The notes below the pieces were generated by a model that saw only the letters and a list, made by a program, of their open reading frames with translations, did not search any database and was not told the origin of the DNA. Shown here in pieces: positions 1 through 64,000 of a stretch of 64,000 nt of DNA (its first letter is position 1; every line of letters starts with the position of its first letter). The translations under genes and the position numbers were made by a program. Origin of the DNA: Kineococcus mangrovi (GTDB lineage: Bacteria > Actinomycetota > Actinomycetes > Actinomycetales > Kineococcaceae); the NCBI RefSeq assembly GCF_041320705.1, contig NZ_JBGGTQ010000011.1, positions 62,001-126,000 on the forward strand. Reading direction: 5' to 3'.

Positions 1-644
1 ACGCCCGCGGCGGCCGCGGCGGTGTCGAGCTCCCCACCGGCCGCCATCCGCGCGACCATGGGGGTGTCGATGGTGCCGGGGCAGACGGCGTTGCAGCGCA
101 CCCCGTGCCTGCCGTACTGCAGGGCGACGGACTTGGTCGCGCCGATGACGCCGTGCTTGGTGGCGTGGTAGGTCGTGCGCCCGTCGCCGCCGACGAGACC
201 GCCGAGGGAGGAGCAGTTCACGATCGCCCCGGAACCCTGCCGGCGCATCTGCCGCAGTTCGTGCTTCATCGAGGCCCACACCCCCTTGAGGTTCACCCCG
301 ACGATCGCGTCGAAGGCCTCGAGGCTCTCCTCGGCGGAGTCGACCGGCGGGAGCATGATGCCGGCGTTGTTGAACGCCATGTCGAGGCCGCCGAAGGTCT
401 CGACGGTCGTCTCGACGGCGGCGGCGACCTGGGCCTCCTCGGTCACGTCGCACCCGATCGCGACGACGTGCCGGCCCTGCGCCCGCAGCTCGTCGGCGAG
501 GGTCCGGGCCGCCTCGGCGTCCACGTCCACGACGGCGACGTTCGCGCCGGCGTCGGCGAAGGCGCGCACGGCGGCCTCGCCCATGCCGGCGCTGCCGCCG
601 GTCACGAACGCGGTCCGGCCGGTGAAGTCGTAGGTGACGGACAT
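1..644 (-). CDS. SDR family oxidoreductase (3' end outside window)
   Basis: NAD(P)-dependent short-chain dehydrogenase/reductase; the substrate cannot be told. The ATG at 644 follows a good ribosome binding site (GGAGG about 10 nt upstream). The cofactor motif TGGSAGMG lies at residues 15-22, NNAG near 91-94, the catalytic serine region NCSS near 143, and YHATK at 159-163 gives the catalytic Tyr and Lys. The usual CNAVCPG segment follows. About 215 residues are visible; a classical SDR has about 250, so only the last 30-40 residues lie beyond position 1. It is the last visible gene of a minus-strand run with the cyclophilin-like and MFS genes, separated from them by a 9-bp tandem repeat. SDR genes often sit beside MmyB-like regulators, as here. 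The family call is secure. Confidence 0.93.
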
Positions 645-661
645 GCTGGGTGTTCCTCCGG

Positions 662-706
662 GGTGTGCGGGGTGTGCGGGGTGTGCGGGGTGTGCGGGGT
701 GTGCGG
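662..706. repeat. 9-bp tandem repeat, five perfect copies
   Basis: The unit GGTGTGCGG is repeated five times head to tail and trails into a degenerate sixth copy. It fills the gap between the cyclophilin-like gene (stop at 721) and the ribosome binding site of the SDR gene (start 644), so it lies in the untranslated spacer of that minus-strand transcript. It is too short and regular for a CRISPR array. Copy number could vary by slippage. Confidence 0.9.
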
Positions 707-720
707 GGTGCACCGGGTCG

Positions 721-1098
721 TCAGCCGGCGGCGGGCACCGCCTCGATCGTGACGGTCGGCCGGCCCTCGCCCTCGACCAGGGCGTCCAAGGGGTCCGAGA
801 CGTGGCCGAGGACGACGAGCCCGGCCGACCGGGGGAAGTCGCGGTAGAAGAGGGCGAGGTTGCCCCAGGGGGCGTAGTAGGCGATGTCGCCGGCCGTGGC
901 CGCCGCGGCGTCGGGGGAGCCGTCGGTGCTCAGCCGGCCGGGCAGGTCGGCGACCTTCTCGGTGGCGTGGAAGTCGGCGAGGGTCAGGGTCAGCGGCAGC
1001 ATGGCCGCGAAGTCGCGGGCGGCCGCGCTGTCGTTCAGCGTCGCCGCCAGCGGCGTGCCCTCGGTGGTGGTGATGCGGATGTCCACGGGTGCGGTCAT
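721..1098 (-). CDS. cyclophilin-like fold protein
   Basis: Small single-domain protein of 125 residues that resembles the bacterial cyclophilin-like (DUF-type) family rather than true peptidyl-prolyl isomerases. Typical features seen are the N-terminal beta strand ([17 protein letters not shown]), an acidic middle, the segment [18 protein letters not shown], and the C-terminal [14 protein letters not shown]. No catalytic residues can be assigned. Its ATG overlaps the TGA of the upstream MFS gene (ATGA), so translation is probably coupled. Family members often lie with aldo/keto reductases, cupins and carboxymuconolactone decarboxylase-like proteins, as they do here, but their biochemical role is not established. 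Confidence 0.82.
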
Positions 1099-2384
1099 CT
1101 CCCGTCGTCGGTGGGGTGGTGGTTCGTGCTCGTGCTGGTGCTGGTGGTGGTGGTGGTGGTGGTGGTGGCTGCGGCGCGTCCGGTGCCGGCGGTGAGCAGG
1201 ACGACGACGGCGGCCAGGACGGCGAGGGCGGCGTAGCCGAGCGCGATGGTCTGCAGCCCCGTCCCGGCGGCGCTGAGCCGTCCCGAGACCAGGCTCGGCA
1301 CGGCCGCCCCGCCGTAGGAGAACAGGTAGACGGTGGACATCAGCCCGGCGCGCTCACCGGGGCCGATCCGGTGCAGCAGGCCGCGCACCGAGCCGGTGAA
1401 GGCCGCGCCCTGCGCGGCGCCGGCGACGATCCCGCAGGCGATGACGGCGGTGACGCTACCGGTGCGCAGCCCCGTCACGACGCCGGTCACGGCCAGCGCG
1501 AACACGACGATCCCGGCCCGCTGCGCGTTCGGGGGCCGCAGCCGGCCGGTCAGCGGCCCGCCGAGGGCGTAGGGGGCCATGAAGGAGGCGAAGACGACGC
1601 CGGCGACCAGCGTGCTGCGGGTGCCGAGGTCCTGCGCGGAGATCGTGGGGCTGAAGGCCTGGTAGAAACCGCCGAAGGCCCAGGTCCCGCAGAAGACGGC
1701 GACGGCGGCGGGCAGCAGGGGCCGGATCGACCGGGGCAGGTGCACGCGCGGGCGCAGCGAGGCCAGCGCCCCCGCGCGCCGGTCCACGGCCTCGGGGCCC
1801 AGGGCCAGCAGCACGGCGCAGACGGCCAGCAGGGCGACGACGGCGAGGTAGGGGGTCTGCTCCGGGGCGGGCCCGTGCTCGGCGAGCGCCCCGGCGCCCA
1901 GCGCGCCGAGGGTCAGGCCGACGAGGGGGGAGCCGGCGACGGCGGTCGCGCCCAGCCAGCTCGGCCGGCCCGGGGCGAGGTCGACGATGCCGGCGGCGAC
2001 GGCCGAGGAGCCCAGCCCGCAGGCCAGGCCCTGCAGGAAGCGGCCGGTCGCGAGGACGCCGAGGCCGGTGACGTCGAGCAGGGCCAGGGAGCCGGCGGCG
2101 GCCAGGCCCAGGGCGGTGAACCCGACGGCCTTGCGCCCGACGTGGTCCGAGAGCCGGCCCAGCACGACGAGGGCGAGCATGACGGCGACGAAGTAGGTCA
2201 CGGCGGCGACCGACAGGTCACCGGTGGTGAGCCCGTCGGCGGCGCGGTACCGCTCGTAGAGCGGGATCGGCGCGCCCGAGGCGGTGAACACGACCACCAG
2301 CGAGGCCACGGCGGCGGCGAAACCGAGCCGCCGGCGCGGCAGCACCCGCTCGGGGGCGGCGGTGCCGGTGCTCGGTGCGCTCAT
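1095..2384 (-). CDS. MFS transporter
   Basis: Major facilitator superfamily permease of 429 residues, with about 12 hydrophobic segments. The loop 2-3 signature is clear (GRLSDHVGRKAV, near residues 96-107). It is probably a drug or metabolite exporter; the substrate is unknown. The start is ATG at 2384 with only a weak Shine-Dalgarno sequence. Its stop overlaps the start of the cyclophilin-like gene by 4 nt. The C-terminus is odd: after the last helix it ends in a run of eight threonines and then alternating Ser/Thr, encoded by a GGT microsatellite on the plus strand, so tail length may differ between strains. Context suggests export of a product or toxic substrate of the oxidoreductase island. 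Confidence 0.9.
   Translation of the reverse strand: MSAPSTGTAAPERVLPRRRLGFAAAVASLVVVFTASGAPIPLYERYRAADGLTTGDLSVAAVTYFVAVMLALVVLGRLSDHVGRKAVGFTALGLAAAGSLALLDVTGLGVLATGRFLQGLACGLGSSAVAAGIVDLAPGRPSWLGATAVAGSPLVGLTLGALGAGALAEHGPAPEQTPYLAVVALLAVCAVLLALGPEAVDRRAGALASLRPRVHLPRSIRPLLPAAVAVFCGTWAFGGFYQAFSPTISAQDLGTRSTLVAGVVFASFMAPYALGGPLTGRLRPPNAQRAGIVVFALAVTGVVTGLRTGSVTAVIACGIVAGAAQGAAFTGSVRGLLHRIGPGERAGLMSTVYLFSYGGAAVPSLVSGRLSAAGTGLQTIALGYAALAVLAAVVVLLTAGTGRAAATTTTTTTTSTSTSTNHHPTDDGR
1143..1166. repeat. GGT trinucleotide microsatellite, eight units
   Basis: Eight perfect GGT units on the plus strand, flanked by imperfect GGT/GCT units. They lie in the 3' end of the MFS gene, where the minus strand reads ACC codons and encodes a poly-threonine cytoplasmic tail. 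Slippage by whole units would keep the frame and only change tail length. Confidence 0.9.
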
Positions 2385-2545
2385 CTCGGGGTCGTCCTCG
2401 TCGTCTGCGGTGCTCGGGCGCGGTGGGCGCGGTCGGTCCCCTGTCCGCCCCGTCGGCCCCCGGCCGAGCCGGGCCCGTGACCACCCGGTGGACCCGGCCG
2501 GGGACGGCCCCGGGGGGACTCGCCGGACCGGGTGGGCCCGGGACC

Positions 2546-2553
2546 GGGGGGGG
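2546..2553. repeat. G8 homopolymer next to a stop codon
   Basis: Eight consecutive G on the plus strand, a few bases beyond the stop of the carboxymuconolactone decarboxylase-like gene. It lies in the 170-bp spacer that separates that gene from the MFS start. No other signal was seen in the spacer. Confidence 0.8.
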
Positions 2554-2557
2554 ACGG

Positions 2558-2896
2558 TCAGTCGTCCTGCTCGACGATGTTCTTCAGCACCGTGGTCGCG
2601 CCCATGCCGTTGGGCCAGCCGGCGTAGAAGGCCAGCTGCAGCAGGGCCTCCTTCAGCTCCTCGTCGGTGACGCCGTTGCGCCGCGCGTAGGCGAGGTGGA
2701 ACTGCAGCTGCTCCATCTTCCCCAGGGCGGTGAGCGCGGAGATGGTGACGAGGCTGCGGTCGCGCTTGGACAGGCCCTCGCGCTCCCAGACCTCGTCGAA
2801 GAGGACCTTGTCGGTGTAGTGGACCATCCCGGGGGCGAAGTCGCCGAAGGCGTTCTGCCCGCCGGTCCAGCCGGTGCTCTCCTGCTGCTCAGCCAC
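2558..2896 (-). CDS. carboxymuconolactone decarboxylase-like protein
   Basis: All-helical protein of 112 residues of the carboxymuconolactone decarboxylase/AhpD-like superfamily. The conserved core SLVTISALTALGKMEQLQFH and the following AYARRNGVTDEELKE are typical. The AhpD-type redox CxxC is absent, so it belongs to the CMD branch rather than to peroxidase partners. The GTG at 2896 was chosen because GAGAGGAG lies just upstream; a longer frame to 2974 gives a non-conserved Arg/Pro-rich extension. Its promoter carries the composite motif at 2964-3006, with a plausible -35 TGGCAG (2969-2964), a 17-bp spacer and a weak -10 TTGCAT (2946-2941). The true reaction of such stand-alone proteins is mostly unknown; context suggests a role in lactone or electrophile metabolism. 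Confidence 0.88.
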   Translation of the reverse strand: MAEQQESTGWTGGQNAFGDFAPGMVHYTDKVLFDEVWEREGLSKRDRSLVTISALTALGKMEQLQFHLAYARRNGVTDEELKEALLQLAFYAGWPNGMGATTVLKNIVEQDD

Positions 2897-2963
2897 GCTG
2901 TCTCCTCTCGTCGGGGCGGGATCCCTCCCGCACGGGCACCATGCAACCGCGCTCCGGGCGGGT

Positions 2964-3006
2964 CTGCCAGGCACGGTCGTGAGGGGGTACCGCCAGGGCC
3001 TGGCAC
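2964..3006 (-). promoter_or_regulatory. composite operator/promoter motif, copy A
   Basis: Read on the minus strand toward the gene starting at 2896: GTGCCA (3006-3001), 9 nt, the palindrome GGTACC (2991-2986), 16 nt, then TGGCAG (2969-2964), which fits a -35 position. Copy B has the same 6-9-6-16-6 spacing and the same orientation relative to its target gene. This is a predicted binding site; the likely binder is one of the two MmyB-like regulators of the island, which is inference. Confidence 0.6.
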
Positions 3007-3043
3007 GCCCGGGCGGACCCCGGCCGCGCGGGTGCGCGCCGGG

Positions 3044-3631
3044 TCAGCCGCCGGCGTGGTCGTCGGCGGCCCAGCTGGCCAGGATGCCCAGCCGCTCGGC
3101 CGAGGCCGTGCCCGGCGCGGTCGTGCCGATGCGCAACGTCAGCGCCCGGTCACCGGCCGGCACGAGGTCCTCGCGGACCAGCTCCAGCTCCCCGACCAGG
3201 GGGTGGGCGACGACGACGCGCGGCCGGTGGGGGGCGCACCGCCGGGTGCTCGACCAGCGGGTCCGGAACGGGACGCTGGTGGTGGACAGCTGCCCGACGA
3301 GCCGGTGCAGGGTCCGGTCGTGCGGGTCGCGCGCGGCCGCGGTCCGCAGCCGGTGCACGTGCTCGTCGGCGACCCGGTCCCAGTCGGGGTAGAACGCCGT
3401 CGAGGCGTCCTCGTCCAGGAAGAGGAACCGCGCCAGGTTCGGTCGGTCGTGCCCGAGCACGGGGGCCAGCACCGCCCGCCCGAGCGGGTTGGTCGCGACC
3501 ACGTCCAGCCGGTCGGTGAGGACCGCCGCGGGGGTGTCGGTGACTGCCGCGAGGGCGGCCCGCAGACCGGGGCGCAGCCGGGCCGGGGGCGTCGTCCGGT
3601 CGGCGCGGCCGCCGACCCCGCGGGAGGTCAT
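3044..3631 (-). CDS. MmyB-like regulator without HTH domain (ligand-binding domain only)
   Basis: A protein of 195 residues that aligns with the C-terminal ligand-binding (PAS-like) half of XRE/MmyB-type regulators. Shared segments include LTDRLDVVATNPLGRAVL, NLARFLFLDEDA, FYPDW and VVAHPLVGELEL, with counterparts in the complete regulator at 7409-8266. The N-terminal XRE helix-turn-helix of about 90 residues is missing, and the 190 bp upstream contain no frame-shifted remnant of it. It is probably expressed: a -10-like TGGACT lies 6 nt before the ATG, with TGGCAC (part of operator copy B) 17 bp further up, so the message would be leaderless. It may be a ligand-sensing partner, an antagonist of the full regulator, or a decaying gene. 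Confidence 0.7.
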   Translation of the reverse strand: MTSRGVGGRADRTTPPARLRPGLRAALAAVTDTPAAVLTDRLDVVATNPLGRAVLAPVLGHDRPNLARFLFLDEDASTAFYPDWDRVADEHVHRLRTAAARDPHDRTLHRLVGQLSTTSVPFRTRWSSTRRCAPHRPRVVVAHPLVGELELVREDLVPAGDRALTLRIGTTAPGTASAERLGILASWAADDHAGG

Positions 3632-3660
3632 CACCCGAGTCCACGCCGGTGCCCGGACGT

Positions 3661-3703
3661 GTGCCAGTCCCCGCCGGTACCCCCGCAGCCCAGGGTCTGC
3701 CAC
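3661..3703. promoter_or_regulatory. composite operator/promoter motif, copy B (divergent)
   Basis: Plus-strand order: GTGCCA (3661-3666), 9 nt, GGTACC (3676-3681), 16 nt, TGCCAC (3698-3703), the same spacing as copy A. It sits between the HTH-less regulator (minus) and the quinone oxidoreductase (plus). On the plus strand TGCCAC would be a -35 with a poor -10 (TGCCCT, 3721-3726). On the minus strand TGGCAC would be a -35, 17 bp before TGGACT and the leaderless ATG at 3631. One site could therefore control both genes. Confidence 0.6.
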
Positions 3704-3764
3704 CGGCGTGCGGTCCGTGGTGCCCTGGACCGGACGCCCGCACCGCCCCCGCCCGTCACGGGTT

Positions 3765-3774
3765 CCCCCCCCCC
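3765..3774. repeat. C10 homopolymer in the leader of the quinone oxidoreductase gene
   Basis: Ten consecutive C lie about 50 bp before the ATG at 3825, in the presumed 5' leader downstream of operator copy B. Length changes would alter leader spacing but not a reading frame. Confidence 0.85.
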
Positions 3775-3824
3775 GCCGGCGGACCGGCCGGTGCCCTCGC
3801 CCGCCACCAGGGAGGCAGTACCCG

Positions 3825-4814
3825 ATGACCGACACGATGCGCGCCCTGATCGCCGGACGTGGACCCGACTGGGTCCTGGACGACGTGCCCGTCCCGCGGC
3901 CCGGACCCGGGCAGGTCCTCGTCCGCGTCCGGGCCGCGGCGGTGAACAACGCCGACCTGCCCCTGCTCGCCGCGGCCGACCCCACCGCGGGTGGGCACGG
4001 GGACGAGTTCGTCGCCGGGTACGAGTACGCCGGGGAGGTCGCCGCCGTCGGGGCGGGCGCCGGCCACTGGCGGGTGGGGGACCCGGTGATGGGTTCGATC
4101 CCGTCGTCGTTCGCCGAGTTCGTCGTCGCCGACCACCGGTTCGTCGTGCCCCGCCCGGCGGGGCTCGCCCCGCACGAGGCCGTCGCGCTGCCGACCGGTC
4201 TGCTGACCGAGCACGGCGCTCTCACCGTCGCCGGGTTCCGGCCCGGCCAGAGCGTGCTGGTCACGGGCGCCTCGACCGGCATCGGGCTCGTCGGCGTCCA
4301 GGTCGCGAAGGCGCTCGGCGCCTCCCGGGTGATCGGCACGACCCGCAGCCCGGACAAGCGGGACCTGCTCACCTCGGTCGGCGTCGACGACGTCGTCGTC
4401 ACCGGCGAGCAGGACCTGACCGGGGCGGTGCTCACCGCCACCGGCGGCGAGGGGGTCGACGTCGTCCTCGACCACGTCGGCGGCCGGGTCTTCGCCGACT
4501 GCCTGCCCGCCACCCGGCACGACGGGCACGTGGTGAACATCGGCCGGCTCGCGGGCCCGGCCTCCACCGTCGACCTCGACGCGCTGTCCTACCGGCACCT
4601 GAGCGTCCACGGCGTCTCCTTCGGCTTCACCCGGGCCCAGGAGACCGCGGGCGTCGTCGCCGGCCTGCTGCCCGAGGTCCTGCCCGCCGTCGAGCGCGGG
4701 GCGGTCCGTCCCGTCCTGGACCGGGTCTTCCCGGTGGACCGGGCGGGGGAGATCGCCGCCCACGTGCGCTCGGGGCGGGGAACGGGCAAGGTCGTCGTCG
4801 CGCTCGACGGCTGA
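3825..4814 (+). CDS. zinc-independent MDR family quinone oxidoreductase
   Basis: NADPH:quinone oxidoreductase-type medium-chain dehydrogenase/reductase of 329 residues. The N-terminal GroES-like domain includes NADLPLLA and the segment GYEYAGEVAAVG. The Rossmann domain begins at VLVTGASTGIGLVGVQVAKA (about residues 145-165) and continues to VVLDHVGG. The structural and catalytic zinc ligands of alcohol dehydrogenases are absent, as in quinone reductases. The ATG at 3825 has GGGAGGCAG about 10 nt upstream. It is divergent from the HTH-less regulator and shares operator copy B with it. The likely role is reduction of quinones or alpha,beta-unsaturated carbonyls. Many family members exist, so the substrate is uncertain. 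Confidence 0.9.
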   Translation: MTDTMRALIAGRGPDWVLDDVPVPRPGPGQVLVRVRAAAVNNADLPLLAAADPTAGGHGDEFVAGYEYAGEVAAVGAGAGHWRVGDPVMGSIPSSFAEFVVADHRFVVPRPAGLAPHEAVALPTGLLTEHGALTVAGFRPGQSVLVTGASTGIGLVGVQVAKALGASRVIGTTRSPDKRDLLTSVGVDDVVVTGEQDLTGAVLTATGGEGVDVVLDHVGGRVFADCLPATRHDGHVVNIGRLAGPASTVDLDALSYRHLSVHGVSFGFTRAQETAGVVAGLLPEVLPAVERGAVRPVLDRVFPVDRAGEIAAHVRSGRGTGKVVVALDG

Positions 4815-4846
4815 CCCGGCCGTCGTCGGGGGCCCGCGCCAGAGGT

Positions 4847-4890
4847 GGTACCAGCAGGGTCTGCCACCGCCCCGGTGACCGACCTAGCGT
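4847..4890 (+). promoter_or_regulatory. operator motif copy C plus promoter of aldo/keto reductase
   Basis: GGTACC (4847-4852), 9 nt, TGCCAC (4862-4867), then a 17-bp spacer and a good -10, TAGCGT (4885-4890). The stretch CAGGGTCTGCCACC is identical, 14 of 14 bases, to that beside copy B (3691-3704). The outer GTGCCA element is lacking. The site would control the aldo/keto reductase gene that starts at 4936. Confidence 0.65.
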
Positions 4891-4935
4891 GGAACCGCAC
4901 GCGAACGGACGAGCGAAGGAAGAACGAGGAGCGGC

Positions 4936-5919
4936 ATGGAGCACGCGCACCTGGGACGCTCGGGCCTGCTGGTGTCCAGGATCGCCCTGGGCACCATGAA
5001 CTTCGGCGACGCCACGGGCGAGGCCGAGGCCCACGAGATCCTCGACGCCGCCCTCGAGGCCGGCGTCAACCACATCGACACGGCCGACGTCTACGGCGGC
5101 CCGCAGACCCCGGACATGGTCCAGGGGTACGGGACCTCCGAGGAGATCGTCGGCGACTGGTTCGCCCGCACCGGCCGCCGCGACGAGGTCGTGCTGGCCA
5201 CGAAGGTCTACCAGCCGATGGGGACGGGGCCGAACGACCGCCACCTGTCGGCGTACCACCTCAAGCGCGCCTGCGAGGCGAGCCTGCGGCGGCTGCGGAC
5301 CGACCACATCGACCTGTACCAGATGCACCACGTCGACCGGGACACCCCGTTCGAGGAGATCTGGCAGGCGATGGACCAGCTCGTGACCGAGGGCAAGATC
5401 ACCTACGTCGGCTCGTCCAACTTCGCCGGCTGGGACGTCGCCACGGCCCAGCTGACGGCGAGGTCGCGGAACTCCCTCGGCCTGGTCTCGGAGCAGAGTT
5501 TCTACAACCTCGCGAACCGCGCGGTCGAGCAGGAGATGATCCCTGCGCTGCAGCACTTCGGGGTCGGGCTGCTGCCGTGGAGCCCTCTGTTCCGCGGCGT
5601 CCTCGCCGGCCGCGACCCGGGCCCGGACGCGGTGCGCCGAGGTTCCGACGGCGCGCAGGCCGAGCGCCGGCGCCTCGCGGACCAACTCGCCCGCTACGAG
5701 GAGTTGTGCCACCGTCTGGGGTACGCCCCCGCGCAGGTCGCGCAGGCGTGGTTGCTGCACCAGCCCGCCGTCTCGGCGGTCATCGCCGGGCCCCGGACGA
5801 CCGCCCAGCTGCGGTCCTCGATCTCCGCGCTGGAGATCGAGCTGGACACCGCGACGCTGGCCGAGCTCGACCGCATCTGGCCCGGTCCCGGCACCGCGCC
5901 GCAGTCCTACGCCTGGTGA
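4936..5919 (+). CDS. aldo/keto reductase (AKR, 327 aa)
   Basis: NADPH-dependent aldo/keto reductase of the group often called general stress or potassium-channel-beta-like AKRs. The catalytic tetrad is visible: Asp and Tyr in HIDTADVYGG, Lys in VVLATKVYQ, His in LYQMHHVD. The start HLGRSGLLVSRIALGTMNFG and the C-terminal cofactor segment (SAVIAGPRTTAQL) are typical, and the length is full. The ATG at 4936 follows GAGGAG. Transcription probably begins near 4897 from the promoter that carries operator copy C. It heads a plus-strand set with the cupin and the second AKR. It presumably reduces aldehydes or ketones formed under electrophile stress; the substrate is not deducible. Confidence 0.93.
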   Translation: MEHAHLGRSGLLVSRIALGTMNFGDATGEAEAHEILDAALEAGVNHIDTADVYGGPQTPDMVQGYGTSEEIVGDWFARTGRRDEVVLATKVYQPMGTGPNDRHLSAYHLKRACEASLRRLRTDHIDLYQMHHVDRDTPFEEIWQAMDQLVTEGKITYVGSSNFAGWDVATAQLTARSRNSLGLVSEQSFYNLANRAVEQEMIPALQHFGVGLLPWSPLFRGVLAGRDPGPDAVRRGSDGAQAERRRLADQLARYEELCHRLGYAPAQVAQAWLLHQPAVSAVIAGPRTTAQLRSSISALEIELDTATLAELDRIWPGPGTAPQSYAW

Positions 5920-5976
5920 CGCCGCGCGCCCGTGACCTCGCGAGAGACCGACCGGTGACCGACCGCGGGGCACCGG

Positions 5977-6020
5977 CAGAACACGCAGGAAACTCAGGAA
6001 ACTCAGAACACGCAGGAAAC
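5977..6020 (+). repeat. 17-bp direct repeat in the cupin leader
   Basis: CAGAACACGCAGGAAAC occurs at 5977-5993 and again at 6004-6020, with TCAGGAAACT between the copies. The region has a strikingly lower GC content than its surroundings and holds several AGGA elements before the true ribosome binding site (TGGAGGAACG) of the cupin gene. It could be an mRNA-level control element or a relic of duplication. Confidence 0.85.
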
Positions 6021-6031
6021 CTGGAGGAACG

Positions 6032-6466
6032 ATGACGAGCCCCGACGACTTCGACCAACCCTTCCCGACCGGCGAGGCCAACGACGCCTTCGCGCAGTAC
6101 TTCACCGGGCAGAGCTACCTCGCCCCCCTCGCCGGGGGGAGCGTCCCGGTCTCGAACGTCTCCTTCGAGCCGGGGTGCCGCAACAACTGGCACGTCCACC
6201 ACGGCAGCGCCGGTGGCGGCGACCAGGTCCTGCTGTGCACCGCCGGCTCGGGCTGGTACCAGGCCGAGGGCGAGGAGCCGGTGAGCATGGTCGCGGGGTC
6301 GGTGGTCCGCGTCCCGGCCGGTACGAAGCACTGGCACGGCGCGAAGGCCGACGCGTGGTTCAGCCACCTGGCCTTCATCACGCCCGGGGAGGGCGTCAGC
6401 AACGAGTGGCTGGAACCGGTCACCGACGAGGTGTACGGCCAGCTGTCCACGAACGACGGGAAGTGA
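6032..6466 (+). CDS. cupin domain protein
   Basis: Single-domain cupin of 144 residues. The two metal-binding cupin motifs are visible: NNWHVHHG near residue 51 and AGTKHWHGA near residue 97, with the glycine-rich loop between them. It resembles the stand-alone cupins found beside carboxymuconolactone decarboxylase-like proteins and aldo/keto reductases; such cupins have unknown substrates. The ATG at 6032 is preceded by TGGAGGAACG. It lies 112 bp after the first AKR, with an unusual direct repeat in its leader, and 11 bp before the second AKR, so the last two are surely co-transcribed. Confidence 0.88.
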   Translation: MTSPDDFDQPFPTGEANDAFAQYFTGQSYLAPLAGGSVPVSNVSFEPGCRNNWHVHHGSAGGGDQVLLCTAGSGWYQAEGEEPVSMVAGSVVRVPAGTKHWHGAKADAWFSHLAFITPGEGVSNEWLEPVTDEVYGQLSTNDGK

Positions 6467-6477
6467 AGAGGAACACC

Positions 6478-7335
6478 ATGAGCACCCTGGACGAGACCTA
6501 CACCCTGACCGGCGGCGTCGAGATCCCCAAGCTGGGGCTGGGCACCTGGTTCATCGACGACGACCAGGCGGCCGACGCCGTGAAGGCCGCGATCGAGGTC
6601 GGGTACCGCAACATCGACACCGCCCAGGCGTACGGCAACGAGCGCGGTGTCGGTGAGGGCGTGCGCACCTCCGGCGTGCCGCGCGCGGACCTGTTCGTGT
6701 CCACGAAGCTGGCCGCCGAGATCAAGGACTACGATGGCGCGGTCGCGGCCATCGACGGGTCCCTGTCGACGATGGGCCTGGACTACGTCGACCTCCTGCT
6801 CATCCACGCCCCGCAGCCGTGGGACGACTTCCGCGGCGGGGACTACTCCGAGGGCAACCGCCAGGCGTGGAAGGCCATGGAGGAGGCCCTGCAGGCCGGC
6901 AAGGTGCGGGCCATCGGCGTGTCCAACTTCCTCCAGGAGGACCTGGACGACCTGCTGGAGACGGCCACCGTCACCCCGCACGTGAACCAGGTGCTGGTTC
7001 ACGCCGGCAACACCCCCACGGAACTGCTGGCCTACTGCGAGAGCAAGGGCATCCGCGTCGAGGCGTACTCCCCGATCGCCCACGGCGAGATCCTCGACAA
7101 CGCCGAGGTCAAGGCGATGGCCGAGACGTACGACGTCTCGGTCCCGCAGCTGTGCATCCGCTACGTGGTGCAGCTCGGCACCGTGGCCCTGCCGAAGACG
7201 GCGAACCCCGACCACATGCGCTCCAACGCGCAGGTCGACTTCGTCATCTCCGAGGACGACATGGCCACGCTGCGGGACCTGCACGACCGCGACTACGGCG
7301 ACAGCTCCGCCTTCCCGGTCTACAGCGGCAAGTGA
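6478..7335 (+). CDS. aldo/keto reductase, 2,5-diketo-D-gluconate reductase type
   Basis: AKR of 285 residues of the AKR5/DkgA-like group, which reduces diketogluconate, methylglyoxal and other small dicarbonyls. The opening GGVEIPKLGLGTWFIDDD is typical. The tetrad is present: NIDTAQAYGNE (Asp, Tyr), STKLAAE (Lys) and LLIHAPQP (His), and GVSNF is also seen. The ATG at 6478 has AAGAGGAAC just upstream and follows the cupin stop by 11 bp. A strong hairpin terminator follows. Similar clusters in other bacteria (DkgA with alcohol dehydrogenase, cupin and CMD proteins) respond to reactive aldehydes; that role here is inferred. Confidence 0.9.
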   Translation: MSTLDETYTLTGGVEIPKLGLGTWFIDDDQAADAVKAAIEVGYRNIDTAQAYGNERGVGEGVRTSGVPRADLFVSTKLAAEIKDYDGAVAAIDGSLSTMGLDYVDLLLIHAPQPWDDFRGGDYSEGNRQAWKAMEEALQAGKVRAIGVSNFLQEDLDDLLETATVTPHVNQVLVHAGNTPTELLAYCESKGIRVEAYSPIAHGEILDNAEVKAMAETYDVSVPQLCIRYVVQLGTVALPKTANPDHMRSNAQVDFVISEDDMATLRDLHDRDYGDSSAFPVYSGK

Positions 7336-7341
7336 GGCACC

Positions 7342-7385
7342 GTGCCCCCGCCGACCGGGCCCTCGCGGCCCGGTGGCGGGGGCAC
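7342..7385. terminator. bidirectional hairpin terminator
   Basis: An 11-bp outer stem (GTGCCCCCGCC with GGCGGGGGCAC) and an 8-bp inner stem (ACCGGGCC with GGCCCGGT) close on a CTCGC loop, with a single unpaired G between the stems. It lies between two convergent genes. There is no clear U tract, as is usual at this GC content. Confidence 0.8.
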
Positions 7386-7408
7386 CCGTGCGTCCGCCCC
7401 GCCCGGGG

Positions 7409-8266
7409 TCAGCCGCTGAGCGCCGCCGCGCCCTGGACCTGCCCGGCCAGCCGGCGCATCCGCTCCTGCGACGGGGTGTTCGGCTCGGCGCTGTAGGCGG
7501 TGAGCGTCAGCCCCCGCTGGGCGGGCATCGCCAGGGCGTCCATGCTCAGGTGCAGGTCGCCGACCACCGGGTGCCGGAAGTCCTTGTAGCCGCTCTGGTG
7601 CAGCCGCACGTCGTGCCTGGCCCACAGGGTCCGGAACTCCTCGGACCTGGTGGACAGCTCGCCCACCAGCTCGGTCAGCCCCTCGTCCGAGGGGTCGCGG
7701 CCGGCCTCGGTGTGCAGCAGCGAGACGGCGACCTCGGCGGCCTCCTGCCAGTTCGGGTAGAGCCGGTGCGCCCCCTCGTCGAGGAAGCAGAACCGCGCCA
7801 GGTTCACCGGGCGCGCGGGGTGCGCGAACGCCTCCGAGTAGAGCACCCGGCCCAGGGGGTTGATCGCCAGCACGTCGAGGCGGCCGTTGCGGATGAACGC
7901 CGGGATGCCGGTCATGCCGTCCAGCAACCGCTGCAGGCTGTCCGAGACCTGCCCGCGTCTCCGGCGCGCCGACCTCGGCGCCGGTCCCGCGGCGCGGGCG
8001 AGGTCGAACAGGTGCTCGCGCTCGGCGTCGTCCAGCTGGAGCGCGCGCACGAGGGCGTCGAGGATCCCGTCCGAGACCCCGGCCAGGTCACCGCGCTCCA
8101 GCCTCGTGTAGTACTCCACGCTGACGCCGGCGAGCAGCGCGACCTCCTCGCGGCGCAGGCCCGGCACGCGGCGGGTCCCCCCGAAGTCCGGCAGGCCGGT
8201 GTCCTCCGGGCGCAGCTTGGCCCGGCGGGTCATGAAGAACTCCCGCGTCTCGGCTCGGTTTTCCAC
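7409..8266 (-). CDS. XRE family regulator with MmyB-like ligand-binding domain
   Basis: Complete MmyB-like transcription factor of 285 residues. The N-terminal XRE helix-turn-helix is recognisable from RRVPGLRREEVALLAGVS to YYTRLERGDL. The C-terminal PAS-like ligand domain includes RLDVLAINPLGRVLYS, NLARFCFLDEG, YPNWQEAA and PVVGDLHLSMDAL. The GTG at 8266 fits the usual family N-terminus (ENRAETREF) and gives a leaderless architecture: TACCGT lies 6 nt before it. Characterised relatives bind fatty-acid-like ligands and control nearby oxidoreductase or antibiotic genes. It is the best candidate to bind the GGTACC composite motifs at 2964-4867, which is inference. Confidence 0.9.
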   Translation of the reverse strand: MENRAETREFFMTRRAKLRPEDTGLPDFGGTRRVPGLRREEVALLAGVSVEYYTRLERGDLAGVSDGILDALVRALQLDDAEREHLFDLARAAGPAPRSARRRRGQVSDSLQRLLDGMTGIPAFIRNGRLDVLAINPLGRVLYSEAFAHPARPVNLARFCFLDEGAHRLYPNWQEAAEVAVSLLHTEAGRDPSDEGLTELVGELSTRSEEFRTLWARHDVRLHQSGYKDFRHPVVGDLHLSMDALAMPAQRGLTLTAYSAEPNTPSQERMRRLAGQVQGAAALSG

Positions 8267-8313
8267 GCTCCGACGGTAGTTCACCCGGACCGGCCGGACC
8301 GTCTCGGCCCGGG

Positions 8314-9354
8314 TCAGCGCGGCAGCTCGACGGCGCGCACGAGGACGCTGCCGGGTTCGCGGTCCACCAGTCCGACGAGGAACTCCGTCCACAGCGCCGC
8401 GAGCACCCGCTGGGTCAGCGCGCCGAGGGAGAACTCGTCGCCGGCCTCGACCCGCAGCCCCGGCCCCTCCCGGCGCACCGCGCCACCGGAGACGGGCCCG
8501 GCGGCGAGGGCCACCTCGGCGGCCCGGTCGAGGCGGTCGGTCAGGGTGCCGGGCACCACGGGCGGGGGTTCGACGCCGCCGGCGCCCAGGGCCGCCCGCA
8601 CGGCCTCGACGTGGCCCAGGCGGAACCAGTCGCCCGCCCCGGAGCGCACGAGGGAACGGGCCCCGGGGCCGGGGTCGTCCAGGGGCAGCACGAGGTCGGC
8701 CAGGCCGCGGAACAGGGCGGCGGGCACGCCCTCGGCCTTGCCCTTGACGAGGTCGGCGGCAGCGGCCAGCTCGTCGACGACGGCGCGCGCGGTCACCGAC
8801 AGCTCCCGCCCGGAGGCGTCGAGGCTGCCGCGCAGGTCGTCGAGGGCGTCGAGCCCGGCGGCGCCGAGGGCGAAGTCCGTCTGCCCGGCCCGCCACGGCC
8901 GGCCGGCGGTGTCGGTGACGACGACGCCGACGACGGCGCCGGTCAGCTCGTGCAGCCGGGCCCGCAGGGCGCGGGCCGCGGCGTCGGGGTCGTGCGGCAG
9001 CGTCAGGACGACCTCACCCTCGACGTTGGACGCGTCGACCCCGGCGGCCGCCATGACGGGACCGGCGGCCGACTCCACGATGCGCGCCGTGCCGGTGGGG
9101 GTGCGCCGGGCGGCGACGAGGCGCCGCGACTCGCGCAGCACGACGTCGTCGCGGTCGGTGGCGGCCGCGGTGAGCCCGTCGGCCTTGGACACGACCTTGC
9201 TGGAGACCGCGATGACGTCGCCGTCGCTGAGGGAGGCGCGCTGGGCGTGCAGGGCGTCGACCACGAGGGCGGCGACGTCGTCGCCGGCGTGGACCTCCCC
9301 GATGCCGGTGAGCCCCACGACCTGCAGGTGGCCGGGGGAGTGGTGGGCGCTCAC
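8314..9354 (-). CDS. fbiB: coenzyme F420-0:L-glutamate ligase, no nitroreductase domain
   Basis: Adds gamma-linked glutamates to F420-0. The CofE-type ligase domain covers about residues 10-245: GIGEVHAGDDVAAL, GDVIAVSSKVVSKADG, and VVVTDTAGRPWRAGQTDFALG with the metal-binding part. The GTG at 9354 overlaps the fbiA stop by 4 nt (GTGA). Mycobacterial FbiB is about 448 residues with a C-terminal FMN nitroreductase domain that reduces dehydro-F420-0. This protein has 346 residues, and its last 100 do not look like a nitroreductase, so that step must be done by another protein. The neighbour fbiA makes the pathway call firm. Confidence 0.92.
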   Translation of the reverse strand: MSAHHSPGHLQVVGLTGIGEVHAGDDVAALVVDALHAQRASLSDGDVIAVSSKVVSKADGLTAAATDRDDVVLRESRRLVAARRTPTGTARIVESAAGPVMAAAGVDASNVEGEVVLTLPHDPDAAARALRARLHELTGAVVGVVVTDTAGRPWRAGQTDFALGAAGLDALDDLRGSLDASGRELSVTARAVVDELAAAADLVKGKAEGVPAALFRGLADLVLPLDDPGPGARSLVRSGAGDWFRLGHVEAVRAALGAGGVEPPPVVPGTLTDRLDRAAEVALAAGPVSGGAVRREGPGLRVEAGDEFSLGALTQRVLAALWTEFLVGLVDREPGSVLVRAVELPR

Positions 9355-10379
9355 GCGGCGCGCTCCCGGCCGGCCAGCTCCAGCCCCAGGTCCAGGGCGG
9401 CTCCGGCGAGGTCGGCCGTCGCGGCCGGCGAGCTCATGAGCAGCGGGCGGCGCCGGACCACCAGGCCCGGGCGCGCGGGCGCCTCGTCGCCCTCGGCGAT
9501 GAGCCAGCCGTCGAGGAAGTCGGCGTACAGGCCGGCGACCGCGGCCGCCGTCGTCGGGACGCCGACGGCGGCCAGGCAGGCGTCGGCCATGCCGCGCACG
9601 GGGGCCCCGGCGATGACGGGGGAGACCCCGACGACGGGGGCGGTCGTCTCGACGAGGGCCTGCCGGACGCCGGGCACCTGCAGCACCGCGCCGATGGACA
9701 CGACGGGGTTGCTCGGCGGCAGGACGACGACGTCGGCCTCGCGCAGCGCGTCGAGCACGCCGGGGGCGGGGGTGGCCCGCTCCGCGCCGACGGCCTCGAT
9801 GCGGACGGCGGGGACCGCGGCGTGCAGCCGGACCCACCACTCCTGGAAGTGGACGCGGCGCACGGCGCCGCCGGGGCCGTCGGCGAGGTCGACGTGGGTC
9901 TGGACCACGTCGTCGGTCATGGGCAGCAGGCGCACGCCCGGGCGCCACCGCTCGCACAGCCGCGCGGTGACCTCGGACAGGGTCGCTCCCTCGGCCAGCA
10001 TCCGCGTCCGCACCAGGTGGGTGGCGATGTCTTTGTCGCCGAGGGTGAACCACGAGGGTTCGGCGCCGTAGGCGGCGAGCTCGTCGGCGACGCCGGACGT
10101 CTCCTGCGCCCGGCCCCAGCCGCGGGCCTCGTCGATGCCGCCGCCCAGGGTGTACATGACGGAGTCGAGGTCGGGGGAGATCCGCAGTCCGTGGAAGGTC
10201 ACGTCGTCGGCGGTGTTGCCGACGACCGTGACGTCCGCCCCGCTCCGTCCGGGGTCGGGGGAGGCCGCCAGGTGGGCCAGCAGTCCGCGCAGGAACCGGG
10301 CCCCGCCGACACCGCCGGCGAGGGCCGTGATCCGCAGGGGTCGGCCGGGTCCGCTCACGTCGCTCACGGTGCTCATCAT
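9351..10379 (-). CDS. fbiA: 2-phospho-L-lactate/phosphoenolpyruvate transferase FbiA
   Basis: CofD/FbiA family enzyme that transfers the lactyl- or enolpyruvyl-phosphoguanosine group to the deazaflavin Fo, giving (dehydro-)F420-0. The N-terminal nucleotide loop LAGGVGGARFLRGL, then VVGNTADD, DLDSVMYTLGG and the distal VVLPPSNPVVSIG are family hallmarks. The length (342 residues) is normal. Two adjacent ATG codons (10379 and 10376) follow a G-rich stretch; the first is given. It is transcribed divergently from the whiB gene, an arrangement shared with Mycobacterium (fbiA/whiB2), and is translationally coupled to fbiB. Confidence 0.95.
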   Translation of the reverse strand: MMSTVSDVSGPGRPLRITALAGGVGGARFLRGLLAHLAASPDPGRSGADVTVVGNTADDVTFHGLRISPDLDSVMYTLGGGIDEARGWGRAQETSGVADELAAYGAEPSWFTLGDKDIATHLVRTRMLAEGATLSEVTARLCERWRPGVRLLPMTDDVVQTHVDLADGPGGAVRRVHFQEWWVRLHAAVPAVRIEAVGAERATPAPGVLDALREADVVVLPPSNPVVSIGAVLQVPGVRQALVETTAPVVGVSPVIAGAPVRGMADACLAAVGVPTTAAAVAGLYADFLDGWLIAEGDEAPARPGLVVRRRPLLMSSPAATADLAGAALDLGLELAGRERAA

Positions 10380-10541
10380 CCCCCGTCGCCCTCCCGGGCC
10401 CTCCGCCTCACCCGTCCGGTCGCACCCGCGGGGCGCGTCCGGGCACGCCTCGGGAGCACCCCGGGAGCACGTCGGGGCGCGCCCGGTGTGACGGGTGTGA
10501 CGAGTGTCCTCGCGAGTGCAGCACGAGGTACCACGCTGGGC

Positions 10542-10570
10542 TTGACTCTGCGGGACGACACGCGTGTAAT
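10542..10570 (+). promoter_or_regulatory. promoter of the whiB gene
   Basis: TTGACT (10542-10547), a 17-bp spacer and TGTAAT (10565-10570): one of the few near-consensus promoters in the window. Transcription would start near 10577, leaving a leader of about 65 nt before the GTG at 10642. The 262-bp gap between fbiA and whiB also holds a GGTACC (10527-10532), but the flanking elements of the island motif are absent. Confidence 0.75.
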
Positions 10571-10641
10571 TCTCTTAGTGGTGGTCGCAGGGTGACTGGC
10601 ACATCACCGGCAGTGACGGGACGAGGCTGTGGGGGCCACCA

Positions 10642-11016
10642 GTGAGTGACGACGTCGAGTACCTCGAACCCGAGGACGAAGCCGAGGACGTGACCGGCGA
10701 GGGCGCGGCGGGTCCCACGAGCGCCGACGGCCGGCCCGAGCTGACGCTCGTGGAGATGACGGGGGGCCTGAGCGGGCTGTCCGGCCTCACGCCGGAGGAC
10801 CCGGGCTGGCAGGAGCTGGCCCTGTGCGCCCAGACCGACCCCGAGGCCTTCTTCCCCGAGAAGGGCGGGTCCACCCGCGAGGCCAAGCGCGTCTGCCAGT
10901 CCTGCGAGGTCCGCCAGGAGTGCCTGGAGTACGCCCTCGGCAACGACGAGCGCTTCGGCATCTGGGGTGGCCTCAGCGAGCGCGAGCGCCGCCGCCTCAA
11001 GCGCCGCATCGGCTGA
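10642..11016 (+). CDS. whiB2: WhiB family transcriptional regulator (WhiB2/WhmD-like)
   Basis: Iron-sulfur regulator of 124 residues. The four cluster-binding cysteines are visible: the first in ALCAQTDPEAFFP, the pair in VCQSCEVRQEC, and the last in that same segment. The turn motif FGIWGGLSERERR and a basic C-terminus (RRLKRRIG) follow. The acidic N-terminal extension of about 55 residues is longer than in most WhiB proteins but similar to WhiB2/WhmD, which acts in septation and sporulation-like differentiation. Its position divergent from fbiAB and upstream of the Rv3259-like gene supports the WhiB2 assignment. The GTG at 10642 was chosen from the promoter and the neighbouring frame. Confidence 0.93.
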   Translation: MSDDVEYLEPEDEAEDVTGEGAAGPTSADGRPELTLVEMTGGLSGLSGLTPEDPGWQELALCAQTDPEAFFPEKGGSTREAKRVCQSCEVRQECLEYALGNDERFGIWGGLSERERRRLKRRIG

Positions 11017-11110
11017 CGGCCCCGCGCGGCGACGCTCAAGCCGGTTCCCCGGCCTGCCGAGAAGACAGGTCGGGGAGGACCGCCGGACCTCCGGGAGCAG
11101 GAGGGGAGCG

Positions 11111-11467
11111 ATGAACCAGTCGATCTGGGAGCGGCGCCAGGCCGTCGCCTCCCGCCTGGAGGGTCACGTCCGCACCGAGCGCGCCGTGCGCGACGAGTTC
11201 GAGACGGCCCTGGCCGCGGCGTCCCTCGACGCCCGGGACGTCGACCCCGACGGGCACCTGGGCCGGGCCGTCGCCGCGGTCGCCCACCTCGCCGCGGGCG
11301 CCCCGGGGTTCGACGTGGTCCTGGGGCTGGCCTCCGGCGACCACGGCGTGCGCGTGCAGGCCGGTGCGGACGGGCGTGCGCAGGTGCAGGTCGTGGAGCT
11401 GAGCACGCAGGAGTCCGCTCCCGTCGCCGTGGCCTCCGAGCTCGCCGCCCTGCTGTGGCAGCGCTGA
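11111..11467 (+). CDS. hypothetical protein, 118 aa
   Basis: Not recognised. The ATG at 11111 is preceded by GGAGGGGAGCG, a good ribosome binding site. The protein starts with a charged helix-forming segment (SIWERRQAVASRLEGHVRTE), continues with an acidic Ala-rich helical part, and ends with a beta-like stretch (FDVVLGLASGDHGVRVQAG) before LAALLWQR. It has no membrane segment, signal peptide or metal motif. It lies 94 bp after whiB and 168 bp before cvnA on the same strand. Codon use matches its neighbours, so it is probably a real gene. Confidence 0.7.
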   Translation: MNQSIWERRQAVASRLEGHVRTERAVRDEFETALAAASLDARDVDPDGHLGRAVAAVAHLAAGAPGFDVVLGLASGDHGVRVQAGADGRAQVQVVELSTQESAPVAVASELAALLWQR

Positions 11468-11635
11468 CCCGCCCGACCTCCCGGCAACGATTCAGCAATC
11501 ATCCGTTCGGCCCCTGAAGGGTCCTCGCGGACCCGACGATCACTCTTCCAGCGCCGGTTCCCCGGCGAGCACGTCACCGATGACTGTCCGGTGCGCCGCC
11601 TCCGCCGAGGGCGCTCCGCTGGAAGAGGAGCAGGG
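11468..11635. other. intergenic region before the conservon
   Basis: A 168-bp gap. The part around 11485-11505 is clearly less GC-rich than the surroundings and probably holds the cvn promoter, but no confident -35/-10 pair could be set. A short GC hairpin (CCGGTTCCCCGG) is near 11553. The ribosome binding site AGAGGAG of cvnA is at its end. Confidence 0.5.
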
Positions 11636-13729
11636 ATGACCTTCTTGTTGCGCCGCGTCCGGGTGGGCGCACGCTTCGCCATCGCGTTCGGGGTGATCCT
11701 GGCGCTGACCCTGCTCACCGGCGTGGTCGCCTACGTCGGGAACCAGGCCCAGCACCGGGCCGTGGAGCAGACCCGGGAGACCTCCCGGGTCGTCCAGTAC
11801 GCCACGCAGCAGAAGTTCTGGGGCGCCGACGTCTCGGGCTGGCAGACCGGCGTCGCGTTCGACACCTACCGCGTCGGCGCGCAGGCCGCCCTCGACCCGT
11901 CCTCGGCCAACTTCGCCGGCCTCGAGAAGGACAAGCAGGCCCTGCGCCTGGACCTGCTGACCGCGCCCCTGGACATCATGACCCCGGGCGAGCAGGACAT
12001 GAACAAGCAGCTCATCGCGCTGTGGGACAACTGGTTCGACTTCGACAACCGTGCGGTCATCGCCTACCGCGACGGTCGCGTCGCCGACGCCGAGGGCTAC
12101 CTCAGCAACGGCCTGGCCGCGTTCCAGGACATCGTCACGGTCACCGACCAGCTCACGGCCTCCGTCACGGCGCGCGACGGCGCCGCCCAGGCCGCCGCCA
12201 CGCGCACCGCGAGCCTGGCCCAGGGCTTCATCGTCGGCTTCGCCGTCCTGGCCGTCGTCCTCGTGGCCCTCATGCTGCTGGCCCTCATCCGCACGGTCGT
12301 CGTCCCGTTGCGCGCGCTCACCGCCCGCGCCGACGAGGTCGCCTCCCAGCGCCTGCCCGAGGCCATCAGCGCCGTCCGCGCGATGCCGGCCGACGCGACG
12401 CCGCCCACGCTGCCCGCGTTCTCGGTCACCACGAAGGACGAGCTGGCCGACCTGGCCGTCGCGTTCAACCACGTCCAGGACAGCGCCCTGGACCTGGCCG
12501 TCGAGCAGCACCGCGCCGACCGCGCCGCCGCCGAGATGCTCGTCAACCTCGGCCGCCGCAACCAGAACCTGCTCAGCCGGACCCTGGCCTTCCTGGCCGA
12601 CCTCGAACGCGGCGAGCGGGACCCGCAGGTCCTCGAGAAGCTGTTCAAGCTCGACCACCTGTCCACCCGCGTCCGCCGCAACGCCGAGTCGATGCTCGTC
12701 CTGGCCGGCGCCGAGCAGACCCGCGCCAAGTCCCGCCCGGTCAAGGCGGCCAACGTCGTGCGCGCGGCCCTGGCTGAGATCGAGGACTACTCCCGCGTCG
12801 ACCTGTCCACCCTCGACGACGTCACGCTGCACGGCAGCGCCGCCGCCGACACCACCCACCTCATCGCCGAGCTGCTGGAGAACGCCACCGCGTTCTCGGC
12901 CGGCAGCACCCGCGTCGTCGTCACCGGCACCGCCACCGGCGAGGGCGGCTACCGCATCGCGATCGCCGACGCCGGGATCGGCATGAGCGCCGAGGAGCTC
13001 GACGAGGCCAACAGCCGCATCGCCTACGCGGCCCTGACCCGCCCCGACTCCCGCCTGCTCGGCCACCACGTCGTCGGTCTGCTGGCCGACCGCTGGTCGA
13101 TGGGCGTCGTCCTGTCCGCCGGCGCGAGCGCGGGCGTCGTCGCCACGGTCGAGCTCCCGCCGTCGCTGCTCGTCGAGGCTCCCGCCGCAGCCCCCGCCAC
13201 GGCGTCCGCGCCCGTGGAGGTGGCCCCCGTGACCGCGCCCGTGGTCGCGGTCGCCGAGCCCGAGCTCGTCGCCGCCGTGCAGGCGGTCCAGGCCGCTCCC
13301 GCGCAGGCCCTCGCGGCCCCGGTCGCTCACGCGGCCCCGGTCGCCCCGGTCCCGGCTCCCGCGCCGGCCCCGGGTCCGCAGACGGCTCCGGTCGTCCCGT
13401 CCGCCCGCGTCCGCGGCGCCCAGCTCGGCGAGCTCGGTCGCGACCTCGGTCGCACGGCCGACACGGGTGCGGGCCCCGTCGTGGCCTCCCCGCCGGTCGA
13501 GGTCCCCGTCCAGGCGCCCGTGGTGCCCACCCGCGTGCGCGGCGCCCAGCTGCCCGACACCGGGGAGGACGCGGCCGCCGCCGCGACGACCCCGCGTTCG
13601 GCCGACCAGGTCCGCCGCGGCCTGTCCGGCCTGCAGAGCGGTGTCTCCCGCGCCCGCCGCGAGAGCGCCGAGCTCCACGGCACCGGGTCCACCGGAGCGT
13701 CCACCGAAGCGTCCACCGAGAGCGAGTGA
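11636..13729 (+). CDS. cvnA: conservon sensor-kinase-like protein CvnA
   Basis: Membrane histidine-kinase-like protein of 697 residues. One transmembrane helix lies at about residues 14-36 and a second at about 195-220, with an extracytoplasmic sensor region between, then HAMP. The CvnA-type helical core is LLSRTLAFLADLERGE with LFKLDHLSTRVRRNAE (His present). The ATPase domain shows ELLENATAF (N box) and IADAGIGM (G1 box). The last 180 residues are Ala/Pro/Val-rich and contain the short motif RVRGAQL twice. The ATG at 11636 follows AGAGGAGCAGGG. It heads the operon cvnA-B-C-D. In Streptomyces such conservons act as membrane-bound signalling complexes resembling eukaryotic G-protein systems. 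Confidence 0.9.
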   Translation: MTFLLRRVRVGARFAIAFGVILALTLLTGVVAYVGNQAQHRAVEQTRETSRVVQYATQQKFWGADVSGWQTGVAFDTYRVGAQAALDPSSANFAGLEKDKQALRLDLLTAPLDIMTPGEQDMNKQLIALWDNWFDFDNRAVIAYRDGRVADAEGYLSNGLAAFQDIVTVTDQLTASVTARDGAAQAAATRTASLAQGFIVGFAVLAVVLVALMLLALIRTVVVPLRALTARADEVASQRLPEAISAVRAMPADATPPTLPAFSVTTKDELADLAVAFNHVQDSALDLAVEQHRADRAAAEMLVNLGRRNQNLLSRTLAFLADLERGERDPQVLEKLFKLDHLSTRVRRNAESMLVLAGAEQTRAKSRPVKAANVVRAALAEIEDYSRVDLSTLDDVTLHGSAAADTTHLIAELLENATAFSAGSTRVVVTGTATGEGGYRIAIADAGIGMSAEELDEANSRIAYAALTRPDSRLLGHHVVGLLADRWSMGVVLSAGASAGVVATVELPPSLLVEAPAAAPATASAPVEVAPVTAPVVAVAEPELVAAVQAVQAAPAQALAAPVAHAAPVAPVPAPAPAPGPQTAPVVPSARVRGAQLGELGRDLGRTADTGAGPVVASPPVEVPVQAPVVPTRVRGAQLPDTGEDAAAAATTPRSADQVRRGLSGLQSGVSRARRESAELHGTGSTGASTEASTESE

Positions 13730-13731
13730 TC

Positions 13732-14160
13732 ATGAGCGTCAGCACCGTCAGCCAGAACGCGCAGGACGTCAACTTCCTGCTCGAGCGCTTCGTCGAGCAG
13801 ACCCCGGGCGTGGAACAGGCCATCGGGGTGTCCTCCGACGGCCTGCTCATGACCATGCGGGCCGACCTGGTCCGCGCCGACGCCGACAAGCTCGCCGCCA
13901 CGGTGTCGGGCCTGACGACGCTGGCCGTCTCGGCCTCGCGCCTGCTGTCCAAGGGGCCGCTGAGCCAGGTCATCACCGAGTTCGGCTCCGGCTACCTGCT
14001 GGTGTCCTCGATCGCGGGCCGGGCCTGCCTGGGGGTCGTCACCTCGGCCGACTGCGACCTGGGGCTCGTCGGCTACGAGACCACCATGCTCGTCGAGCGG
14101 GTCGGGTCGCTGCTGACGCCCGAGCTCGTCACCGAGCTGAAGACCTCCCTGCAGCTGTGA
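13732..14160 (+). CDS. cvnB: roadblock/LC7 domain protein CvnB
   Basis: Roadblock/LC7 protein of 142 residues, the second subunit of conservons. The fold is evident from NFLLERFVEQTPGVEQAIGVSSDG, then LLMTM, the central helix DADKLAATVSGLTTLAVSAS, and the closing strand region GYLLVSSIAGRACLGVV. The ATG at 13732 is 2 nt after the cvnA stop; an in-frame GTG two codons upstream is possible. Its TGA overlaps the GTG of cvnC. In other bacteria such proteins regulate the partner GTPase (MglB-like role); for conservons this is analogy. Confidence 0.93.
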   Translation: MSVSTVSQNAQDVNFLLERFVEQTPGVEQAIGVSSDGLLMTMRADLVRADADKLAATVSGLTTLAVSASRLLSKGPLSQVITEFGSGYLLVSSIAGRACLGVVTSADCDLGLVGYETTMLVERVGSLLTPELVTELKTSLQL

Positions 14161-14654
14161 ACCGCGACGCGCTCGACGGGTTCGAGGACTTCGACGAGTT
14201 CGACGAGTTCGACCGCCCGTTCCTCGGGGCGGGAGCCGCCGCTCCCGCCCCGGCCCCCTCCGCCGCCCCGGCGGCGCCGGAGGACGGGCGGGAGGACGAG
14301 GACGGGCAGGAGGGGCACGAGGAGGTCCGCGCCTACCTCCTGACGGGTGGTCGCACGGGTGGTGGCGCCGCGGGCGTCGCCATGGAGACCACCGCCGTCC
14401 TCACCCCGCTGGGGGAGCGGGCGGTGGCCGAGCGGTCCCTGGCCTTCGAACCCGGTCAGGTCCTGCAGGTCTGCGCGCAGGCGCGGTCGGTCGCCGAGGT
14501 GGCCGCCCTCGTCGGCGTCCCCCTGGGCGTGGCCCAGGTCCTGGTCGGCGACCTCGTCGGCCGCGAACTGCTCATCACGACGTCCACCGCGAAGTCCCTC
14601 GCGTTCGACGTCTCGTTCATCGAGAGGTTGATCAACGGTGTCGCTGCCCTCTGA
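14157..14654 (+). CDS. cvnC: DUF742 protein CvnC
   Basis: Conservon component of 165 residues. The N-terminal half is low-complexity and acidic (repeated Asp/Glu/Phe, then Ala/Pro). The conserved DUF742 winged-helix-like part begins near VRAYLLTGGRT and includes QVCAQARSVAEVAALVGVPLG and the C-terminal LAFDVSFIERLINGV. The GTG at 14157 overlaps the cvnB stop (GTGA), and the 3' end overlaps cvnD by 17 nt, so the set is tightly coupled. The function of CvnC alone is not known. Confidence 0.9.
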   Translation: MNRDALDGFEDFDEFDEFDRPFLGAGAAAPAPAPSAAPAAPEDGREDEDGQEGHEEVRAYLLTGGRTGGGAAGVAMETTAVLTPLGERAVAERSLAFEPGQVLQVCAQARSVAEVAALVGVPLGVAQVLVGDLVGRELLITTSTAKSLAFDVSFIERLINGVAAL

Positions 14655-15243
14655 CGTCCGGCCGTCCGTCCCTGTCGAGGTCGCCGTGAAACGACCGCCC
14701 ATCCCGGTCAAGATCCTCGTCTCCGGCGGTTTCGGGGTCGGCAAGACCACGACCGTCGGGGCGCTGTCGGAGATCGAGCCGCTGAGCACCGAGGCCGCCA
14801 TGACCTCGGCCTCGGTCGGGGTCGACGACGCGGGGGAGGGCAGCCAGAAGACGACGACGACGGTGGCGATGGACTTCGGCCGGGTCACCATCGACGACAG
14901 CATCATCCTGTACATGTTCGGCACCCCCGGGCAGGACCGGTTCGGCTTCATGTGGAACGACCTCGCCGACGGCGCTCTCGGCGGCATCGTCCTGGTCGAC
15001 CCCAGCCGGATCGACGACTGCTTCGTGGCGCTGGACTACTTCGAGAAGATCGGCCTGCCGTTCGTGCTGGCCGTCAACTCCTTCGCCGGTCGCACCCAGC
15101 TCACGCTGGACCAGGTGCGGGCCGCGGCCAACGTCGACCCCGCCGTCCCGGTCGTCGCCCTCGACGCCCGCAGCCGCGAGGACGTCAAGCGCGCCGTCCT
15201 GACCCTGCTGCAGCTCATCCTCTCGCGGGCCAAGGCGGCCTGA
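14638..15243 (+). CDS. cvnD: conservon GTPase CvnD
   Basis: Small Ras-like GTPase of 201 residues. The P-loop GGFGVGKTT is near residues 30-38, and the switch II motif is FGTPGQDRFGF, with TPGQ in place of the usual DTAGQ. The base-recognition NKxD motif is altered to AVNSFAG, as common in this family. The GTG at 14638 lies inside cvnC, a 17-nt overlap. It is the effector GTPase of the conservon, presumably controlled by CvnB. A 14-bp spacer separates its stop from the convergent metallopeptidase gene. Confidence 0.94.
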   Translation: MSLPSDVRPSVPVEVAVKRPPIPVKILVSGGFGVGKTTTVGALSEIEPLSTEAAMTSASVGVDDAGEGSQKTTTTVAMDFGRVTIDDSIILYMFGTPGQDRFGFMWNDLADGALGGIVLVDPSRIDDCFVALDYFEKIGLPFVLAVNSFAGRTQLTLDQVRAAANVDPAVPVVALDARSREDVKRAVLTLLQLILSRAKAA

Positions 15244-15257
15244 GCCCACCCGTCACG

Positions 15258-15692
15258 TCACTCGCCGTAGCGGGGGTCCACGTCCTCCGGCGGCAGGTCC
15301 AGCAGGTGCGCCACCTGCTCGACCACGACGTCGGCGACGAGGTCGTCGAGGTCGTCGCCGTCGGCGCGCGTCTCCAGGGGCCGGCGGTAGAGCACCACGC
15401 GGGCCGGCCGCTGCCCCTGGGCCGGGAACAACCGGCCCAGGGGCACGACGTCGTCCTCCCACGGGGCCGGGTCCGAGGGGGGCACGTCCTCGACGGCGAA
15501 CTCGACCCCCGCCAGCTGCTCGGCCCAGCGCCGCTCCAGCAGCTCGACGGCGTCCAGCACGAGGTCGTCGAACCGCTCCGCGCGCGTGCGGGCGGCCGGC
15601 AGCGACGCCGGCAGCAGGGGTCCGCGCAGGCCGCGGCCGTGGCGGTCACGGCGTCGGCGGGGGCGGGTCTGAGCCCGGCGTCGGAGGACCAC
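15258..15692 (-). CDS. metallopeptidase family protein (Rv3259-like)
   Basis: Protein of 144 residues resembling the small actinobacterial family annotated as metallopeptidase. The conserved core is RAERFDDLVLDAVELLERRW, with AVEDVP, LGRLFPA, RIVL-like ARVVLYRRPLE, and the C-terminal VVEQVAHLLDL. The expected HExxH motif is degenerate here (VEQVAH), so peptidase activity is doubtful. The start is inferred at the GTG at 15692 because TACTCT (15704-15699) lies 6 nt before it, implying a leaderless message. It is divergent from DUF3499, as in Mycobacterium tuberculosis Rv3259/Rv3258c, but here the conservon separates it from whiB. Confidence 0.8.
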   Translation of the reverse strand: MVLRRRAQTRPRRRRDRHGRGLRGPLLPASLPAARTRAERFDDLVLDAVELLERRWAEQLAGVEFAVEDVPPSDPAPWEDDVVPLGRLFPAQGQRPARVVLYRRPLETRADGDDLDDLVADVVVEQVAHLLDLPPEDVDPRYGE

Positions 15693-15698
15693 CGGGCG

Positions 15699-15772
15699 AG
15701 AGTACCCGCGGCGCGCCCCCTCGGCGGTGAGCGGCGCGGTGGGCGGCGCGGGCCCGCGCCGGGGGGTAGCGT
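15699..15772. promoter_or_regulatory. divergent pair of leaderless promoters
   Basis: Minus strand: TACTCT (15704-15699), 6 nt before the GTG at 15692. Plus strand: TAGCGT (15767-15772), 7 nt before the GTG at 15780. Both genes have almost no room for a 5' leader. The -35 elements are not obvious. Confidence 0.6.
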
Positions 15773-15779
15773 GCCGCGC

Positions 15780-16196
15780 GTGACCACCCGCACCCCAGGA
15801 ACGAACGCCTCCCGCCCGGGAGCCGGCCGATCCACCGCCCCCAGCGCCCGGCGCTGCTCGCGGACCGCGTGCGGGGGCACCGCCGTGGCGACCCTGACCT
15901 ACGTGTACTCCGACTCCACCGCCGTGCTGGGCCCGCTGGCCACGTTCGCCGAACCCCACACCTACGACCTGTGCGCCGTGCACGCCGAACGCCTCACCGC
16001 CCCGCGCGGCTGGGAGGTCGTCCGGCTGGCCCCCGAGCTGCTCGAGGCGGCCAAGCACCACGACGACCTCGACGCCCTCGTGGACGCCGTGCGCGACCAC
16101 CCGCTCGGCGGGCGGGGCGCGGGCGCCATCGACCCCGACGCCCCGGCCGTGCGCCGGGGGCACCTGCGCGTCATCGGCGACCGCGACCGGCGCTGA
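15780..16196 (+). CDS. DUF3499 family protein
   Basis: Conserved actinobacterial protein of 138 residues. The core RRCSRTACGGTAVATLTYVY, then DSTAVLGPLATFAEPHTYDLC and HAERLTAPRGWEVVRL, is unmistakable. Spaced Cys (CSRTAC, DLC) and His residues suggest a zinc site. The GTG at 15780 gives an N-terminal extension of about 25 polar residues and fits the leaderless promoter TAGCGT 7 nt upstream; a later start would remove the extension. It corresponds to Mycobacterium Rv3258c by sequence and position before manB. Function unknown. Confidence 0.9.
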   Translation: MTTRTPGTNASRPGAGRSTAPSARRCSRTACGGTAVATLTYVYSDSTAVLGPLATFAEPHTYDLCAVHAERLTAPRGWEVVRLAPELLEAAKHHDDLDALVDAVRDHPLGGRGAGAIDPDAPAVRRGHLRVIGDRDRR

Positions 16197-16273
16197 CGCG
16201 GCGCCCGGGAGCGGGCGCGAAGTCACCCGCTGGGACGTCTCAGCTGCGCCGGGGGCCCTGCCGATGGACACCC

Positions 16274-16543
16274 GTGCCAGCCGCTGACGCGCCCCGAGCC
16301 ACCCGACGCCCCCGTGCCGCCCGGACCGCCCCGCCGCTGGGTTCGCTGACGCAGGCGGCCCACCGCGAGAGCGCCGTGTGCGCCCACTGCGGCAGCGAGC
16401 GCGTCACGCAGCTCACCATGTCGCTCACCGACGGCACCCCCGTGCAGTTCACCTCCTGCCACGTCTGCGAGGAGCGCAGCTGGACGTCGGCGGCCGGTCC
16501 CCTGAGCGTCGACGGGATCCTGGAGCGCTCCCGCAAGCGCTGA
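16274..16543 (+). CDS. small zinc-ribbon protein, unknown function
   Basis: Protein of 89 residues. After about 35 basic and Pro/Arg residues it has a clear zinc ribbon: CAHC, 26 residues including ERVTQLTMSLTDGTPVQF, then CHVC followed by EERSW. The strand pattern between the knuckles is typical of treble-clef or ribbon folds that bind nucleic acid or assist enzymes. The start at GTG 16274 is uncertain; no strong ribosome binding site is seen. It lies between DUF3499 and manB and is followed by a hairpin terminator. I do not recognise a named family. Confidence 0.75.
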   Translation: MPAADAPRATRRPRAARTAPPLGSLTQAAHRESAVCAHCGSERVTQLTMSLTDGTPVQFTSCHVCEERSWTSAAGPLSVDGILERSRKR

Positions 16544-16560
16544 GCCACCCGACCGGGGCA

Positions 16561-16591
16561 GCGCCCGGGTCTGCGGCACCGCCCCGGGCGC
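16561..16591 (+). terminator. hairpin terminator before manB
   Basis: A perfect 9-bp stem, GCGCCCGGG (16561-16569) with CCCGGGCGC (16583-16591), closes on a 13-nt loop. It lies between the zinc-ribbon gene and the manB promoter (TAGGCT, 16603-16608). Confidence 0.7.
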
Positions 16592-16615
16592 GGCGCCGCT
16601 TGTAGGCTCCCCAGC

Positions 16616-18085
16616 GTGAGCGCCCCGACCGTGAACCTGTCGTCCGTCATCAAGGCCTACGACGTCCGGGGCACCGTCCCCGACCAGCTCGACGCCCGCG
16701 TGGTGCGCGCCGTCGGGGCCGCCTTCGCCGAGGTCGTCGTCCTGCCCGAGACTCCCGCCGGCCAGGGCCCCAAGGCCGTCGTCGGCTACGACATGCGGCC
16801 CTCCTCCCCGGAGCTGTCCGCCGCCTTCGCCGACGGGGTCGCCTCCCGCGGTGTCGACGTCACCGTCATCGGCCTGTGCTCCACCGACGGCCTCTACTTC
16901 GCCAGCGGGTTCCTCGACGTCCCCGGCGCCATGTTCACCGCCAGCCACAACCCGGCGCAGTACAACGGCATCAAGCTGTGCCGCGCCGGCGCCAGGCCCG
17001 TCGGGCAGGACACCGGGCTGTCCGCCGTGCGCGACCTCGCCCAGAGCTGGCTCGACTCCGGTGAGGTCCCCGGCGGCACCGGTGCCGTCGGCACCGTCGA
17101 CGAGCAGGACCTGCTGAAGGCCTACGCCGCGCACCTGCGCTCCCTGGTCGACCTCACCGGTGGCCGCCGCCTGCGGGTCGTCGTCGACGCCGGCAACGGC
17201 ATGGGCGGGTTCACGGCCCCCGCGGTCCTGGGCGACGACGCGGGGCTGCCCGCCCTGCCCCTGGACGTCGTGCCGCTCTACTTCGAGCTCGACGGCACCT
17301 TCCCGAACCACGAGGCGAACCCGCTGGACCCGAAGAACCTCCTCGACCTGCAGGAGGCGGTGCCCGCCGAGGGGGCCGACATCGGCCTGGCCTTCGACGG
17401 CGACGCCGACCGCTGCTTCGTGATCGACGAGAAGGGCGACCCGGTCAGCCCCAGCGCCGTCACCGCGATGGTCGCCCGCCGCGAGATCGCCAAGGAGCTG
17501 CGCGCCGGCCGCCGGCCCGTCGTCATCCACAACCTCATCACCTCCCGCGCCGTGCCCGAGCTCGTCGCCGCCGACGGCGGCACGCCCGTGCGCACCCGCG
17601 TCGGGCACTCCTTCATCAAGCAGCGCATGGCCGAGGAGGGCGCCGTCTTTGGCGGTGAGCACTCCGCGCACTACTACTTCCGCGAGTTCTGGTCGGCCGA
17701 CACCGGCATGCTCGCCGCGATGCACGTCCTCGCCGCGCTCGCCGAGCAGGACCGCCCGCTGTCCGAGCTCGCCGCCGAGTACGAGCTGTACGCCGCCAGC
17801 GGCGAGATCAACTCCACCGTCGACGACGCCGCCGCCGTCACCGAGGCCGTCGTCGCGGCGATCACGCAGACCGCTGCGGCGCAGGGGGAGGAGGTCGAGG
17901 TCGACCGGCTCGACGGGGTCACGGTGTTCCACCCGGCCTCGGAGGCGCAACCGATGTGGTGGTTCAACCTGCGCGCCTCGAACACCGAACCGCTGCTGCG
18001 GCTGAACGCCGAGGGGGCCGACGCGGCGACCATGGCCCTCGTCCGCGACCGGGTGCTCGCGATCGTCCGCGGGGAGTCCGCGTGA
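16616..18085 (+). CDS. manB: phosphomannomutase/phosphoglucomutase
   Basis: Alpha-D-phosphohexomutase of 489 residues; interconverts mannose-6-phosphate and mannose-1-phosphate for GDP-mannose and glycan synthesis. All four active-site loops are present: phosphoserine loop FTASHNPAQYNG (near residue 105), metal-binding DGDADR (near 262), sugar-binding GEHSAHYYF (near 345) and phosphate-binding RASNTEP (near 456). The GTG at 16616 has TAGGCT 7 nt upstream, so the message is probably leaderless. Its stop overlaps the next gene (GTGA), forming an operon with the Trm112-like and SIS genes. This order matches Mycobacterium manB (Rv3257c). Confidence 0.95.
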   Translation: MSAPTVNLSSVIKAYDVRGTVPDQLDARVVRAVGAAFAEVVVLPETPAGQGPKAVVGYDMRPSSPELSAAFADGVASRGVDVTVIGLCSTDGLYFASGFLDVPGAMFTASHNPAQYNGIKLCRAGARPVGQDTGLSAVRDLAQSWLDSGEVPGGTGAVGTVDEQDLLKAYAAHLRSLVDLTGGRRLRVVVDAGNGMGGFTAPAVLGDDAGLPALPLDVVPLYFELDGTFPNHEANPLDPKNLLDLQEAVPAEGADIGLAFDGDADRCFVIDEKGDPVSPSAVTAMVARREIAKELRAGRRPVVIHNLITSRAVPELVAADGGTPVRTRVGHSFIKQRMAEEGAVFGGEHSAHYYFREFWSADTGMLAAMHVLAALAEQDRPLSELAAEYELYAASGEINSTVDDAAAVTEAVVAAITQTAAAQGEEVEVDRLDGVTVFHPASEAQPMWWFNLRASNTEPLLRLNAEGADAATMALVRDRVLAIVRGESA

Positions 18086-18297
18086 GCGCCCCCGGGAACT
18101 CCGCCGGGGGTTCGCCCGCGACCGACTGGGTGCTGGAACTCCTGCGCTGCCCGCTGACGGGCCGGCCCCTGCACCCCGTGAGCGTCGACGGCGCGAAGTT
18201 CCTCGCCACCGACGACGGCATCCGCTACCCCGTCGTCGACGGCGTCCCGGTGCTGCTGACCGACGCCGCCCTCGACGTTCCGGCGGACCGGTCGTGA
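18082..18297 (+). CDS. Trm112 family protein
   Basis: Protein of 71 residues of the Trm112/YcaR family. The core LELLRCPLTGRPLHPV, then FLATDDGIRYPVVDGVPVLL, is the standard signature. Only one of the zinc-binding cysteines of eukaryotic Trm112 remains, as is usual in bacteria. Such proteins are thought to act as small activating partners of methyltransferases. It is coupled on both sides: GTG at 18082 overlaps the manB stop, and its TGA overlaps the start of the SIS gene. Confidence 0.9.
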   Translation: MSAPGNSAGGSPATDWVLELLRCPLTGRPLHPVSVDGAKFLATDDGIRYPVVDGVPVLLTDAALDVPADRS

Positions 18298-19451
18298 CCG
18301 CCCTCGACGAGACCCTGCTCGCCGACGGGGACGCCCTGTCCGCGGCCGACGTCGGCGGCGTCCTGCGCGCCCTGGCCAGCGCCGGGGCCCAGGTCCGCGA
18401 AGCGCTCGACCTGTCCGCCGAGGCCGGGGTCTCCCGGCTGGCCGACGACGACCGGCCCCGCGCCGTCGTCGTGGCCGCCCTGGCGGGCAGCTCCGCCGTC
18501 GCCGACGTCCTGCTCGCCCTCGCCGGCCGCGGCTGCCCCGTCCCCGTCGTCGTGCGGCACGGCGGCCCCCTGCCCAGCTGGGTCGGCCCGCTCGACCTCG
18601 TCGTCGCCGTCTCCCTGTCCGGTCGCGCGCCCGGGCCGGTGGCGCTCGCGGTCGAGGCCTCCCGGCGCGGAGCCCGGGTCGTCACCGTCGCGGGGGAAGG
18701 GTCCCCGCTGGCCGAGGTGGGGTCCCGTCAGGGCAACGTCCAGGTCCGGCCCGCCCGCGGCGTGCGCGCCGACGGCGGCGACCCGCGGTCCTCGCGCGTC
18801 GCGCTGTGGTCGCTGCTGACGCCGGTCCTGCTCGCGTGCGACGCCATGACGCTGCTGAGCGCCGGCCCGGCCGACCTCGCCGGGGTGGCCGACCGCCTCG
18901 ACGCCGAGGCCGAGGCGTCCCGGCCGTGGACCGAGACCTTCGTCAACCCGGCCAAGGGCCTCGCCCTGGAACTGTCCGGCGCCGTCCCGGTCGTGCTGGC
19001 CGACGGGGACCTCACGGCTGCGGCGGCCCGCCGCGCCGCCTCGATGCTGTCCCGCACCGCCCGCGTGCCCGCGGTCAGCGGTGCGCTGCCGGACGACGCG
19101 AGCGAGGTCGTGGCGACCTTCGGCGGTCCCTTCGTCGCCGGTGCCGACGACGTCTTCGCCGACCCCTTCCTCGACGGGCCGGCGGGGCCGCGCCAGCGGC
19201 TGGTCGTCCTGCGCGACGCACCCGCCGCCGTGCGCGACGAGGACCGCCGCCTGGCCGACGCCGTCACCCGCACCGCCTCCGACGCGGGTGTGCTCACGTC
19301 GGAGGTGGTGGCGGAGAACGGGTCCCCCGCGCAGCGGCTGGCCCAGCTCATCGCCCGCACCGACTTCGCGGCGACCTACCTCGCGCTGGCCTCGGGCACG
19401 GACCCGGCCCGCTCACCCCAGGTGGCCGACCTCAAGGACCGGCTCGGCTGA
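18294..19451 (+). CDS. SIS domain protein (phosphosugar isomerase-like)
   Basis: Protein of 385 residues resembling the actinobacterial SIS proteins next to manB (Rv3256c-like), related to phosphoglucose/phosphomannose isomerases. The first half contains the SIS-type segment LDLVVAVSLSGRAPGPVALAVEASRRGARVVTV (only partly quoted families agree here), and the second half ends with QLIARTDFAATYLAL, typical of the bifunctional isomerase branch. Catalytic residues could not be placed with confidence. The GTG at 18294 overlaps the Trm112 stop. In Mycobacterium manA follows; here a convergent EAL gene follows and overlaps its 3' end by 39 bp. Confidence 0.82.
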   Translation: MTALDETLLADGDALSAADVGGVLRALASAGAQVREALDLSAEAGVSRLADDDRPRAVVVAALAGSSAVADVLLALAGRGCPVPVVVRHGGPLPSWVGPLDLVVAVSLSGRAPGPVALAVEASRRGARVVTVAGEGSPLAEVGSRQGNVQVRPARGVRADGGDPRSSRVALWSLLTPVLLACDAMTLLSAGPADLAGVADRLDAEAEASRPWTETFVNPAKGLALELSGAVPVVLADGDLTAAAARRAASMLSRTARVPAVSGALPDDASEVVATFGGPFVAGADDVFADPFLDGPAGPRQRLVVLRDAPAAVRDEDRRLADAVTRTASDAGVLTSEVVAENGSPAQRLAQLIARTDFAATYLALASGTDPARSPQVADLKDRLG

Positions 19452-21272
19452 GGCGTCCGGCACCACCGGGGCGAACACCTCCCCGGCCGGGACCGGCCGG
19501 GCGAAGTGGAAGCCCTGCAGGACGTCCGCGCCCAGGTCGCGCACCAGGGCCGCGGTGCTGCCGTCCTCGACGCCCTCGGCGACCACGTCCATCGACAGGC
19601 GGTGGGCGAGGTCGACGAGGGCCTGCACGATCGCCGCGTCGGCCGGCGCCTGCGGCGCCGCGACCACGAAGGAGCGGTCGATCTTCAGCTCGTCCACCGC
19701 CAGCCGGCGCAGCATCGTCAGGGACGTGTAGCCGGTGCCGAAGTCGTCGATGGACAGCCGCGCCCCCGCGGCCCGCAGCGCGGCCAGCACCGTCGAGGCG
19801 GCTTCGGGGTCGCCCAGGAGAGCGCTCTCGGTGACCTCCAGCGTCAGCACCCCCGGCGCCAGCGCGTTCTCGGCGATGGCCCGGCGCACCGCGTTGACGA
19901 GGGAGGGGTCGCCGAGGACGACGGGGGAGAGGTTGACAGAGACGGACACGTCGTGCCCCTGGGCCCGCCAGGCGGCGCACTGGGCGGCGGCGGTGCGCAG
20001 CACCCAGTGGGTCAGGCCGACGATGGCGTGGCTGCGCTCGGCCAGCGGGACGAACGCGCCGGGGCCCAGGAAACCGCGCCGGGGGTGCTGCCAGCGCACG
20101 AGGGCCTCCAGGCCCACGGTGGCGCCGGTGCGGGCGGCCACGAGCCGCTGGTAGTGCACCCGCAGCTGGCCGTCCTCGATCGCGGCGGGCAGTTCGGCGT
20201 GCAGCCGCAGGGCCTCCGCGTCGACGGTCGCCTCCCCCTCCGCGACGGCCACGCGGTGCTGGTGGTCGGCGGCGTGCACGGCCGCGACGTCGGCCAGGGC
20301 GAGCAGCGCGTCGACCTCGCGACCGTGCTCGGGGGCGCAGGCCACCCCGACGGAGACGTCCGGGCGCAGCCGCAGCCCGTGCTCGGGGCCCTCCCCGCGC
20401 AGGACCACGTGCTCGCTGAGGACCTGCCGCAGGACCCGGCCCTCGGCCCGGCCGGTGCGCGCGGGGTCCCCGTTGCCGTCCAGCTCGGCCGGCCGCACGA
20501 CGGCCAGGGTGTCCTGGTCCAGCCGGGCCACGACCGCTCCCGGCAGGTCGGCGGCGCGGCGCGCGCACTCGGCCAGCACCTCCTCCGCGGCGTCCGGGCC
20601 CAGGGCCAGCCGCAGGTCGCGCAGGTCGTCGAAGTGGACCACGCTCACCGTCGCCTGGGCCTCCAGGCCCTCCCCCTCCTGCAGCGTCCGCGCGCAGGTC
20701 TCCAGCAGACCCGCCCGGTTCAGCAGGTCCAGGCGCACGTCGCGGCGGGCCCGGCGGGCGGCCAGCCGCAGCAGCGAGCGCACGCCCAGGACCGGCAGCA
20801 CCGTGACGGCGGGCAGCACCACCAGCCACCCCGCCACCTGCCCCGGGTGGCCGGAGGCGACGAGCGCGGCCGGCAGCAGCGCGAACGGCAGGGCCGTGGC
20901 GAGCACCACGGCCCGGGCGGAACGCAGGAACGGGACGTGCGCGGCGCTCACGGAGTACAGCGCGACGAACACCCCCACCGCGGGCGAACCGTCGGCGCAG
21001 TACACGAGCAGGGAGGTCGACAGGGCGGCGGAGACGATGGCGTTGCACGGGCCCGGCAACGGCCAGGTCCGGGTCAGCAGCAGCGCGGCACCGCTGAGGA
21101 GCCCCGCGGCGGCGATGAGCAGGACGCACGTGCCGCGCACACCGGTCCAGGTCGGGACCAGGGCCACCGACGCGGAGATGAGGCTGGTGACCAGGTACTG
21201 CACGGCCACGACGCGGCGGCTGAGGCCGTCGTCGTCGAGGTGGGGCGTCCGGTCGCGCTGGGTGTTCGGCAC
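19413..21272 (-). CDS. membrane EAL phosphodiesterase with degenerate GGDEF
   Basis: Protein of 619 residues. Five to six transmembrane helices cover about residues 20-175. A GGDEF-like domain follows, but the signature is replaced by RLDQDTL, so cyclase activity is unlikely. The EAL domain looks intact: GLEALVRWQHP, NLSPVVLG, LEVTESALLG, IDDFGTGYTSL, ELKIDRSFV and AEGVEDG carry the metal and catalytic residues. It is probably a c-di-GMP phosphodiesterase. The start is GTG at 21272. It lies 150 bp downstream of the exosortase/glycosyltransferase operon on the same strand and could tune it. The 3' end overlaps the convergent SIS gene by 39 bp. Confidence 0.9.
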   Translation of the reverse strand: MPNTQRDRTPHLDDDGLSRRVVAVQYLVTSLISASVALVPTWTGVRGTCVLLIAAAGLLSGAALLLTRTWPLPGPCNAIVSAALSTSLLVYCADGSPAVGVFVALYSVSAAHVPFLRSARAVVLATALPFALLPAALVASGHPGQVAGWLVVLPAVTVLPVLGVRSLLRLAARRARRDVRLDLLNRAGLLETCARTLQEGEGLEAQATVSVVHFDDLRDLRLALGPDAAEEVLAECARRAADLPGAVVARLDQDTLAVVRPAELDGNGDPARTGRAEGRVLRQVLSEHVVLRGEGPEHGLRLRPDVSVGVACAPEHGREVDALLALADVAAVHAADHQHRVAVAEGEATVDAEALRLHAELPAAIEDGQLRVHYQRLVAARTGATVGLEALVRWQHPRRGFLGPGAFVPLAERSHAIVGLTHWVLRTAAAQCAAWRAQGHDVSVSVNLSPVVLGDPSLVNAVRRAIAENALAPGVLTLEVTESALLGDPEAASTVLAALRAAGARLSIDDFGTGYTSLTMLRRLAVDELKIDRSFVVAAPQAPADAAIVQALVDLAHRLSMDVVAEGVEDGSTAALVRDLGADVLQGFHFARPVPAGEVFAPVVPDASAEPVLEVGHLG

Positions 21273-21343
21273 CTTCTAGAAATCGGAGGCCGGGCGCGGC
21301 GGGTGCATCGGCCGTTCGGGTGACGCCGGCCCCGGGTGATCGT

Positions 21344-21371
21344 CCCGGAACCCGGAACCCGGAACCCGGCA
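21344..21371. repeat. 7-bp tandem repeat
   Basis: CCCGGAA three times, then CCCGGCA and a trailing CCCGGGC, in the 149-bp gap between the epimerase stop and the EAL gene start. No promoter was found with confidence in this gap; the sequence just before the EAL start contains TCTAGAAG, which also occurs near 26449. Confidence 0.85.
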
Positions 21372-21421
21372 CCCGGGCCCGCCGGGGTCCCGTCGAGGTC
21401 CCCGCCGAGCATCACGGTCTC

Positions 21422-22525
21422 TCAGACCTGTTGCAGCGCAGCGGCTCCGTCCCGAGCCAGTGCCGCGATCCGCCGGGAGGCCAGCCCGTCGCCGTACGGG
21501 CTGGCGGTCGTGGCGATGCGCGCCAGCGACTGCGCCGACAGCATCCGCTCGGCGTGGGCCACGAGGTCACCCGGTTCGCTGAGCACGGAGAACCCGGCCG
21601 CGACGGACTCCGGGCGCTCGGTGCTGGTGCGGACCACCACCAGGGGTTTGCGCAGCACGGTGACCTCCTCCTGCACCCCGCCGGAGTCGGACACCAGCAG
21701 CGAGGCGCTGCGGGCGAAGGCGAGGAACGTGCGGTGGTCCACGGGGGGCAGCACGCGCACCGCCGCGGGCACGGCCACGTCCCACGCCGCGAGCGCCTTG
21801 CGGGTGCGCGGGTGCAGCGGCAGGGCCACGGGGGCGCCGAGCCGGCCCAGGCCGTCCAGCAGCGCGGTCAGCCGGGCGGGGTCGTCGGTGTTCTCCGGGC
21901 GGTGGACCGTGGACAGGACGAACCCGGCGTCCAGGCCGTGCCCGGCGAGCAGCCGCGCGGTCTCCGCCTCGTCCGGCAGCAGTGCCGTGACCGCCTCCAC
22001 CACGGGGTTGCCGGTGACGAACACCGACCCGGCGGGCACGGCGCCGTCGAGGAGGTTGCGGGCGTTCTCGGGCGTCGCGGCGCAGTGCACGTCGGCCAGC
22101 GCCGAGACCAGGAGGCGGTTCGTCTCCTCGGGCATCGCCCGGTCGTGGCTGCGCAGCCCCGCCTCCACGTGCACCACCGGGATCCCGAGGTAGTGACCGG
22201 CCTGGGCGCCCGCGTTGGTGGTGTTGGTGTCGCCCTGGACGACGACCGCCCGCGGGCGGGTACGGGTGAACAGCGCGGACAGCTGGTCGACCATCGTGGC
22301 CACCTGCTGGGCGCGGCTGCCGCCGCCGACGCCCGTGACGGCCGGGGTCAGCGGGGACAGGCCGCAGGAGCGGAACACCGCGTCGGTCAGCTCGGGGTCG
22401 TAGTGCTGACCGGTGAAGACGGCCCGCCCGTCCTCGCCGAGGGCGTGCAGCACGGGGGCCAGCTTGATGATCTCGGGCCGGGTGCCGAAGACGACGGCGA
22501 CCTCCCCGGCGGGGTGCTCAACCAC
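21422..22525 (-). CDS. wecB: UDP-N-acetylglucosamine 2-epimerase (non-hydrolysing)
   Basis: Converts UDP-GlcNAc to UDP-ManNAc, a precursor for exopolysaccharide or teichoic-acid-like glycans. 367 residues, normal length. Signatures: GTRPEIIKLAPV at the start, VQGDTNTTNAGAQAG, VHVEAGLRS, MPEETNR, LSTVHRPENTDD, and the C-terminal SDSGGVQEEV. The GTG at 22525 overlaps the end of the upstream surface-protein gene by 8 nt, so it is the last gene of the five-gene minus-strand operon. It supplies a sugar donor that fits the glycosyltransferase two genes upstream; that link is inference. Confidence 0.95.
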   Translation of the reverse strand: MVEHPAGEVAVVFGTRPEIIKLAPVLHALGEDGRAVFTGQHYDPELTDAVFRSCGLSPLTPAVTGVGGGSRAQQVATMVDQLSALFTRTRPRAVVVQGDTNTTNAGAQAGHYLGIPVVHVEAGLRSHDRAMPEETNRLLVSALADVHCAATPENARNLLDGAVPAGSVFVTGNPVVEAVTALLPDEAETARLLAGHGLDAGFVLSTVHRPENTDDPARLTALLDGLGRLGAPVALPLHPRTRKALAAWDVAVPAAVRVLPPVDHRTFLAFARSASLLVSDSGGVQEEVTVLRKPLVVVRTSTERPESVAAGFSVLSEPGDLVAHAERMLSAQSLARIATTASPYGDGLASRRIAALARDGAAALQQV

Positions 22526-23381
22526 GGTGGGTCCCCTTCACGTCGAGGATTTGCAGGACGGGGCGGCGCAGGCGCAGGCCCACGGCGACCAGGGCCGCCG
22601 CGGCCAGGGGCAGGGCGGGGCCGGGCAGGGCGTCGGTGGGGACGGTCCGCGCGTTCGGGCCGCACGTGACGGCGCCGACCGACAGGGTCGTCAGGCTCCC
22701 GACCAGGGACAGGTCCAGGGCGGAGGTGCTGACGCCGTCGGGGGTGGGGTTGCCGAGGGAGTTGAGCTTCAGGGTGGCGACCAGGGGGACGCTCACGGTG
22801 GTGCCGGGGGCGGCGTGGTCGGCCAGCGTGGCCGTGACGGCCGCACCGCGGTGCACCTTGGCGTTGACCAGGCGCACCCCGGCCGTCGGGGTGCCGCCGG
22901 CGGCGGCGGAGCAGCTCGCGACGATCGCGTCGGCCTTCAGCACGGTGGGGGTCAGGCCGCCGGCCAGCACGATCTGCACGCCCTGGCCGGTGCCGGGGGC
23001 GACCACGCACCTCCCGTCGGCCCCGATGGTCAGCGAACCCCCCGACCCGACGAGACCGGCGCACGCCGCGGAGGTTCCCAGGGGGGTGGCGGTGGCCCGC
23101 TGCACCAGGACCCCGGCGGTGATGAGGTTCTGCGTGCCCAGGAGCGACAGCGACGGGGTGGGGTCCCCGCTGGTCGAGGTCGTCGTCCCGTCGGAGTTCG
23201 CCGTCACCGGCCCGGAGGAGAGCGCGGGAGCACCCAGCAGGGACAGCGTCGCGGCCGTGGCCGTGGAGTCCGCGGTGTCCGCCGCGGCCGGGCCCGCGAC
23301 GGCCAGCCCGAGGGCGGCGGCTCCGGCGATCCCTGCCGCGAGCAGGCGACCCCGGCGGCGGGGTGCGGTGTTCTCGTCCAT
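22518..23381 (-). CDS. secreted, C-terminally anchored protein; probable exosortase substrate
   Basis: Protein of 287 residues with a Sec signal peptide (basic RRRGRLLAAG, hydrophobic core, AAA-D cleavage near residue 35). The body is Thr/Ser/Gly/Ala-rich beta-type sequence with two cysteine pairs, like choice-of-anchor families. The C-terminus has a Pro-rich spacer (TDALPGPALPL), a short hydrophobic helix (AAAALVAVGL) and an arginine cluster (RLRR), the tripartite pattern recognised by sortases or exosortases. No LPxTG is present. The exosortase-like gene two positions upstream in the same operon makes it a likely substrate. The ATG at 23381 has GAGGAG, overlapping the glycosyltransferase stop. 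Confidence 0.75.
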   Translation of the reverse strand: MDENTAPRRRGRLLAAGIAGAAALGLAVAGPAAADTADSTATAATLSLLGAPALSSGPVTANSDGTTTSTSGDPTPSLSLLGTQNLITAGVLVQRATATPLGTSAACAGLVGSGGSLTIGADGRCVVAPGTGQGVQIVLAGGLTPTVLKADAIVASCSAAAGGTPTAGVRLVNAKVHRGAAVTATLADHAAPGTTVSVPLVATLKLNSLGNPTPDGVSTSALDLSLVGSLTTLSVGAVTCGPNARTVPTDALPGPALPLAAAALVAVGLRLRRPVLQILDVKGTHRG

Positions 23382-23391
23382 GTCCTGCTCC

Positions 23392-24807
23392 TCAGCGGCG
23401 CGGGACGGGGGTGGGGGGGGGGGTGGGGGAGGGGGTTCCCGCGACGGGCCGGTCGTTGGCCCGGGCGGTCTTGTGCCACTCGCGGCGGCCCCGCAGGACG
23501 CGGAACAGGGCGCGCCAGGCGCAGATCTGCAGCAGGTAGCCGTAGCCGATGTTCGCCACGCCCATCCACAGCGCGCCGCGGCGGGTGACGAACGTGCCGC
23601 AGCGGGTGCGGTAGAAGGCGCCCCACAGCGCGTGCGGCAGGACGCCGAACAACAGGCCGAGCGGGACGAGCCCCCAGGCGCCCGCGAGCAGCCAGCGGTC
23701 CGGGCCCTGCGGGTCGGTGAACGCGTACCAGCACGTGACGGCCGCGGTGAGGGGGAACACCACGCTGCCGAACACCTGCGAGAACGGGACCCACATGTAG
23801 TGCGCGATCTCCAGCGCCCCGGGGATCGAGATGCGCTCGGAGTTCAGGACGCCCCACAGGTACCGCAGGCACTGGATGTTCCCCTGCGACCACCGGGTCC
23901 GTTGCCGCAGCAGGGGTCCGACCCGGTTCAGGCCGTCCTGGGCGACGAAGGTGTCGTGGCAGTACTCCGTGCGGTGCCCGGCCAGGAGGACGTGCAGACC
24001 GAGTTCGAAGTCCTCCAGCAGAGCGCCGTGCCACGGGGTCCCGTGGTCCCGGGCGACGTCGTCGAGGGCGGTGAGGCGGGTGAACTGCCCGTTGCCGCCC
24101 ATCGCGACGCTGCCGGTGCGCCGGCGCAGGAACTGCATCGCCGCGATGGGGCCGGCGAACTCCAGGTCCTGCAACCGGACGAGGAGGTGGTCGCCCTCGG
24201 TCCGTGCCCGGGAACCGACGAGCCGGTCGAGGTCGGTGCCGACGAGCGCGTCGACGTCCTCGGTGATCCGCACCTGCACCTGCACGGCCCCGACGGTCGG
24301 GTCGCCGAACAGGGTGGGGCCGGAGATGACGTCGGGGCAGAACTGCTCCAGGCGCCCGTCGGCGTCGACGACGCCCACGACGACGCGGGAGCGGTCGGCA
24401 CCCTCGGGCAGTTCGGCGCGGATCCGCCGCCACGCCTCGTTCAGCGCCTCGCCCTTGCCCTGGCGGGCCTGCGGGGGGCGGCGGCTGACGACGCGGACCT
24501 TCTCGTGCCGGGTCGCGAGCCAGGTGAGTAGTTCGTGGGTGTGGTCGCGCGAGTCGTCGTCGATGCACCACACCGTCGCCTCGGGGAAGGTGTCCAGCAG
24601 GTGCTGGACGGTCCCGACGACGACCGTCTCCTCGTCGAGGCAGGGGATGAGGACGTGCCAGTCGAAGTCGGCGCGGTCGCCGAGCTCCACCTCGCGGTGG
24701 CGCAGGAACGGGCGCAGGACGGTGATGACGTAGCTGAGGAACAGCACGCACAGCACGAAGGCCGCGGTGTTCAGCAGGGCGAGCCCGAGGTGGACGCTGC
24801 TACCCAC
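23392..24807 (-). CDS. family 2 glycosyltransferase (processive polysaccharide synthase type)
   Basis: Membrane glycosyltransferase of 471 residues. One N-terminal helix (about 8-30), then the GT-A domain: IPCLDEE, CIDDDSRDHT, GVVDADGRLE (DxD), LLEDFELG (catalytic Asp region) and QRTRWSQGN (the Q-x-x-R-W motif of cellulose and hyaluronan synthases). Four C-terminal helices follow. It probably builds and exports a polysaccharide, perhaps from ManNAc or GlcNAc donors. The start overlaps the exosortase gene's stop by 8 nt. The Pro/Thr-rich tail is encoded by a homopolymer-rich stretch; loss of one base there would fuse it in frame to the next gene. Confidence 0.92.
   Translation of the reverse strand: MGSSVHLGLALLNTAAFVLCVLFLSYVITVLRPFLRHREVELGDRADFDWHVLIPCLDEETVVVGTVQHLLDTFPEATVWCIDDDSRDHTHELLTWLATRHEKVRVVSRRPPQARQGKGEALNEAWRRIRAELPEGADRSRVVVGVVDADGRLEQFCPDVISGPTLFGDPTVGAVQVQVRITEDVDALVGTDLDRLVGSRARTEGDHLLVRLQDLEFAGPIAAMQFLRRRTGSVAMGGNGQFTRLTALDDVARDHGTPWHGALLEDFELGLHVLLAGHRTEYCHDTFVAQDGLNRVGPLLRQRTRWSQGNIQCLRYLWGVLNSERISIPGALEIAHYMWVPFSQVFGSVVFPLTAAVTCWYAFTDPQGPDRWLLAGAWGLVPLGLLFGVLPHALWGAFYRTRCGTFVTRRGALWMGVANIGYGYLLQICAWRALFRVLRGRREWHKTARANDRPVAGTPSPTPPPTPVPRR
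23407..23435. repeat. poly-G tract (G5-T-G11-T-G5-A-G5), slippery and G-quadruplex-prone
   Basis: On the plus strand the runs are G5 (23407-23411), G11 (23413-23423), G5 (23425-23429) and G5 (23431-23435), separated by single bases. The coding (minus) strand reads the matching C runs near the end of the glycosyltransferase gene. The pattern meets the usual G-quadruplex rule. Removing one base from the G11 run would read past the stop codon into the frame of the gene starting at 23381. Confidence 0.9.
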
Positions 24808-25378
24808 GGCGCACCACCTGCGCCCCGCGGGTCAGCAGCACGAGGAACGTCAGCCCGCCCAGCACGATCCCGACGGTGCTGACGATCGAACCGGCCAGGA
24901 CGTGGGTGGCCCCGTAGCCGCGTTCCAGCCCCCACAGGTGGATGCCGGTGGCGATCGTCAGCAACCGCAGCTGGTTCACGGCCGCGACGACGACCGCGGC
25001 GATCCCCAGCGAGCCGAGGGTGACGACGGCCGACATCCGCCGCACCGGCAGCAGCAGCCCCGCCACGAGGACGAACGGCACGAGCAGGACCACGGCGCTG
25101 CACCCGATGGTCACGGTGTGCCCGGCGAGGACCCCGTCGACCCGGTAGAGGGTGTTGTCGGCCAGGCAGCGCGCCTCCGGCCCCCAGGTCCGCCGGACCA
25201 GGAAGGCGGAGGCGCAGGCCTCGGCGTGCCGCACGGCGCGGTCGTGAGCGAGCAGGGCGACGGTGCCGGCCAGCAGCGCGAGGGTCGCCGCGGCGCGCAC
25301 CGGACCCACCTGCCGCAGCACGGGGGCGAACCGGCCGGCGCGGGAGGAGACCACGGCGGCGTTCACGGCGGCGTTCAC
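24800..25378 (-). CDS. exosortase/archaeosortase family transpeptidase
   Basis: Integral membrane protein of 192 residues with about five hydrophobic helices. The three invariant residues of exosortases can be placed: Cys in TIGCSAVVLLVP, Arg in AVNQLRLLTIA, and His in GYGATHVLAGSIVS. The order and spacing fit the actinobacterial exosortase-P-like branch. Such enzymes cleave a C-terminal tripartite sorting signal and attach the protein to the envelope. The gene overlaps the upstream GAF gene (ATGA-type, 4 nt) and the downstream glycosyltransferase (8 nt). The operon encodes one candidate substrate. Family level is fairly certain; subfamily is from memory. Confidence 0.82.
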   Translation of the reverse strand: MNAAVNAAVVSSRAGRFAPVLRQVGPVRAAATLALLAGTVALLAHDRAVRHAEACASAFLVRRTWGPEARCLADNTLYRVDGVLAGHTVTIGCSAVVLLVPFVLVAGLLLPVRRMSAVVTLGSLGIAAVVVAAVNQLRLLTIATGIHLWGLERGYGATHVLAGSIVSTVGIVLGGLTFLVLLTRGAQVVRRG

Positions 25379-26367
25379 GGGTTCCTCCCGTCGCGGCGCG
25401 CGGTGTAGAGGCGCTGCTCGGCCAGCAGCCAGACGCCGCCGAGGTCGTCGGCCTCACCCGACGTCGCCCACGCGCTGGTCGCGCAGAACCCCTCGGCCCG
25501 CAGCGCGGCCGTCACCTCCTGGGCGGTCCCGGGGACCGCGTCGGGTTCGACGTCGGGCAGCACGGCCCCGAACTGGCGGGCGTTGAGCCGGGAGACCAGG
25601 GCCCCGGGCAGGGCCCGCACGATGGACTGGGTGGCCCGTTGCAGCCGGGCGGCGGAGCGGACGAGGCCCACGTCGACGACCAGCAGGGCGACGGGGACAC
25701 CGCGTTCGGCGCTGCGCCGGTCCTCCTGGCGCAGGACGGCACCCCAGCCGGTGCGGCTGGACAGCGAGGTGACCTTGTCGGCGGCCTGGCGGCGCACGGA
25801 CTCCCGCTCGCGGGCCCGCTGGGCGTCGTCGTCGCGCACCTCGGCCGCGAGGGTCTGGGTGAGGAGTTCGCTGAAGGCCCGCACGACCGGTTCCAGCCCG
25901 GGGGGCACGACCGGGTCCGGCCGGCTGCTCCAGCCGGCGAGGACGCCCAGGAGGCGACCGTCCGCGTCGCGCAGCGGCAGGCCCGCGTAGGCGGTCATCC
26001 CCAGGGCGGTGGCGTAGGGGGCGCGCGCGTAGTTGGGGACCGCGGCCAGCACCGGGACGACGGCCGGGCCGAGCCCGTTGACCATGCGGCGGCAGGGCGT
26101 GGCCGACCACGGCACCCGCCGGCCCACGACGACGGACCGCGCCTCGGCCGAGACGGCCAGCGGCAGCAACGTCTCGCCGTCGACGCGCCCCAGGTACCAG
26201 GTCTCCAGACCGCTGATGCCCGCGAGGGCGTCGACCACCTGCCGGGCGCTGCGCAGCAGCGAGGTGTCGGTCGCGTCCTGCGGGGCCGGGCGACGGGCGC
26301 GGGTGCGCAGCACCGCGGTCGCCGGCGACGGCCGGGCGCTGCGAGCGGCGAGTTCCACGAGGTTCAC
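25375..26367 (-). CDS. GAF domain protein with degenerate GGDEF-like domain
   Basis: First gene of the exosortase operon, 330 residues, soluble. A GAF-like sensor covers about residues 40-180 (SGLETWYLGRVDGETLLPL, TAYAGLPLRDADGRLLGVLA). The C-terminal part (KVTSLSSRTGWGAVLRQED, ALLVVDVGLVRS) follows the outline of a GGDEF domain, but the signature position reads RLNARQF, so it should not make c-di-GMP. It may bind GTP or a small ligand as a regulator. The GTG at 26367 follows the promoter region shared with the divergent CHASE kinase. Its stop overlaps the exosortase start. Confidence 0.75.
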   Translation of the reverse strand: MNLVELAARSARPSPATAVLRTRARRPAPQDATDTSLLRSARQVVDALAGISGLETWYLGRVDGETLLPLAVSAEARSVVVGRRVPWSATPCRRMVNGLGPAVVPVLAAVPNYARAPYATALGMTAYAGLPLRDADGRLLGVLAGWSSRPDPVVPPGLEPVVRAFSELLTQTLAAEVRDDDAQRARERESVRRQAADKVTSLSSRTGWGAVLRQEDRRSAERGVPVALLVVDVGLVRSAARLQRATQSIVRALPGALVSRLNARQFGAVLPDVEPDAVPGTAQEVTAALRAEGFCATSAWATSGEADDLGGVWLLAEQRLYTARRDGRNP

Positions 26368-26418
26368 GGGGAAGGTATCGGCCCCGGGGGAGCGTGACCT
26401 GATGCGCCGAACGAGTAC

Positions 26419-26428
26419 TAGAATTCTA
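26419..26428. promoter_or_regulatory. palindromic -10 element shared by divergent promoters
   Basis: TAGAATTCTA gives TAGAAT, five of six consensus bases, on both strands. On the plus strand it would drive the CHASE kinase (start 26484); on the minus strand the GAF/exosortase operon (start 26367). The surrounding 26404-26440 is the lowest-GC patch of the region. -35 elements are weak on both sides. Confidence 0.6.
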
Positions 26429-26483
26429 CAAAGTTTTCGGCAGGGGGGTCTAGAAGACGGTTCCGGATGTCGATGCCTGCACC

Positions 26484-28355
26484 GTGACTCCTCCTCCTGC
26501 CGCCACGGGCCGGCGCAGCTTCCGCCGCCGGGCCGCCGTCGTCGTCCTGCCGGTCGTGGTGCTGCTGGCCGGTGCCGGCAGCAGCGTCGGGGTCAGCCTG
26601 GGCCTGGAGGCGGCCGGCGCCGAGCGGGCCGACCAGGCCAGCAGGGTGCTCGTCGCCCAGCAGGGCACCGCCCTGGGCGCCGCGGTGCGCCAGTACAGCT
26701 CGACCCTGGACGCCCTGAGCCGCGGGATCGGGGAGCGACCGGGGATCGACGACGCCCGGTTCGAGTCCCTGGCCGCCGTCGCCGACGCGCTGCCCGGGCT
26801 CTCCAGCCTCAGCTACACGGTGCCGGTGCCCGCCGACGCCGCGGCGGTGGCCGCCGCCCAGGACCGCCTGCGCGCCGAGCTCGGCGCCCCGATCACCCTG
26901 CAGCCGGCCCGGACGGACGTGGGCGAGCACCGCTTCATCGTGGGTTACCACGGCGTGGGCAACCGGGAGACGCTGCGGGGGGTCGACGCGGCGGCGCTGC
27001 CGATGGTCGCCGCGGCCGCCACGGCGGCGAGGACCTCCGGTGCCCTGTCGGTCTCGGCGCCGTACGTGCTGCTGGCCGACCAGACGCGACCGGCCGAGGA
27101 GCAGCAGCAGTCGGTGGTCCTCGTCGAACCCGTCGTCGGTGGCCGCGGGCAGCCCGACGCCGGTGAGTTCCGCGGCTGGGTGGCCGGGGCGTTCCGGCTC
27201 GGTGACGTCCTGTCCTCCAGCACCCGTTCGGCCGGCGGTGTCGACGGCCGCCTCCAGCTGTTCGACACGACCGACGCGGCCCACCCGGTCCTCATGGGCG
27301 AGGTGCCCGCCGAGGGGCGGTTGTCGGACCGGCCGCCCCTGCGCACCGACGTCATCGCCGGGACCCACCGCTGGACCCTGTCCACCGTGCCGACCGCGGC
27401 GGCCGTCGACGGGGAGACCGGCCAGGCCCCGTTCGTGGTGCTCGTGGGCGGCACCGCCGCGTCCCTGCTGCTGGCGGCCCTGCTGTTCTCGCTGACCGCC
27501 GGCCGCGAACGGGCCACCCGCGAGGTCGAGCGGGCGACCACCGAGCTCGCCGGGGAGGTCGCCTCCCGTCGCCGCAGCGAGGAGGCGCTGCGCACGCGCG
27601 AGGCCGAGCTCGACGCCTACACCACCGTCGTGGCCGACCGGCTGCGGCTGCCGCTGTCCCGGCTGTCCGACATGGCCGGCGCCGCCCGCGAGACCGAGGC
27701 GTGGACCTCGGCGGACTGGCAGGCGCGGCTGGACCGGGTCGAGCGCCGCCTCGACACCGCGCGGCGCCTCGTGGACGACCTGCTGCTGTACGCGCGGGTC
27801 GGCGGGATGGACCTCACCGAGCGGACGGTGGACCTGTTCGCGCTCGGGACCCTCGTGGCCGACGGGCAGGAGGCCCTGTCCGCCCACCTGCCCGCGGAGC
27901 TGCAGCCGCGGATCGAGGTCCAGCCGCTGCCGGAGGTGATCGGCGAACCGTGGTTGCTGCAGCAGGTGCTGCAACGGCTGGTGGACAACGCCGTCGTGCA
28001 CGCACCCCCCGGGCAGCAGCCCGTCGTCACCCTGAGCGCGGACCTGACCGGCTCCCGGTTCCGCGGGGAGGTGTGGCGCATCGAGGTGCGCGACCGGGGC
28101 CTGGGGATCCCCTCCGAACGCCGGGCGGGCGTCTTCGAGCCGTTCGCGGGCGAGGACGCGGAGGTCGAGCGGCGCACGAACCACCTCAGCCTGGCGCTGT
28201 GCCGGCGCATCGTCCTGCGGATGGGCGGTGACATCGGCCTCGAGGACGACCCCCGCGGCGGCAGCGTGTTCTGGTTCACCCTCCCCGTGCGCACCACGGC
28301 CGGCCGGCCGGTCGCGCAGCTGCCCTCCGCGCGCCCGGCGCCCGCCACGGTCTGA
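26484..28355 (+). CDS. CHASE-domain sensor kinase lacking the phospho-accepting His
   Basis: Membrane protein of 623 residues. Helices lie at about residues 17-38 and 312-332, with a CHASE-type sensor domain between. After a coiled linker, the dimerisation helix reads [18 protein letters not shown] where kinases have VSHDLRxPL, so Asp takes the place of the histidine. The ATPase domain looks intact: [17 protein letters not shown] (N box), VRDRGLGIP (G1), [10 protein letters not shown] (end). It may act through a partner kinase or as an ATP-dependent regulator. The GTG at 26484 lacks a clear ribosome binding site, so the start is uncertain. It is divergent from the exosortase operon and has no adjacent response regulator. 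Confidence 0.8.
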
Positions 28356-28473
28356 GCGCCGCGCCACCTGCGGACGCGTAGTCTGGAGGGCGCTCCGGCG
28401 CGCGGTGATGCCGCTCGAGGGCCCAGAGGGGCCGTGCCGGGGGAACGTCACGAACCGTCGCGAGAGGACGAGA
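28356..28473 (+). promoter_or_regulatory. ahcY leader and promoter
   Basis: TAGTCT (28379-28384) is a plausible -10, giving a leader of about 80 nt that can form GC-rich hairpins (for example around GGGCCC/GGGGCC). It ends in the ribosome binding site GAGAGGACGAGA. I looked for the S-adenosylhomocysteine riboswitch consensus and did not find it. Confidence 0.5.
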
Positions 28474-29949
<1,476 letters not shown>

Positions 29950-29960
29950 GGTTCACCGTC

Positions 29961-29993
29961 GGCGCCCGGTACCCCTGCGGGGTGCCGGGCGCC
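29961..29993 (+). terminator. hairpin terminator after ahcY
   Basis: A 15-bp stem with one G-T wobble (GGCGCCCGGTACCCC with GGGGTGCCGGGCGCC) closes on a TGC loop, 12 nt after the ahcY stop. The GGTACC here is part of the stem and is not related to the island operator motif. Confidence 0.85.
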
Positions 29994-30059
29994 GTCGTTC
30001 CCGGCGCGGCGGTCGGGCTCCGGCGCGCGGACGGCGTCCGCAGGCCGCACGATCTGACG

Positions 30060-32069
30060 GTGAGCGAGAGCACCCCCCACCCCCTCGGCGTCTCCCTGCG
30101 CGAGGACGGGTTGAACGTGGCCGTGTACTCCGAGACGGCCGAGGCCGTCGACGTCGCGGTCTTCGACGACGACGGCGCCGAGACGCGCCACCGGTTGGAC
30201 CGGCGGACGGGGCACGTGTTCCACGGCCTGGTCCCCGGCGGGATCGGGACCCGGTACGGGTTCCGCGTGCACGGGGAGTGGGAACCCGGCGAAGGGTTGC
30301 GGCACAACGCCGCCAAGCTCCTGCTCGACCCCTGGGCGCGGGCCGTGGAGGGTTCCTGGGGTGCGGGGGAGGAGACCTTCGGGCACACCTTCGCCGACCC
30401 CGAGCAGCGCAACGACGCCGACTCGGCGGCCTCGGTGGCCAAGGCCGTCGTGGTCGACCCGGCCTTCGACTGGGGCGACGACGCCCCGCCGCGCGTCCCG
30501 TACGCCGACACCGTCGTCTACGAGGTCCACGTCAAGGGGTTCACCCAGCGCCACCCCGACGTCCCGGAGGAGATCCGCGGGACGTACGCGGGCCTGGCGC
30601 ACCCGGCCGCGATCCAGCACCTCGTCGACCTCGGCGTGACGACCGTCGAGCTGCTGCCGGTGCACCAGTTCGTGCAGGACTCCCACCTGACCGAGAAGGG
30701 GCTGCGCAACTACTGGGGCTACAACTCGATCGGGTTCTTCGCCCCCCACCACGAGTACAGCTCCGCCGGTGACGGCGGCGGGCAGGTGGCGGAGTTCAAG
30801 CAGCTCGTCAAGGCCCTGCACGCCGCGGGCCTGGAGGTCGTCCTCGACGTCGTCTACAACCACACCGCCGAGGGCAACCACCTGGGGCCCACGCTGTCCC
30901 TGAAGGGGATCGACAACGGCTCCTACTACCGCGTGGTGGAGGAGGACCCGGAGAACTACTTCGACACCACCGGCACCGGCAACTCCCTCAACGTCTCCCA
31001 CCCCGCGGCCCTGCAGCTGATCCTGGACTCCCTGCGGTACTGGGTGACCGAGATGCACGTGGACGGGTTCCGGTTCGACCTCGCCACGACGCTGACCCGC
31101 CAGTGGGGGGACGCCCACGTCCACTCCGCGTTCCTCGACATCGTCCACCAGGACCCGGTGCTGGCGCCGGTCAAGCTGATCGCCGAGCCCTGGGACACCG
31201 CCGGCTACCAGGTGGGGGGCTTCCCGGCCCGCTGGTCGGAGTGGAACGGCAAGTACCGCGACGACGTCCGCGACTTCTGGCGCGGGCAGGGGTCCCTGGG
31301 CGAACTCACCCAGCGGATCACCGGCAGCCCCGACGTGTACGAGGCCGACCGCCGGTCCCCGCTGTGCAGCGTGAACTTCCTCACCGCCCACGACGGCTTC
31401 ACCCTGGCCGACCTCACCGCGTACGACGAGAAGCACAACGACGCCAACGGCGAGGGCGGTGCCGACGGCGAGAGCGACAACCGGTCGTGGAACTGCGGGG
31501 CCGAGGGACCCACCGACGACGAGGGCGTCAACGCCCTGCGCGCCCGGCAGCGCCGGAACATGCTCACCACGCTGCTGCTCAGCGCGGGCGTGCCGATGCT
31601 CCTCGGCGGGGACGAGTTCGGCCGCACCCAGCAGGGCAACAACAACGCCTACTGCCAGGACGACGAGATCTCCTGGTTCGACTGGTCGACCGTCGACACC
31701 GACCTGCTGACCTTCACCCGCGACCTCATCGCCCTGCGCCGGCAGACCCCGGCCCTGCGGCCGCAGTGGTTCTCCGGTGCGGCCGGGCCGAACACCGTCT
31801 CGCTGCGCGCCGACGGGGAACCGATGGGTCAGCAGGAGTGGGACGACACGAGCGCTCGCGCCTACGCCGTGCAGTTCCAGGCCGAGGGTTCGCCCACGGT
31901 GCTGCTGCTCGTCAACGGGGCCACCAACCCCGTCGAGTTCACGGTCCCGCCGGCACCGGGCGCCCCGTGGACGCTCGTCGTGTCCTCCGACCCGCAGCAG
32001 GAGGTCGGCCGCGAGGTGGCCGAGCTGCTCGTGGGGGAGTGGTCGACCACGGTGCTGCGCTCGGCCTGA
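30060..32069 (+). CDS. glgX: glycogen debranching enzyme GlgX
   Basis: GH13 isoamylase-type debranching enzyme of 669 residues; hydrolyses alpha-1,6 branches of glycogen. An N-terminal CBM48-like beta domain (LNVAVYSETAEAVDVAVFDDD) comes first. The catalytic barrel has VVYEVHVKGFTQRHP, DVVYNHTAEG, MHVDGFRFDLA (nucleophile Asp), KLIAEPWD (acid Glu) and FLTAHDG (Asp). GGDEFGRTQQGNNNAYCQDD is the usual late signature. The GTG at 30060 has CACGAT 6 nt upstream, giving a leaderless message. A read-through frame from upstream exists but is not a real fusion with ahcY. It is not part of the Mycobacterium backbone order. Confidence 0.96.
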   Translation: MSESTPHPLGVSLREDGLNVAVYSETAEAVDVAVFDDDGAETRHRLDRRTGHVFHGLVPGGIGTRYGFRVHGEWEPGEGLRHNAAKLLLDPWARAVEGSWGAGEETFGHTFADPEQRNDADSAASVAKAVVVDPAFDWGDDAPPRVPYADTVVYEVHVKGFTQRHPDVPEEIRGTYAGLAHPAAIQHLVDLGVTTVELLPVHQFVQDSHLTEKGLRNYWGYNSIGFFAPHHEYSSAGDGGGQVAEFKQLVKALHAAGLEVVLDVVYNHTAEGNHLGPTLSLKGIDNGSYYRVVEEDPENYFDTTGTGNSLNVSHPAALQLILDSLRYWVTEMHVDGFRFDLATTLTRQWGDAHVHSAFLDIVHQDPVLAPVKLIAEPWDTAGYQVGGFPARWSEWNGKYRDDVRDFWRGQGSLGELTQRITGSPDVYEADRRSPLCSVNFLTAHDGFTLADLTAYDEKHNDANGEGGADGESDNRSWNCGAEGPTDDEGVNALRARQRRNMLTTLLLSAGVPMLLGGDEFGRTQQGNNNAYCQDDEISWFDWSTVDTDLLTFTRDLIALRRQTPALRPQWFSGAAGPNTVSLRADGEPMGQQEWDDTSARAYAVQFQAEGSPTVLLLVNGATNPVEFTVPPAPGAPWTLVVSSDPQQEVGREVAELLVGEWSTTVLRSA

Positions 32070-32101
32070 CCCCGCGGGCGGCCCCCTGGCACGATCGTGG
32101 G

Positions 32102-32590
32102 GTGCTGAGTCCTCACCGCTGGCCGCCCGCCGTCGAACCCGAGGACCTCGGGGCCGTCGTCCACGGCCCCGTGGTCCTGGCCCGGGCCCCCGGCATCGTC
32201 GCGGCCCTGCGGTGCGTCTTCGCGCACACCGACGGGTTGTCGCTGCCGTTCGTGCTGCGCGCCGAAGGCGTCCAGGCCGAGGCGGCGCTGCGGCAGAGCC
32301 AGTGGGGCGGGATCGACGAGGACGGTCCGCAGGGCTGGTCCGAACCCGCGCTCGCCGTCCGCGTCGGCGGGCACGAGGGGTTCGTCGACCCTTCCCAGGC
32401 GCGGGGGTCCGGCGGGGAGGACGCCTACGACCTCGACGCGACCTTCTGGCTCGACGTCCGGCCCGAGGAGGTGGCCCGCGACCACCGCCTGGAGCTCACC
32501 GTGGCCTGGCCGCAGGCGGGTCTGCCGGAGACGACGACGGTGTTGACGCTGCGCCCGTGGGCGGCCGGAGAGGTCCTGCCCCTGCTCTGA
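32102..32590 (+). CDS. hypothetical protein, 162 aa
   Basis: Not recognised. Soluble protein with a mixed alpha/beta pattern: AVVHGPVVLARAPGIVAALRCVFAH, LPFVLRAEGVQAEA and a C-terminal ELTVAWPQAGLPETTTVLTL, where alternating strands suggest a beta sandwich. It has no signal peptide or membrane helix. The GTG at 32102 has CACGAT (32090-32095) 6 nt upstream, the same element and spacing as glgX, so it is probably leaderless. It lies 32 bp after glgX and converges with the RDD gene. Confidence 0.72.
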   Translation: MLSPHRWPPAVEPEDLGAVVHGPVVLARAPGIVAALRCVFAHTDGLSLPFVLRAEGVQAEAALRQSQWGGIDEDGPQGWSEPALAVRVGGHEGFVDPSQARGSGGEDAYDLDATFWLDVRPEEVARDHRLELTVAWPQAGLPETTTVLTLRPWAAGEVLPLL

Positions 32591-32616
32591 GGCACCGCCC
32601 CGACCCCCCCGGGACG

Positions 32617-33501
32617 TCAGGGACGCCCGATCGTCCGTTCCAGCTCCCGGGTGCGTTCCTCCCGGCGCGACATCCGCGCGAACTCCCGGTCCCGCCGCTC
32701 GACGAGCACCGCGACGAGGAAGCGCTCGGGGTCGGTGCCCGGCGGCGGGGCGGGGGAGACGTGCGCCAGCAGCGCGTCGGCGAGCTGCACGCGCAGCGCC
32801 TCGCGGGAGGCGGGGTTGAGCGTGCCGGTGCGGGCCAGGAACTGCCGGGCCGCCGTCACCACGGGCAGCGGCAGCCGCCCGATGTCGGCGGTGCGGGCCC
32901 AGCCGGCCAGCTCCGGGGGCATCGGGGGCAGCGGCCGGTGCCGGGCGGCCGTGCGCTCGCGGACCACGTACGTCCCCGCCAGCAGGTCCCCCAGGCGCTT
33001 GCCGCGCGCGTTGACGAGCGAGCAGATGATGGCGGGGCTGCCCGCGAGGGCCCACAGCTCGAAGAACCCCGTGACGGCGCGCACGAGGCAGTGCCGGAAC
33101 CGCACCGGCCCGCCGTCGTCGCGGACGGCGCGCACGCCCATGACGAGCTTGCCGACCGACCGGCCCCGCGTCGCCGTCTCGACGGCGGCGGGGATCCCCA
33201 CGAGGCACAGCACCACGACGCTCAGCCCCAGCGCCGCCGTCGTCGCCTCGCTGCTGTCGCTCAGCAGGGACGTCGAGGCGAAGACCGCGGCGAGCAGCAC
33301 GATCCCCACGACGACGGCGTCCAGGACCGCGGCGAGGGTGCGGGAGGCGAACGACGCCGCGCGCAGGCCGAGCACGACCGCCTCGCCCGTGACGATCTCG
33401 CCGACGGGCTCACCGACCGGCACCCCCGCGGGTGCTCCCACCGGTTCCGCCGCGGTCGGGGCGATCGGCTCGCCCGCGGGCGGGGGGACGGGGCTGCTCA
33501 C
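32617..33501 (-). CDS. RDD family membrane protein
   Basis: Protein of 294 residues. A Pro/Ala/Glu-rich N-terminus of about 45 residues precedes the RDD domain: FASRTLAAVLDAVVVGIVLLA with the Arg-Asp pair, a second helix, TRGRSVGKLVMGVRAVRDDG, and a further hydrophobic segment up to GKRLGDLLAGTYVVRER. The C-terminal 90 residues are soluble and charged. The GTG at 33501 has TACCGT 7 nt upstream; a GTG at 33510 is possible. RDD proteins lie beside SpoIIM, DUF58 and MoxR genes in many actinobacteria, as here in a rearranged form. Function uncertain; some act in ion or solute transport. Confidence 0.88.
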   Translation of the reverse strand: MSSPVPPPAGEPIAPTAAEPVGAPAGVPVGEPVGEIVTGEAVVLGLRAASFASRTLAAVLDAVVVGIVLLAAVFASTSLLSDSSEATTAALGLSVVVLCLVGIPAAVETATRGRSVGKLVMGVRAVRDDGGPVRFRHCLVRAVTGFFELWALAGSPAIICSLVNARGKRLGDLLAGTYVVRERTAARHRPLPPMPPELAGWARTADIGRLPLPVVTAARQFLARTGTLNPASREALRVQLADALLAHVSPAPPPGTDPERFLVAVLVERRDREFARMSRREERTRELERTIGRP

Positions 33502-33508
33502 GGCGCCC

Positions 33509-33558
33509 ACGGTACCGACGGGCGCCGCCGGGGCCCGCGCCGCCGCCGGCGCTACGGT
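33509..33558. promoter_or_regulatory. divergent pair of leaderless promoters (RDD and S9 peptidase)
   Basis: Minus strand: TACCGT (33514-33509), 7 nt before the GTG at 33501. Plus strand: TACGGT (33553-33558), 6 nt before the GTG at 33565. Only 63 bp separate the two start codons. Confidence 0.6.
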
Positions 33559-33564
33559 GGGCCG

Positions 33565-35523
33565 GTGGACTCCCACGGAGCGTGGACCTCGCCGGTGCGG
33601 GCCGCCGACGTCGCCGCCGCCGGCCTGCGGTTCTCCGGTGTCGCCGTCGAGGCCGACGGCGCCCTGTGGTGGGCCGAGGGGCGCCCCGACGAGGGTGGCC
33701 GCGTCGCGGTCCTGCGCCGCGGCCCGGAGGGCGAGATCGAGGAGTTCGCCCCCGACCTGGACGCGCGGACCCGCGCCCACGAGTACGGCGGGGGTTCCTG
33801 GCTGCCCGTCCCCGGCGGCGGGCTCGTCCTGGCCTCCGTCGCCGACCAGCGCTGGTTCCACGTCCCCGCTCCCGGTGCCGAACCCCGCGCCCTCGTGCCC
33901 GACGACGGGGTGCGCTACGCCGACCCGGTGCCCTGGGGCGGGGGAGTGCTCCTCGTCGCCGAGGACCACCGGGCGACCGGCCGCGGCGGGGCGTTGCGCC
34001 GCAGCCTCGTCCACGTCCGGCTCGACGGGGCCGGGGCCACCGCAGGACCCACCGAGCTGTTCACCGGCCCCGGGTTCCTCGCCGCCCCGCGCGTGTCCCC
34101 GGACGGCCGGCGGCTCGTCTGGACCGGCTGGGACCACCCCGACATGCCCTGGCAGCGGACGCTGCTGTGGACCGGGGAGCTGGCGGCCGGCCCGGACGGT
34201 CCGCGGCTGGGCGGGGCGCGCGTCCTCGCGGGTGCGGACACGCGCGAGTCCCTCGTCCACCCGGGGTTCGCCCCCGACGGGACCGTCCTCGTCGTGAGCG
34301 ACCGCAGCGGGTTCTGGAACCTCTGCGAGGTCGGCGCGGACGGGGCGCTGCGGGCGGTCCTGCCCGAGGACGCCGAGCAGGGTTTCCCGCCGTGGACGTT
34401 CGCCACCACCTCCTGGGCCGCGCTCGGGGACGACCCGGACGACGACCGGATCGCCCTGCTGCACGCGGCGTCCGGCGACGCGGGCGCGGTGGGCCACCGG
34501 CTCGACGTCGTGCACCGGCGCAGCGGCCGGCTCGACGTCCTGGACCTGCCGTTCACGGCGTACCTGCCCGCCGTGTCCGCGGCCGGCGGCTGGATCGGGG
34601 CGGTCGCCGCGTCCCCGGAGCTGTCGGCGCGGGTGGTCCGCGTCGCCGCCGCGGACGGGACCGTCCGCACCGCCCGGACGGCCGGACCGTCGCCGGACCC
34701 GGCGTACCTGCCGGTGCCGGAGTTCTGCACCGTCCCCGGCGAGCGCGGCCGGTCCGTGCACGCCTACCGGTACCCGCCGACGCACCCCGACCACCCGTGC
34801 GACGGCCCGGCCCCGCACGTCCTGTTCGTCCACGGCGGGCCGACGGCGCAGTCGCTGGCGGCGTACTCGCCGGAGGTCGCGTTCTTCACCTCCCGCGGCA
34901 TCGGCGTCGTCGATGTCCAGTACGGCGGGTCGACCGGCTACGGCCGCGCCTACCGGGAGGCCCTCGACGGGAACTGGGGGATCGTCGACGTCGAGGACTG
35001 CGCCGCGGTCGCGCGCCACCTCGTGGCGCAGGGCCTGGCCGCGCCAGGCGAGGTCGGGATCCGCGGGGGCAGCGCGGGGGGTTTCACCGTCCTCGCCGCC
35101 CTCACCGGGACCGACGCCTTCACCGCCGGGACCTCCTACTACGGCGTCGCGGACCTGCGCGCCCTGGCCGAGGACACCCACGACTTCGAGTCCCGCTACC
35201 TGGACTCCCTCGTCGGCCCGCTGCCCGCGGCCGCCGACGTGTACGCCGAGCGCGCGCCGCTGCACCACGTCGACGGGTTGAGCTGCCCCGTCCTGCTGCT
35301 GCAGGGCGCCGACGACCCCGTCGTCCCGCGCCGGCAGGCCGAGGCGTTCGCCGACGCCCTGCACCGCAAGGGGTTGCCGCACGCGCTCGTCGTGTTCCCC
35401 GGTGAGCAGCACGGGTTCCGGCGGGCCGAGAACATCGTCGCCAGCCTGGAGGCGGAACTGTCGTTCTACGGGCAGGTGTGGGGCTTCGACCCGCCGGGGG
35501 TGCCGCGGCTCAGCCTGCGCTGA
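33565..35523 (+). CDS. S9 family prolyl oligopeptidase-like peptidase
   Basis: Serine peptidase of 652 residues with no signal peptide. The N-terminal 390 residues form a beta-propeller-like region with repeated APRVSPDGRRLVWTGWDHP-type blades. The C-terminal alpha/beta hydrolase has HVLFVHGGPTAQS, DVQYGGSTGYG, the nucleophile elbow GGSAGGF, LLLQGADDPVVP (Asp) and GEQHGF (His). It resembles the dipeptidyl aminopeptidase/acylaminoacyl peptidase group and probably acts on peptides in the cytoplasm. The GTG at 33565 fits a leaderless message. It is divergent from the RDD gene. Confidence 0.94.
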   Translation: MDSHGAWTSPVRAADVAAAGLRFSGVAVEADGALWWAEGRPDEGGRVAVLRRGPEGEIEEFAPDLDARTRAHEYGGGSWLPVPGGGLVLASVADQRWFHVPAPGAEPRALVPDDGVRYADPVPWGGGVLLVAEDHRATGRGGALRRSLVHVRLDGAGATAGPTELFTGPGFLAAPRVSPDGRRLVWTGWDHPDMPWQRTLLWTGELAAGPDGPRLGGARVLAGADTRESLVHPGFAPDGTVLVVSDRSGFWNLCEVGADGALRAVLPEDAEQGFPPWTFATTSWAALGDDPDDDRIALLHAASGDAGAVGHRLDVVHRRSGRLDVLDLPFTAYLPAVSAAGGWIGAVAASPELSARVVRVAAADGTVRTARTAGPSPDPAYLPVPEFCTVPGERGRSVHAYRYPPTHPDHPCDGPAPHVLFVHGGPTAQSLAAYSPEVAFFTSRGIGVVDVQYGGSTGYGRAYREALDGNWGIVDVEDCAAVARHLVAQGLAAPGEVGIRGGSAGGFTVLAALTGTDAFTAGTSYYGVADLRALAEDTHDFESRYLDSLVGPLPAAADVYAERAPLHHVDGLSCPVLLLQGADDPVVPRRQAEAFADALHRKGLPHALVVFPGEQHGFRRAENIVASLEAELSFYGQVWGFDPPGVPRLSLR

Positions 35524-35622
35524 GCGGACCCGGGTGCGCCGGCGCCGGGTGACGAGCCACCTCGCGGGAAGCCCCCGCGCCCGTCCTGGGCCGGCCACGT
35601 GCCCGGACGTTAGCCTGCCGGG

Positions 35623-36621
35623 GTGGACGTCGACGCCTTCCGAGCGGTGCACGAGCACGAGTGGTCACGGTTGCGCCGGCTCGTCGCCCGCCGCCGCCTC
35701 GACGGCGCCGAGGCCGACGAGCTCGTCGTCCTCTACCAGCGCACCGCGACCCACCTGTCGGCGTTGCGGTCGGCGCAGTCCGAACCGGTGCTGCTCGACG
35801 AGCTGTCGACGCTGCTCGTCCGCGCCCGGGCCCGGCTCACCGGTTCCCGGTACACCGCCTGGCGCCAGCTCGCGCACTACGCGACGCGCGGGTTGCCCGC
35901 CGCGCTGTGGCGGTTGCGGTGGTGGACGACGGGGGCGTTCGCCTTCACGACGGTCGTCGCCGTCGCCGCGGGGGTGTGGGTCGCGGGGGACCCGGCGGTC
36001 CAGGCGAGCCTGTTCGGGTCGGACGAGAACATCCGCCAGCTCGTCCAGAACGACTTCGAGAACTACTACAGCGAGTACTCCAGCACCGCGTTCGCCGGCC
36101 GGGTCTGGACGAACAACGCGTGGGTCGCGGCGACGTGCATCGCGCTCGGGGTCACCGGTCTCCCCGTCCTGGCCGCGCTGGCGTACAACGCCGTGAACGT
36201 GGGCCTGCAGGGCGGGTTGCTCATCGAGAACGGGCGCGGGGAGGTGTTCTTCGGCCTCATCCTGCCGCACGGGATCCTGGAGCTGACGGCCGTGTTCGTC
36301 GCGGCGGGAGCCGGGTTGCGGTTGTTCTGGGCGTGGGTGGCGCCCGGCCCGCGCAGCCGGTCCGGTTCGCTCGCGACGCAGGGGCGGGCGATGTTCGGCG
36401 TGGCCCTCGGGCTCGTCGTCGTGCTGTTCGTCTCCGGGGTCATCGAGGGTTTCGTGACGCCCTCGGGTCTGCCGACGTGGGCGCGCATCGGCATCGGGGT
36501 GCTGGCCGAGGTCGTCTTCTGGACGTACTGCCTGGCCCTGGGCCGGCCCGCCGCCCGCGCGGGGGAGACGGGCGACCTCGAGGAGCGCTACGCGGGCGAC
36601 TCCCTGCCGACGGCGGGCTGA
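35623..36621 (+). CDS. stage II sporulation protein M-like membrane protein
   Basis: SpoIIM/DUF95 family protein of 332 residues. The N-terminal cytoplasmic domain (about 1-100; RLVARRRLDGAEADELV) precedes several membrane helices. Conserved segments are WTNNAWVAATCIALGVTG and LPHGILELTAVFVAAGAG. In actinobacteria that do not sporulate such proteins accompany RDD, DUF58 and MoxR genes and probably serve envelope functions. The GTG at 35623 has TAGCCT 6 nt upstream, so a leaderless message. Its 3' end overlaps the convergent AAA gene by 34 bp. Confidence 0.9.
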   Translation: MDVDAFRAVHEHEWSRLRRLVARRRLDGAEADELVVLYQRTATHLSALRSAQSEPVLLDELSTLLVRARARLTGSRYTAWRQLAHYATRGLPAALWRLRWWTTGAFAFTTVVAVAAGVWVAGDPAVQASLFGSDENIRQLVQNDFENYYSEYSSTAFAGRVWTNNAWVAATCIALGVTGLPVLAALAYNAVNVGLQGGLLIENGRGEVFFGLILPHGILELTAVFVAAGAGLRLFWAWVAPGPRSRSGSLATQGRAMFGVALGLVVVLFVSGVIEGFVTPSGLPTWARIGIGVLAEVVFWTYCLALGRPAARAGETGDLEERYAGDSLPTAG

Positions 36622-38003
36622 GCGGCCGCCGACGACGCGCTGCCCAGCAGGCTGCGCGTCAGTTCCTCGGCGTCGGACAGCAGTTCCCCGAGCGCGGACC
36701 GGACGTCGTCGTCGGTGACGTCGTGCCCGGCCTCGGCTCCCACGAGCACGGCCCGGCGCAGGAGCTCGCGCGCGAAGCTCGCCGTCACGCCCCCGGTGCG
36801 GTCGGCGGCCTCCTCCAGCACCTCGGCGGAGACCGGCAGTCCCCGCGCGTAGAGCCGGAACAGCGCGCTGCGGGCCGCCCGGTCCGGCAGCGGCACCTGG
36901 ACCGCGAGGTCGACCCGGCCCGGGCGCTGCGCCAGCGCGCGTTCCAGCAGGTCGGCGCGGTTCGTCGTCAGCAGGAACGCGACGTCGGCGTCGCCGTCGA
37001 GACCGTCCATGGCGTCCAGGAGCTGGAACAGCAGCGGCCGCTGCCCGGGGTCGAACCCGCGGTCCTCGGCGACGAGGTCGCAGTCCTCCAGCACGACGAT
37101 CGCGGGCTGCATCGCGCGGGCCAGGTGCGCGGCCGTCGTGACGTGGGCCAGGGCCTCCCCGGCGAGCAGGACGACGGTGCTGCCCTCGGCGCGCGCCACG
37201 AGGTGGCGGACCGTGAGGGTCTTGCCCGTGCCCGGCGGCCCGTAGAGCAGCACCCCGCGTTTCAGGTGCTGACCGGCCCCGGACAGCCGCGCCGCGTGGG
37301 CGCCGACGCCGACGACGTGCCGGGCGATGCGGTCCAGCGCCCCCGGCGGCAGCACGACGTCCTGCGCCGCGACCTGCGGCCGGTGCAGGAACGTGATGCC
37401 CGCGTTGTGCGGTTCGTAGGGCGAACCGGAGAACGACAGGACCTGCCCGCGCAGCACGCTGCGCTCGAGCATGAGCCGGCGCACCTCGGTGATGAACGCG
37501 GCGACGACGGCCTCGTCGGGGCAGACGACCTCGATGCTGCTGGACTGCCCGAACTGCCGCTGCGCCGCCCGCTGCAGCAGGGCGACGGGCGTGCCCTCGA
37601 AGTGCAGCATCCGCACCCCGAAACCCACGGCGCGCCGGCTCGTGTCCGGTCCCGTCGGCAGGTTCACGCGGTCGACGGCGCCGAGCCCGAACCGCGCCCA
37701 CGGTCCGCCCAGCAGGTCCGAGAACGAGTGGTGGGCGCGCTGGTCGCCGCCGCCGACGCCGACGACCCGTTCCCCGCCGCCGCGTTCGGCCAGCAGCGTC
37801 AGCGCGATGTCGAGGTCGACGAACTGGTGCTCGGGGACCTCCTCGCGCACGACGGGCAGGTCCCCGACGGCGACGCCGAGGTGCTCGCCGACGACGTCCC
37901 CGACCTGGGGTCCGCCCCGCCCCGCCTCGGTCAGCGGGGAGTGGACCACGTCCTCCAGGTAGCGGCGCACCAGCCGGGCCAGGTCGATCGTCTCCTCGTC
38001 CAC
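36588..38003 (-). CDS. AAA+ ATPase of unknown function
   Basis: Protein of 471 residues. The N-terminal 220 residues are not recognised. The AAA domain (about 225-400) has Walker A GVLLYGPPGTGKT, Walker B IVVLEDCDLV, sensor FLLTTNRADLLE and arginine-finger region AQRPGRVDLAVQVPLP. It resembles FtsH/Cdc48-type ATPases but has no protease domain. The GTG at 38003 has CATGAT (38015-38010) 6 nt upstream, inside the stop region of the serine hydrolase gene, so it can be transcribed independently. Substrate unknown. Confidence 0.85.
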   Translation of the reverse strand: MDEETIDLARLVRRYLEDVVHSPLTEAGRGGPQVGDVVGEHLGVAVGDLPVVREEVPEHQFVDLDIALTLLAERGGGERVVGVGGGDQRAHHSFSDLLGGPWARFGLGAVDRVNLPTGPDTSRRAVGFGVRMLHFEGTPVALLQRAAQRQFGQSSSIEVVCPDEAVVAAFITEVRRLMLERSVLRGQVLSFSGSPYEPHNAGITFLHRPQVAAQDVVLPPGALDRIARHVVGVGAHAARLSGAGQHLKRGVLLYGPPGTGKTLTVRHLVARAEGSTVVLLAGEALAHVTTAAHLARAMQPAIVVLEDCDLVAEDRGFDPGQRPLLFQLLDAMDGLDGDADVAFLLTTNRADLLERALAQRPGRVDLAVQVPLPDRAARSALFRLYARGLPVSAEVLEEAADRTGGVTASFARELLRRAVLVGAEAGHDVTDDDVRSALGELLSDAEELTRSLLGSASSAAAQPAVGRESPA

Positions 38004-38010
38004 CCCGCGA

Positions 38011-38946
38011 TCATGGCGGTGGCACCAGCCGCAGCGCCAGGGACTTGCGGAACGGCGCGAGGTCGACGAGCGCGCGGTCGGGGTGGACGCGGTTCGTCAG
38101 CAGGACCAGGCACGTCCCGGCCCCCGGGTCCAGCAGCAGCGACGTCCCGGTGAACCCCGTGTGCCCGCGCTGGGTCGGGGCGGCCATCCACGTCGGGTCG
38201 CCCGTCCGCAACCCCTCGCCGACCTCCAGCGTGCCCGCCAGCAGCGCGCGGCCCAGGGCCAGGACGTCCTCGGCCGTGCCGAACAACCCGGCGTTGCCCG
38301 CCGGCCGGGCCAGGGACCGGGCGAACTCGTCGTGCACGACCCCGCGCGGCGTCCCGGCCTCCGTGGCGAGCACGGGCCCCGCGGCGGGCCGGTCGGCGAG
38401 CCCCCAGTCCAGCCCCGGGGTCCCGAGCGGGCCGCTGACGAAGTCCTCGACGAGGGAGTCCAGCCCCTGCCCCGTCGCCTCCTCCAGCAGGTGCCCGAGG
38501 GTGACGAACCCCACGCAGGAGTAGCGGAAGACCCGCCCCGGCGCCGACGCCAGGGGGGTGTCCAGGGCGCGCTGCAACCGCTGCGCCGGGCGCAGGTCGG
38601 TGCGGCGCCAGACGTCGGACTGCGCGGGCAGCCCCGAGGTGTGCGCCACGAGCTGGCGCGGGGTGAACCCCCGCTCGGTGGGCCGGTCGAGGTCGACCGC
38701 GCCGACGTCGGCGAGGGCGTGGGCGACGGCGGCCACGGCCACCTTCGTCAGCGACGCGAGGTCGGCGCGGGTCCGGGCCTGCACGGGGGTGTCGTCGTCC
38801 CGCGCGAGGGTTCCCGCGACCGCCCGGTGGACGCGTCCGGTGGCGTCGGCGAAGGCGGCGGTGGCACCCGTGAACGACCGGCGGCGCACACCGTCGGCCA
38901 GCGCGTCGCGCAGGACGTCGCCGGGGGAGGGGTCCGGGCCGGGCAC
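38011..38946 (-). CDS. serine beta-lactamase-like hydrolase
   Basis: Class C/esterase-type serine hydrolase of 311 residues with no signal peptide. The nucleophile motif SLTK (in DLASLTKVAV), Tyr motif YSC (in FRYSCVGF) and the late HTG (in RGHTGFTG) are present. It is probably an esterase or D-aminopeptidase-like enzyme rather than a resistance enzyme, since it is cytoplasmic. The start at GTG 38946 is set by TAGCGT (38959-38954) 7 nt upstream; a GTG three codons earlier exists. It lies 8 bp before the AAA gene and 49 bp after the ABC transporter pair on the same strand. Confidence 0.88.
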   Translation of the reverse strand: MPGPDPSPGDVLRDALADGVRRRSFTGATAAFADATGRVHRAVAGTLARDDDTPVQARTRADLASLTKVAVAAVAHALADVGAVDLDRPTERGFTPRQLVAHTSGLPAQSDVWRRTDLRPAQRLQRALDTPLASAPGRVFRYSCVGFVTLGHLLEEATGQGLDSLVEDFVSGPLGTPGLDWGLADRPAAGPVLATEAGTPRGVVHDEFARSLARPAGNAGLFGTAEDVLALGRALLAGTLEVGEGLRTGDPTWMAAPTQRGHTGFTGTSLLLDPGAGTCLVLLTNRVHPDRALVDLAPFRKSLALRLVPPP

Positions 38947-38995
38947 GGGGCGCACGCTACGCCGCCCCGCACCGCCCACCCGCGGACCGGGCGGC

Positions 38996-40798
38996 TCAGG
39001 TGGGCAGCGCCGACCGCGACCACGTCTCCCACAGGCGCGCGTACCGACCGCCGAGGGCGAGCAGCTCGTCGTGGGTGCCGAGCTCCTCGACCCGTCCCGC
39101 GGCGACGACGACGATCCGGTCGCAGACGGCGGCCTGGCTGAGCCGGTGCGCGACGACCAGGGCGGTGCGCCCGCGCACGACCGCGACGGCCGCCTGCTCC
39201 AGGTCCCGGGCCCCGGCGCTGCCGGCCTCGGCGGTCGCCTCGTCGAGGACGACGACGGGCGGGTCGCGCAGCACGAGCCGGGCCAGGGCCAGCTGCTGGG
39301 CCCGGGCGGGTGGCAGCGGCAGCTCACCGGGCCCGACGCGGGTGTCCAGGCCGCCCGGCAGCGCGGCCACCCAGTCCTGCGCGCCGACGACCGCGAGCGC
39401 CGCGTGCACCTGCGCGTCGCCGGCGCCGGGACGGGCCAGGGTGAGGTCCTCGCGCAGGGTGCCGGTGAAGACGTGGGACTCCTGGGCGATGACCCCGATG
39501 CGCTCGCGGACGGCCTCGGCGTCGAGGTCGGTGAGGTCGGCCGAACCCCGCGGCCCGGTCAGCGTCACGGTGCCGGCCGTGGCGGGGAACACCCCGGCGA
39601 CGAGCGCGGCGAGCGTGGTCTTGCCCGCGCCGCTCTCGCCGACGACGGCGAGGGAGGTCCCGGCGGGCACGTCGAGGTCGACGTCGCGCAGGACGGGCAC
39701 GGCCCCGGGACGTTCGTCGTAGACGTGCCGCAGCCCCCGGACGACCAGCCCGACCCGCTCGCGGGGGGCGCGGGCCAGCACCGCCGGGTCCGCGGGCGGG
39801 TCGGCGGGCAGGTCGACGACGCCCACGAGCCGGTTGAGGGCGGCGGCCGCCCGGGAGACCTCGTCGAAGGACAGCAGCAGCGTGCCCAGCGGGCCGAACA
39901 ACCGGTGGAACAGCAGTGCCGCGGCGGTGACGGCCCCGACGGTGACGACGTCGCCGCGCACGAGCCAGAACCCCGTGAGCAGCAGCGCGGACAACCCGAC
40001 CGCCTCGGCGCCGTTCATCGACATGGAGAACCGCGCGAACGTGCGCAGGGCCGCGCGGGAGGCCCCGACCGTGCGCTGGGAGGCGACCGCCACCCGGTCG
40101 CCCTGCAGGTCGGCCATCCCGTACGCGTGGACGGTGGGGGCGCCGTGCAGGGACTGCAGGACGACCTGCGAGCGCGCCGCCGCCACCGAGCGCTCGGCGG
40201 CGTAGAGGGGCCCGGCCTTCGGCAGGTACCAGCGCAGGCTGCCGGCGTAGACGGGGAAGACGACGCAGAAGGCCAGCGCGAGGCGCCAGTCCAGGGACAG
40301 GAACCCGACGGCGGACAGCAGGACGGTGACGAGGGCGGTCAGGACGTTCGCGCCGAGCTGCACCGAGGCGGTGAACAGCTCCACGTCCTCGGTGACGCGG
40401 GAGGCCACGTCGCCGGCCCCGGCCCGTTCCAGGACGCGCGGGCTCATCCGCAGCGAGCGGTCCACGACGCGTTCGCGCAGGTCGGCGGCGACGGCCGCGC
40501 CGAGGCGTTCGGCGTCGCGGCGGGCCAGGGCCGTCGTGAGGGCGGTCAGCAGCGCCACGACGGACAGCTGCGCGACGAGCGGGGTCAGCGACTGCCCGGC
40601 CCGGACGACGTCGACGGCCCGGCCCAGCAGCAGGGGCAGCGCGACGGTCCCGGCGCTGGAGAGCAGGGTCGTCGTCAGGGCGCGGACGAGGTCGGCCCGG
40701 TGGGCGGCGGCCGTCCGCCACAGCACGGCCGCCGAGCGCCGGCCCGGGGCGACGGGCAGCGCCACGGGTCCCGCCACGGACCCCGTCGTCGCGCTCAC
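38996..40798 (-). CDS. ABC exporter half, Walker A intact, signature degenerate
   Basis: Fused permease/ATPase of 600 residues. Six transmembrane helices lie in about 25-320. The nucleotide domain has Walker A VVGESGAGKTT, Q loop VIAQESHVFTG, Walker B VVVLDEAT with the catalytic Glu, and H loop VVAHRLS. The ABC signature LSGGQ is replaced by LPPAR. The partner at 40795-42354 has the reverse defects. The GTG at 40798 overlaps the partner's stop (GTGA), so the two form a heterodimer with one working ATP site. Substrate unknown; an iron-box-like site upstream of the pair hints at iron or siderophore traffic. Confidence 0.9.
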   Translation of the reverse strand: MSATTGSVAGPVALPVAPGRRSAAVLWRTAAAHRADLVRALTTTLLSSAGTVALPLLLGRAVDVVRAGQSLTPLVAQLSVVALLTALTTALARRDAERLGAAVAADLRERVVDRSLRMSPRVLERAGAGDVASRVTEDVELFTASVQLGANVLTALVTVLLSAVGFLSLDWRLALAFCVVFPVYAGSLRWYLPKAGPLYAAERSVAAARSQVVLQSLHGAPTVHAYGMADLQGDRVAVASQRTVGASRAALRTFARFSMSMNGAEAVGLSALLLTGFWLVRGDVVTVGAVTAAALLFHRLFGPLGTLLLSFDEVSRAAAALNRLVGVVDLPADPPADPAVLARAPRERVGLVVRGLRHVYDERPGAVPVLRDVDLDVPAGTSLAVVGESGAGKTTLAALVAGVFPATAGTVTLTGPRGSADLTDLDAEAVRERIGVIAQESHVFTGTLREDLTLARPGAGDAQVHAALAVVGAQDWVAALPGGLDTRVGPGELPLPPARAQQLALARLVLRDPPVVVLDEATAEAGSAGARDLEQAAVAVVRGRTALVVAHRLSQAAVCDRIVVVAAGRVEELGTHDELLALGGRYARLWETWSRSALPT

Positions 40799-42354
40799 CG
40801 CGTCACCGCCGCGGCGTAGTCGGGGTCCTCGAGGAGGTCGTGGTGGGTCCCGGTGGCGTGCCGGCCGCCGGCGGTCAGCAGCACGACGCGGTCGCAGCGC
40901 GAGAGCAGCAGCGGGGAGGACGTCACGAGGACGGTCGTCCCCGCCCCGGCCCGCAGGCCCCGCACGCCCGCCGCGACGCGGTCCTCGGTGACGGCGTCCA
41001 GGGCCGTCGTGGGGTCGCGCAGGACGAGCAGCTCGCGGTCGGCGGCCAGGGCCCGGGCCAGGCCGATGCGCTGGCGCTGCCCGCCGGAGACGTTCGTCCC
41101 GCCGTCGTGCAGCGCCAGGTCGAGGTCGGCCGGTGCGGCCGCCGCCTCCAGGGCCGCGGTCAGCGGGACCCCGCGGCCGGCCGGCACCGGGCCGGAGGCG
41201 AGGGCGTCGGCGACGGTCCGGCCGAGCAGGACGGTGTGCGCGGGTTCGACGAGCGCCCCGGGGACGGCGGCGAAGGCGGCCGTGACGGCGTCGGCGGTGG
41301 CGGTGTCGGTCGTCACGACGCCGAGGACCTCCCCGGCGACGGTCGGGACGGGCACGGGGACGGGCGGGGCCGGGGAGTCGTCCGGCGGCCGGCGCGGGCC
41401 GCCGGGGCGCAGCAGCTCGGCGACGCGGCGGGCTCCGGCCCGGGACACGGCGAGCTGCTGGACGCAGAAGCTGATGTTGCGCACCGGGTCGGCGAGGAAG
41501 CTCGCCATCCCGACGACGGTGACGAACTCCCCGACGTCGAGCCGTCCGCGGGCCACGAAGGTGCCCGCGACGGCGGCCGTGGCGACGAGGACGGCGCCCG
41601 TGGCCAGGGTGCTGACCCCGACGACGACGGACGTCGCCCCGGCCGCCCCGACGGCCGCCCGGCGAGACAGGGAGCTGGCGTGGTGGTAGCGGCGCACGGC
41701 CTCCGGGACGCCGCCGAACCCGCGCAGGGGCCGCAGCCCGGCGAGCAGGTCGGCCGCGACGGCGGCGGCCAGCCCGGCCGTGCGCTGCCGGTCGTGCACC
41801 CGCGCCTCCAGGCGCGGGGTGAGGGCCTGCAGCCCCAGGACCAGCAGCGGCACCGCGACGAGCAGCCCGAGCCCGAGGGCCACGTCGATGCGCAGCAGGA
41901 CGACGGCGGCGACGAGCAGGCCGAAGCAGCCCGAGGCGAGGAAGCTGACGAGGCCGAGGGCCTCGGCGGTGTGCCGGGTGTCCGAGGTCGCCACGGACAG
42001 GGCGTCCCCGACCTGCCGGTCGCGCAGGACGGCCGGATCGCGCAGGACGGCGCGGACGACGGCGGTCCGCAGGTGGTGGGCCTCGTCGAACTGGGCGCGG
42101 TCGATCACCCAGAACGCGAACGTGCCCGCCGAGCTGAGGACGGCGAAGAGCACGAGCACCCCGGCCACGGACAGCGCGATCGCGCCGACGTCACCGGTGG
42201 CGACGGCGCGGGCGACGGCCAGGCCGATCGCGACGGGGACGAGGGCTTCGCACGTCTGGTGGACCATCGAGGACCCGCAACCGACGGCGACCGCCCGACG
42301 GTGCCGGCGCAGCACGTCGAGGACGGGACGGGAGGACATCGGGACGGGCTCCAT
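40795..42354 (-). CDS. ABC exporter half, Walker A lost, signature intact
   Basis: Fused permease/ATPase of 519 residues, first gene of the pair. Six helices lie in about 20-300. The nucleotide domain is short: the Walker A position reads VTTDTATADAV with no Gly-Lys, the catalytic Glu after Walker B is missing (VLRDPTTALD), and the H-loop His is replaced (VTSSPLLL). The signature NVSGGQRQRIGLARAL is perfect. Such a half supplies only the signature to the shared ATP site. The start is ATG at 42354; a second ATG five codons later is possible. Upstream lies a DtxR/IdeR-like box at 42376-42394. Confidence 0.88.
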   Translation of the reverse strand: MEPVPMSSRPVLDVLRRHRRAVAVGCGSSMVHQTCEALVPVAIGLAVARAVATGDVGAIALSVAGVLVLFAVLSSAGTFAFWVIDRAQFDEAHHLRTAVVRAVLRDPAVLRDRQVGDALSVATSDTRHTAEALGLVSFLASGCFGLLVAAVVLLRIDVALGLGLLVAVPLLVLGLQALTPRLEARVHDRQRTAGLAAAVAADLLAGLRPLRGFGGVPEAVRRYHHASSLSRRAAVGAAGATSVVVGVSTLATGAVLVATAAVAGTFVARGRLDVGEFVTVVGMASFLADPVRNISFCVQQLAVSRAGARRVAELLRPGGPRRPPDDSPAPPVPVPVPTVAGEVLGVVTTDTATADAVTAAFAAVPGALVEPAHTVLLGRTVADALASGPVPAGRGVPLTAALEAAAAPADLDLALHDGGTNVSGGQRQRIGLARALAADRELLVLRDPTTALDAVTEDRVAAGVRGLRAGAGTTVLVTSSPLLLSRCDRVVLLTAGGRHATGTHHDLLEDPDYAAAVTR

Positions 42355-42375
42355 CGGGCTCGGTGCGGTGGGGTG

Positions 42376-42394
42376 TGAGGGTGACCTTACCTGC
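42376..42394 (-). promoter_or_regulatory. possible iron box (DtxR/IdeR/DmdR-like)
   Basis: The minus strand reads GCAGGTAAGGTCACCCTCA, 22 bp before the ABC gene start. By eye it matches 13 of 19 positions of the IdeR consensus TWAGGTWAGSCTWACCTWA, with the left half AGGTAAG perfect; with one base less in the centre it also resembles the Streptomyces iron box. The rest of the 214-bp gap up to 42569 holds no other clear signal except the ribosome binding site AGGAGGA of the next gene. Confidence 0.4.
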
Positions 42395-42568
42395 TCAGCC
42401 GGGTCGGGGTCCGCCCGCCGGGGGCGCGGTGTTGGGCCGGAAGCGGTAACCCCGCGGGCGACGCTTCACCGCGCCGGGGCCGGGGCCGATGGTGCAGTGG
42501 CGGGGGCGGACGCCCCCGTCCGGATCTCACCGCAGACCGCACACCGGACCGCACACCAGGAGGACCCC

Positions 42569-42937
42569 GTGGCCACCGTCGACGAAACGCTCAAGGGCGC
42601 GCTCGAGATCGAGGGGGCCATCGCGGCCGCCCTCGTCGACTACGAGTCGGGCATGTGCCTGGGGTCCGCCGGGGGCGGCACCCTGGACCTGGAGATCGCC
42701 GCCGCCGGGAACACCGACGTCGTGCGCGCCGAGCTGCGCACCCTGCAGCGCCTGGGCCTGGACGACACCCCCGAGGACGTCCTCGCCACGCTCGGCACGC
42801 AGTTCCACCTCATCCGCCTGCTGCAGAGCAAGAACGGGCAGGGCCTGTTCCTCTACCTCGTCCTGGACCGCGGCCGCGCGAACCTGGCGATGGCTCGCCG
42901 CCTGCTCACGGTGCTGGAGCGCGGCATCGAACTCTGA
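42569..42937 (+). CDS. orphan roadblock/LC7 domain protein
   Basis: Protein of 122 residues. The order ETLKGALEIEGAIAAALVDYESGMCLG, a central helix and the closing strand GLFLYLVLDRGRANLAMARR fits the roadblock/LC7 fold. It is not close to CvnB of the conservon in this window. No GTPase lies beside it. The GTG at 42569 follows the ribosome binding site AGGAGGACCCC. It stands alone between the ABC pair (divergent) and the DUF58 operon (convergent), with a hairpin terminator after it. Similar single-domain proteins may act on a distant GTPase; this is inference. Confidence 0.85.
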   Translation: MATVDETLKGALEIEGAIAAALVDYESGMCLGSAGGGTLDLEIAAAGNTDVVRAELRTLQRLGLDDTPEDVLATLGTQFHLIRLLQSKNGQGLFLYLVLDRGRANLAMARRLLTVLERGIEL

Positions 42938-42968
42938 ACCGCGCCCGGTCCCGCACCGGTCCCGCACT

Positions 42969-42998
42969 CGGTCCCACGCCGTCGCAGCCGTGGGACCG
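42969..42998. terminator. hairpin terminator between convergent genes
   Basis: A perfect 10-bp stem, CGGTCCCACG (42969-42978) with CGTGGGACCG (42989-42998), and a 10-nt loop, between the roadblock/LC7 gene and the end of the DUF58 operon. Confidence 0.8.
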
Positions 42999-43053
42999 GC
43001 GTGGCGGTCGTCAGGGCGACCCCGGTGCCGTCCTCACCTCCGTCCTCACGTCC

Positions 43054-44355
43054 TCAGAGCCGGCCCGCCGCCTTCAGCGCCAGGTACCGGTCCGCCAGCG
43101 CCGGAGCCAGCTCGTCCGGCCCGGCGTGCACGACCTCCACGCCCAGCCGCGTCAGCAGCCGCGCGGTCCGGTCGCGCGTCGCGGTGGCCGTCTCGGCGGC
43201 GGCGGCGGTGTAGACGGCCTCGGCGTCCGAGCGGCCCCGGGCCAGCGCCCGCAGGGCGGGGTCGTCGACCGCGGCGAGCACGACGGTGTGCCGCGTCGCG
43301 AGCTGCTCCAGCACGCCGAGCAGCCCGGAGTCCAGCACGGAGGAGTCCAGCGCGGTGAGCAGCACCACGAGCGCGCGCTGGCGGACGGTCGTGCGCACCT
43401 CGGTCGCCACCGCGTCCCAGTCCGCCTCCACGAGGGAGGGTTCCAGCGGGGCGAGGGCCTCGACGAGGGAGGGCAGCAGGTCCCCGCGCGAGCTCCCGCG
43501 CACCCGCGCCCGCACCCGCCGGTCGTGGGCGACGAGGTCGACGCGGTCCCCGGCGCGGGCGGCGAGCGCGGCGGTCAGCAGCGCGGCCTCGATCTGCGCG
43601 TCGAGCCGGGCGGTGGGGTGCTCACCGTCCAGGCGGGCGGCCGACGTGCGGGAGGTGTCGACGACCAGGAGGACCCGCCGGTCCCGCTCGGGGCGCCAGG
43701 TCCGCACGACGACGGCCTGCCGGCGGGCGCTGGCCCGCCAGTCGATGGAGCGCACGTCGTCGCCGTCGACGTAGTCGCGCAGGGAGTCGAACTCGGTGCC
43801 CTGGCCGCGGTGCTGCACGGCGCTGCGCCCGTCCAGCTCCCGCAGCCGCGCCAGCCGGGACGGCAGGTGCCGGCGGGAGGTGAAGGGCGGCAGGACGCGC
43901 AACCGCCCGGGCACGGGCGCCGACCGCTGCCGCGCCGCCAGGCCCAGCGGGCCGCGCGAACGCACGGTCACGCGGTCGGCGAGCCGGTCGCCGCGGCGGG
44001 TGGGGACCAGCTCGACGGCGAACCGCCGCCGTTCCCCGGCCGGCACGTCGAGGGCGTGCCGGGTGCGCCGGGCCCCGGCCGAGGGCACCCACGCGTCGCG
44101 CAGCACCCCGCGCAGCCGCTTCGCGCCCACGTTCTGCACCGTGAGCTCGGTCGTGCGGGGTTCACCCAGCCGCACGGCCGGCACCGGTGCCCGCACCACG
44201 CTCAACCGCGCGGGTGAGGGGGCCAGGACGACGTCGAGCCCGACGAGCACGACGCAGACGGCCGTCCAGACGCCGACCGCGGCCCACCCGGGCCAGGCCA
44301 CGACGAGGACCAGGCCGGCCAGGGCCAGCCAGACGGCGCGTCCGGTGAGCGCCAC
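43054..44355 (-). CDS. DUF58 domain protein
   Basis: Membrane-associated protein of 433 residues. Two short helices at the N-terminus (about 8-45) precede a beta-rich region and the DUF58/vWA-like part with the signature FDSLRDYVDGDDVRSIDWRA, followed by RRVLLVVDTSRTS. MoxR-DUF58 pairs are thought to act as chaperone and vWA-like partner in envelope or enzyme maturation. The GTG at 44355 is 1 bp after the moxR stop. It is the last gene of the five-gene minus-strand operon starting at 48321. Confidence 0.92.
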   Translation of the reverse strand: MALTGRAVWLALAGLVLVVAWPGWAAVGVWTAVCVVLVGLDVVLAPSPARLSVVRAPVPAVRLGEPRTTELTVQNVGAKRLRGVLRDAWVPSAGARRTRHALDVPAGERRRFAVELVPTRRGDRLADRVTVRSRGPLGLAARQRSAPVPGRLRVLPPFTSRRHLPSRLARLRELDGRSAVQHRGQGTEFDSLRDYVDGDDVRSIDWRASARRQAVVVRTWRPERDRRVLLVVDTSRTSAARLDGEHPTARLDAQIEAALLTAALAARAGDRVDLVAHDRRVRARVRGSSRGDLLPSLVEALAPLEPSLVEADWDAVATEVRTTVRQRALVVLLTALDSSVLDSGLLGVLEQLATRHTVVLAAVDDPALRALARGRSDAEAVYTAAAAETATATRDRTARLLTRLGVEVVHAGPDELAPALADRYLALKAAGRL

Positions 44356-44356
44356 G

Positions 44357-45334
44357 TCAGCGCGGGACCGGGACGGAGCCGAGGACGGAGTCCAGCACCG
44401 CGTCGACGCTCACGCCGTCCAGCTCGGCCTCCGGGCGCAGCTGGACGCGGTGCCGCAGGGTCGGGCGGGCCAGGGACTTCACGTCGTCGGGGGAGACGTA
44501 GTCGCGCCCCGACAGCCACGCCCACGCCCGCGCCGTCGCCAGCAGCGACGTCGCCCCGCGCGGGGAGACGCCGAGGGCCAGCGAGGGGGACTCCCGCGTC
44601 GCCCGGCACACGTCGACGACGTACCCGAGCACCTCGCGCGAGCACTGCACGCGGCGGACGGCGTCGGCGGCGATGGCCAGCTGCTCCGGCGTCGCCACGG
44701 CCCGCACCCCGGCCGCGGCCAGGTCGCGGGGGTCGAACCCCGTGGCGTGCCGGGCCAGCACCTCCACCTCGTCCTCGCGGGGGGGCAGCGGCAGCGTCAG
44801 CTTCAGCAGGAACCGGTCCAGCTGCGCCTCCGGCAGCGGGTAGGTGCCCTCGTACTCGACGGGGTTCTGGGTCGCGGCGACGATGAACGGGTCGGGCAGC
44901 CGGCGCGGTTCGCCCTCGACGGAGACCTGCTTCTCCTCCATCGCCTCCAGCAGCGAGGCCTGCGTCTTCGGCGGCGTCCGGTTGATCTCGTCGGCGAGCA
45001 GGATGTTCGTGAACACCGGGCCCTCGCGGAAGGAGAACCGCGAGCTCTGGGCGTCGTAGACGAGGGAGCCCGTGACGTCGCCCGGCATGAGGTCGGGGGT
45101 GAACTGCACGCGCTTGGTGTCCAGGGCCAGCGAGGCCGACAGGCTGCGCACGAGCAGCGTCTTGGCCACGCCCGGGACGCCTTCCAGCAGCACGTGGCCG
45201 CGGCACAGGACGGCGATGACGAGGCCGGTGACGGCCGCGTCCTGGCCGACGACGGCCTTGGCCACCTCCTGCCGGACGGCGCGCAGGGCCTGCCGCGCGT
45301 CCTCGACGGCCTCGGTCGAGGGGGTTTCGCTCAC
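44357..45334 (-). CDS. MoxR family AAA+ ATPase
   Basis: MoxR-type ATPase of 325 residues. Walker A LLEGVPGVAKT, FTPDLMPGDVTGS, Walker B ILLADEINRTPPKTQ, sensor 1 ATQNPVEYEGTYPLPEAQLDRF and the C-terminal lid (SPRGATSLLATARAWAWL) are all standard. It is a chaperone-like ATPase that works with DUF58/vWA proteins. The GTG at 45334 overlaps the stop of the DUF4350 gene (GTGA). The operon order matches the moxR2 cluster known in Mycobacterium (Rv3689-Rv3695 region), which lies elsewhere in that genome. Confidence 0.95.
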   Translation of the reverse strand: MSETPSTEAVEDARQALRAVRQEVAKAVVGQDAAVTGLVIAVLCRGHVLLEGVPGVAKTLLVRSLSASLALDTKRVQFTPDLMPGDVTGSLVYDAQSSRFSFREGPVFTNILLADEINRTPPKTQASLLEAMEEKQVSVEGEPRRLPDPFIVAATQNPVEYEGTYPLPEAQLDRFLLKLTLPLPPREDEVEVLARHATGFDPRDLAAAGVRAVATPEQLAIAADAVRRVQCSREVLGYVVDVCRATRESPSLALGVSPRGATSLLATARAWAWLSGRDYVSPDDVKSLARPTLRHRVQLRPEAELDGVSVDAVLDSVLGSVPVPR

Positions 45335-46539
45335 GGGGTGTCCTCCGGTCGGGTGGTGCGGGACGGGTGCGTCGGGGGGGCCTGCGCCGAGGTGGGGCCC
45401 GACCCGGCCCGCACGTCCCGTTCGAGGGCGTCCAGGTCCAGGGCCAGCCGCACGAGGGCGGGGTCGTCGCGGGGGTCGGCCCCGGCCAGGAGCTCGTGCA
45501 CGGCGGGTGCGGGACGGCCCGTCACCCACGCCACCTGGTCGGCCACGTCGGGCACGCCGGCCCGCGGGTCCAGCCCCGTCCAGGCGCGCAGGCGGCGCAG
45601 CGTCGCCTCCCGCAGCGCCTGCGCGGCCCGGCCGGCGGCGCGGGCGCTGGCGTAGAGGCGGCCGTGACCCTCGACGGTCTCGGCGGCGCGCACGAGGACG
45701 GGCAGCGGCTCGCTGACGAGCCGGCCCAGGCGCCGGCCCCGCCACAGCAGCAGGACGGCGCCGGCCAGGGCGAGGACGGCGACCGAGGGCCACAGCCACG
45801 GCGGCAGCAGCGCCGTGAGCGGGACGGTGGGGGAGTCGGTGTCGAGCGGGTCCGGCAGGTACCAGACCAGGTCCCGGTGCGCCCCGAGCGTCCACAGCGC
45901 CAGGGCGGCGTTCCCGTCCTGCGCCACCCACCGGTTCGTCAGCAGCGAGGGCTGCCCCACGACGGTGAGGGTGCCGGGACCCTCGCGCAGCGGGCCCTGG
46001 ACGTAGGACCCCCCGTAGCAGGCGGTCGCGCCGTCGGAGGCGGCGTACGTGGGCCCACCGGCGCGGGCCGGGCCGGCGGCGCGGGCCGCGGGCAGGTCGC
46101 ACCCGGGGTCGCGCACGCCCGTCCGGGCCTCGCCCGTCGCGCGGACCGCCCCCGTCAGCGCCTCCAGGGTCCCGGCGTCCGGCCGCAGCAGGACGAGGTC
46201 GGCGCCGCTGGCGGCGAGGCGGTCCCACCGCTGCGCCGACAGCAGGTCCGGTCGCGTCACCAGCAGCGTGACGTCGTCCGCGGCGCCGAGCCCGCCCAGC
46301 GCGGCGTCGAAGCTGCGGGCCTGGTCGACCCGCACCCCCTGCTCGGCCAGCACCCGGGCCACGGCGCGACCACCGGAGGGGGCGGCCGACTCCGGGGAGA
46401 AGACGGCCTCGTCGGTGCGCGGGGTGAGCAGGGTGACGAGCACCGCCGTCGCGACGAGCGCGAGGACCAGCAGGGCGGCGCCGCGGTGGCGGCGCACCAG
46501 CCCCGCCGCACCGCCGGCGCGTCCGGTCCCAGCGCTCAC
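45331..46539 (-). CDS. DUF4350 domain membrane protein
   Basis: Protein of 402 residues. One helix lies near residues 20-40, and a DUF4350/ThuA-like extracytoplasmic domain follows (SAAPSGGRAVARVLAEQGVRV; DVTLLVTRPDLLSAQRWDRL). A second helix is near 255-275 (WLWPSVAVLALAGAVLLLW), with a cytoplasmic helical C-terminus. The GTG at 46539 overlaps the DUF4129 stop. It is always found with MoxR and DUF58 genes; its molecular role is unknown. Confidence 0.88.
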   Translation of the reverse strand: MSAGTGRAGGAAGLVRRHRGAALLVLALVATAVLVTLLTPRTDEAVFSPESAAPSGGRAVARVLAEQGVRVDQARSFDAALGGLGAADDVTLLVTRPDLLSAQRWDRLAASGADLVLLRPDAGTLEALTGAVRATGEARTGVRDPGCDLPAARAAGPARAGGPTYAASDGATACYGGSYVQGPLREGPGTLTVVGQPSLLTNRWVAQDGNAALALWTLGAHRDLVWYLPDPLDTDSPTVPLTALLPPWLWPSVAVLALAGAVLLLWRGRRLGRLVSEPLPVLVRAAETVEGHGRLYASARAAGRAAQALREATLRRLRAWTGLDPRAGVPDVADQVAWVTGRPAPAVHELLAGADPRDDPALVRLALDLDALERDVRAGSGPTSAQAPPTHPSRTTRPEDTP

Positions 46540-47198
46540 GCGCGCGGCCCGGCGGTGGCGTCGAGGGCGACGGGGCGGGCGGCGCCGACCCGGCGCACGA
46601 CCTCGCGCAGGTCGTCGTCGGTGCCGGCGGTGGCGGGGCGACCGCCGTAGCGGACGTCCTCGAACGTGCGCGCGGCCCGGTGCAGCGCGGCCGCGCAGTC
46701 CGGCAGCGCACCGCCGGCCTCGGCGGCGATCTCGGCGGCGGTGCGGCCGGGGCGGACGTCGAGCAGGGCCCGCTCCTCCAGCGAGCGCACCAGGCCGCGG
46801 AAGCGCTCGGCGACGGCGAGGGCGTGCTCACCGGCGGCGGCCGCGGCGTCGGCGCGGGCGAAGTGCGCCGAGGCGGGTTCGGGGGCGGCCTCGAAGACGG
46901 GGCCCTGCGGGGACTGCCGGGCGCTGCGGCGCAGCGGTCCCCCCACGAGCAGGACGACGGCCGCGAGCGCGACCAGGAGCACGACGACGACCAGGACGGA
47001 GGTCCAGCCCGTCCCCAGGCCCGGCACCGAGACCTCCTGCAGCCGCTCCCACAGCCAGGACCAGGCGCGCGCCAGCCACGACCCCTGCGACTGGCGGTAC
47101 TCCGGGCCCGCCAGCTCCCGGGCGAGCCACCCGCGCGCGCCGGCGCGGTCCGGCCGCACCGGCACCTCCGTCGAGAGCGCGGGCAACCCCGTCAGCAC
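46536..47198 (-). CDS. DUF4129 domain protein
   Basis: Protein of 220 residues. The N-terminal part is outside or peripheral (WLARELAGPEYRQSQGSWLARAW). One strong helix lies at about residues 68-90, and the C-terminal DUF4129 domain follows (ALAVAERFRGLVRSLEERALLDVRPGRTAAEIA, then AARTFEDVRYG). The GTG at 47198 is 7 bp after the upstream stop, and the gene overlaps the DUF4350 start. DUF4129 domains are also seen at the C-terminus of transglutaminase-like membrane proteins; here it stands alone. Confidence 0.9.
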   Translation of the reverse strand: MLTGLPALSTEVPVRPDRAGARGWLARELAGPEYRQSQGSWLARAWSWLWERLQEVSVPGLGTGWTSVLVVVVLLVALAAVVLLVGGPLRRSARQSPQGPVFEAAPEPASAHFARADAAAAAGEHALAVAERFRGLVRSLEERALLDVRPGRTAAEIAAEAGGALPDCAAALHRAARTFEDVRYGGRPATAGTDDDLREVVRRVGAARPVALDATAGPRA

Positions 47199-47205
47199 GA
47201 GGGCC

Positions 47206-48321
47206 TCACCGCAGCGAGGCCCGGTGCAGCTCGACGTCCAGGCCCTCGCGCCGCATCCGCAGGTCCACGTAGAGCAGCGCCGTGACTGAGGCGAGGAAGG
47301 GGTACGCCACGATGCTGCCGACCATCGAGCCGAGCGTCGTGATCGACTGCTGCACCAGGACGGCGCCCGTGCTCGCGGGGTCCCCGACGGCGGCCGAGAC
47401 GATCCCGCCGACGAGGCTGAACGGGAAGCCGACCGCGGCGACGACGGCGTACACCACGGCCGCGGTGAGCAGCTGGATGCCGAACAGGCGCCAGAACGAG
47501 CGGCGGGTCAGCCGGAAGGAGCGCCGCAGGGCGGCGCCGATCCCCAGTTCCTCCAGCAGCATCGCCGGCGTGGCCATCGACCACTTCACCCACAGGTACG
47601 CGGCGCCGACGGCCCACGCCAGGGCCCCGAGCACCGCGGCCGCGACGCCCAGGCCGATCCCGGTGCCGGAGTCGGCGAACACCAGCAGCAGGACCCCCGG
47701 CGCCAGCGTCACCAGCCCGACGAGCAGCGAGGCCAGGGAGACGACGAGGGAGAGCCCGACGAGCCGCAGGACCCGCGGCCGGCACACCCGCCACAGCTCG
47801 GCGAACCCGACCGTGCGGCCCAGGACGGCGCGGCTGACGCTCGTGATGAGCATCCCGTTGAGCACCTGCACGGCCACGAGCTGCAGCACGACGCTCACCC
47901 CGATCAGCGGCAGCGAGCGCTGGACCAGGGAGAACACCTCGTCCGCGCTCACGCCGGCGGGGCCCGCCTCGAGGCGGTCGAGCAGGCCCATGGCGTCCCG
48001 GGTGGTGACGACGGAGGCGAGGAGGCTGACGAGGGAGGTGGCGACGACGACGATCGCCGACAACCCCACCATCACCTTCGGGTTCTGCCGGAAGGCGCGG
48101 AACGCCCCGTCCCAGACCTCCCCGAGCCCCAGCGGGCGCAGGGGCACGATCCCGGGGCGCGGGGCCGGCGCGCGGGACGACCCGGGACCGGCGCCACCGG
48201 CCGGGCCGCCGGGCGCGGTCCCCCAGCCGCTCACCGGCGCGGCGGGGGCGGGTTCACCGGGACCGCGCGCACCCCGCGCACCGGCGCCGTCGTCCGGCCG
48301 CTGCCACTGCTCGTCCCCCAT
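47206..48321 (-). CDS. multi-pass membrane protein, first gene of the MoxR operon
   Basis: Protein of 371 residues. A Gly/Pro/Ala-rich cytoplasmic N-terminus of about 70 residues is followed by PLRPLGLGEVWDGAFRAFRQNPKVM and about six membrane helices. The pattern is that of proteins annotated as glycerophosphoryl diester phosphodiesterase membrane domain or YciC-like. No catalytic motif is seen. The ATG at 48321 has GGAGC upstream; CACGAT also lies 8 nt upstream. It is divergent from mtrA across 120 bp and heads the operon with DUF4129, DUF4350, MoxR and DUF58. Confidence 0.82.
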   Translation of the reverse strand: MGDEQWQRPDDGAGARGARGPGEPAPAAPVSGWGTAPGGPAGGAGPGSSRAPAPRPGIVPLRPLGLGEVWDGAFRAFRQNPKVMVGLSAIVVVATSLVSLLASVVTTRDAMGLLDRLEAGPAGVSADEVFSLVQRSLPLIGVSVVLQLVAVQVLNGMLITSVSRAVLGRTVGFAELWRVCRPRVLRLVGLSLVVSLASLLVGLVTLAPGVLLLVFADSGTGIGLGVAAAVLGALAWAVGAAYLWVKWSMATPAMLLEELGIGAALRRSFRLTRRSFWRLFGIQLLTAAVVYAVVAAVGFPFSLVGGIVSAAVGDPASTGAVLVQQSITTLGSMVGSIVAYPFLASVTALLYVDLRMRREGLDVELHRASLR

Positions 48322-48441
48322 GCTCCGACATCGTGCCAGAGGGCGTCGGCGCGGTCGGGGGAGCCAGGAGGTGGACCCCCGCGCGGCGCGGCGCGGCGTG
48401 GTGATCACCCGCGGACGCGCCGCGCGAGGCAGGATGACCCC

Positions 48442-49119
48442 ATGAGGGGACGCGTGCTCGTGGTGGACGACGACACCGCGCTCGCCGAGATGCTCGGGAT
48501 CGTGCTGCAGGGCGAGGGGCTGGAGACGCGCTTCTGCGCCGACGGGGACGAGGCGTTGGCGGCGTTCCGCTCCACGCGGCCCGACGTCGTGCTGCTCGAC
48601 CTGATGCTGCCCGGCACCGACGGCATGGAGGTGTGCCGGCAGATCCGCGCCGAGTCCGGGGTGCCGATCGTCATGCTGACGGCCAAGAGCGACACGGTCG
48701 ACGTCGTGCTGGGCCTGGAGGCCGGCGCCGACGACTACGTCGTCAAACCGTTCAAGCCCAAGGAGCTCGTGGCCCGCGTCCGGGCGCGGCTGCGCACGGC
48801 GGGCGAACGCCCGCCCGAGACCCTGCGCATCGGCGACCTGACCGTCGACGTCGCGGGGCACTCCGTGCGCCGCGACGGCCGCTCGCTGCCGCTGACCCCC
48901 CTGGAGTTCGAGCTGCTCGTCACCCTGGCCCGCAAGCCCTGGCAGGCGTTCACCCGCGAACTCCTGCTCGAACAGGTCTGGGGCTACCGGCACGCGGCCG
49001 ACACCCGCCTGGTCAACGTCCACGTCCAGCGGTTGCGCTCCAAGATCGAGCGCGACCCCGAGCACCCCGAGATCGTCGTGACCGTGCGCGGGGTGGGGTA
49101 CCGCGCCGGGCCGCTGTGA
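48442..49119 (+). CDS. mtrA: response regulator MtrA
   Basis: OmpR/PhoB-type regulator of 225 residues. The receiver domain has VLVVDDDTALAEML, phospho-acceptor Asp in VVLLDLMLPGTDG, Thr in VMLTAKSD and Lys in YVVKPFKPKEL. The winged-helix effector shows LTPLEFELLVTLARKP and the closing VVTVRGVGYRAGPL, which is MtrA-specific. It controls cell-wall and division genes in actinobacteria. The ATG at 48442 has CAGGAT 6 nt upstream, suggesting a leaderless message. It forms an operon with mtrB and lpqB. Confidence 0.97.
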   Translation: MRGRVLVVDDDTALAEMLGIVLQGEGLETRFCADGDEALAAFRSTRPDVVLLDLMLPGTDGMEVCRQIRAESGVPIVMLTAKSDTVDVVLGLEAGADDYVVKPFKPKELVARVRARLRTAGERPPETLRIGDLTVDVAGHSVRRDGRSLPLTPLEFELLVTLARKPWQAFTRELLLEQVWGYRHAADTRLVNVHVQRLRSKIERDPEHPEIVVTVRGVGYRAGPL

Positions 49120-49147
49120 CGGCGGCGACGAGCGCGGGGACCTGAGG

Positions 49148-50749
49148 GTGGGACGGCTGCTGGCCCGCTGGCGGGCCTCGCTGCAACTGCGCGTCGTCGT
49201 CCTGACGACCATGCTCGGCCTCGCCGTCGTCGTCGGGGTGGGCTCGTTCCTGCTCGACGGGATCGCCGACGGCCTCGTCGCCGAGCGGCAACGGGTGGCG
49301 CTGGCCGACGCCGCGCGCAGCGCGCAGACGGCCCAGCAGCAGTTCGACGCGGCCACCACCACGAGCTCGGCCGAGGTCGAGCAGCTCGCCGGGGACGTCG
49401 TCTCGTCCCTGGAGGGCGCGGGCCCGGACCGCGTGCGGGGGGTCGTCCTGCTGCGCGCGACGGGTGCCCCCGACACCGCCGCCAGCGGTCAGGTCGTCGT
49501 GCGCGACGTGGCCTCCGAGGGGCTCGACGCCGCGGACGTGCCGATGGCGCTGCGCCGGGCCGTGGTGGCCTCGGACGTGCAGCAGCTGCAGATCGTCGAC
49601 CTGCCCGACGCCTCCGGGGCCCCCAGCCTCGTCGTCGGCTCCACCGTCACCCTGCCGCGGGCGGGGGAGTACGAGCTGTACTTCGTCTACTCCCTGGCCA
49701 GCGAGGAGCAGACGGTCTCCCTGGTGCGCACCACGTTCGTCGGCGGCGGCATCGCGCTGGTCCTGCTCGTCGGCGCGGTCGCCTGGGTCGTCGCGCGCAC
49801 GGTCGTCGAACCCGTGCGGGAGGCCGCCGGGACGGCCGAGCGCCTCACCGGCGGGCACCTCGACGAGCGGATGCGGGTGCGCGGCACCGACGACCTGGCT
49901 CGGCTGGCCCGCGCGTTCAACGAGATGGCCGCCGGGATGCAGCAGCACATCGAGCAGCTGGAGGAGCTGTCCCGCCTGCAGCGGCGGTTCGTCTCCGACG
50001 TCAGCCACGAGCTGCGCACCCCGCTGACCACGATCCGGATGGCCGGGGAGGTCCTGCACGACGCGCGGGAGGGCTTCGACCCCGCCTCGGCGCGGTCGGC
50101 CGAACTCCTGCTGACCCAGCTCGAACGGTTCGACACCCTGCTGTCGGACCTGCTGGAGATCTCCCGCTTCGACGCCGGAGCCGCCGCGCTGGAACCGGAC
50201 GCGCAGGACGTGCGGGTCCTGGTGCACCACGTCGTGGAGTTCACCACCACCCTCGCCGACCGCCGGGGTTCGACGGTCTCGGTCGGCGAACCCGCCGGGC
50301 CCTGCACGGCCGAGGTGGACGCCCGGCGCATCGAGCGCGTCCTGCGCAACCTCGTCGGCAACGCGATCGAGCACGGCGAGGCCCGGCCCATCGAGGTCAC
50401 CGTCGCCTGCGACGAGCACGCCGTCGCGGTGGGGGTGCGCGACCACGGGGTCGGGTTGCAGCCGCAGCAGCTGCCGCGGGTGTTCGACCGGTTCTGGCGC
50501 GCCGACCCCGCCCGCGCGCGCACCACCGGCGGCAGCGGGCTGGGGCTGGCCATCGCCCTGGAGGACACCCGGCTGCACGGCGGCTGGCTGGAGGTGTGGG
50601 GCAGACCCGGCCAGGGCTGCCACTTCGTCCTGACGGTCCCGCGGGTGGCGGGCCGCTCGCTGCGCTCCTCCCCGCTGCCGGTCGTGCCGCTCGGCTGGCG
50701 CGAACCCGTCGCGGCCCTGCCCGCCGGACCGGGGCGGGGGACCTCGTGA
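49148..50749 (+). CDS. mtrB: sensor histidine kinase MtrB
   Basis: Membrane kinase of 533 residues, partner of MtrA. Helices lie at about 15-37 and 195-218 and flank the sensor domain. HAMP (RTVVEPVREAAGTAERL) and the dimerisation domain with the phospho-accepting His (SDVSHELRTPLTTIRMAGEV) follow. The ATPase domain has RNLVGNAIEHG (N box), VRDHGVGL (G1) and GGSGLGLAIA (G2). The GTG at 49148 is 28 bp after mtrA. Its stop overlaps the lpqB start (GTGA). Confidence 0.97.
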   Translation: MGRLLARWRASLQLRVVVLTTMLGLAVVVGVGSFLLDGIADGLVAERQRVALADAARSAQTAQQQFDAATTTSSAEVEQLAGDVVSSLEGAGPDRVRGVVLLRATGAPDTAASGQVVVRDVASEGLDAADVPMALRRAVVASDVQQLQIVDLPDASGAPSLVVGSTVTLPRAGEYELYFVYSLASEEQTVSLVRTTFVGGGIALVLLVGAVAWVVARTVVEPVREAAGTAERLTGGHLDERMRVRGTDDLARLARAFNEMAAGMQQHIEQLEELSRLQRRFVSDVSHELRTPLTTIRMAGEVLHDAREGFDPASARSAELLLTQLERFDTLLSDLLEISRFDAGAAALEPDAQDVRVLVHHVVEFTTTLADRRGSTVSVGEPAGPCTAEVDARRIERVLRNLVGNAIEHGEARPIEVTVACDEHAVAVGVRDHGVGLQPQQLPRVFDRFWRADPARARTTGGSGLGLAIALEDTRLHGGWLEVWGRPGQGCHFVLTVPRVAGRSLRSSPLPVVPLGWREPVAALPAGPGRGTS

Positions 50750-52458
50750 AGCGCCGCACCGCCCTCGGGGTCGCGGGGCTGCTGGCGCTCGCGGGCTGCG
50801 GCGGGGTGCCCCGTTCCAGCGACGTCGTCAGCGGTTCGCGCATCGAGGCCGACCCGCGGGTCGGCCTGCTGCAGGTCATCCCGGCCGGCCCGGTCCCCGA
50901 GGCCGGTCCCGTCGAGGTCGTGCGCGGTTTCCTGCGGGCCGCCGTCGGCGCCGACGACGACCACGCCGTCGCCCGGGAGTTCCTCACCGCCGACGCCGCG
51001 CAGTCCTGGCGCGCCGACGCCGCCACGACGGTCGTCGCCACCGGGCCGGACCTGTCCCTGGTCTCCCAGGACCCGACCGGGGCGGTCGTGTCGATCACGG
51101 TGACGGCGACGGCCGTCGTCGACGAGGCCGGGCACTACGTCGAGCAACCCCCCGGGGCGACGTCGACGCGACCGGTGCGGCTCGTGCGCGAGGACGGGCA
51201 GTGGCGGCTGGCCGAACCGGGCGACGGGATCGTCCTGACCGCGCTGGACGCCTCCCGCACGCTGCGGTCCTTCCCCGTCTTCTTCGTGACCGCCGGGCCG
51301 GCGCCGCGGCTGCTGGCCGACGTCCGCTGGTTCGGCTACGACTCCTCGGTCGCGACGCGCATCGTCCGGGCGCTGTTGCAGGGGCCCTCGGACTGGCTGG
51401 CCCCCGCCGTGGTCTCGGGGGCCCCGCGCGGTACGTCGCTGCGGGTGGGCACGGTGCCGGTCTCGGCCGGCACCGCGACGGTGGACCTGTCCGACCGGGT
51501 GCTGGAGGCCGGTCCGGCGCAGCGGGCGGTGCTGCTCGCGCAGCTGCGGGCCAGCCTCACCGGCCTGCCCGAGGTCTCCGACGTCACCGTCACCGTCGGC
51601 GGGGCCGAGCTGAGCCGCAGCGGGGCCCCGGGCGCGGACCTGCCCCGCTCGACCGTGCCCGTCGACACCCGCCTGGTCCTGCTGGGCCCGCAGGGGCTGT
51701 CCCGCTGGGACCGCGCGGGCGTGGTCCCGGTGGAGGGCACGGGGCCCGGCCTGGAACCCGGTGGCGGTGCCGCCCACCCCGCGGCCGGTTTCGACGGGTC
51801 GACCTACGCCGTGCTCACCGACGACGCCCGCGTCGTGCGGGTGCAGACCGTCGGCGGCCCCCTGCAGACGGCCGTGACCGGCCGCGGGCAGCTCGTGCCG
51901 CCCGCCGTCGACCGCTTCGGGTGGGTGTGGACCGCCGCGACCGCGGCCGGTCAGGACCCGCTCGTGGTCCCCGCCGCCGCGCCGTCCACCCCGGCGCAGG
52001 CGGTGCAGGCCCCCGCCGGCGGCCTCGGCGGGGAGCTGGTCCGGCTGCGCGTGGCCCGCGACGGGGCGCGGCTGCTCGTCGTCGCGCGGGACGAGGCGGG
52101 GGGCGTGCACGTGCGCGCGCACGGGATCGTCCGCGACGGCGCCGGCGTCCCGCTGCGGCTGGCCGGCGGCACCGCCGACCTCGCCCCCGGCGCCGGGGAC
52201 GTCCTGGACGCCGCGTGGCTGGCCGACGACGCCGTGGTCCTGCTCGTGCGCGACGGGCAGGGCCGGACCGCGCCCGTGCTGACGCCGGTCTCCGGCCCGA
52301 GCAGCCGGTTGCCCGACGTCCCGGGCGCGGTCTCGCTGGCCGGCGGCTGGTCCGACCGCGACGTCGTCGTGGGGACCGGTGAGGGCAGGCTGCTCTCCCG
52401 CAGCGGCGGTGGCTGGATCGGCGTCGCCGACGGTCGCGACCCCTCCTACCCGGGGTGA
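50746..52458 (+). CDS. lpqB: lipoprotein LpqB
   Basis: Secreted lipoprotein of 570 residues that modulates MtrB signalling in actinobacteria. The signal peptide ends in the lipobox LAGC, with the lipidated Cys at about residue 18. A GerMN-like domain covers about 195-310 (ATRIVRALLQGPSDWLAPAV; VSDVTVTVGG), and a C-terminal propeller-like beta region follows. The GTG at 50746 overlaps the mtrB stop. Gene order mtrA-mtrB-lpqB is conserved. Confidence 0.96.
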   Translation: MKRRTALGVAGLLALAGCGGVPRSSDVVSGSRIEADPRVGLLQVIPAGPVPEAGPVEVVRGFLRAAVGADDDHAVAREFLTADAAQSWRADAATTVVATGPDLSLVSQDPTGAVVSITVTATAVVDEAGHYVEQPPGATSTRPVRLVREDGQWRLAEPGDGIVLTALDASRTLRSFPVFFVTAGPAPRLLADVRWFGYDSSVATRIVRALLQGPSDWLAPAVVSGAPRGTSLRVGTVPVSAGTATVDLSDRVLEAGPAQRAVLLAQLRASLTGLPEVSDVTVTVGGAELSRSGAPGADLPRSTVPVDTRLVLLGPQGLSRWDRAGVVPVEGTGPGLEPGGGAAHPAAGFDGSTYAVLTDDARVVRVQTVGGPLQTAVTGRGQLVPPAVDRFGWVWTAATAAGQDPLVVPAAAPSTPAQAVQAPAGGLGGELVRLRVARDGARLLVVARDEAGGVHVRAHGIVRDGAGVPLRLAGGTADLAPGAGDVLDAAWLADDAVVLLVRDGQGRTAPVLTPVSGPSSRLPDVPGAVSLAGGWSDRDVVVGTGEGRLLSRSGGGWIGVADGRDPSYPG

Positions 52459-52522
52459 GGTCGGGGTGCGGGCTGTGGACGGCCCCACCCGCTCCCGGCG
52501 CCGCCGCAGCAGGCTGGGCGAC

Positions 52523-53194
52523 GTGTCCCCTCCCGCGCTCCCGGCCGCCCTGACCGCCGTGACCGACCTGGCCGACCTGGTGTGGCCGGCGCACTGCGCC
52601 GGGTGCGGCCGGCCCGGCCACGTCTGCTGCCCCCCGTGCTCCCGGGCGCTGCGGACGGGGGTCGTCACCGCCCTGCCCGACGGGACCCGCGTGCGCGGGT
52701 GCGCCCCGCACGACGGCCCGGCCCGGCAGCTGCTGCTGGCCGTCAAGGAGCGCGGGCGCGCCGAGGCCCGGCCCGTGCTGGCCCGGGCCCTGGCCGACCA
52801 GCTGGGCGAGCTCGTCCCCACCGGCCCCGTCCGCCTCGTCCCCGTCCCGACGCGCCGGGCCAGCCGCCGCGCCCGCGGCGGTGACCTCGTGGCCGACCTC
52901 GCCGCCCGGACGGCCCACCGGCTGCGGTCCACCGGCCGCGACGCCGGGGTGGAGCGGTGCCTGCGGCTGGTGCGCGCGGTGCACGACCAGACCGACCTCG
53001 ACGCGTCCGGCCGCCGCGCCAACGTGCACGGCGCCTTCGCCCTGCGGGGCGCACCACCGACCGGTCCGTGCCTCGTCCTGGACGACGTCGCCACGACCAC
53101 GGCGACGGCCCGGGAGGCCGTCCGGGCGTTGCGCGCCGGTGGCGTCCGGGTGGACGGCGTGCTGACGGTGACGCTCGCGCGGGTGGGCGGGTGA
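52523..53194 (+). CDS. comF: ComF family phosphoribosyltransferase-like protein
   Basis: ComF-type protein of 223 residues. The N-terminal zinc finger has CAGCGRPG and CCPPC. The central part includes LLLAVKERGRAEARPVLARAL, and the PRPP-binding loop is CLVLDDVATTTATAREA. In naturally competent bacteria ComF helps DNA uptake; in actinobacteria its role is unproven. The GTG at 52523 has CAGGCT 7 nt upstream (leaderless). Earlier in-frame starts give only Arg/Pro-rich sequence. It lies 64 bp after lpqB, as in Mycobacterium (Rv3242c). Confidence 0.92.
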   Translation: MSPPALPAALTAVTDLADLVWPAHCAGCGRPGHVCCPPCSRALRTGVVTALPDGTRVRGCAPHDGPARQLLLAVKERGRAEARPVLARALADQLGELVPTGPVRLVPVPTRRASRRARGGDLVADLAARTAHRLRSTGRDAGVERCLRLVRAVHDQTDLDASGRRANVHGAFALRGAPPTGPCLVLDDVATTTATAREAVRALRAGGVRVDGVLTVTLARVGG

Positions 53195-53444
53195 ACCGGC
53201 CGCGGCGCTCGGGGGGAGGGCGCGTCCCACCTGGGCAGCCGGGGGGCGGGGGGTCTAGCGTTGGCCCATGGCGGCCAGCGACGGGGTCCGGGGCACCGCT
53301 CCCGAGGGTGCGCACCCCCTCTCCCACGCCTGCCCGCCTGCTCACCGCGCGCTCCCCCCGGGGGTGGTCCGCGGCACGAGGTGACGGTCCGAGGCGGGCC
53401 GGCCCACGTGCCGGTGCCGCCAGCTCGAACGAGGGAGGCATCCC
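53195..53444 (+). promoter_or_regulatory. long leader of hpf with promoter TAGCGT
   Basis: A 250-bp gap between comF and hpf. TAGCGT (53256-53261) is a good -10. Transcription from it would start near 53268, leaving a leader of about 175 nt that contains a possible 38-codon leaderless ORF. The ribosome binding site GAGGGAGGCATCCC of hpf is at the end. Confidence 0.6.
53268..53384 (+). CDS. possible leaderless upstream ORF (38 codons)
   Basis: The ATG at 53268 stands exactly 6 nt after the -10 element TAGCGT, the spacing seen for the leaderless genes of this window. The frame stays open for 38 codons to TGA at 53382-53384, ending 60 bp before hpf. The peptide starts MAASDGVRGTAPEG and is rich in Pro, Ala, His and Arg, with no recognisable domain. 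It may be a small protein, an upstream ORF controlling hpf, or chance; codon bias at high GC makes short open frames common. Confidence 0.3.
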   Translation: MAASDGVRGTAPEGAHPLSHACPPAHRALPPGVVRGTR

Positions 53445-54221
53445 GTGGAAGTTGTGGTCACCGGACGGCACGTCGACGTCAAGGAGAGGTTCCGGCGGCA
53501 CGTCGAGGACAAGCTGGAGGTCAAGGTCACCCAGCTCGCGCCGCGCGCCCAGCGCATCGACGTCGAGGTCTCGCACGAGAACAACCGCCGACAGGCCAGC
53601 AGTTGCGAACGGGTGGAGATCACCGTGCGCGACAAGGGCCCGGTCGTGCGCGCCGAGGCGTGCGCCGACGACCCCTACGCGGCGCTCGACCTCGCGACCA
53701 CCAAGCTCCTGGAGCGCCTGCGGCGAGCCCGCGACCGGCGCAAGGTGCACCACGGCCGGCACCGGCCCACCTCCGTCCACCAGGCCACCGCGGGTCTGTC
53801 CGAGGAGGTGCTGACCGGTTCCTTCGACCCCGGCCGCCCGCTCGCCGAGCAGGTCGGCGCCGACGCCGACGCGGCGGCCCCCACGCCCGCGGTCATGGCC
53901 GGGTCCACGCCGCCCACCGCGCAGGCCCCCGACGCGGCCGTGCAGGACGCCTCGCCCGTCGTCATCCGCGAGAAGCGCCACGACGCGGTGCCCATGACCC
54001 TGGACCAGGCGCTCTACGAGATGGAGCTCGTCGGCCACGACTTCTACCTGTTCGTCGACGCCGCCACCGGTTCCCCGAGCGTGGTCTACCGCCGGCGCGG
54101 CTGGGACTACGGCGTCATCCACCTCGACGTGCAGCAGGACGGCGCGGCGGGCGGTGCGGTCGACGGCAGGGCGACCTCCGACGCGGCGCTGACGGCCGTC
54201 GTCGCGGCGGCCGTGCGCTGA
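53445..54221 (+). CDS. hpf: ribosome hibernation promoting factor (long form)
   Basis: Long HPF/RaiA of 258 residues that dimerises and silences 70S ribosomes in stationary phase or stress. The N-terminal S30AE domain (about 1-105) starts EVVVTGRHVDVKERFRRHVE and includes RVEITVRDKGPVVRAEA. A linker rich in Ala/Pro/Asp follows, and the C-terminal dimerisation domain (about 195-258) has VVIREKRHDAVPMTLDQAL and FYLFVDAATGSPSVVYRR. The GTG at 53445 has GAGGGAGG upstream. A strong hairpin terminator follows. Its position before secA is conserved, but three genes are inserted here. Confidence 0.96.
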   Translation: MEVVVTGRHVDVKERFRRHVEDKLEVKVTQLAPRAQRIDVEVSHENNRRQASSCERVEITVRDKGPVVRAEACADDPYAALDLATTKLLERLRRARDRRKVHHGRHRPTSVHQATAGLSEEVLTGSFDPGRPLAEQVGADADAAAPTPAVMAGSTPPTAQAPDAAVQDASPVVIREKRHDAVPMTLDQALYEMELVGHDFYLFVDAATGSPSVVYRRRGWDYGVIHLDVQQDGAAGGAVDGRATSDAALTAVVAAAVR

Positions 54222-54238
54222 TCCACGCGACCCCGACG

Positions 54239-54275
54239 CAGGGCGCCGCTCCCCGAGCCGGGGGGTGGCGCCCTG
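54239..54275 (+). terminator. hairpin terminator after hpf
   Basis: A 9-bp outer stem, CAGGGCGCC (54239-54247) with GGCGCCCTG (54267-54275), plus an inner CTCCCC/GGGGG pairing, 17 nt after the hpf stop. Confidence 0.85.
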
Positions 54276-54355
54276 TGCCGTCCGTGCCAAGATCGTCGTC
54301 TCGGGACCGGACCCCACCGAGCGGTCCGGCCGGCGCGCGCAGGGGAGGGGACGCC

Positions 54356-55027
54356 GTGGGCGAGGCGATCCGGATCGTCGTCGTGGACGACCACTCGTTG
54401 TTCCGCCGGGGCCTGCAGATGGTCCTGTCCGTCGAGGACGACCTCGAGGTCGTGGGGGAGGCCTCCGACGGGGCCGAGGCGCTCGAGCGCGTCGAGGAGC
54501 TGCTGCCCGACGTCGTCCTCATGGACGTGTGGATGCCGCGCCGCTCCGGCATCGACGCCTGCGCCCAGATCAAGGCCGTCGCGCCGTCGACGAAGATCCT
54601 CATGCTCACCTCCTCCGAGGAGCAGGACGACCTGTTCGGCGCGGTGCGGGCCGGGGCCAACGGCTACCTGCTCAAGGACGTGCCGGCCGAGGAGGTCGCC
54701 GACGCCGTCCGCTCGGTGGTGACGGGGCAGTCGCTCATCACGCCCAAGATGGCCGGCCTGCTGCTCGGGGAGTTCAACGCCATGCGCCGGCGCGACGAGG
54801 AGCGCAACCTCGGCCTGCCCGGCACCCCCCGGCTGTCCCCGCGCGAGCTGGAGGTGCTGCGGCTGCTGGCCCGCGGCCTGCCCAACCGCGAGATCGCCGG
54901 CCAGCTCGGCATCAGCGAGAACACTGTCAAGAACCACGTCCGCAACCTGCTCGAGAAGCTGCAGCTGCACTCGCGCATGGAGGCCGTCGTCTACGCCGTG
55001 CGCGAGAAGATCGTCGAACTGTCGTGA
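54356..55027 (+). CDS. NarL/LuxR family response regulator (orphan)
   Basis: Response regulator of 223 residues. The receiver has VVVDDHSLFRRGL, acceptor Asp in VVLMDVWMPRRSG, then LMLTSSEEQDD and LLKDVPAEE. The LuxR-type HTH is LSPRELEVLRLLARGLPNREIAGQLGISEN, here cited by its ends, with TVKNHVRNLLEKL. The GTG at 54356 follows AGGGGAGGGGACGCC. No histidine kinase gene is adjacent, so the cognate sensor is elsewhere. Its stop overlaps the start of the glycosylase gene (GTGA). Confidence 0.93.
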   Translation: MGEAIRIVVVDDHSLFRRGLQMVLSVEDDLEVVGEASDGAEALERVEELLPDVVLMDVWMPRRSGIDACAQIKAVAPSTKILMLTSSEEQDDLFGAVRAGANGYLLKDVPAEEVADAVRSVVTGQSLITPKMAGLLLGEFNAMRRRDEERNLGLPGTPRLSPRELEVLRLLARGLPNREIAGQLGISENTVKNHVRNLLEKLQLHSRMEAVVYAVREKIVELS

Positions 55028-56280
55028 CGCCCCCGGCGCCGCCGGGCCGCACCGGGAGGATCGAGGAGATCACGGCCCGGCAGGCCCGCCGCGCGGCGCT
55101 CGCGGCCTCCGGGTTCAGCCGGCGCCGGCCCGCGACCGTGACGGCCGCGCACGTCGGCCGCGTCGTGGACCGCCTCGGCGTCGTGCAGATCGACAGCGTC
55201 AACGTGCTCTGCCGCAGCCACTACCTGCCCTTCTTCAGCCGGCTCGGGCCGTACCCGACCGACCTCGTCGACCGGGCCGCGCACCGCGCCCCGCGCCGAC
55301 TCGTGGAGTACTGGGCCCACGAGGCGTCCTACGTCGCGCCCGCCACCCACCGGCTGCTGCGCTGGCGGATGGACCGCGCGGCCTCCGACGCCTGGGGCAG
55401 CGTGCGCAGCATCGCCCACGAGCGTCCCGACCTGCTCGCGGCCGTCGAGGAGCACCTCGCCCTGCGCGGACCGGCGACGGCCCGGCAGCTGGAGGCGGCC
55501 CTCAGCTCGGGAGCCGCCCGCCCCACCGACCACTGGGGCTGGAACTGGTCGGCGGTCAAGCGCGCCTGCGAGCACCTGTTCTTCGCCGGCCGGGTCTCGG
55601 CCGCGGGCCGCACCGCGCAGTTCGAGCGCCGCTACGACCTCGCCGGTCGCGTCCTGCCGCCCGCCGTGCGCGACGCGCCGGACCCGGACCCGGCCGACGC
55701 CGTCCGCGAACTCGTCGCCACCGCCGCCCGCGCGAGCGGGGTGGCGACCGAACCCACCCTGCGCGACCACTTCCGGCTCGCCCCCGGCCCGTCCCGGCGG
55801 GCCGTGGCCGAGCTCGTCGAGCAGGGCCGCCTCGAACCCGTTCGGGTGCGCGGCTGGGCCCCGCACCGGCCCGCGTACCGCTGGGCCGGCGCCGTCGCCC
55901 CGCGGGTCGACGCCCGCGCCCTGCTGACGCCCTTCGACCCGCTGGTCTGGCACCGCCCGCGCACCGAGGAGGTGTTCGGCGTCAGCGTGCGGCTGGAGTT
56001 CTACGTCCCGCGCGAGCGGCGCGTCCACGGCTACTACGTCCTGCCGTTCCTGCTGGGGGAGGACCTCGTCGCCCGGGTCGACCTCAAGGCCGACCGCCGC
56101 GCCGGCGTCCTGCGCGTCGAGGCGGCCCACGCCGAACCCTCGGCCCCGCCGCGGACCGCGGAGGAGCTGGCCGCCGAGCTGCGCGACCTCGCCCGCTGGC
56201 AGGGGCTGGACGGCGTCCTCGTCGCCGGCCGCGGGGACCTCGCCCCGGCCCTGGCCGCCGTGGTCGGCTCGAACGGGTGA
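55024..56280 (+). CDS. YcaQ/AlkX-like DNA glycosylase (winged-helix HTH_42 family)
   Basis: Protein of 418 residues of the family that includes AlkZ (azinomycin resistance) and E. coli YcaQ, which unhook interstrand DNA crosslinks. Typical segments are ARRAALAASGF, LGVVQIDSVNVLCRSHYLPFFSRLG (cited in part; QID is the catalytic triplet of the YcaQ type, where AlkZ has QSQ), LVEYWAHEAS and DPLVWHRPRTEEVFG. The GTG at 55024 overlaps the response regulator stop by 4 nt, an unusual operon pairing of a repair enzyme with a LuxR-type regulator. The YcaQ-type triplet suggests general crosslink or alkylation repair. Confidence 0.88.
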   Translation: MTPPAPPGRTGRIEEITARQARRAALAASGFSRRRPATVTAAHVGRVVDRLGVVQIDSVNVLCRSHYLPFFSRLGPYPTDLVDRAAHRAPRRLVEYWAHEASYVAPATHRLLRWRMDRAASDAWGSVRSIAHERPDLLAAVEEHLALRGPATARQLEAALSSGAARPTDHWGWNWSAVKRACEHLFFAGRVSAAGRTAQFERRYDLAGRVLPPAVRDAPDPDPADAVRELVATAARASGVATEPTLRDHFRLAPGPSRRAVAELVEQGRLEPVRVRGWAPHRPAYRWAGAVAPRVDARALLTPFDPLVWHRPRTEEVFGVSVRLEFYVPRERRVHGYYVLPFLLGEDLVARVDLKADRRAGVLRVEAAHAEPSAPPRTAEELAAELRDLARWQGLDGVLVAGRGDLAPALAAVVGSNG

Positions 56281-56332
56281 GTCCGGCGGCGGGAACCTCA
56301 ACACCACCGGGGGCCGCGCCGAGACAGCGGAG

Positions 56333-58903
56333 GTGGACCTCGCCGCTCTCCCCGCCGACCAGGTCGAGCACGCCGCCGGGCTGCTCGAGCACGTGCTCAC
56401 GCACCTGTCGGGCGGCGCGAGCGAGCGCGACGTCCTGAGCCGGGCCGCCGGTCTGGTCGCCGACCTCGTCGACGCCGACGTCGTCGCCGTCTGCGAGGGC
56501 TCCCACGTCCACGGCGGCGTCGGCCTCGGGCAGCGGTTCCTGCCCGAACGCGGTCTGGCCCGGGTCGTCCGCGACGGCGGCGGGTCCTTCGCCGTCCCGG
56601 GCCTGGGCCGGGTCCGCACGAGCGTCGTCGAGGTCCCGGGCCTGGTGGGGGTCCACCTCGTCGTCGGCCGGGCCGACGAGCTGCGCGACCCCGCCGAGGG
56701 GCTCGCGACCGTCCGCCTCGTCGGCCGGGTCCTGGCTCTGGTGGTCCTGGGTGGCCACGGCCGCGAGCGCGAGCGGTGGCACCGGCAGCAGGGCGCCCAG
56801 GGAGCCGCCGAGCGGACCGAGCTGCAGCAGGCCCTGCGCCAGCGCGAGCAGGTCCTCACCACCTCGGTCCGCTTCCAGCGCGCCGTCTCCAGCCGCCGGC
56901 CCCTGCCGGAGCTGCTCGTCCAGATCGCGTCCAGCTCCTCCGAGCTCATGGACGGCCGCGCCGTCACCCTCGTCCTGGCCGACCCGCGCTCGCAGATGCG
57001 GATGCGCGTCGTGGCCGCCGTCGGCGAGCCGGTCCTGGACCCGCGGCTCGCCCTCGCCGCCGCGGACGCGCTGGGCGGGTTCGGCGTCGCGGTCGGGGAC
57101 GAGGAGGTCCCCGCGGCCGCCGCCGTCCACATCAACGGCCGCAGCGTCGGCGCCCTCGTCCTGGACACCCGCGCCAGCGGTCCGCTCGACCCCGTGGGGG
57201 CGACCGTCCTGCGCGCCTTCGCCGAGCACGCGAGCATGGCCCTCAGCCACGCCGAGACCGTGCGGGCCGTCGAGGCCGCCTCCTCGGACTCCCTGACCAA
57301 CCTGCCCAACCGCGCGACGCTGCTGCGCCAGCTCGAGGTGGCGCTGCGCGTCACCGGGTCCGACGGCCTGGGCACGGCCGTCCTGTTCGTCGACCTCAAC
57401 GGGTTCAAGCAGGTCAACGACTCCCTCGGCCACGCCGCCGGGGACGAGGTGCTGTCCCGGGTGGCCCGGCGGCTGCGGCGCTGCCTGCGCGGGGACGACG
57501 TCGCCGCGCGCCTGGGCGGGGACGAGTTCGCCCTCGTCGTGCGCGACGTCGACCCCGGCCGCGCGGCCGCGCGCATCGCCGCCCGGGTGCAGGCCGACGT
57601 GGCGCTGCCGCTGGAGACGCACGGCACGACGGTGCGGGTCGGGGCCAGCATCGGGATCGCCCTGGCCGAGGAGGGGGTCGGCGCCGTCGAGCTGCTGCGC
57701 CGCGCCGACAGCGCCATGTACATGGCCAAGGCCCGCTCGCACGCGGCCGGTCCCGCCGTCGCCGACGGCACGGTCCCGGGGGGCGTGGTCGTCTTCGAGG
57801 CCGGCACGCACGACGCGGACCGCCTGCGCCGACAGCTCGAGCACGACCTGCTGCGCGCCGTGCGGGAGGAGGAGTTCGAGCTCGCCTACCAGCCGATCGT
57901 GCGGCTCGCCGACGGCGCGGTCGTCGGCGCCGAGGCGCTGCTGCGCTGGCGGCACCGCACCCGCGGCCTGCTCGAGCCGGGGGCCTTCCTCGCCGGGGCC
58001 GAACGCTCCCCGGCGGTGCGGGAGCTGTGGCGCTGGGTGCTGCGCTCGGCGTGCACCCAGGCCGCCGCGTGGCGCGGCCGGGTGCCGGACCTGTCCGTGA
58101 CCGTCAACCTGTCCGCCGCCCACGTCATGGCGCGCGGCGCGGCCGACGACGTCCGCGAGGCGCTCACGGCGGCCGGCCTGGACCCCACCGCGCTCGTCCT
58201 CGACGTGCCCGCGCACCTGCTCGGGCAGGACCCCGACGTGCTCGCGGCGCGGTTGGAGAAGCTGCGCGCGACGGGGGCCCGGATCCTGCTCGACGACTTC
58301 GCCACCCTCGAACCGGGACGGGCCGGTGCGCTGGCGGTCCAGTCCCTCGCCCCGCTGCGGCGGCTGCCCGTCGACGGCGTGAAGCTGGACCGCACCCTGG
58401 TCGCCGAGATCGACGGTCCCGACGGCGTCGACGCGCTCGCGGCCGTCCGCACGCTCTGCGAGCTCGGTGCCGCCCTCGACCTCGGCGTCGTCGCCGAGGG
58501 GGTCGAGCGCGCCGGGCAGGCGGTGCTGCTCACCGAGGCCGGGTGCTCCCTGGCCCAGGGGATCCTGCTGGGGGCACCCCGCCCGGTGGCCGAGCTCGGC
58601 CCCGAGCTGACCGCCGGTGGGCTCGGCCCGGCCGAGCCGGCGACCGCCGTCCCCGCGTTCGCCGACCTGGCCGACCTCGCCGACCTCGCCGACCTCCCCG
58701 ACCCCGTGGGTCCCACGGGCGGGGACACCGCGGGGAGCGCGGCCGGCCCGGTCCCAGCCCCGGTCCCAGCCCCGGTCCCAGCCCCGGTCCCAGCCCCGCT
58801 CCCGGCCCCGGTCGAGGAGGCCCCCGCGGTCGCGCCGGTGCCCGTGCCGATCGGCGGGGTCCGCCCGGACGACCTGCGGCGGATGCTGGACCAGTCGCGC
58901 TGA
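56333..58903 (+). CDS. GGDEF/EAL protein: active-type GGDEF, altered EAL
   Basis: Soluble protein of 856 residues. The N-terminal 310 residues hold a GAF-like sensor (QIASSSSELMDGRAVTLVLA; FAEHASMALSHAE). The GGDEF domain (about 320-480) is intact, with LTNLPNRATLLRQLE, FVDLNGFKQVNDSLGH and ARLGGDEFALVV. The EAL domain (about 510-760) keeps AEALLRW, NLSAAH, VKLDRTLV and AEGVER, but the catalytic Glu of the ExTE motif is Asp (LDVPAHLL) and DDFGTG reads DDFATL, so phosphodiesterase activity is doubtful. Probably a c-di-GMP synthase. The Pro/Ala/Val tail is made of tandem repeats. The start is GTG at 56333. Confidence 0.92.
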   Translation: MDLAALPADQVEHAAGLLEHVLTHLSGGASERDVLSRAAGLVADLVDADVVAVCEGSHVHGGVGLGQRFLPERGLARVVRDGGGSFAVPGLGRVRTSVVEVPGLVGVHLVVGRADELRDPAEGLATVRLVGRVLALVVLGGHGRERERWHRQQGAQGAAERTELQQALRQREQVLTTSVRFQRAVSSRRPLPELLVQIASSSSELMDGRAVTLVLADPRSQMRMRVVAAVGEPVLDPRLALAAADALGGFGVAVGDEEVPAAAAVHINGRSVGALVLDTRASGPLDPVGATVLRAFAEHASMALSHAETVRAVEAASSDSLTNLPNRATLLRQLEVALRVTGSDGLGTAVLFVDLNGFKQVNDSLGHAAGDEVLSRVARRLRRCLRGDDVAARLGGDEFALVVRDVDPGRAAARIAARVQADVALPLETHGTTVRVGASIGIALAEEGVGAVELLRRADSAMYMAKARSHAAGPAVADGTVPGGVVVFEAGTHDADRLRRQLEHDLLRAVREEEFELAYQPIVRLADGAVVGAEALLRWRHRTRGLLEPGAFLAGAERSPAVRELWRWVLRSACTQAAAWRGRVPDLSVTVNLSAAHVMARGAADDVREALTAAGLDPTALVLDVPAHLLGQDPDVLAARLEKLRATGARILLDDFATLEPGRAGALAVQSLAPLRRLPVDGVKLDRTLVAEIDGPDGVDALAAVRTLCELGAALDLGVVAEGVERAGQAVLLTEAGCSLAQGILLGAPRPVAELGPELTAGGLGPAEPATAVPAFADLADLADLADLPDPVGPTGGDTAGSAAGPVPAPVPAPVPAPVPAPLPAPVEEAPAVAPVPVPIGGVRPDDLRRMLDQSR
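58661..58696 (+). repeat. 9-bp coding repeat (Ala-Asp-Leu)
   Basis: Four copies of GCCGACCTC (the first with G at the end) encode repeated Ala-Asp-Leu in the linker after the EAL domain. Confidence 0.85.
58748..58807 (+). repeat. 12-bp coding repeat (Pro-Val-Pro-Ala)
   Basis: Four perfect copies of CCGGTCCCAGCC and one degenerate copy. They encode a Pro-Val-Pro-Ala repeat in the C-terminal tail of the GGDEF/EAL protein. Copy number may vary between strains while keeping frame. Confidence 0.88.
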
Positions 58904-58961
58904 GCGATCACTGCTGCTCGGACGGTCACCGTGAGGTCCACGCCACCCCCCGTTGCGCCGC

Positions 58962-58967
58962 TAGAGT
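58962..58967 (+). promoter_or_regulatory. secA -10 element, leaderless
   Basis: TAGAGT, 6 nt before the GTG start of secA at 58974. No strong -35 was seen. It supports GTG 58974 as the start. Confidence 0.6.
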
Positions 58968-58973
58968 GACGGG

Positions 58974-61655
<2,682 letters not shown>

Positions 61656-61676
61656 GGGCCGCGCCGCCGGGGCGGG

Positions 61677-62207
61677 TCAGCGCATCTCGAGCGCGGTGAC
61701 CCGCCACCGGTCGCCGGAGCGGTCGGTGCAGCGCTCGACACGCAGCGCCGCCGCCCGGACGCGGTCCCCGTCGCGCAGCACGGCCCCGACCTCGGCGACC
61801 CCGTCGCGGGGGAACGAGACGCGCAGCGAGGAGACGTGGGCCGCGCGGACGGCCCCCCGGGCCGCCGGGCGGACCCTGGACCGCATCCGCGCGTGCAGCG
61901 CCGTCTTGCGCTGGACCCCGCTGTAGATCTCCGCGCTCGACCAGCGCAGGAGCTGCTGGGCCGGGCGCAGACCCGAGAGCACCTCCAGCAGCGTCACGAG
62001 GTACCGCCGCGTCCAGCCGGTGACCTCCGGCAGTTCCGCGGGCGGCAGCAGCCGCAGGTCGCGCAGCTCGAGCTCGAGGACGCCCTGGTCCGGGCTGAGG
62101 TGCGTGAGCACCGGTCCCTCGGCGCCGTGGGCGTCCTCGTCGTCGACGTAGCGCGGCAGTCCGCCCACGGTCGTGCCGGTGGTCCTGGTCGTGCTGGTGA
62201 TGGGCAC
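61677..62207 (-). CDS. Rv3235 family protein
   Basis: Protein of 176 residues resembling the actinobacterial Rv3235 family found downstream of secA1. A variable N-terminus (about 70 residues) is followed by VTGWTRRYLVTLLEVLSGLRPAQQLLRW, the most conserved stretch, and a C-terminal half with AVRAAHVSSLRVSFPRDGVAEV and WRVTALEMR. It has no membrane helix. The GTG at 62207 has GAGGAGAC upstream. It is 60 bp after the LysM gene on the same strand. Function unknown. Confidence 0.85.
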   Translation of the reverse strand: MPITSTTRTTGTTVGGLPRYVDDEDAHGAEGPVLTHLSPDQGVLELELRDLRLLPPAELPEVTGWTRRYLVTLLEVLSGLRPAQQLLRWSSAEIYSGVQRKTALHARMRSRVRPAARGAVRAAHVSSLRVSFPRDGVAEVGAVLRDGDRVRAAALRVERCTDRSGDRWRVTALEMR

Positions 62208-62267
62208 GTGTCGTCTCCTCGACGGGTTCGTCCGGGATCGGGTCGTTCGGGGCAGGGGCAGGGGTGC

Positions 62268-62861
62268 TCAGGGCAGGCGGAGGACCTGCCCGGGCAGGAG
62301 GCGGTCGGGGTCGTCCCCGACGACGTCCGCGTTGGCGACGTAGAGCCGGTGCTGCTCGGCGAGGACCTCCGCGCGGGTCGCTCCGGGCCCGAGGCGGTGC
62401 TCGGCCAGCGACCAGAGGCTGTCCCCCCGCAGCACGACCACCTCACCGGCCCCGGTCGGGACCGGGGTGCTCCTGGTGGGGGTGAGCGGTGCGGGCGCGG
62501 TGGTGCCCGTCGTGCCGGTGGGGGTGAGGGCCGTGGCCGCGGGCCAGCCCGGGTCGGGCGCGGCGGTCGCGGTGGTCGCGGCCCAGCCGGCCTCCGGGAC
62601 GCCCGGTGCGGCGGCCTGCGCCGAGAGGGCGGCCGAGCCCAGCAGCAGCCCCACGACCAGGGCGACGAGCCGGCGGACGACGGCCGGCACGCCCGGGGTC
62701 AGCCGGACGCTGCGGCGCGGGGAGCGCCGCAGGCGCACCTCGTCCACGACCGCGACCACGACGCTCAGCGCGAGCCACAGCGCCACCCCGACCCCGACGA
62801 CGGCGCAGACGGCGACGACGACCTCGGCGGGGTCCTGGGTCCCGAGGGACGATGGGTGCAC
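62268..62861 (-). CDS. membrane protein with C-terminal LysM domain
   Basis: Protein of 197 residues. Helix 1 lies at about 12-38 and helix 2 at about 60-85, followed by an Ala/Thr/Pro-rich external linker and a LysM domain at about 143-197 (VLRGDSLWSLAEHRLGPGA to LLPGQVLRLP). It should bind peptidoglycan and may anchor or sense the wall. The GTG at 62861 follows AGGAGCCCC. LysM proteins of this type are commonly near secA and the Rv3235-like gene in actinobacteria. Confidence 0.88.
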   Translation of the reverse strand: MHPSSLGTQDPAEVVVAVCAVVGVGVALWLALSVVVAVVDEVRLRRSPRRSVRLTPGVPAVVRRLVALVVGLLLGSAALSAQAAAPGVPEAGWAATTATAAPDPGWPAATALTPTGTTGTTAPAPLTPTRSTPVPTGAGEVVVLRGDSLWSLAEHRLGPGATRAEVLAEQHRLYVANADVVGDDPDRLLPGQVLRLP

Positions 62862-62894
62862 GGTGGGGCTCCTGGAGACTTCGGGCAGCGGTTG

Positions 62895-62924
62895 GGTGCC
62901 GTTTGATGTCGTTTAGTGCCCCCT
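62895..62924. repeat. 10-bp direct repeats in the divergent gap
   Basis: GGTGCCGTTT (62895-62904), GATGTCGTTT (62905-62914) and the weaker AGTGCCCCCT (62915-62924), spaced by one helical turn, in a lower-GC patch 34 bp upstream of the LysM gene start. On the minus strand TAGACA, a 17-bp spacer and TCAAAC overlap the repeats and may be the LysM promoter. The rest of the 210-bp gap up to 63072 shows nothing definite. Confidence 0.5.
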
Positions 62925-63071
62925 GTCTATCGAGCTGCTGTGCGCGGGACCAGCGAACGACCCCGGGTGCGCCCGATCGGAGGGCACCGGCTGACGGAGC
63001 GTCAGGCGAGGTCACGGGACGGCGGACGCGCGGGGGCCACCGGCACGTCCGGGGCGTGGGAGCGTGGGTTC

Positions 63072-63602
63072 GTGCGCTGGGACGACCTCTTCGACGACCT
63101 CGCGGGCCAGGCCGAGCACGAGCAGCGTCAGGACCTGGCGGCGGAGGTGGCCGACCGGACGCGGCGCGAGCAGGCGACGGTGGCGCTGGCCGACCGGGTG
63201 CGCGCGGCCGGTGGTCCGCTGACGTGGTCGCTGCGCGACGGGTCGACCCTCGTGGGGCGGGTGCTCGGCGCGGGGCCGGGGTGGTTCCTGCTGGCCGCCG
63301 ACCGGGGTGAGCAGGTGCTGCTGGCGGCCGACGCCGTCGACGGGGTGCGGGGCGTGCCGGGCTGGAGCGCGCCGCCGCTGAGCGCGGTCGCGGCGCGGCG
63401 GACGTTCCTCATGGCGCTGCGCGCCCTCGGTGACGCCGGCGAGAGGGTGCGGGTGCGCACGGTGACGGGTACGCACACCGGTCGCCTCGGGCGGGTCGGG
63501 GCGGACCACCTCGACCTCGTCCCGGCGCCGGGTGCGGGGCCGGGCGCGGAGGTGCTGTCCGTGCCGTTCGGCGCGGTGCTGGCGGTGCAGGAAGCCCCGT
63601 GA
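63072..63602 (+). CDS. conserved actinobacterial protein, 176 aa
   Basis: Resembles a widespread but unnamed actinobacterial protein next to a small HTH gene. The N-terminal helix RWDDLFDDLAGQAEHEQRQ and EVADRTRREQATVALADRVRAA are followed by two beta-rich, SH3-like segments (SLRDGSTLVGRVLGAGPGWF; VRTVTGTHTGRLGRVGADHL). A longer open frame begins at 62916, but the GTG at 63072 fits family length and the leaderless spacing (GAGCGT 6 nt upstream). No membrane segment. Convergent with the HTH gene. Function unknown. Confidence 0.78.
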   Translation: MRWDDLFDDLAGQAEHEQRQDLAAEVADRTRREQATVALADRVRAAGGPLTWSLRDGSTLVGRVLGAGPGWFLLAADRGEQVLLAADAVDGVRGVPGWSAPPLSAVAARRTFLMALRALGDAGERVRVRTVTGTHTGRLGRVGADHLDLVPAPGAGPGAEVLSVPFGAVLAVQEAP

Positions 63603-63632
63603 GGAGGGCCCCGTGAGGATCCCCCGGGAGGG

Positions 63633-63854
63633 TCAGGCGGTGTGGTCCTCGCCACCGGCGAGCACGATCTCGCGCGTCTGGGCGTACATGCGCTGGATGT
63701 AGTCCTCCAGCTCGCTGTCCTCGACGCGCCACTGGCCGCGCCCACCCACCTTGATGGCGCGCAGCTCACCCGTCCGGACCAGGGCGTAGGCCTGGGCCGA
63801 GGAGATCGCGAGCGTCTCGGCGACGTCCGCGAGCGGGAGGAATCGAGCAGGCAC
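63633..63854 (-). CDS. small HTH (excisionase/MerR-type) DNA-binding protein
   Basis: Protein of 73 residues with a winged helix-turn-helix of the excisionase/MerR type: FLPLADVAETLAISSAQAYALV, GELRAIKVGGRGQWRVEDSEL, then an acidic helix. The GTG at 63854 has AGGAG upstream; a longer frame to 63929 adds non-conserved sequence. It is common in actinobacteria and not linked to phages here. Such small proteins can oligomerise on direct repeats (as BldC does), which may relate to the 10-bp repeats at 62895-62924; that link is speculation. Confidence 0.85.
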   Translation of the reverse strand: MPARFLPLADVAETLAISSAQAYALVRTGELRAIKVGGRGQWRVEDSELEDYIQRMYAQTREIVLAGGEDHTA

Positions 63855-64000
63855 GCTGGCTCTCCTGAGCACTCGGGGGCACTGCCGGGCGCGGGGCCCG
63901 GCGGTGCCCGCATCCTGCCACGACGTCACCCGGGTGCCGCTGACCCGATCGGGTGGCCTGTGGACAACCGCGGGGTGCTGCCGGCCGGTGACCTCACCAT
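63855..64000. other. window end, no gene assigned
   Basis: 146 bp after the HTH gene start. No convincing coding region. One perfect DnaA-box-like 9-mer (TTGTCCACA on the minus strand, 63967-63959) is present, but it is single and far from any origin gene. Confidence 0.5.

Follow-up and report, generated by a model that had tools for sequence, protein, structure and literature searches.

Three intergenic sites of an oxidoreductase island match the predicted operator of a clade of MmyB-like regulators

The window, that is, the whole 64-kb stretch of DNA analysed here, contains an island of oxidoreductase genes. It includes a carboxymuconolactone decarboxylase-family protein (CMD; 2558..2896, minus strand, PF02627), a zinc-type alcohol dehydrogenase/quinone oxidoreductase (ADH; 3825..4814, plus, PF00107 and PF08240, with TIGR02824 below the cut-off), aldo/keto reductase 1 (AKR1; 4936..5919, plus, PF00248), a cupin (6032..6466, plus, PF07883) and aldo/keto reductase 2 (AKR2; 6478..7335, plus, PF00248). 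An SDR, a cyclophilin-like protein and an MFS transporter also belong to it. Short tandem repeats, gtgcggg and ggt/gct runs, lie at 660-710 and 1130-1170, near the starts of the SDR and MFS genes.

Two genes of the island encode related regulatory proteins. The first (7409..8266, minus; PF13560, PF01381, PF17765) has the domains of the MmyB-like (MLTR) family, an XRE HTH (HTH_31, 2e-9; HTH_3, 3.3e-6) and an MLTR_LBD (1.7e-57). It also matches the solved MltR structure 3pxp_A (E 2.7e-10), aligned from profile position 54 on. The second (3044..3631, minus) consists of the ligand-binding domain of the family (PF17765, 2.4e-42) but does not have the HTH of MmyB-like regulators. None was found by domain search, and no in-frame HTH lies upstream either.

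The pattern GGTACC-N9-TGSCAC has three matches in the window, all inside the island, compared with 0 in 100 dinucleotide shuffles. Copy A (GGTACCGCCAGGGCCTGGCAC; 2986..3006, plus) lies between the CMD gene and the HTH-less gene. Copy B (GGTACCGGCGGGGACTGGCAC; 3661..3681, minus) is 50 nt before the ATG of the HTH-less gene at 3631 and upstream of the divergent ADH gene. Copy C (GGTACCAGCAGGGTCTGCCAC; 4847..4867, plus) reads GGTACC-9-TGCCAC, then 17 nt, then TAGCGT. An earlier note on this DNA had described a composite motif shared beyond chance by three promoters, with three parts at A and B. The letters and spacings that it gave for the copies are all present, and the element common to them does exceed chance, with three copies in the window. 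More precisely, A (2964-3006, minus) and B (3661-3703, plus) fit GTGCCA-9-GGTACC-16-TGSCAS exactly; this composite has two matches at up to two mismatches, with a shuffle mean of 0.02. The note was also right that B and C (plus strand of both) share identical bases, CAGGGTCTGCCACCG, although these number 15 and not 14. The third element at B (TGCCAC, 3698..3703, plus) falls within this common stretch, and the one at A (TGGCAG, 2964..2969, minus) is unsupported as part of an operator. TGSCAS occurs at the 16-nt place in 0 of 72 aligned homologous promoters, and the three-part composite operator was rejected. One 21-bp element, GGTACC-N9-TGSCAC, is the simpler description of A, B and C.

We aligned ten close regulators and collected loci with homologous regulators (53-63% identity). 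The best 80 of them, from Arthrobacter, Microbacterium, Streptomyces, Rhodococcus, Nocardiopsis, Amycolatopsis and others, were retained. A matrix was trained on the promoters of these 80 MmyB-like (XRE + MLTR_LBD) homologs, none of them from the window. The promoters carry GGTACTGGCAGGGNCTCCCT with more than 8 bits in 73 of the 80 loci, and in 65 its first base lies 49-53 nt upstream of the regulator start. Unseeded motif discovery in the homologous promoters gave the same consensus. Conservation scores were 1165 for the promoters and 524 for far-upstream DNA; a coding-DNA control reached 2043, since homologous coding DNA necessarily scores higher.

In the window, the three highest scores of this matrix fall on C (16.1 bits), A (15.2) and B (10.4), in that order, followed by a fourth site at 10.0. 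The top score in Markov-shuffled windows averages 10.8, the largest being 17.1, and copy B alone is no better than chance. The strength of the result thus lies in the position of all three copies in intergenic gaps of one island, and in no single score.

A further block, GGGAGT, is conserved in the homologs (L063-L142) some 19 to 14 nt ahead of the operator. This hints at another half-site, or at a cooperative dimer. This left arm is near background and is not present at A, B or C. Longer palindromes, for example GAGGGGTGTACC-GGT-GGTACACCCCTC, occur upstream of the CTCCC element in three homologs of the genus with A54 (L060, L041, L040).

The element keeps a fixed place in the promoter. In 67 of 72 homologous promoters (8 of the 80 were left out of the aligned set), a TANNNT -10 box lies at a fixed distance from it. 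These promoters have a good -10 and no good -35 (CTCCCT). If the transcripts are leaderless and begin at the start codon, the operator would span about -50 to -29, with the dyad near -43. In the window, TAGCGT (4885..4890, plus) follows C at 38 nt from its first base, the distance found in most homologs. Toward the HTH-less gene, B has the conserved distance to the start and, where the homologs have their -10, a weak candidate, TGGACT (3638..3643, minus), 6 nt upstream of the ATG (3631). For A, and for B read toward the ADH gene, the conserved distance does not lead to a -10. Judged against the homologs, the full promoter geometry appears to be present at C only. Among the -10 boxes put forward earlier, TAGCGT at C stands and those for A and B are weak. 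The proposal that B, read in reverse, repeats the layout of C for the HTH-less gene agrees with the data; its position matches the autoregulatory site of the homologs. A simple sigma-70 scan of 2500-8400 found no promoter.

A site upstream of a good -10, and over a -35 region without a good -35 hexamer, makes activation the most likely mode of action, and activation beside RNA polymerase would fit the geometry of the homologs. Repression is a possible though clearly less probable reading. The regulator encoded at 7409-8266 would then sit on the -35 region and block RNA polymerase, to be released by an electrophile-like ligand. The overlap of the site with the -35 region speaks for this, and XRE proteins are often repressors, MsrR being an example in the available portion of PMC7532634. 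Nevertheless, a good -10 with no good -35 in the homologous promoters is what is expected of activator-dependent ones, and MmyB is described as an activator in the accessible text of PMC10717218 and PMC3406030.

The identity of the binding protein was approached by covariation between regulators and promoters. The covariation and tree tests used 76 regulator-promoter pairs; the other four of the 80 promoters had scores under 7 bits. The six strongest of 3408 residue-by-column pairs all involve residues 51 and 54, and so do the six strongest when the set is reduced to 47 proteins of less than 75% identity. In a predicted model (mean pLDDT 80) both lie in helix 50-57, which follows helix 39-46 and is the recognition helix. 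GG at columns 11-12 accompanies E51 in 29 of 38 cases and D51 in 1 of 38. Likewise, G0/C14 occurs with T, I or V at residue 54 in 60 of 62, and T0/A14 with A or S in 11 of 14. Because columns 0 and 14 both follow residue 54, the site is probably a dyad (pseudo-palindrome).

The HTH columns were excluded from the tree on which same-branch changes were counted; this removes shared ancestry only in part. Residue 54 and column 0 changed together 5 times compared with 0.28 expected (p 5e-5, the floor of the test), and residue 54 and column 14 did so 4 times compared with 0.33. For residue 51 and columns 11-12, the association is weaker once tree-corrected (3 compared with 0.64 expected, p 0.018). 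The regulator of the window has E51 and T54. A, B and C all carry G0, GG11-12 and C14, the base class predicted for these residues, and 20 of 25 E51/T54 homologs show this full class.

It is unlikely that another XRE paralog or an unrelated factor binds A, B and C, the nearness of 7409-8266 being a coincidence. The own genome does encode further MLTR-type proteins, at 36-44% identity, and the regulator's own promoter has no site. Its best matrix score is -11.0, unlike its homologs, and a -10-like TACCGT (8273..8278, minus) lies 6 nt before the GTG. By this comparison, the regulator appears to have lost the operator that its homologs carry. However, the own-genome paralogs listed are distant from the clade in whose promoters the element occurs. 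It is the recognition helix of that clade that the covariation singles out, and 7409-8266 has the residues expected. The homolog matrix, the fixed promoter place and this covariation together argue for the proposed link of the element to the MmyB-like clade of 7409-8266.

The occurrence of the element was then counted in the own genome (4.36 Mb, high-GC) and across the class. The window pattern GGTACCNGCNGGGNCTGSCAC has 3 own-genome sites at 0-1 mismatch, which are A, B and C, and 4 more at 2 mismatches. With up to 3 mismatches there are 64 sites compared with 103 for the reversed control, so there is no dispersed excess in the own genome. The homolog consensus gives 148 sites compared with 332; ten own-genome sites, copy B among them, differ from it at 2 positions. 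With both counts below their reversed controls, a dispersed regulon was rejected. Beside 27 off-target own-genome loci we found one weak ADH match and no HTH or LBD match.

Among 394 genomes of the class, GGTACCNNCNGGGNCTGSCAC has 5 exact matches, 3 of them A, B and C. The other two (L031, L032) have none of the queried families alongside. An exact search with the homolog consensus in the same genomes gave 12 matches compared with 11 for the reversed control, so the consensus is enriched by location only, not by number. Of the 11 matches outside the window, 4 are at starts of MLTR regulators (one, L180, is the same place as training locus L063 and is not independent), 3 are beside AKR, SDR or AKR + cupin, and 4 are beside no queried family. 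Chance, or duplication of a promoter segment without present function, would explain the 15 identical bases common to B and C, yet it is very improbable given 0 of 100 shuffles and shared letters that are those kept across many genera in non-homologous promoters.

The gene families of the island recur beside the element in the best 80 loci. The ORFs divergent to the homologous regulators (69 of 74 tallied; L063, L065, L068, L101 and L103 left out) include 27 zinc ADH and 11 AKR, together with 4 CMD, 4 MFS, 2 SDR, 1 cyclophilin-like and 1 cupin. These loci hold 32 further distinct sites, compared with 5-11 matches in three Markov shuffles. Beside the stronger further sites, 34 ORFs were searched (34 of 40 references, with one duplicate). 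They comprise MFS, AKR, ADH, SDR, CMD, cupin and cyclophilin-like families, as well as unrelated ones. Because the searched ORFs were chosen by a mechanical rule, not all of them are genes. At two Actinacidiphila loci (L097, L117), the site stands between the regulator gene and CMD-cupin-AKR2; their cupins share 84-87% identity with the cupin of the window, their AKR2 proteins 76-79% with its AKR2. In Microbacterium pullorum (L094), it lies between a CMD gene (84% identical to the window's) and cupin-AKR2. These layouts imply that genes forming a single operon elsewhere are split in the window into two parts, guarded by A and C.

The HTH-less gene is a paralog of the regulator gene, and it has the operator-like site B in autoregulatory position. 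It is an odd wiring that this gene, and not the regulator gene, has the site, and the HTH-less partner gene is itself unusual. Its reading frame is intact, with 32 of the 44 invariant ligand-domain positions retained. In the W-x-x-H-x-V-x-x-H stretch the W is kept and H218, V220 and H223 are lost, as in all six HTH-less proteins of the genus that were compared. At six genus loci (L154-L159, from four genomes) an HTH-less MLTR_LBD gene is paired with a full-length MLTR gene. Immediately ahead of the start of each of the six HTH-less genes stand a palindromic CCCTGNCAGG element and a TANNNT-like -10. An exact pattern made from the CCCTGNCAGG sites occurs at 4 places in 11 genus genomes, all at HTH-less genes, with 0 for the control. 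HTH-less genes in the best 80 homolog loci amount to two partial matches only. Tentatively, and with considerable doubt, the HTH-less protein could sense a ligand and, by forming a dimer with the full-length regulator, turn it off or adjust its activity. Its gene would have taken over the lost autoregulatory operator, giving a feedback loop.

Overall, the motif is very probably a real and conserved operator of an MmyB-like regulator clade, as the homologous promoters indicate. The best explanation, which we hold with good confidence, is that A, B and C are predicted operators of the regulator 7409-8266 and that it activates the adjoining genes. A dimer would bind a pseudo-palindrome of roughly 17-22 bp, centred on column 7 with the halves GGTAC and GGGNCT, and E51 and T54 of the recognition helix would read the operator bases. 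At C and the homologous promoters, the ligand-bound regulator most likely activates, its centre lying near -43 if the start corresponds to the start codon of the homologs. The predicted targets are AKR1-cupin-AKR2 through C, the HTH-less ligand-domain gene and perhaps the divergent ADH gene through B, and probably the CMD gene through A.

MmyB-like regulators are numerous in actinomycetes, with more than 1000 sequences in 2012 according to the available part of PMC3406030. In the portions covered of the literature, including PMC3406030, PMC7532634, PMC12565409 and PMC10717218, we found no defined operator for this clade. Among the publications listed for the motif itself, all concern unrelated subjects and none bacterial regulation, as judged by title and abstract. 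For a family that is widespread and little studied, this would supply a predicted site of binding and a simple rule for protein-DNA recognition. With a predicted operator, a fixed promoter geometry and a two-residue rule, regulons of the family may become predictable from sequence. The clade is linked to redox and detoxification enzymes that recur as a set, and not to antibiotic genes alone.

The phage lambda CI protein at PRM is an activator with the XRE fold, centred near -42 and adjoining a good -10. Its likeness to 7409-8266 is limited to the HTH and to the activator geometry, which for the latter is a predicted one. The domain order of 7409-8266, an XRE HTH followed by a PAS-like ligand domain, is that of MltR (Caur_2278, PDB 3pxp) in the MLTR_LBD family PF17765. 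For MltR, the portions of the literature covered yielded no DNA site, whereas for 7409-8266 an operator and a two-residue rule are proposed. Streptomyces coelicolor MmyB, an activator of this family, is described as binding pseudo-palindromic B-boxes (PMC3406030); the likeness is by description only, from the accessible part of that paper. The targets of MmyB are antibiotic genes, whereas those predicted for 7409-8266 are redox enzymes. SCO6676 (PMC3406030) and SLCG_7083 (PMC10717218), as the available text presents them, are MmyB-like proteins with the PAS-like domain alone, HTH-less like 3044-3631. The gene at 3044-3631 adjoins the regulon of its full-length paralog and bears the predicted operator of that paralog, which is stated here for 3044-3631 alone. 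If the feedback reading is true, an HTH-less partner together with the 51/54 rule would make a bacterial counterpart to inhibitory partners deficient in DNA binding.
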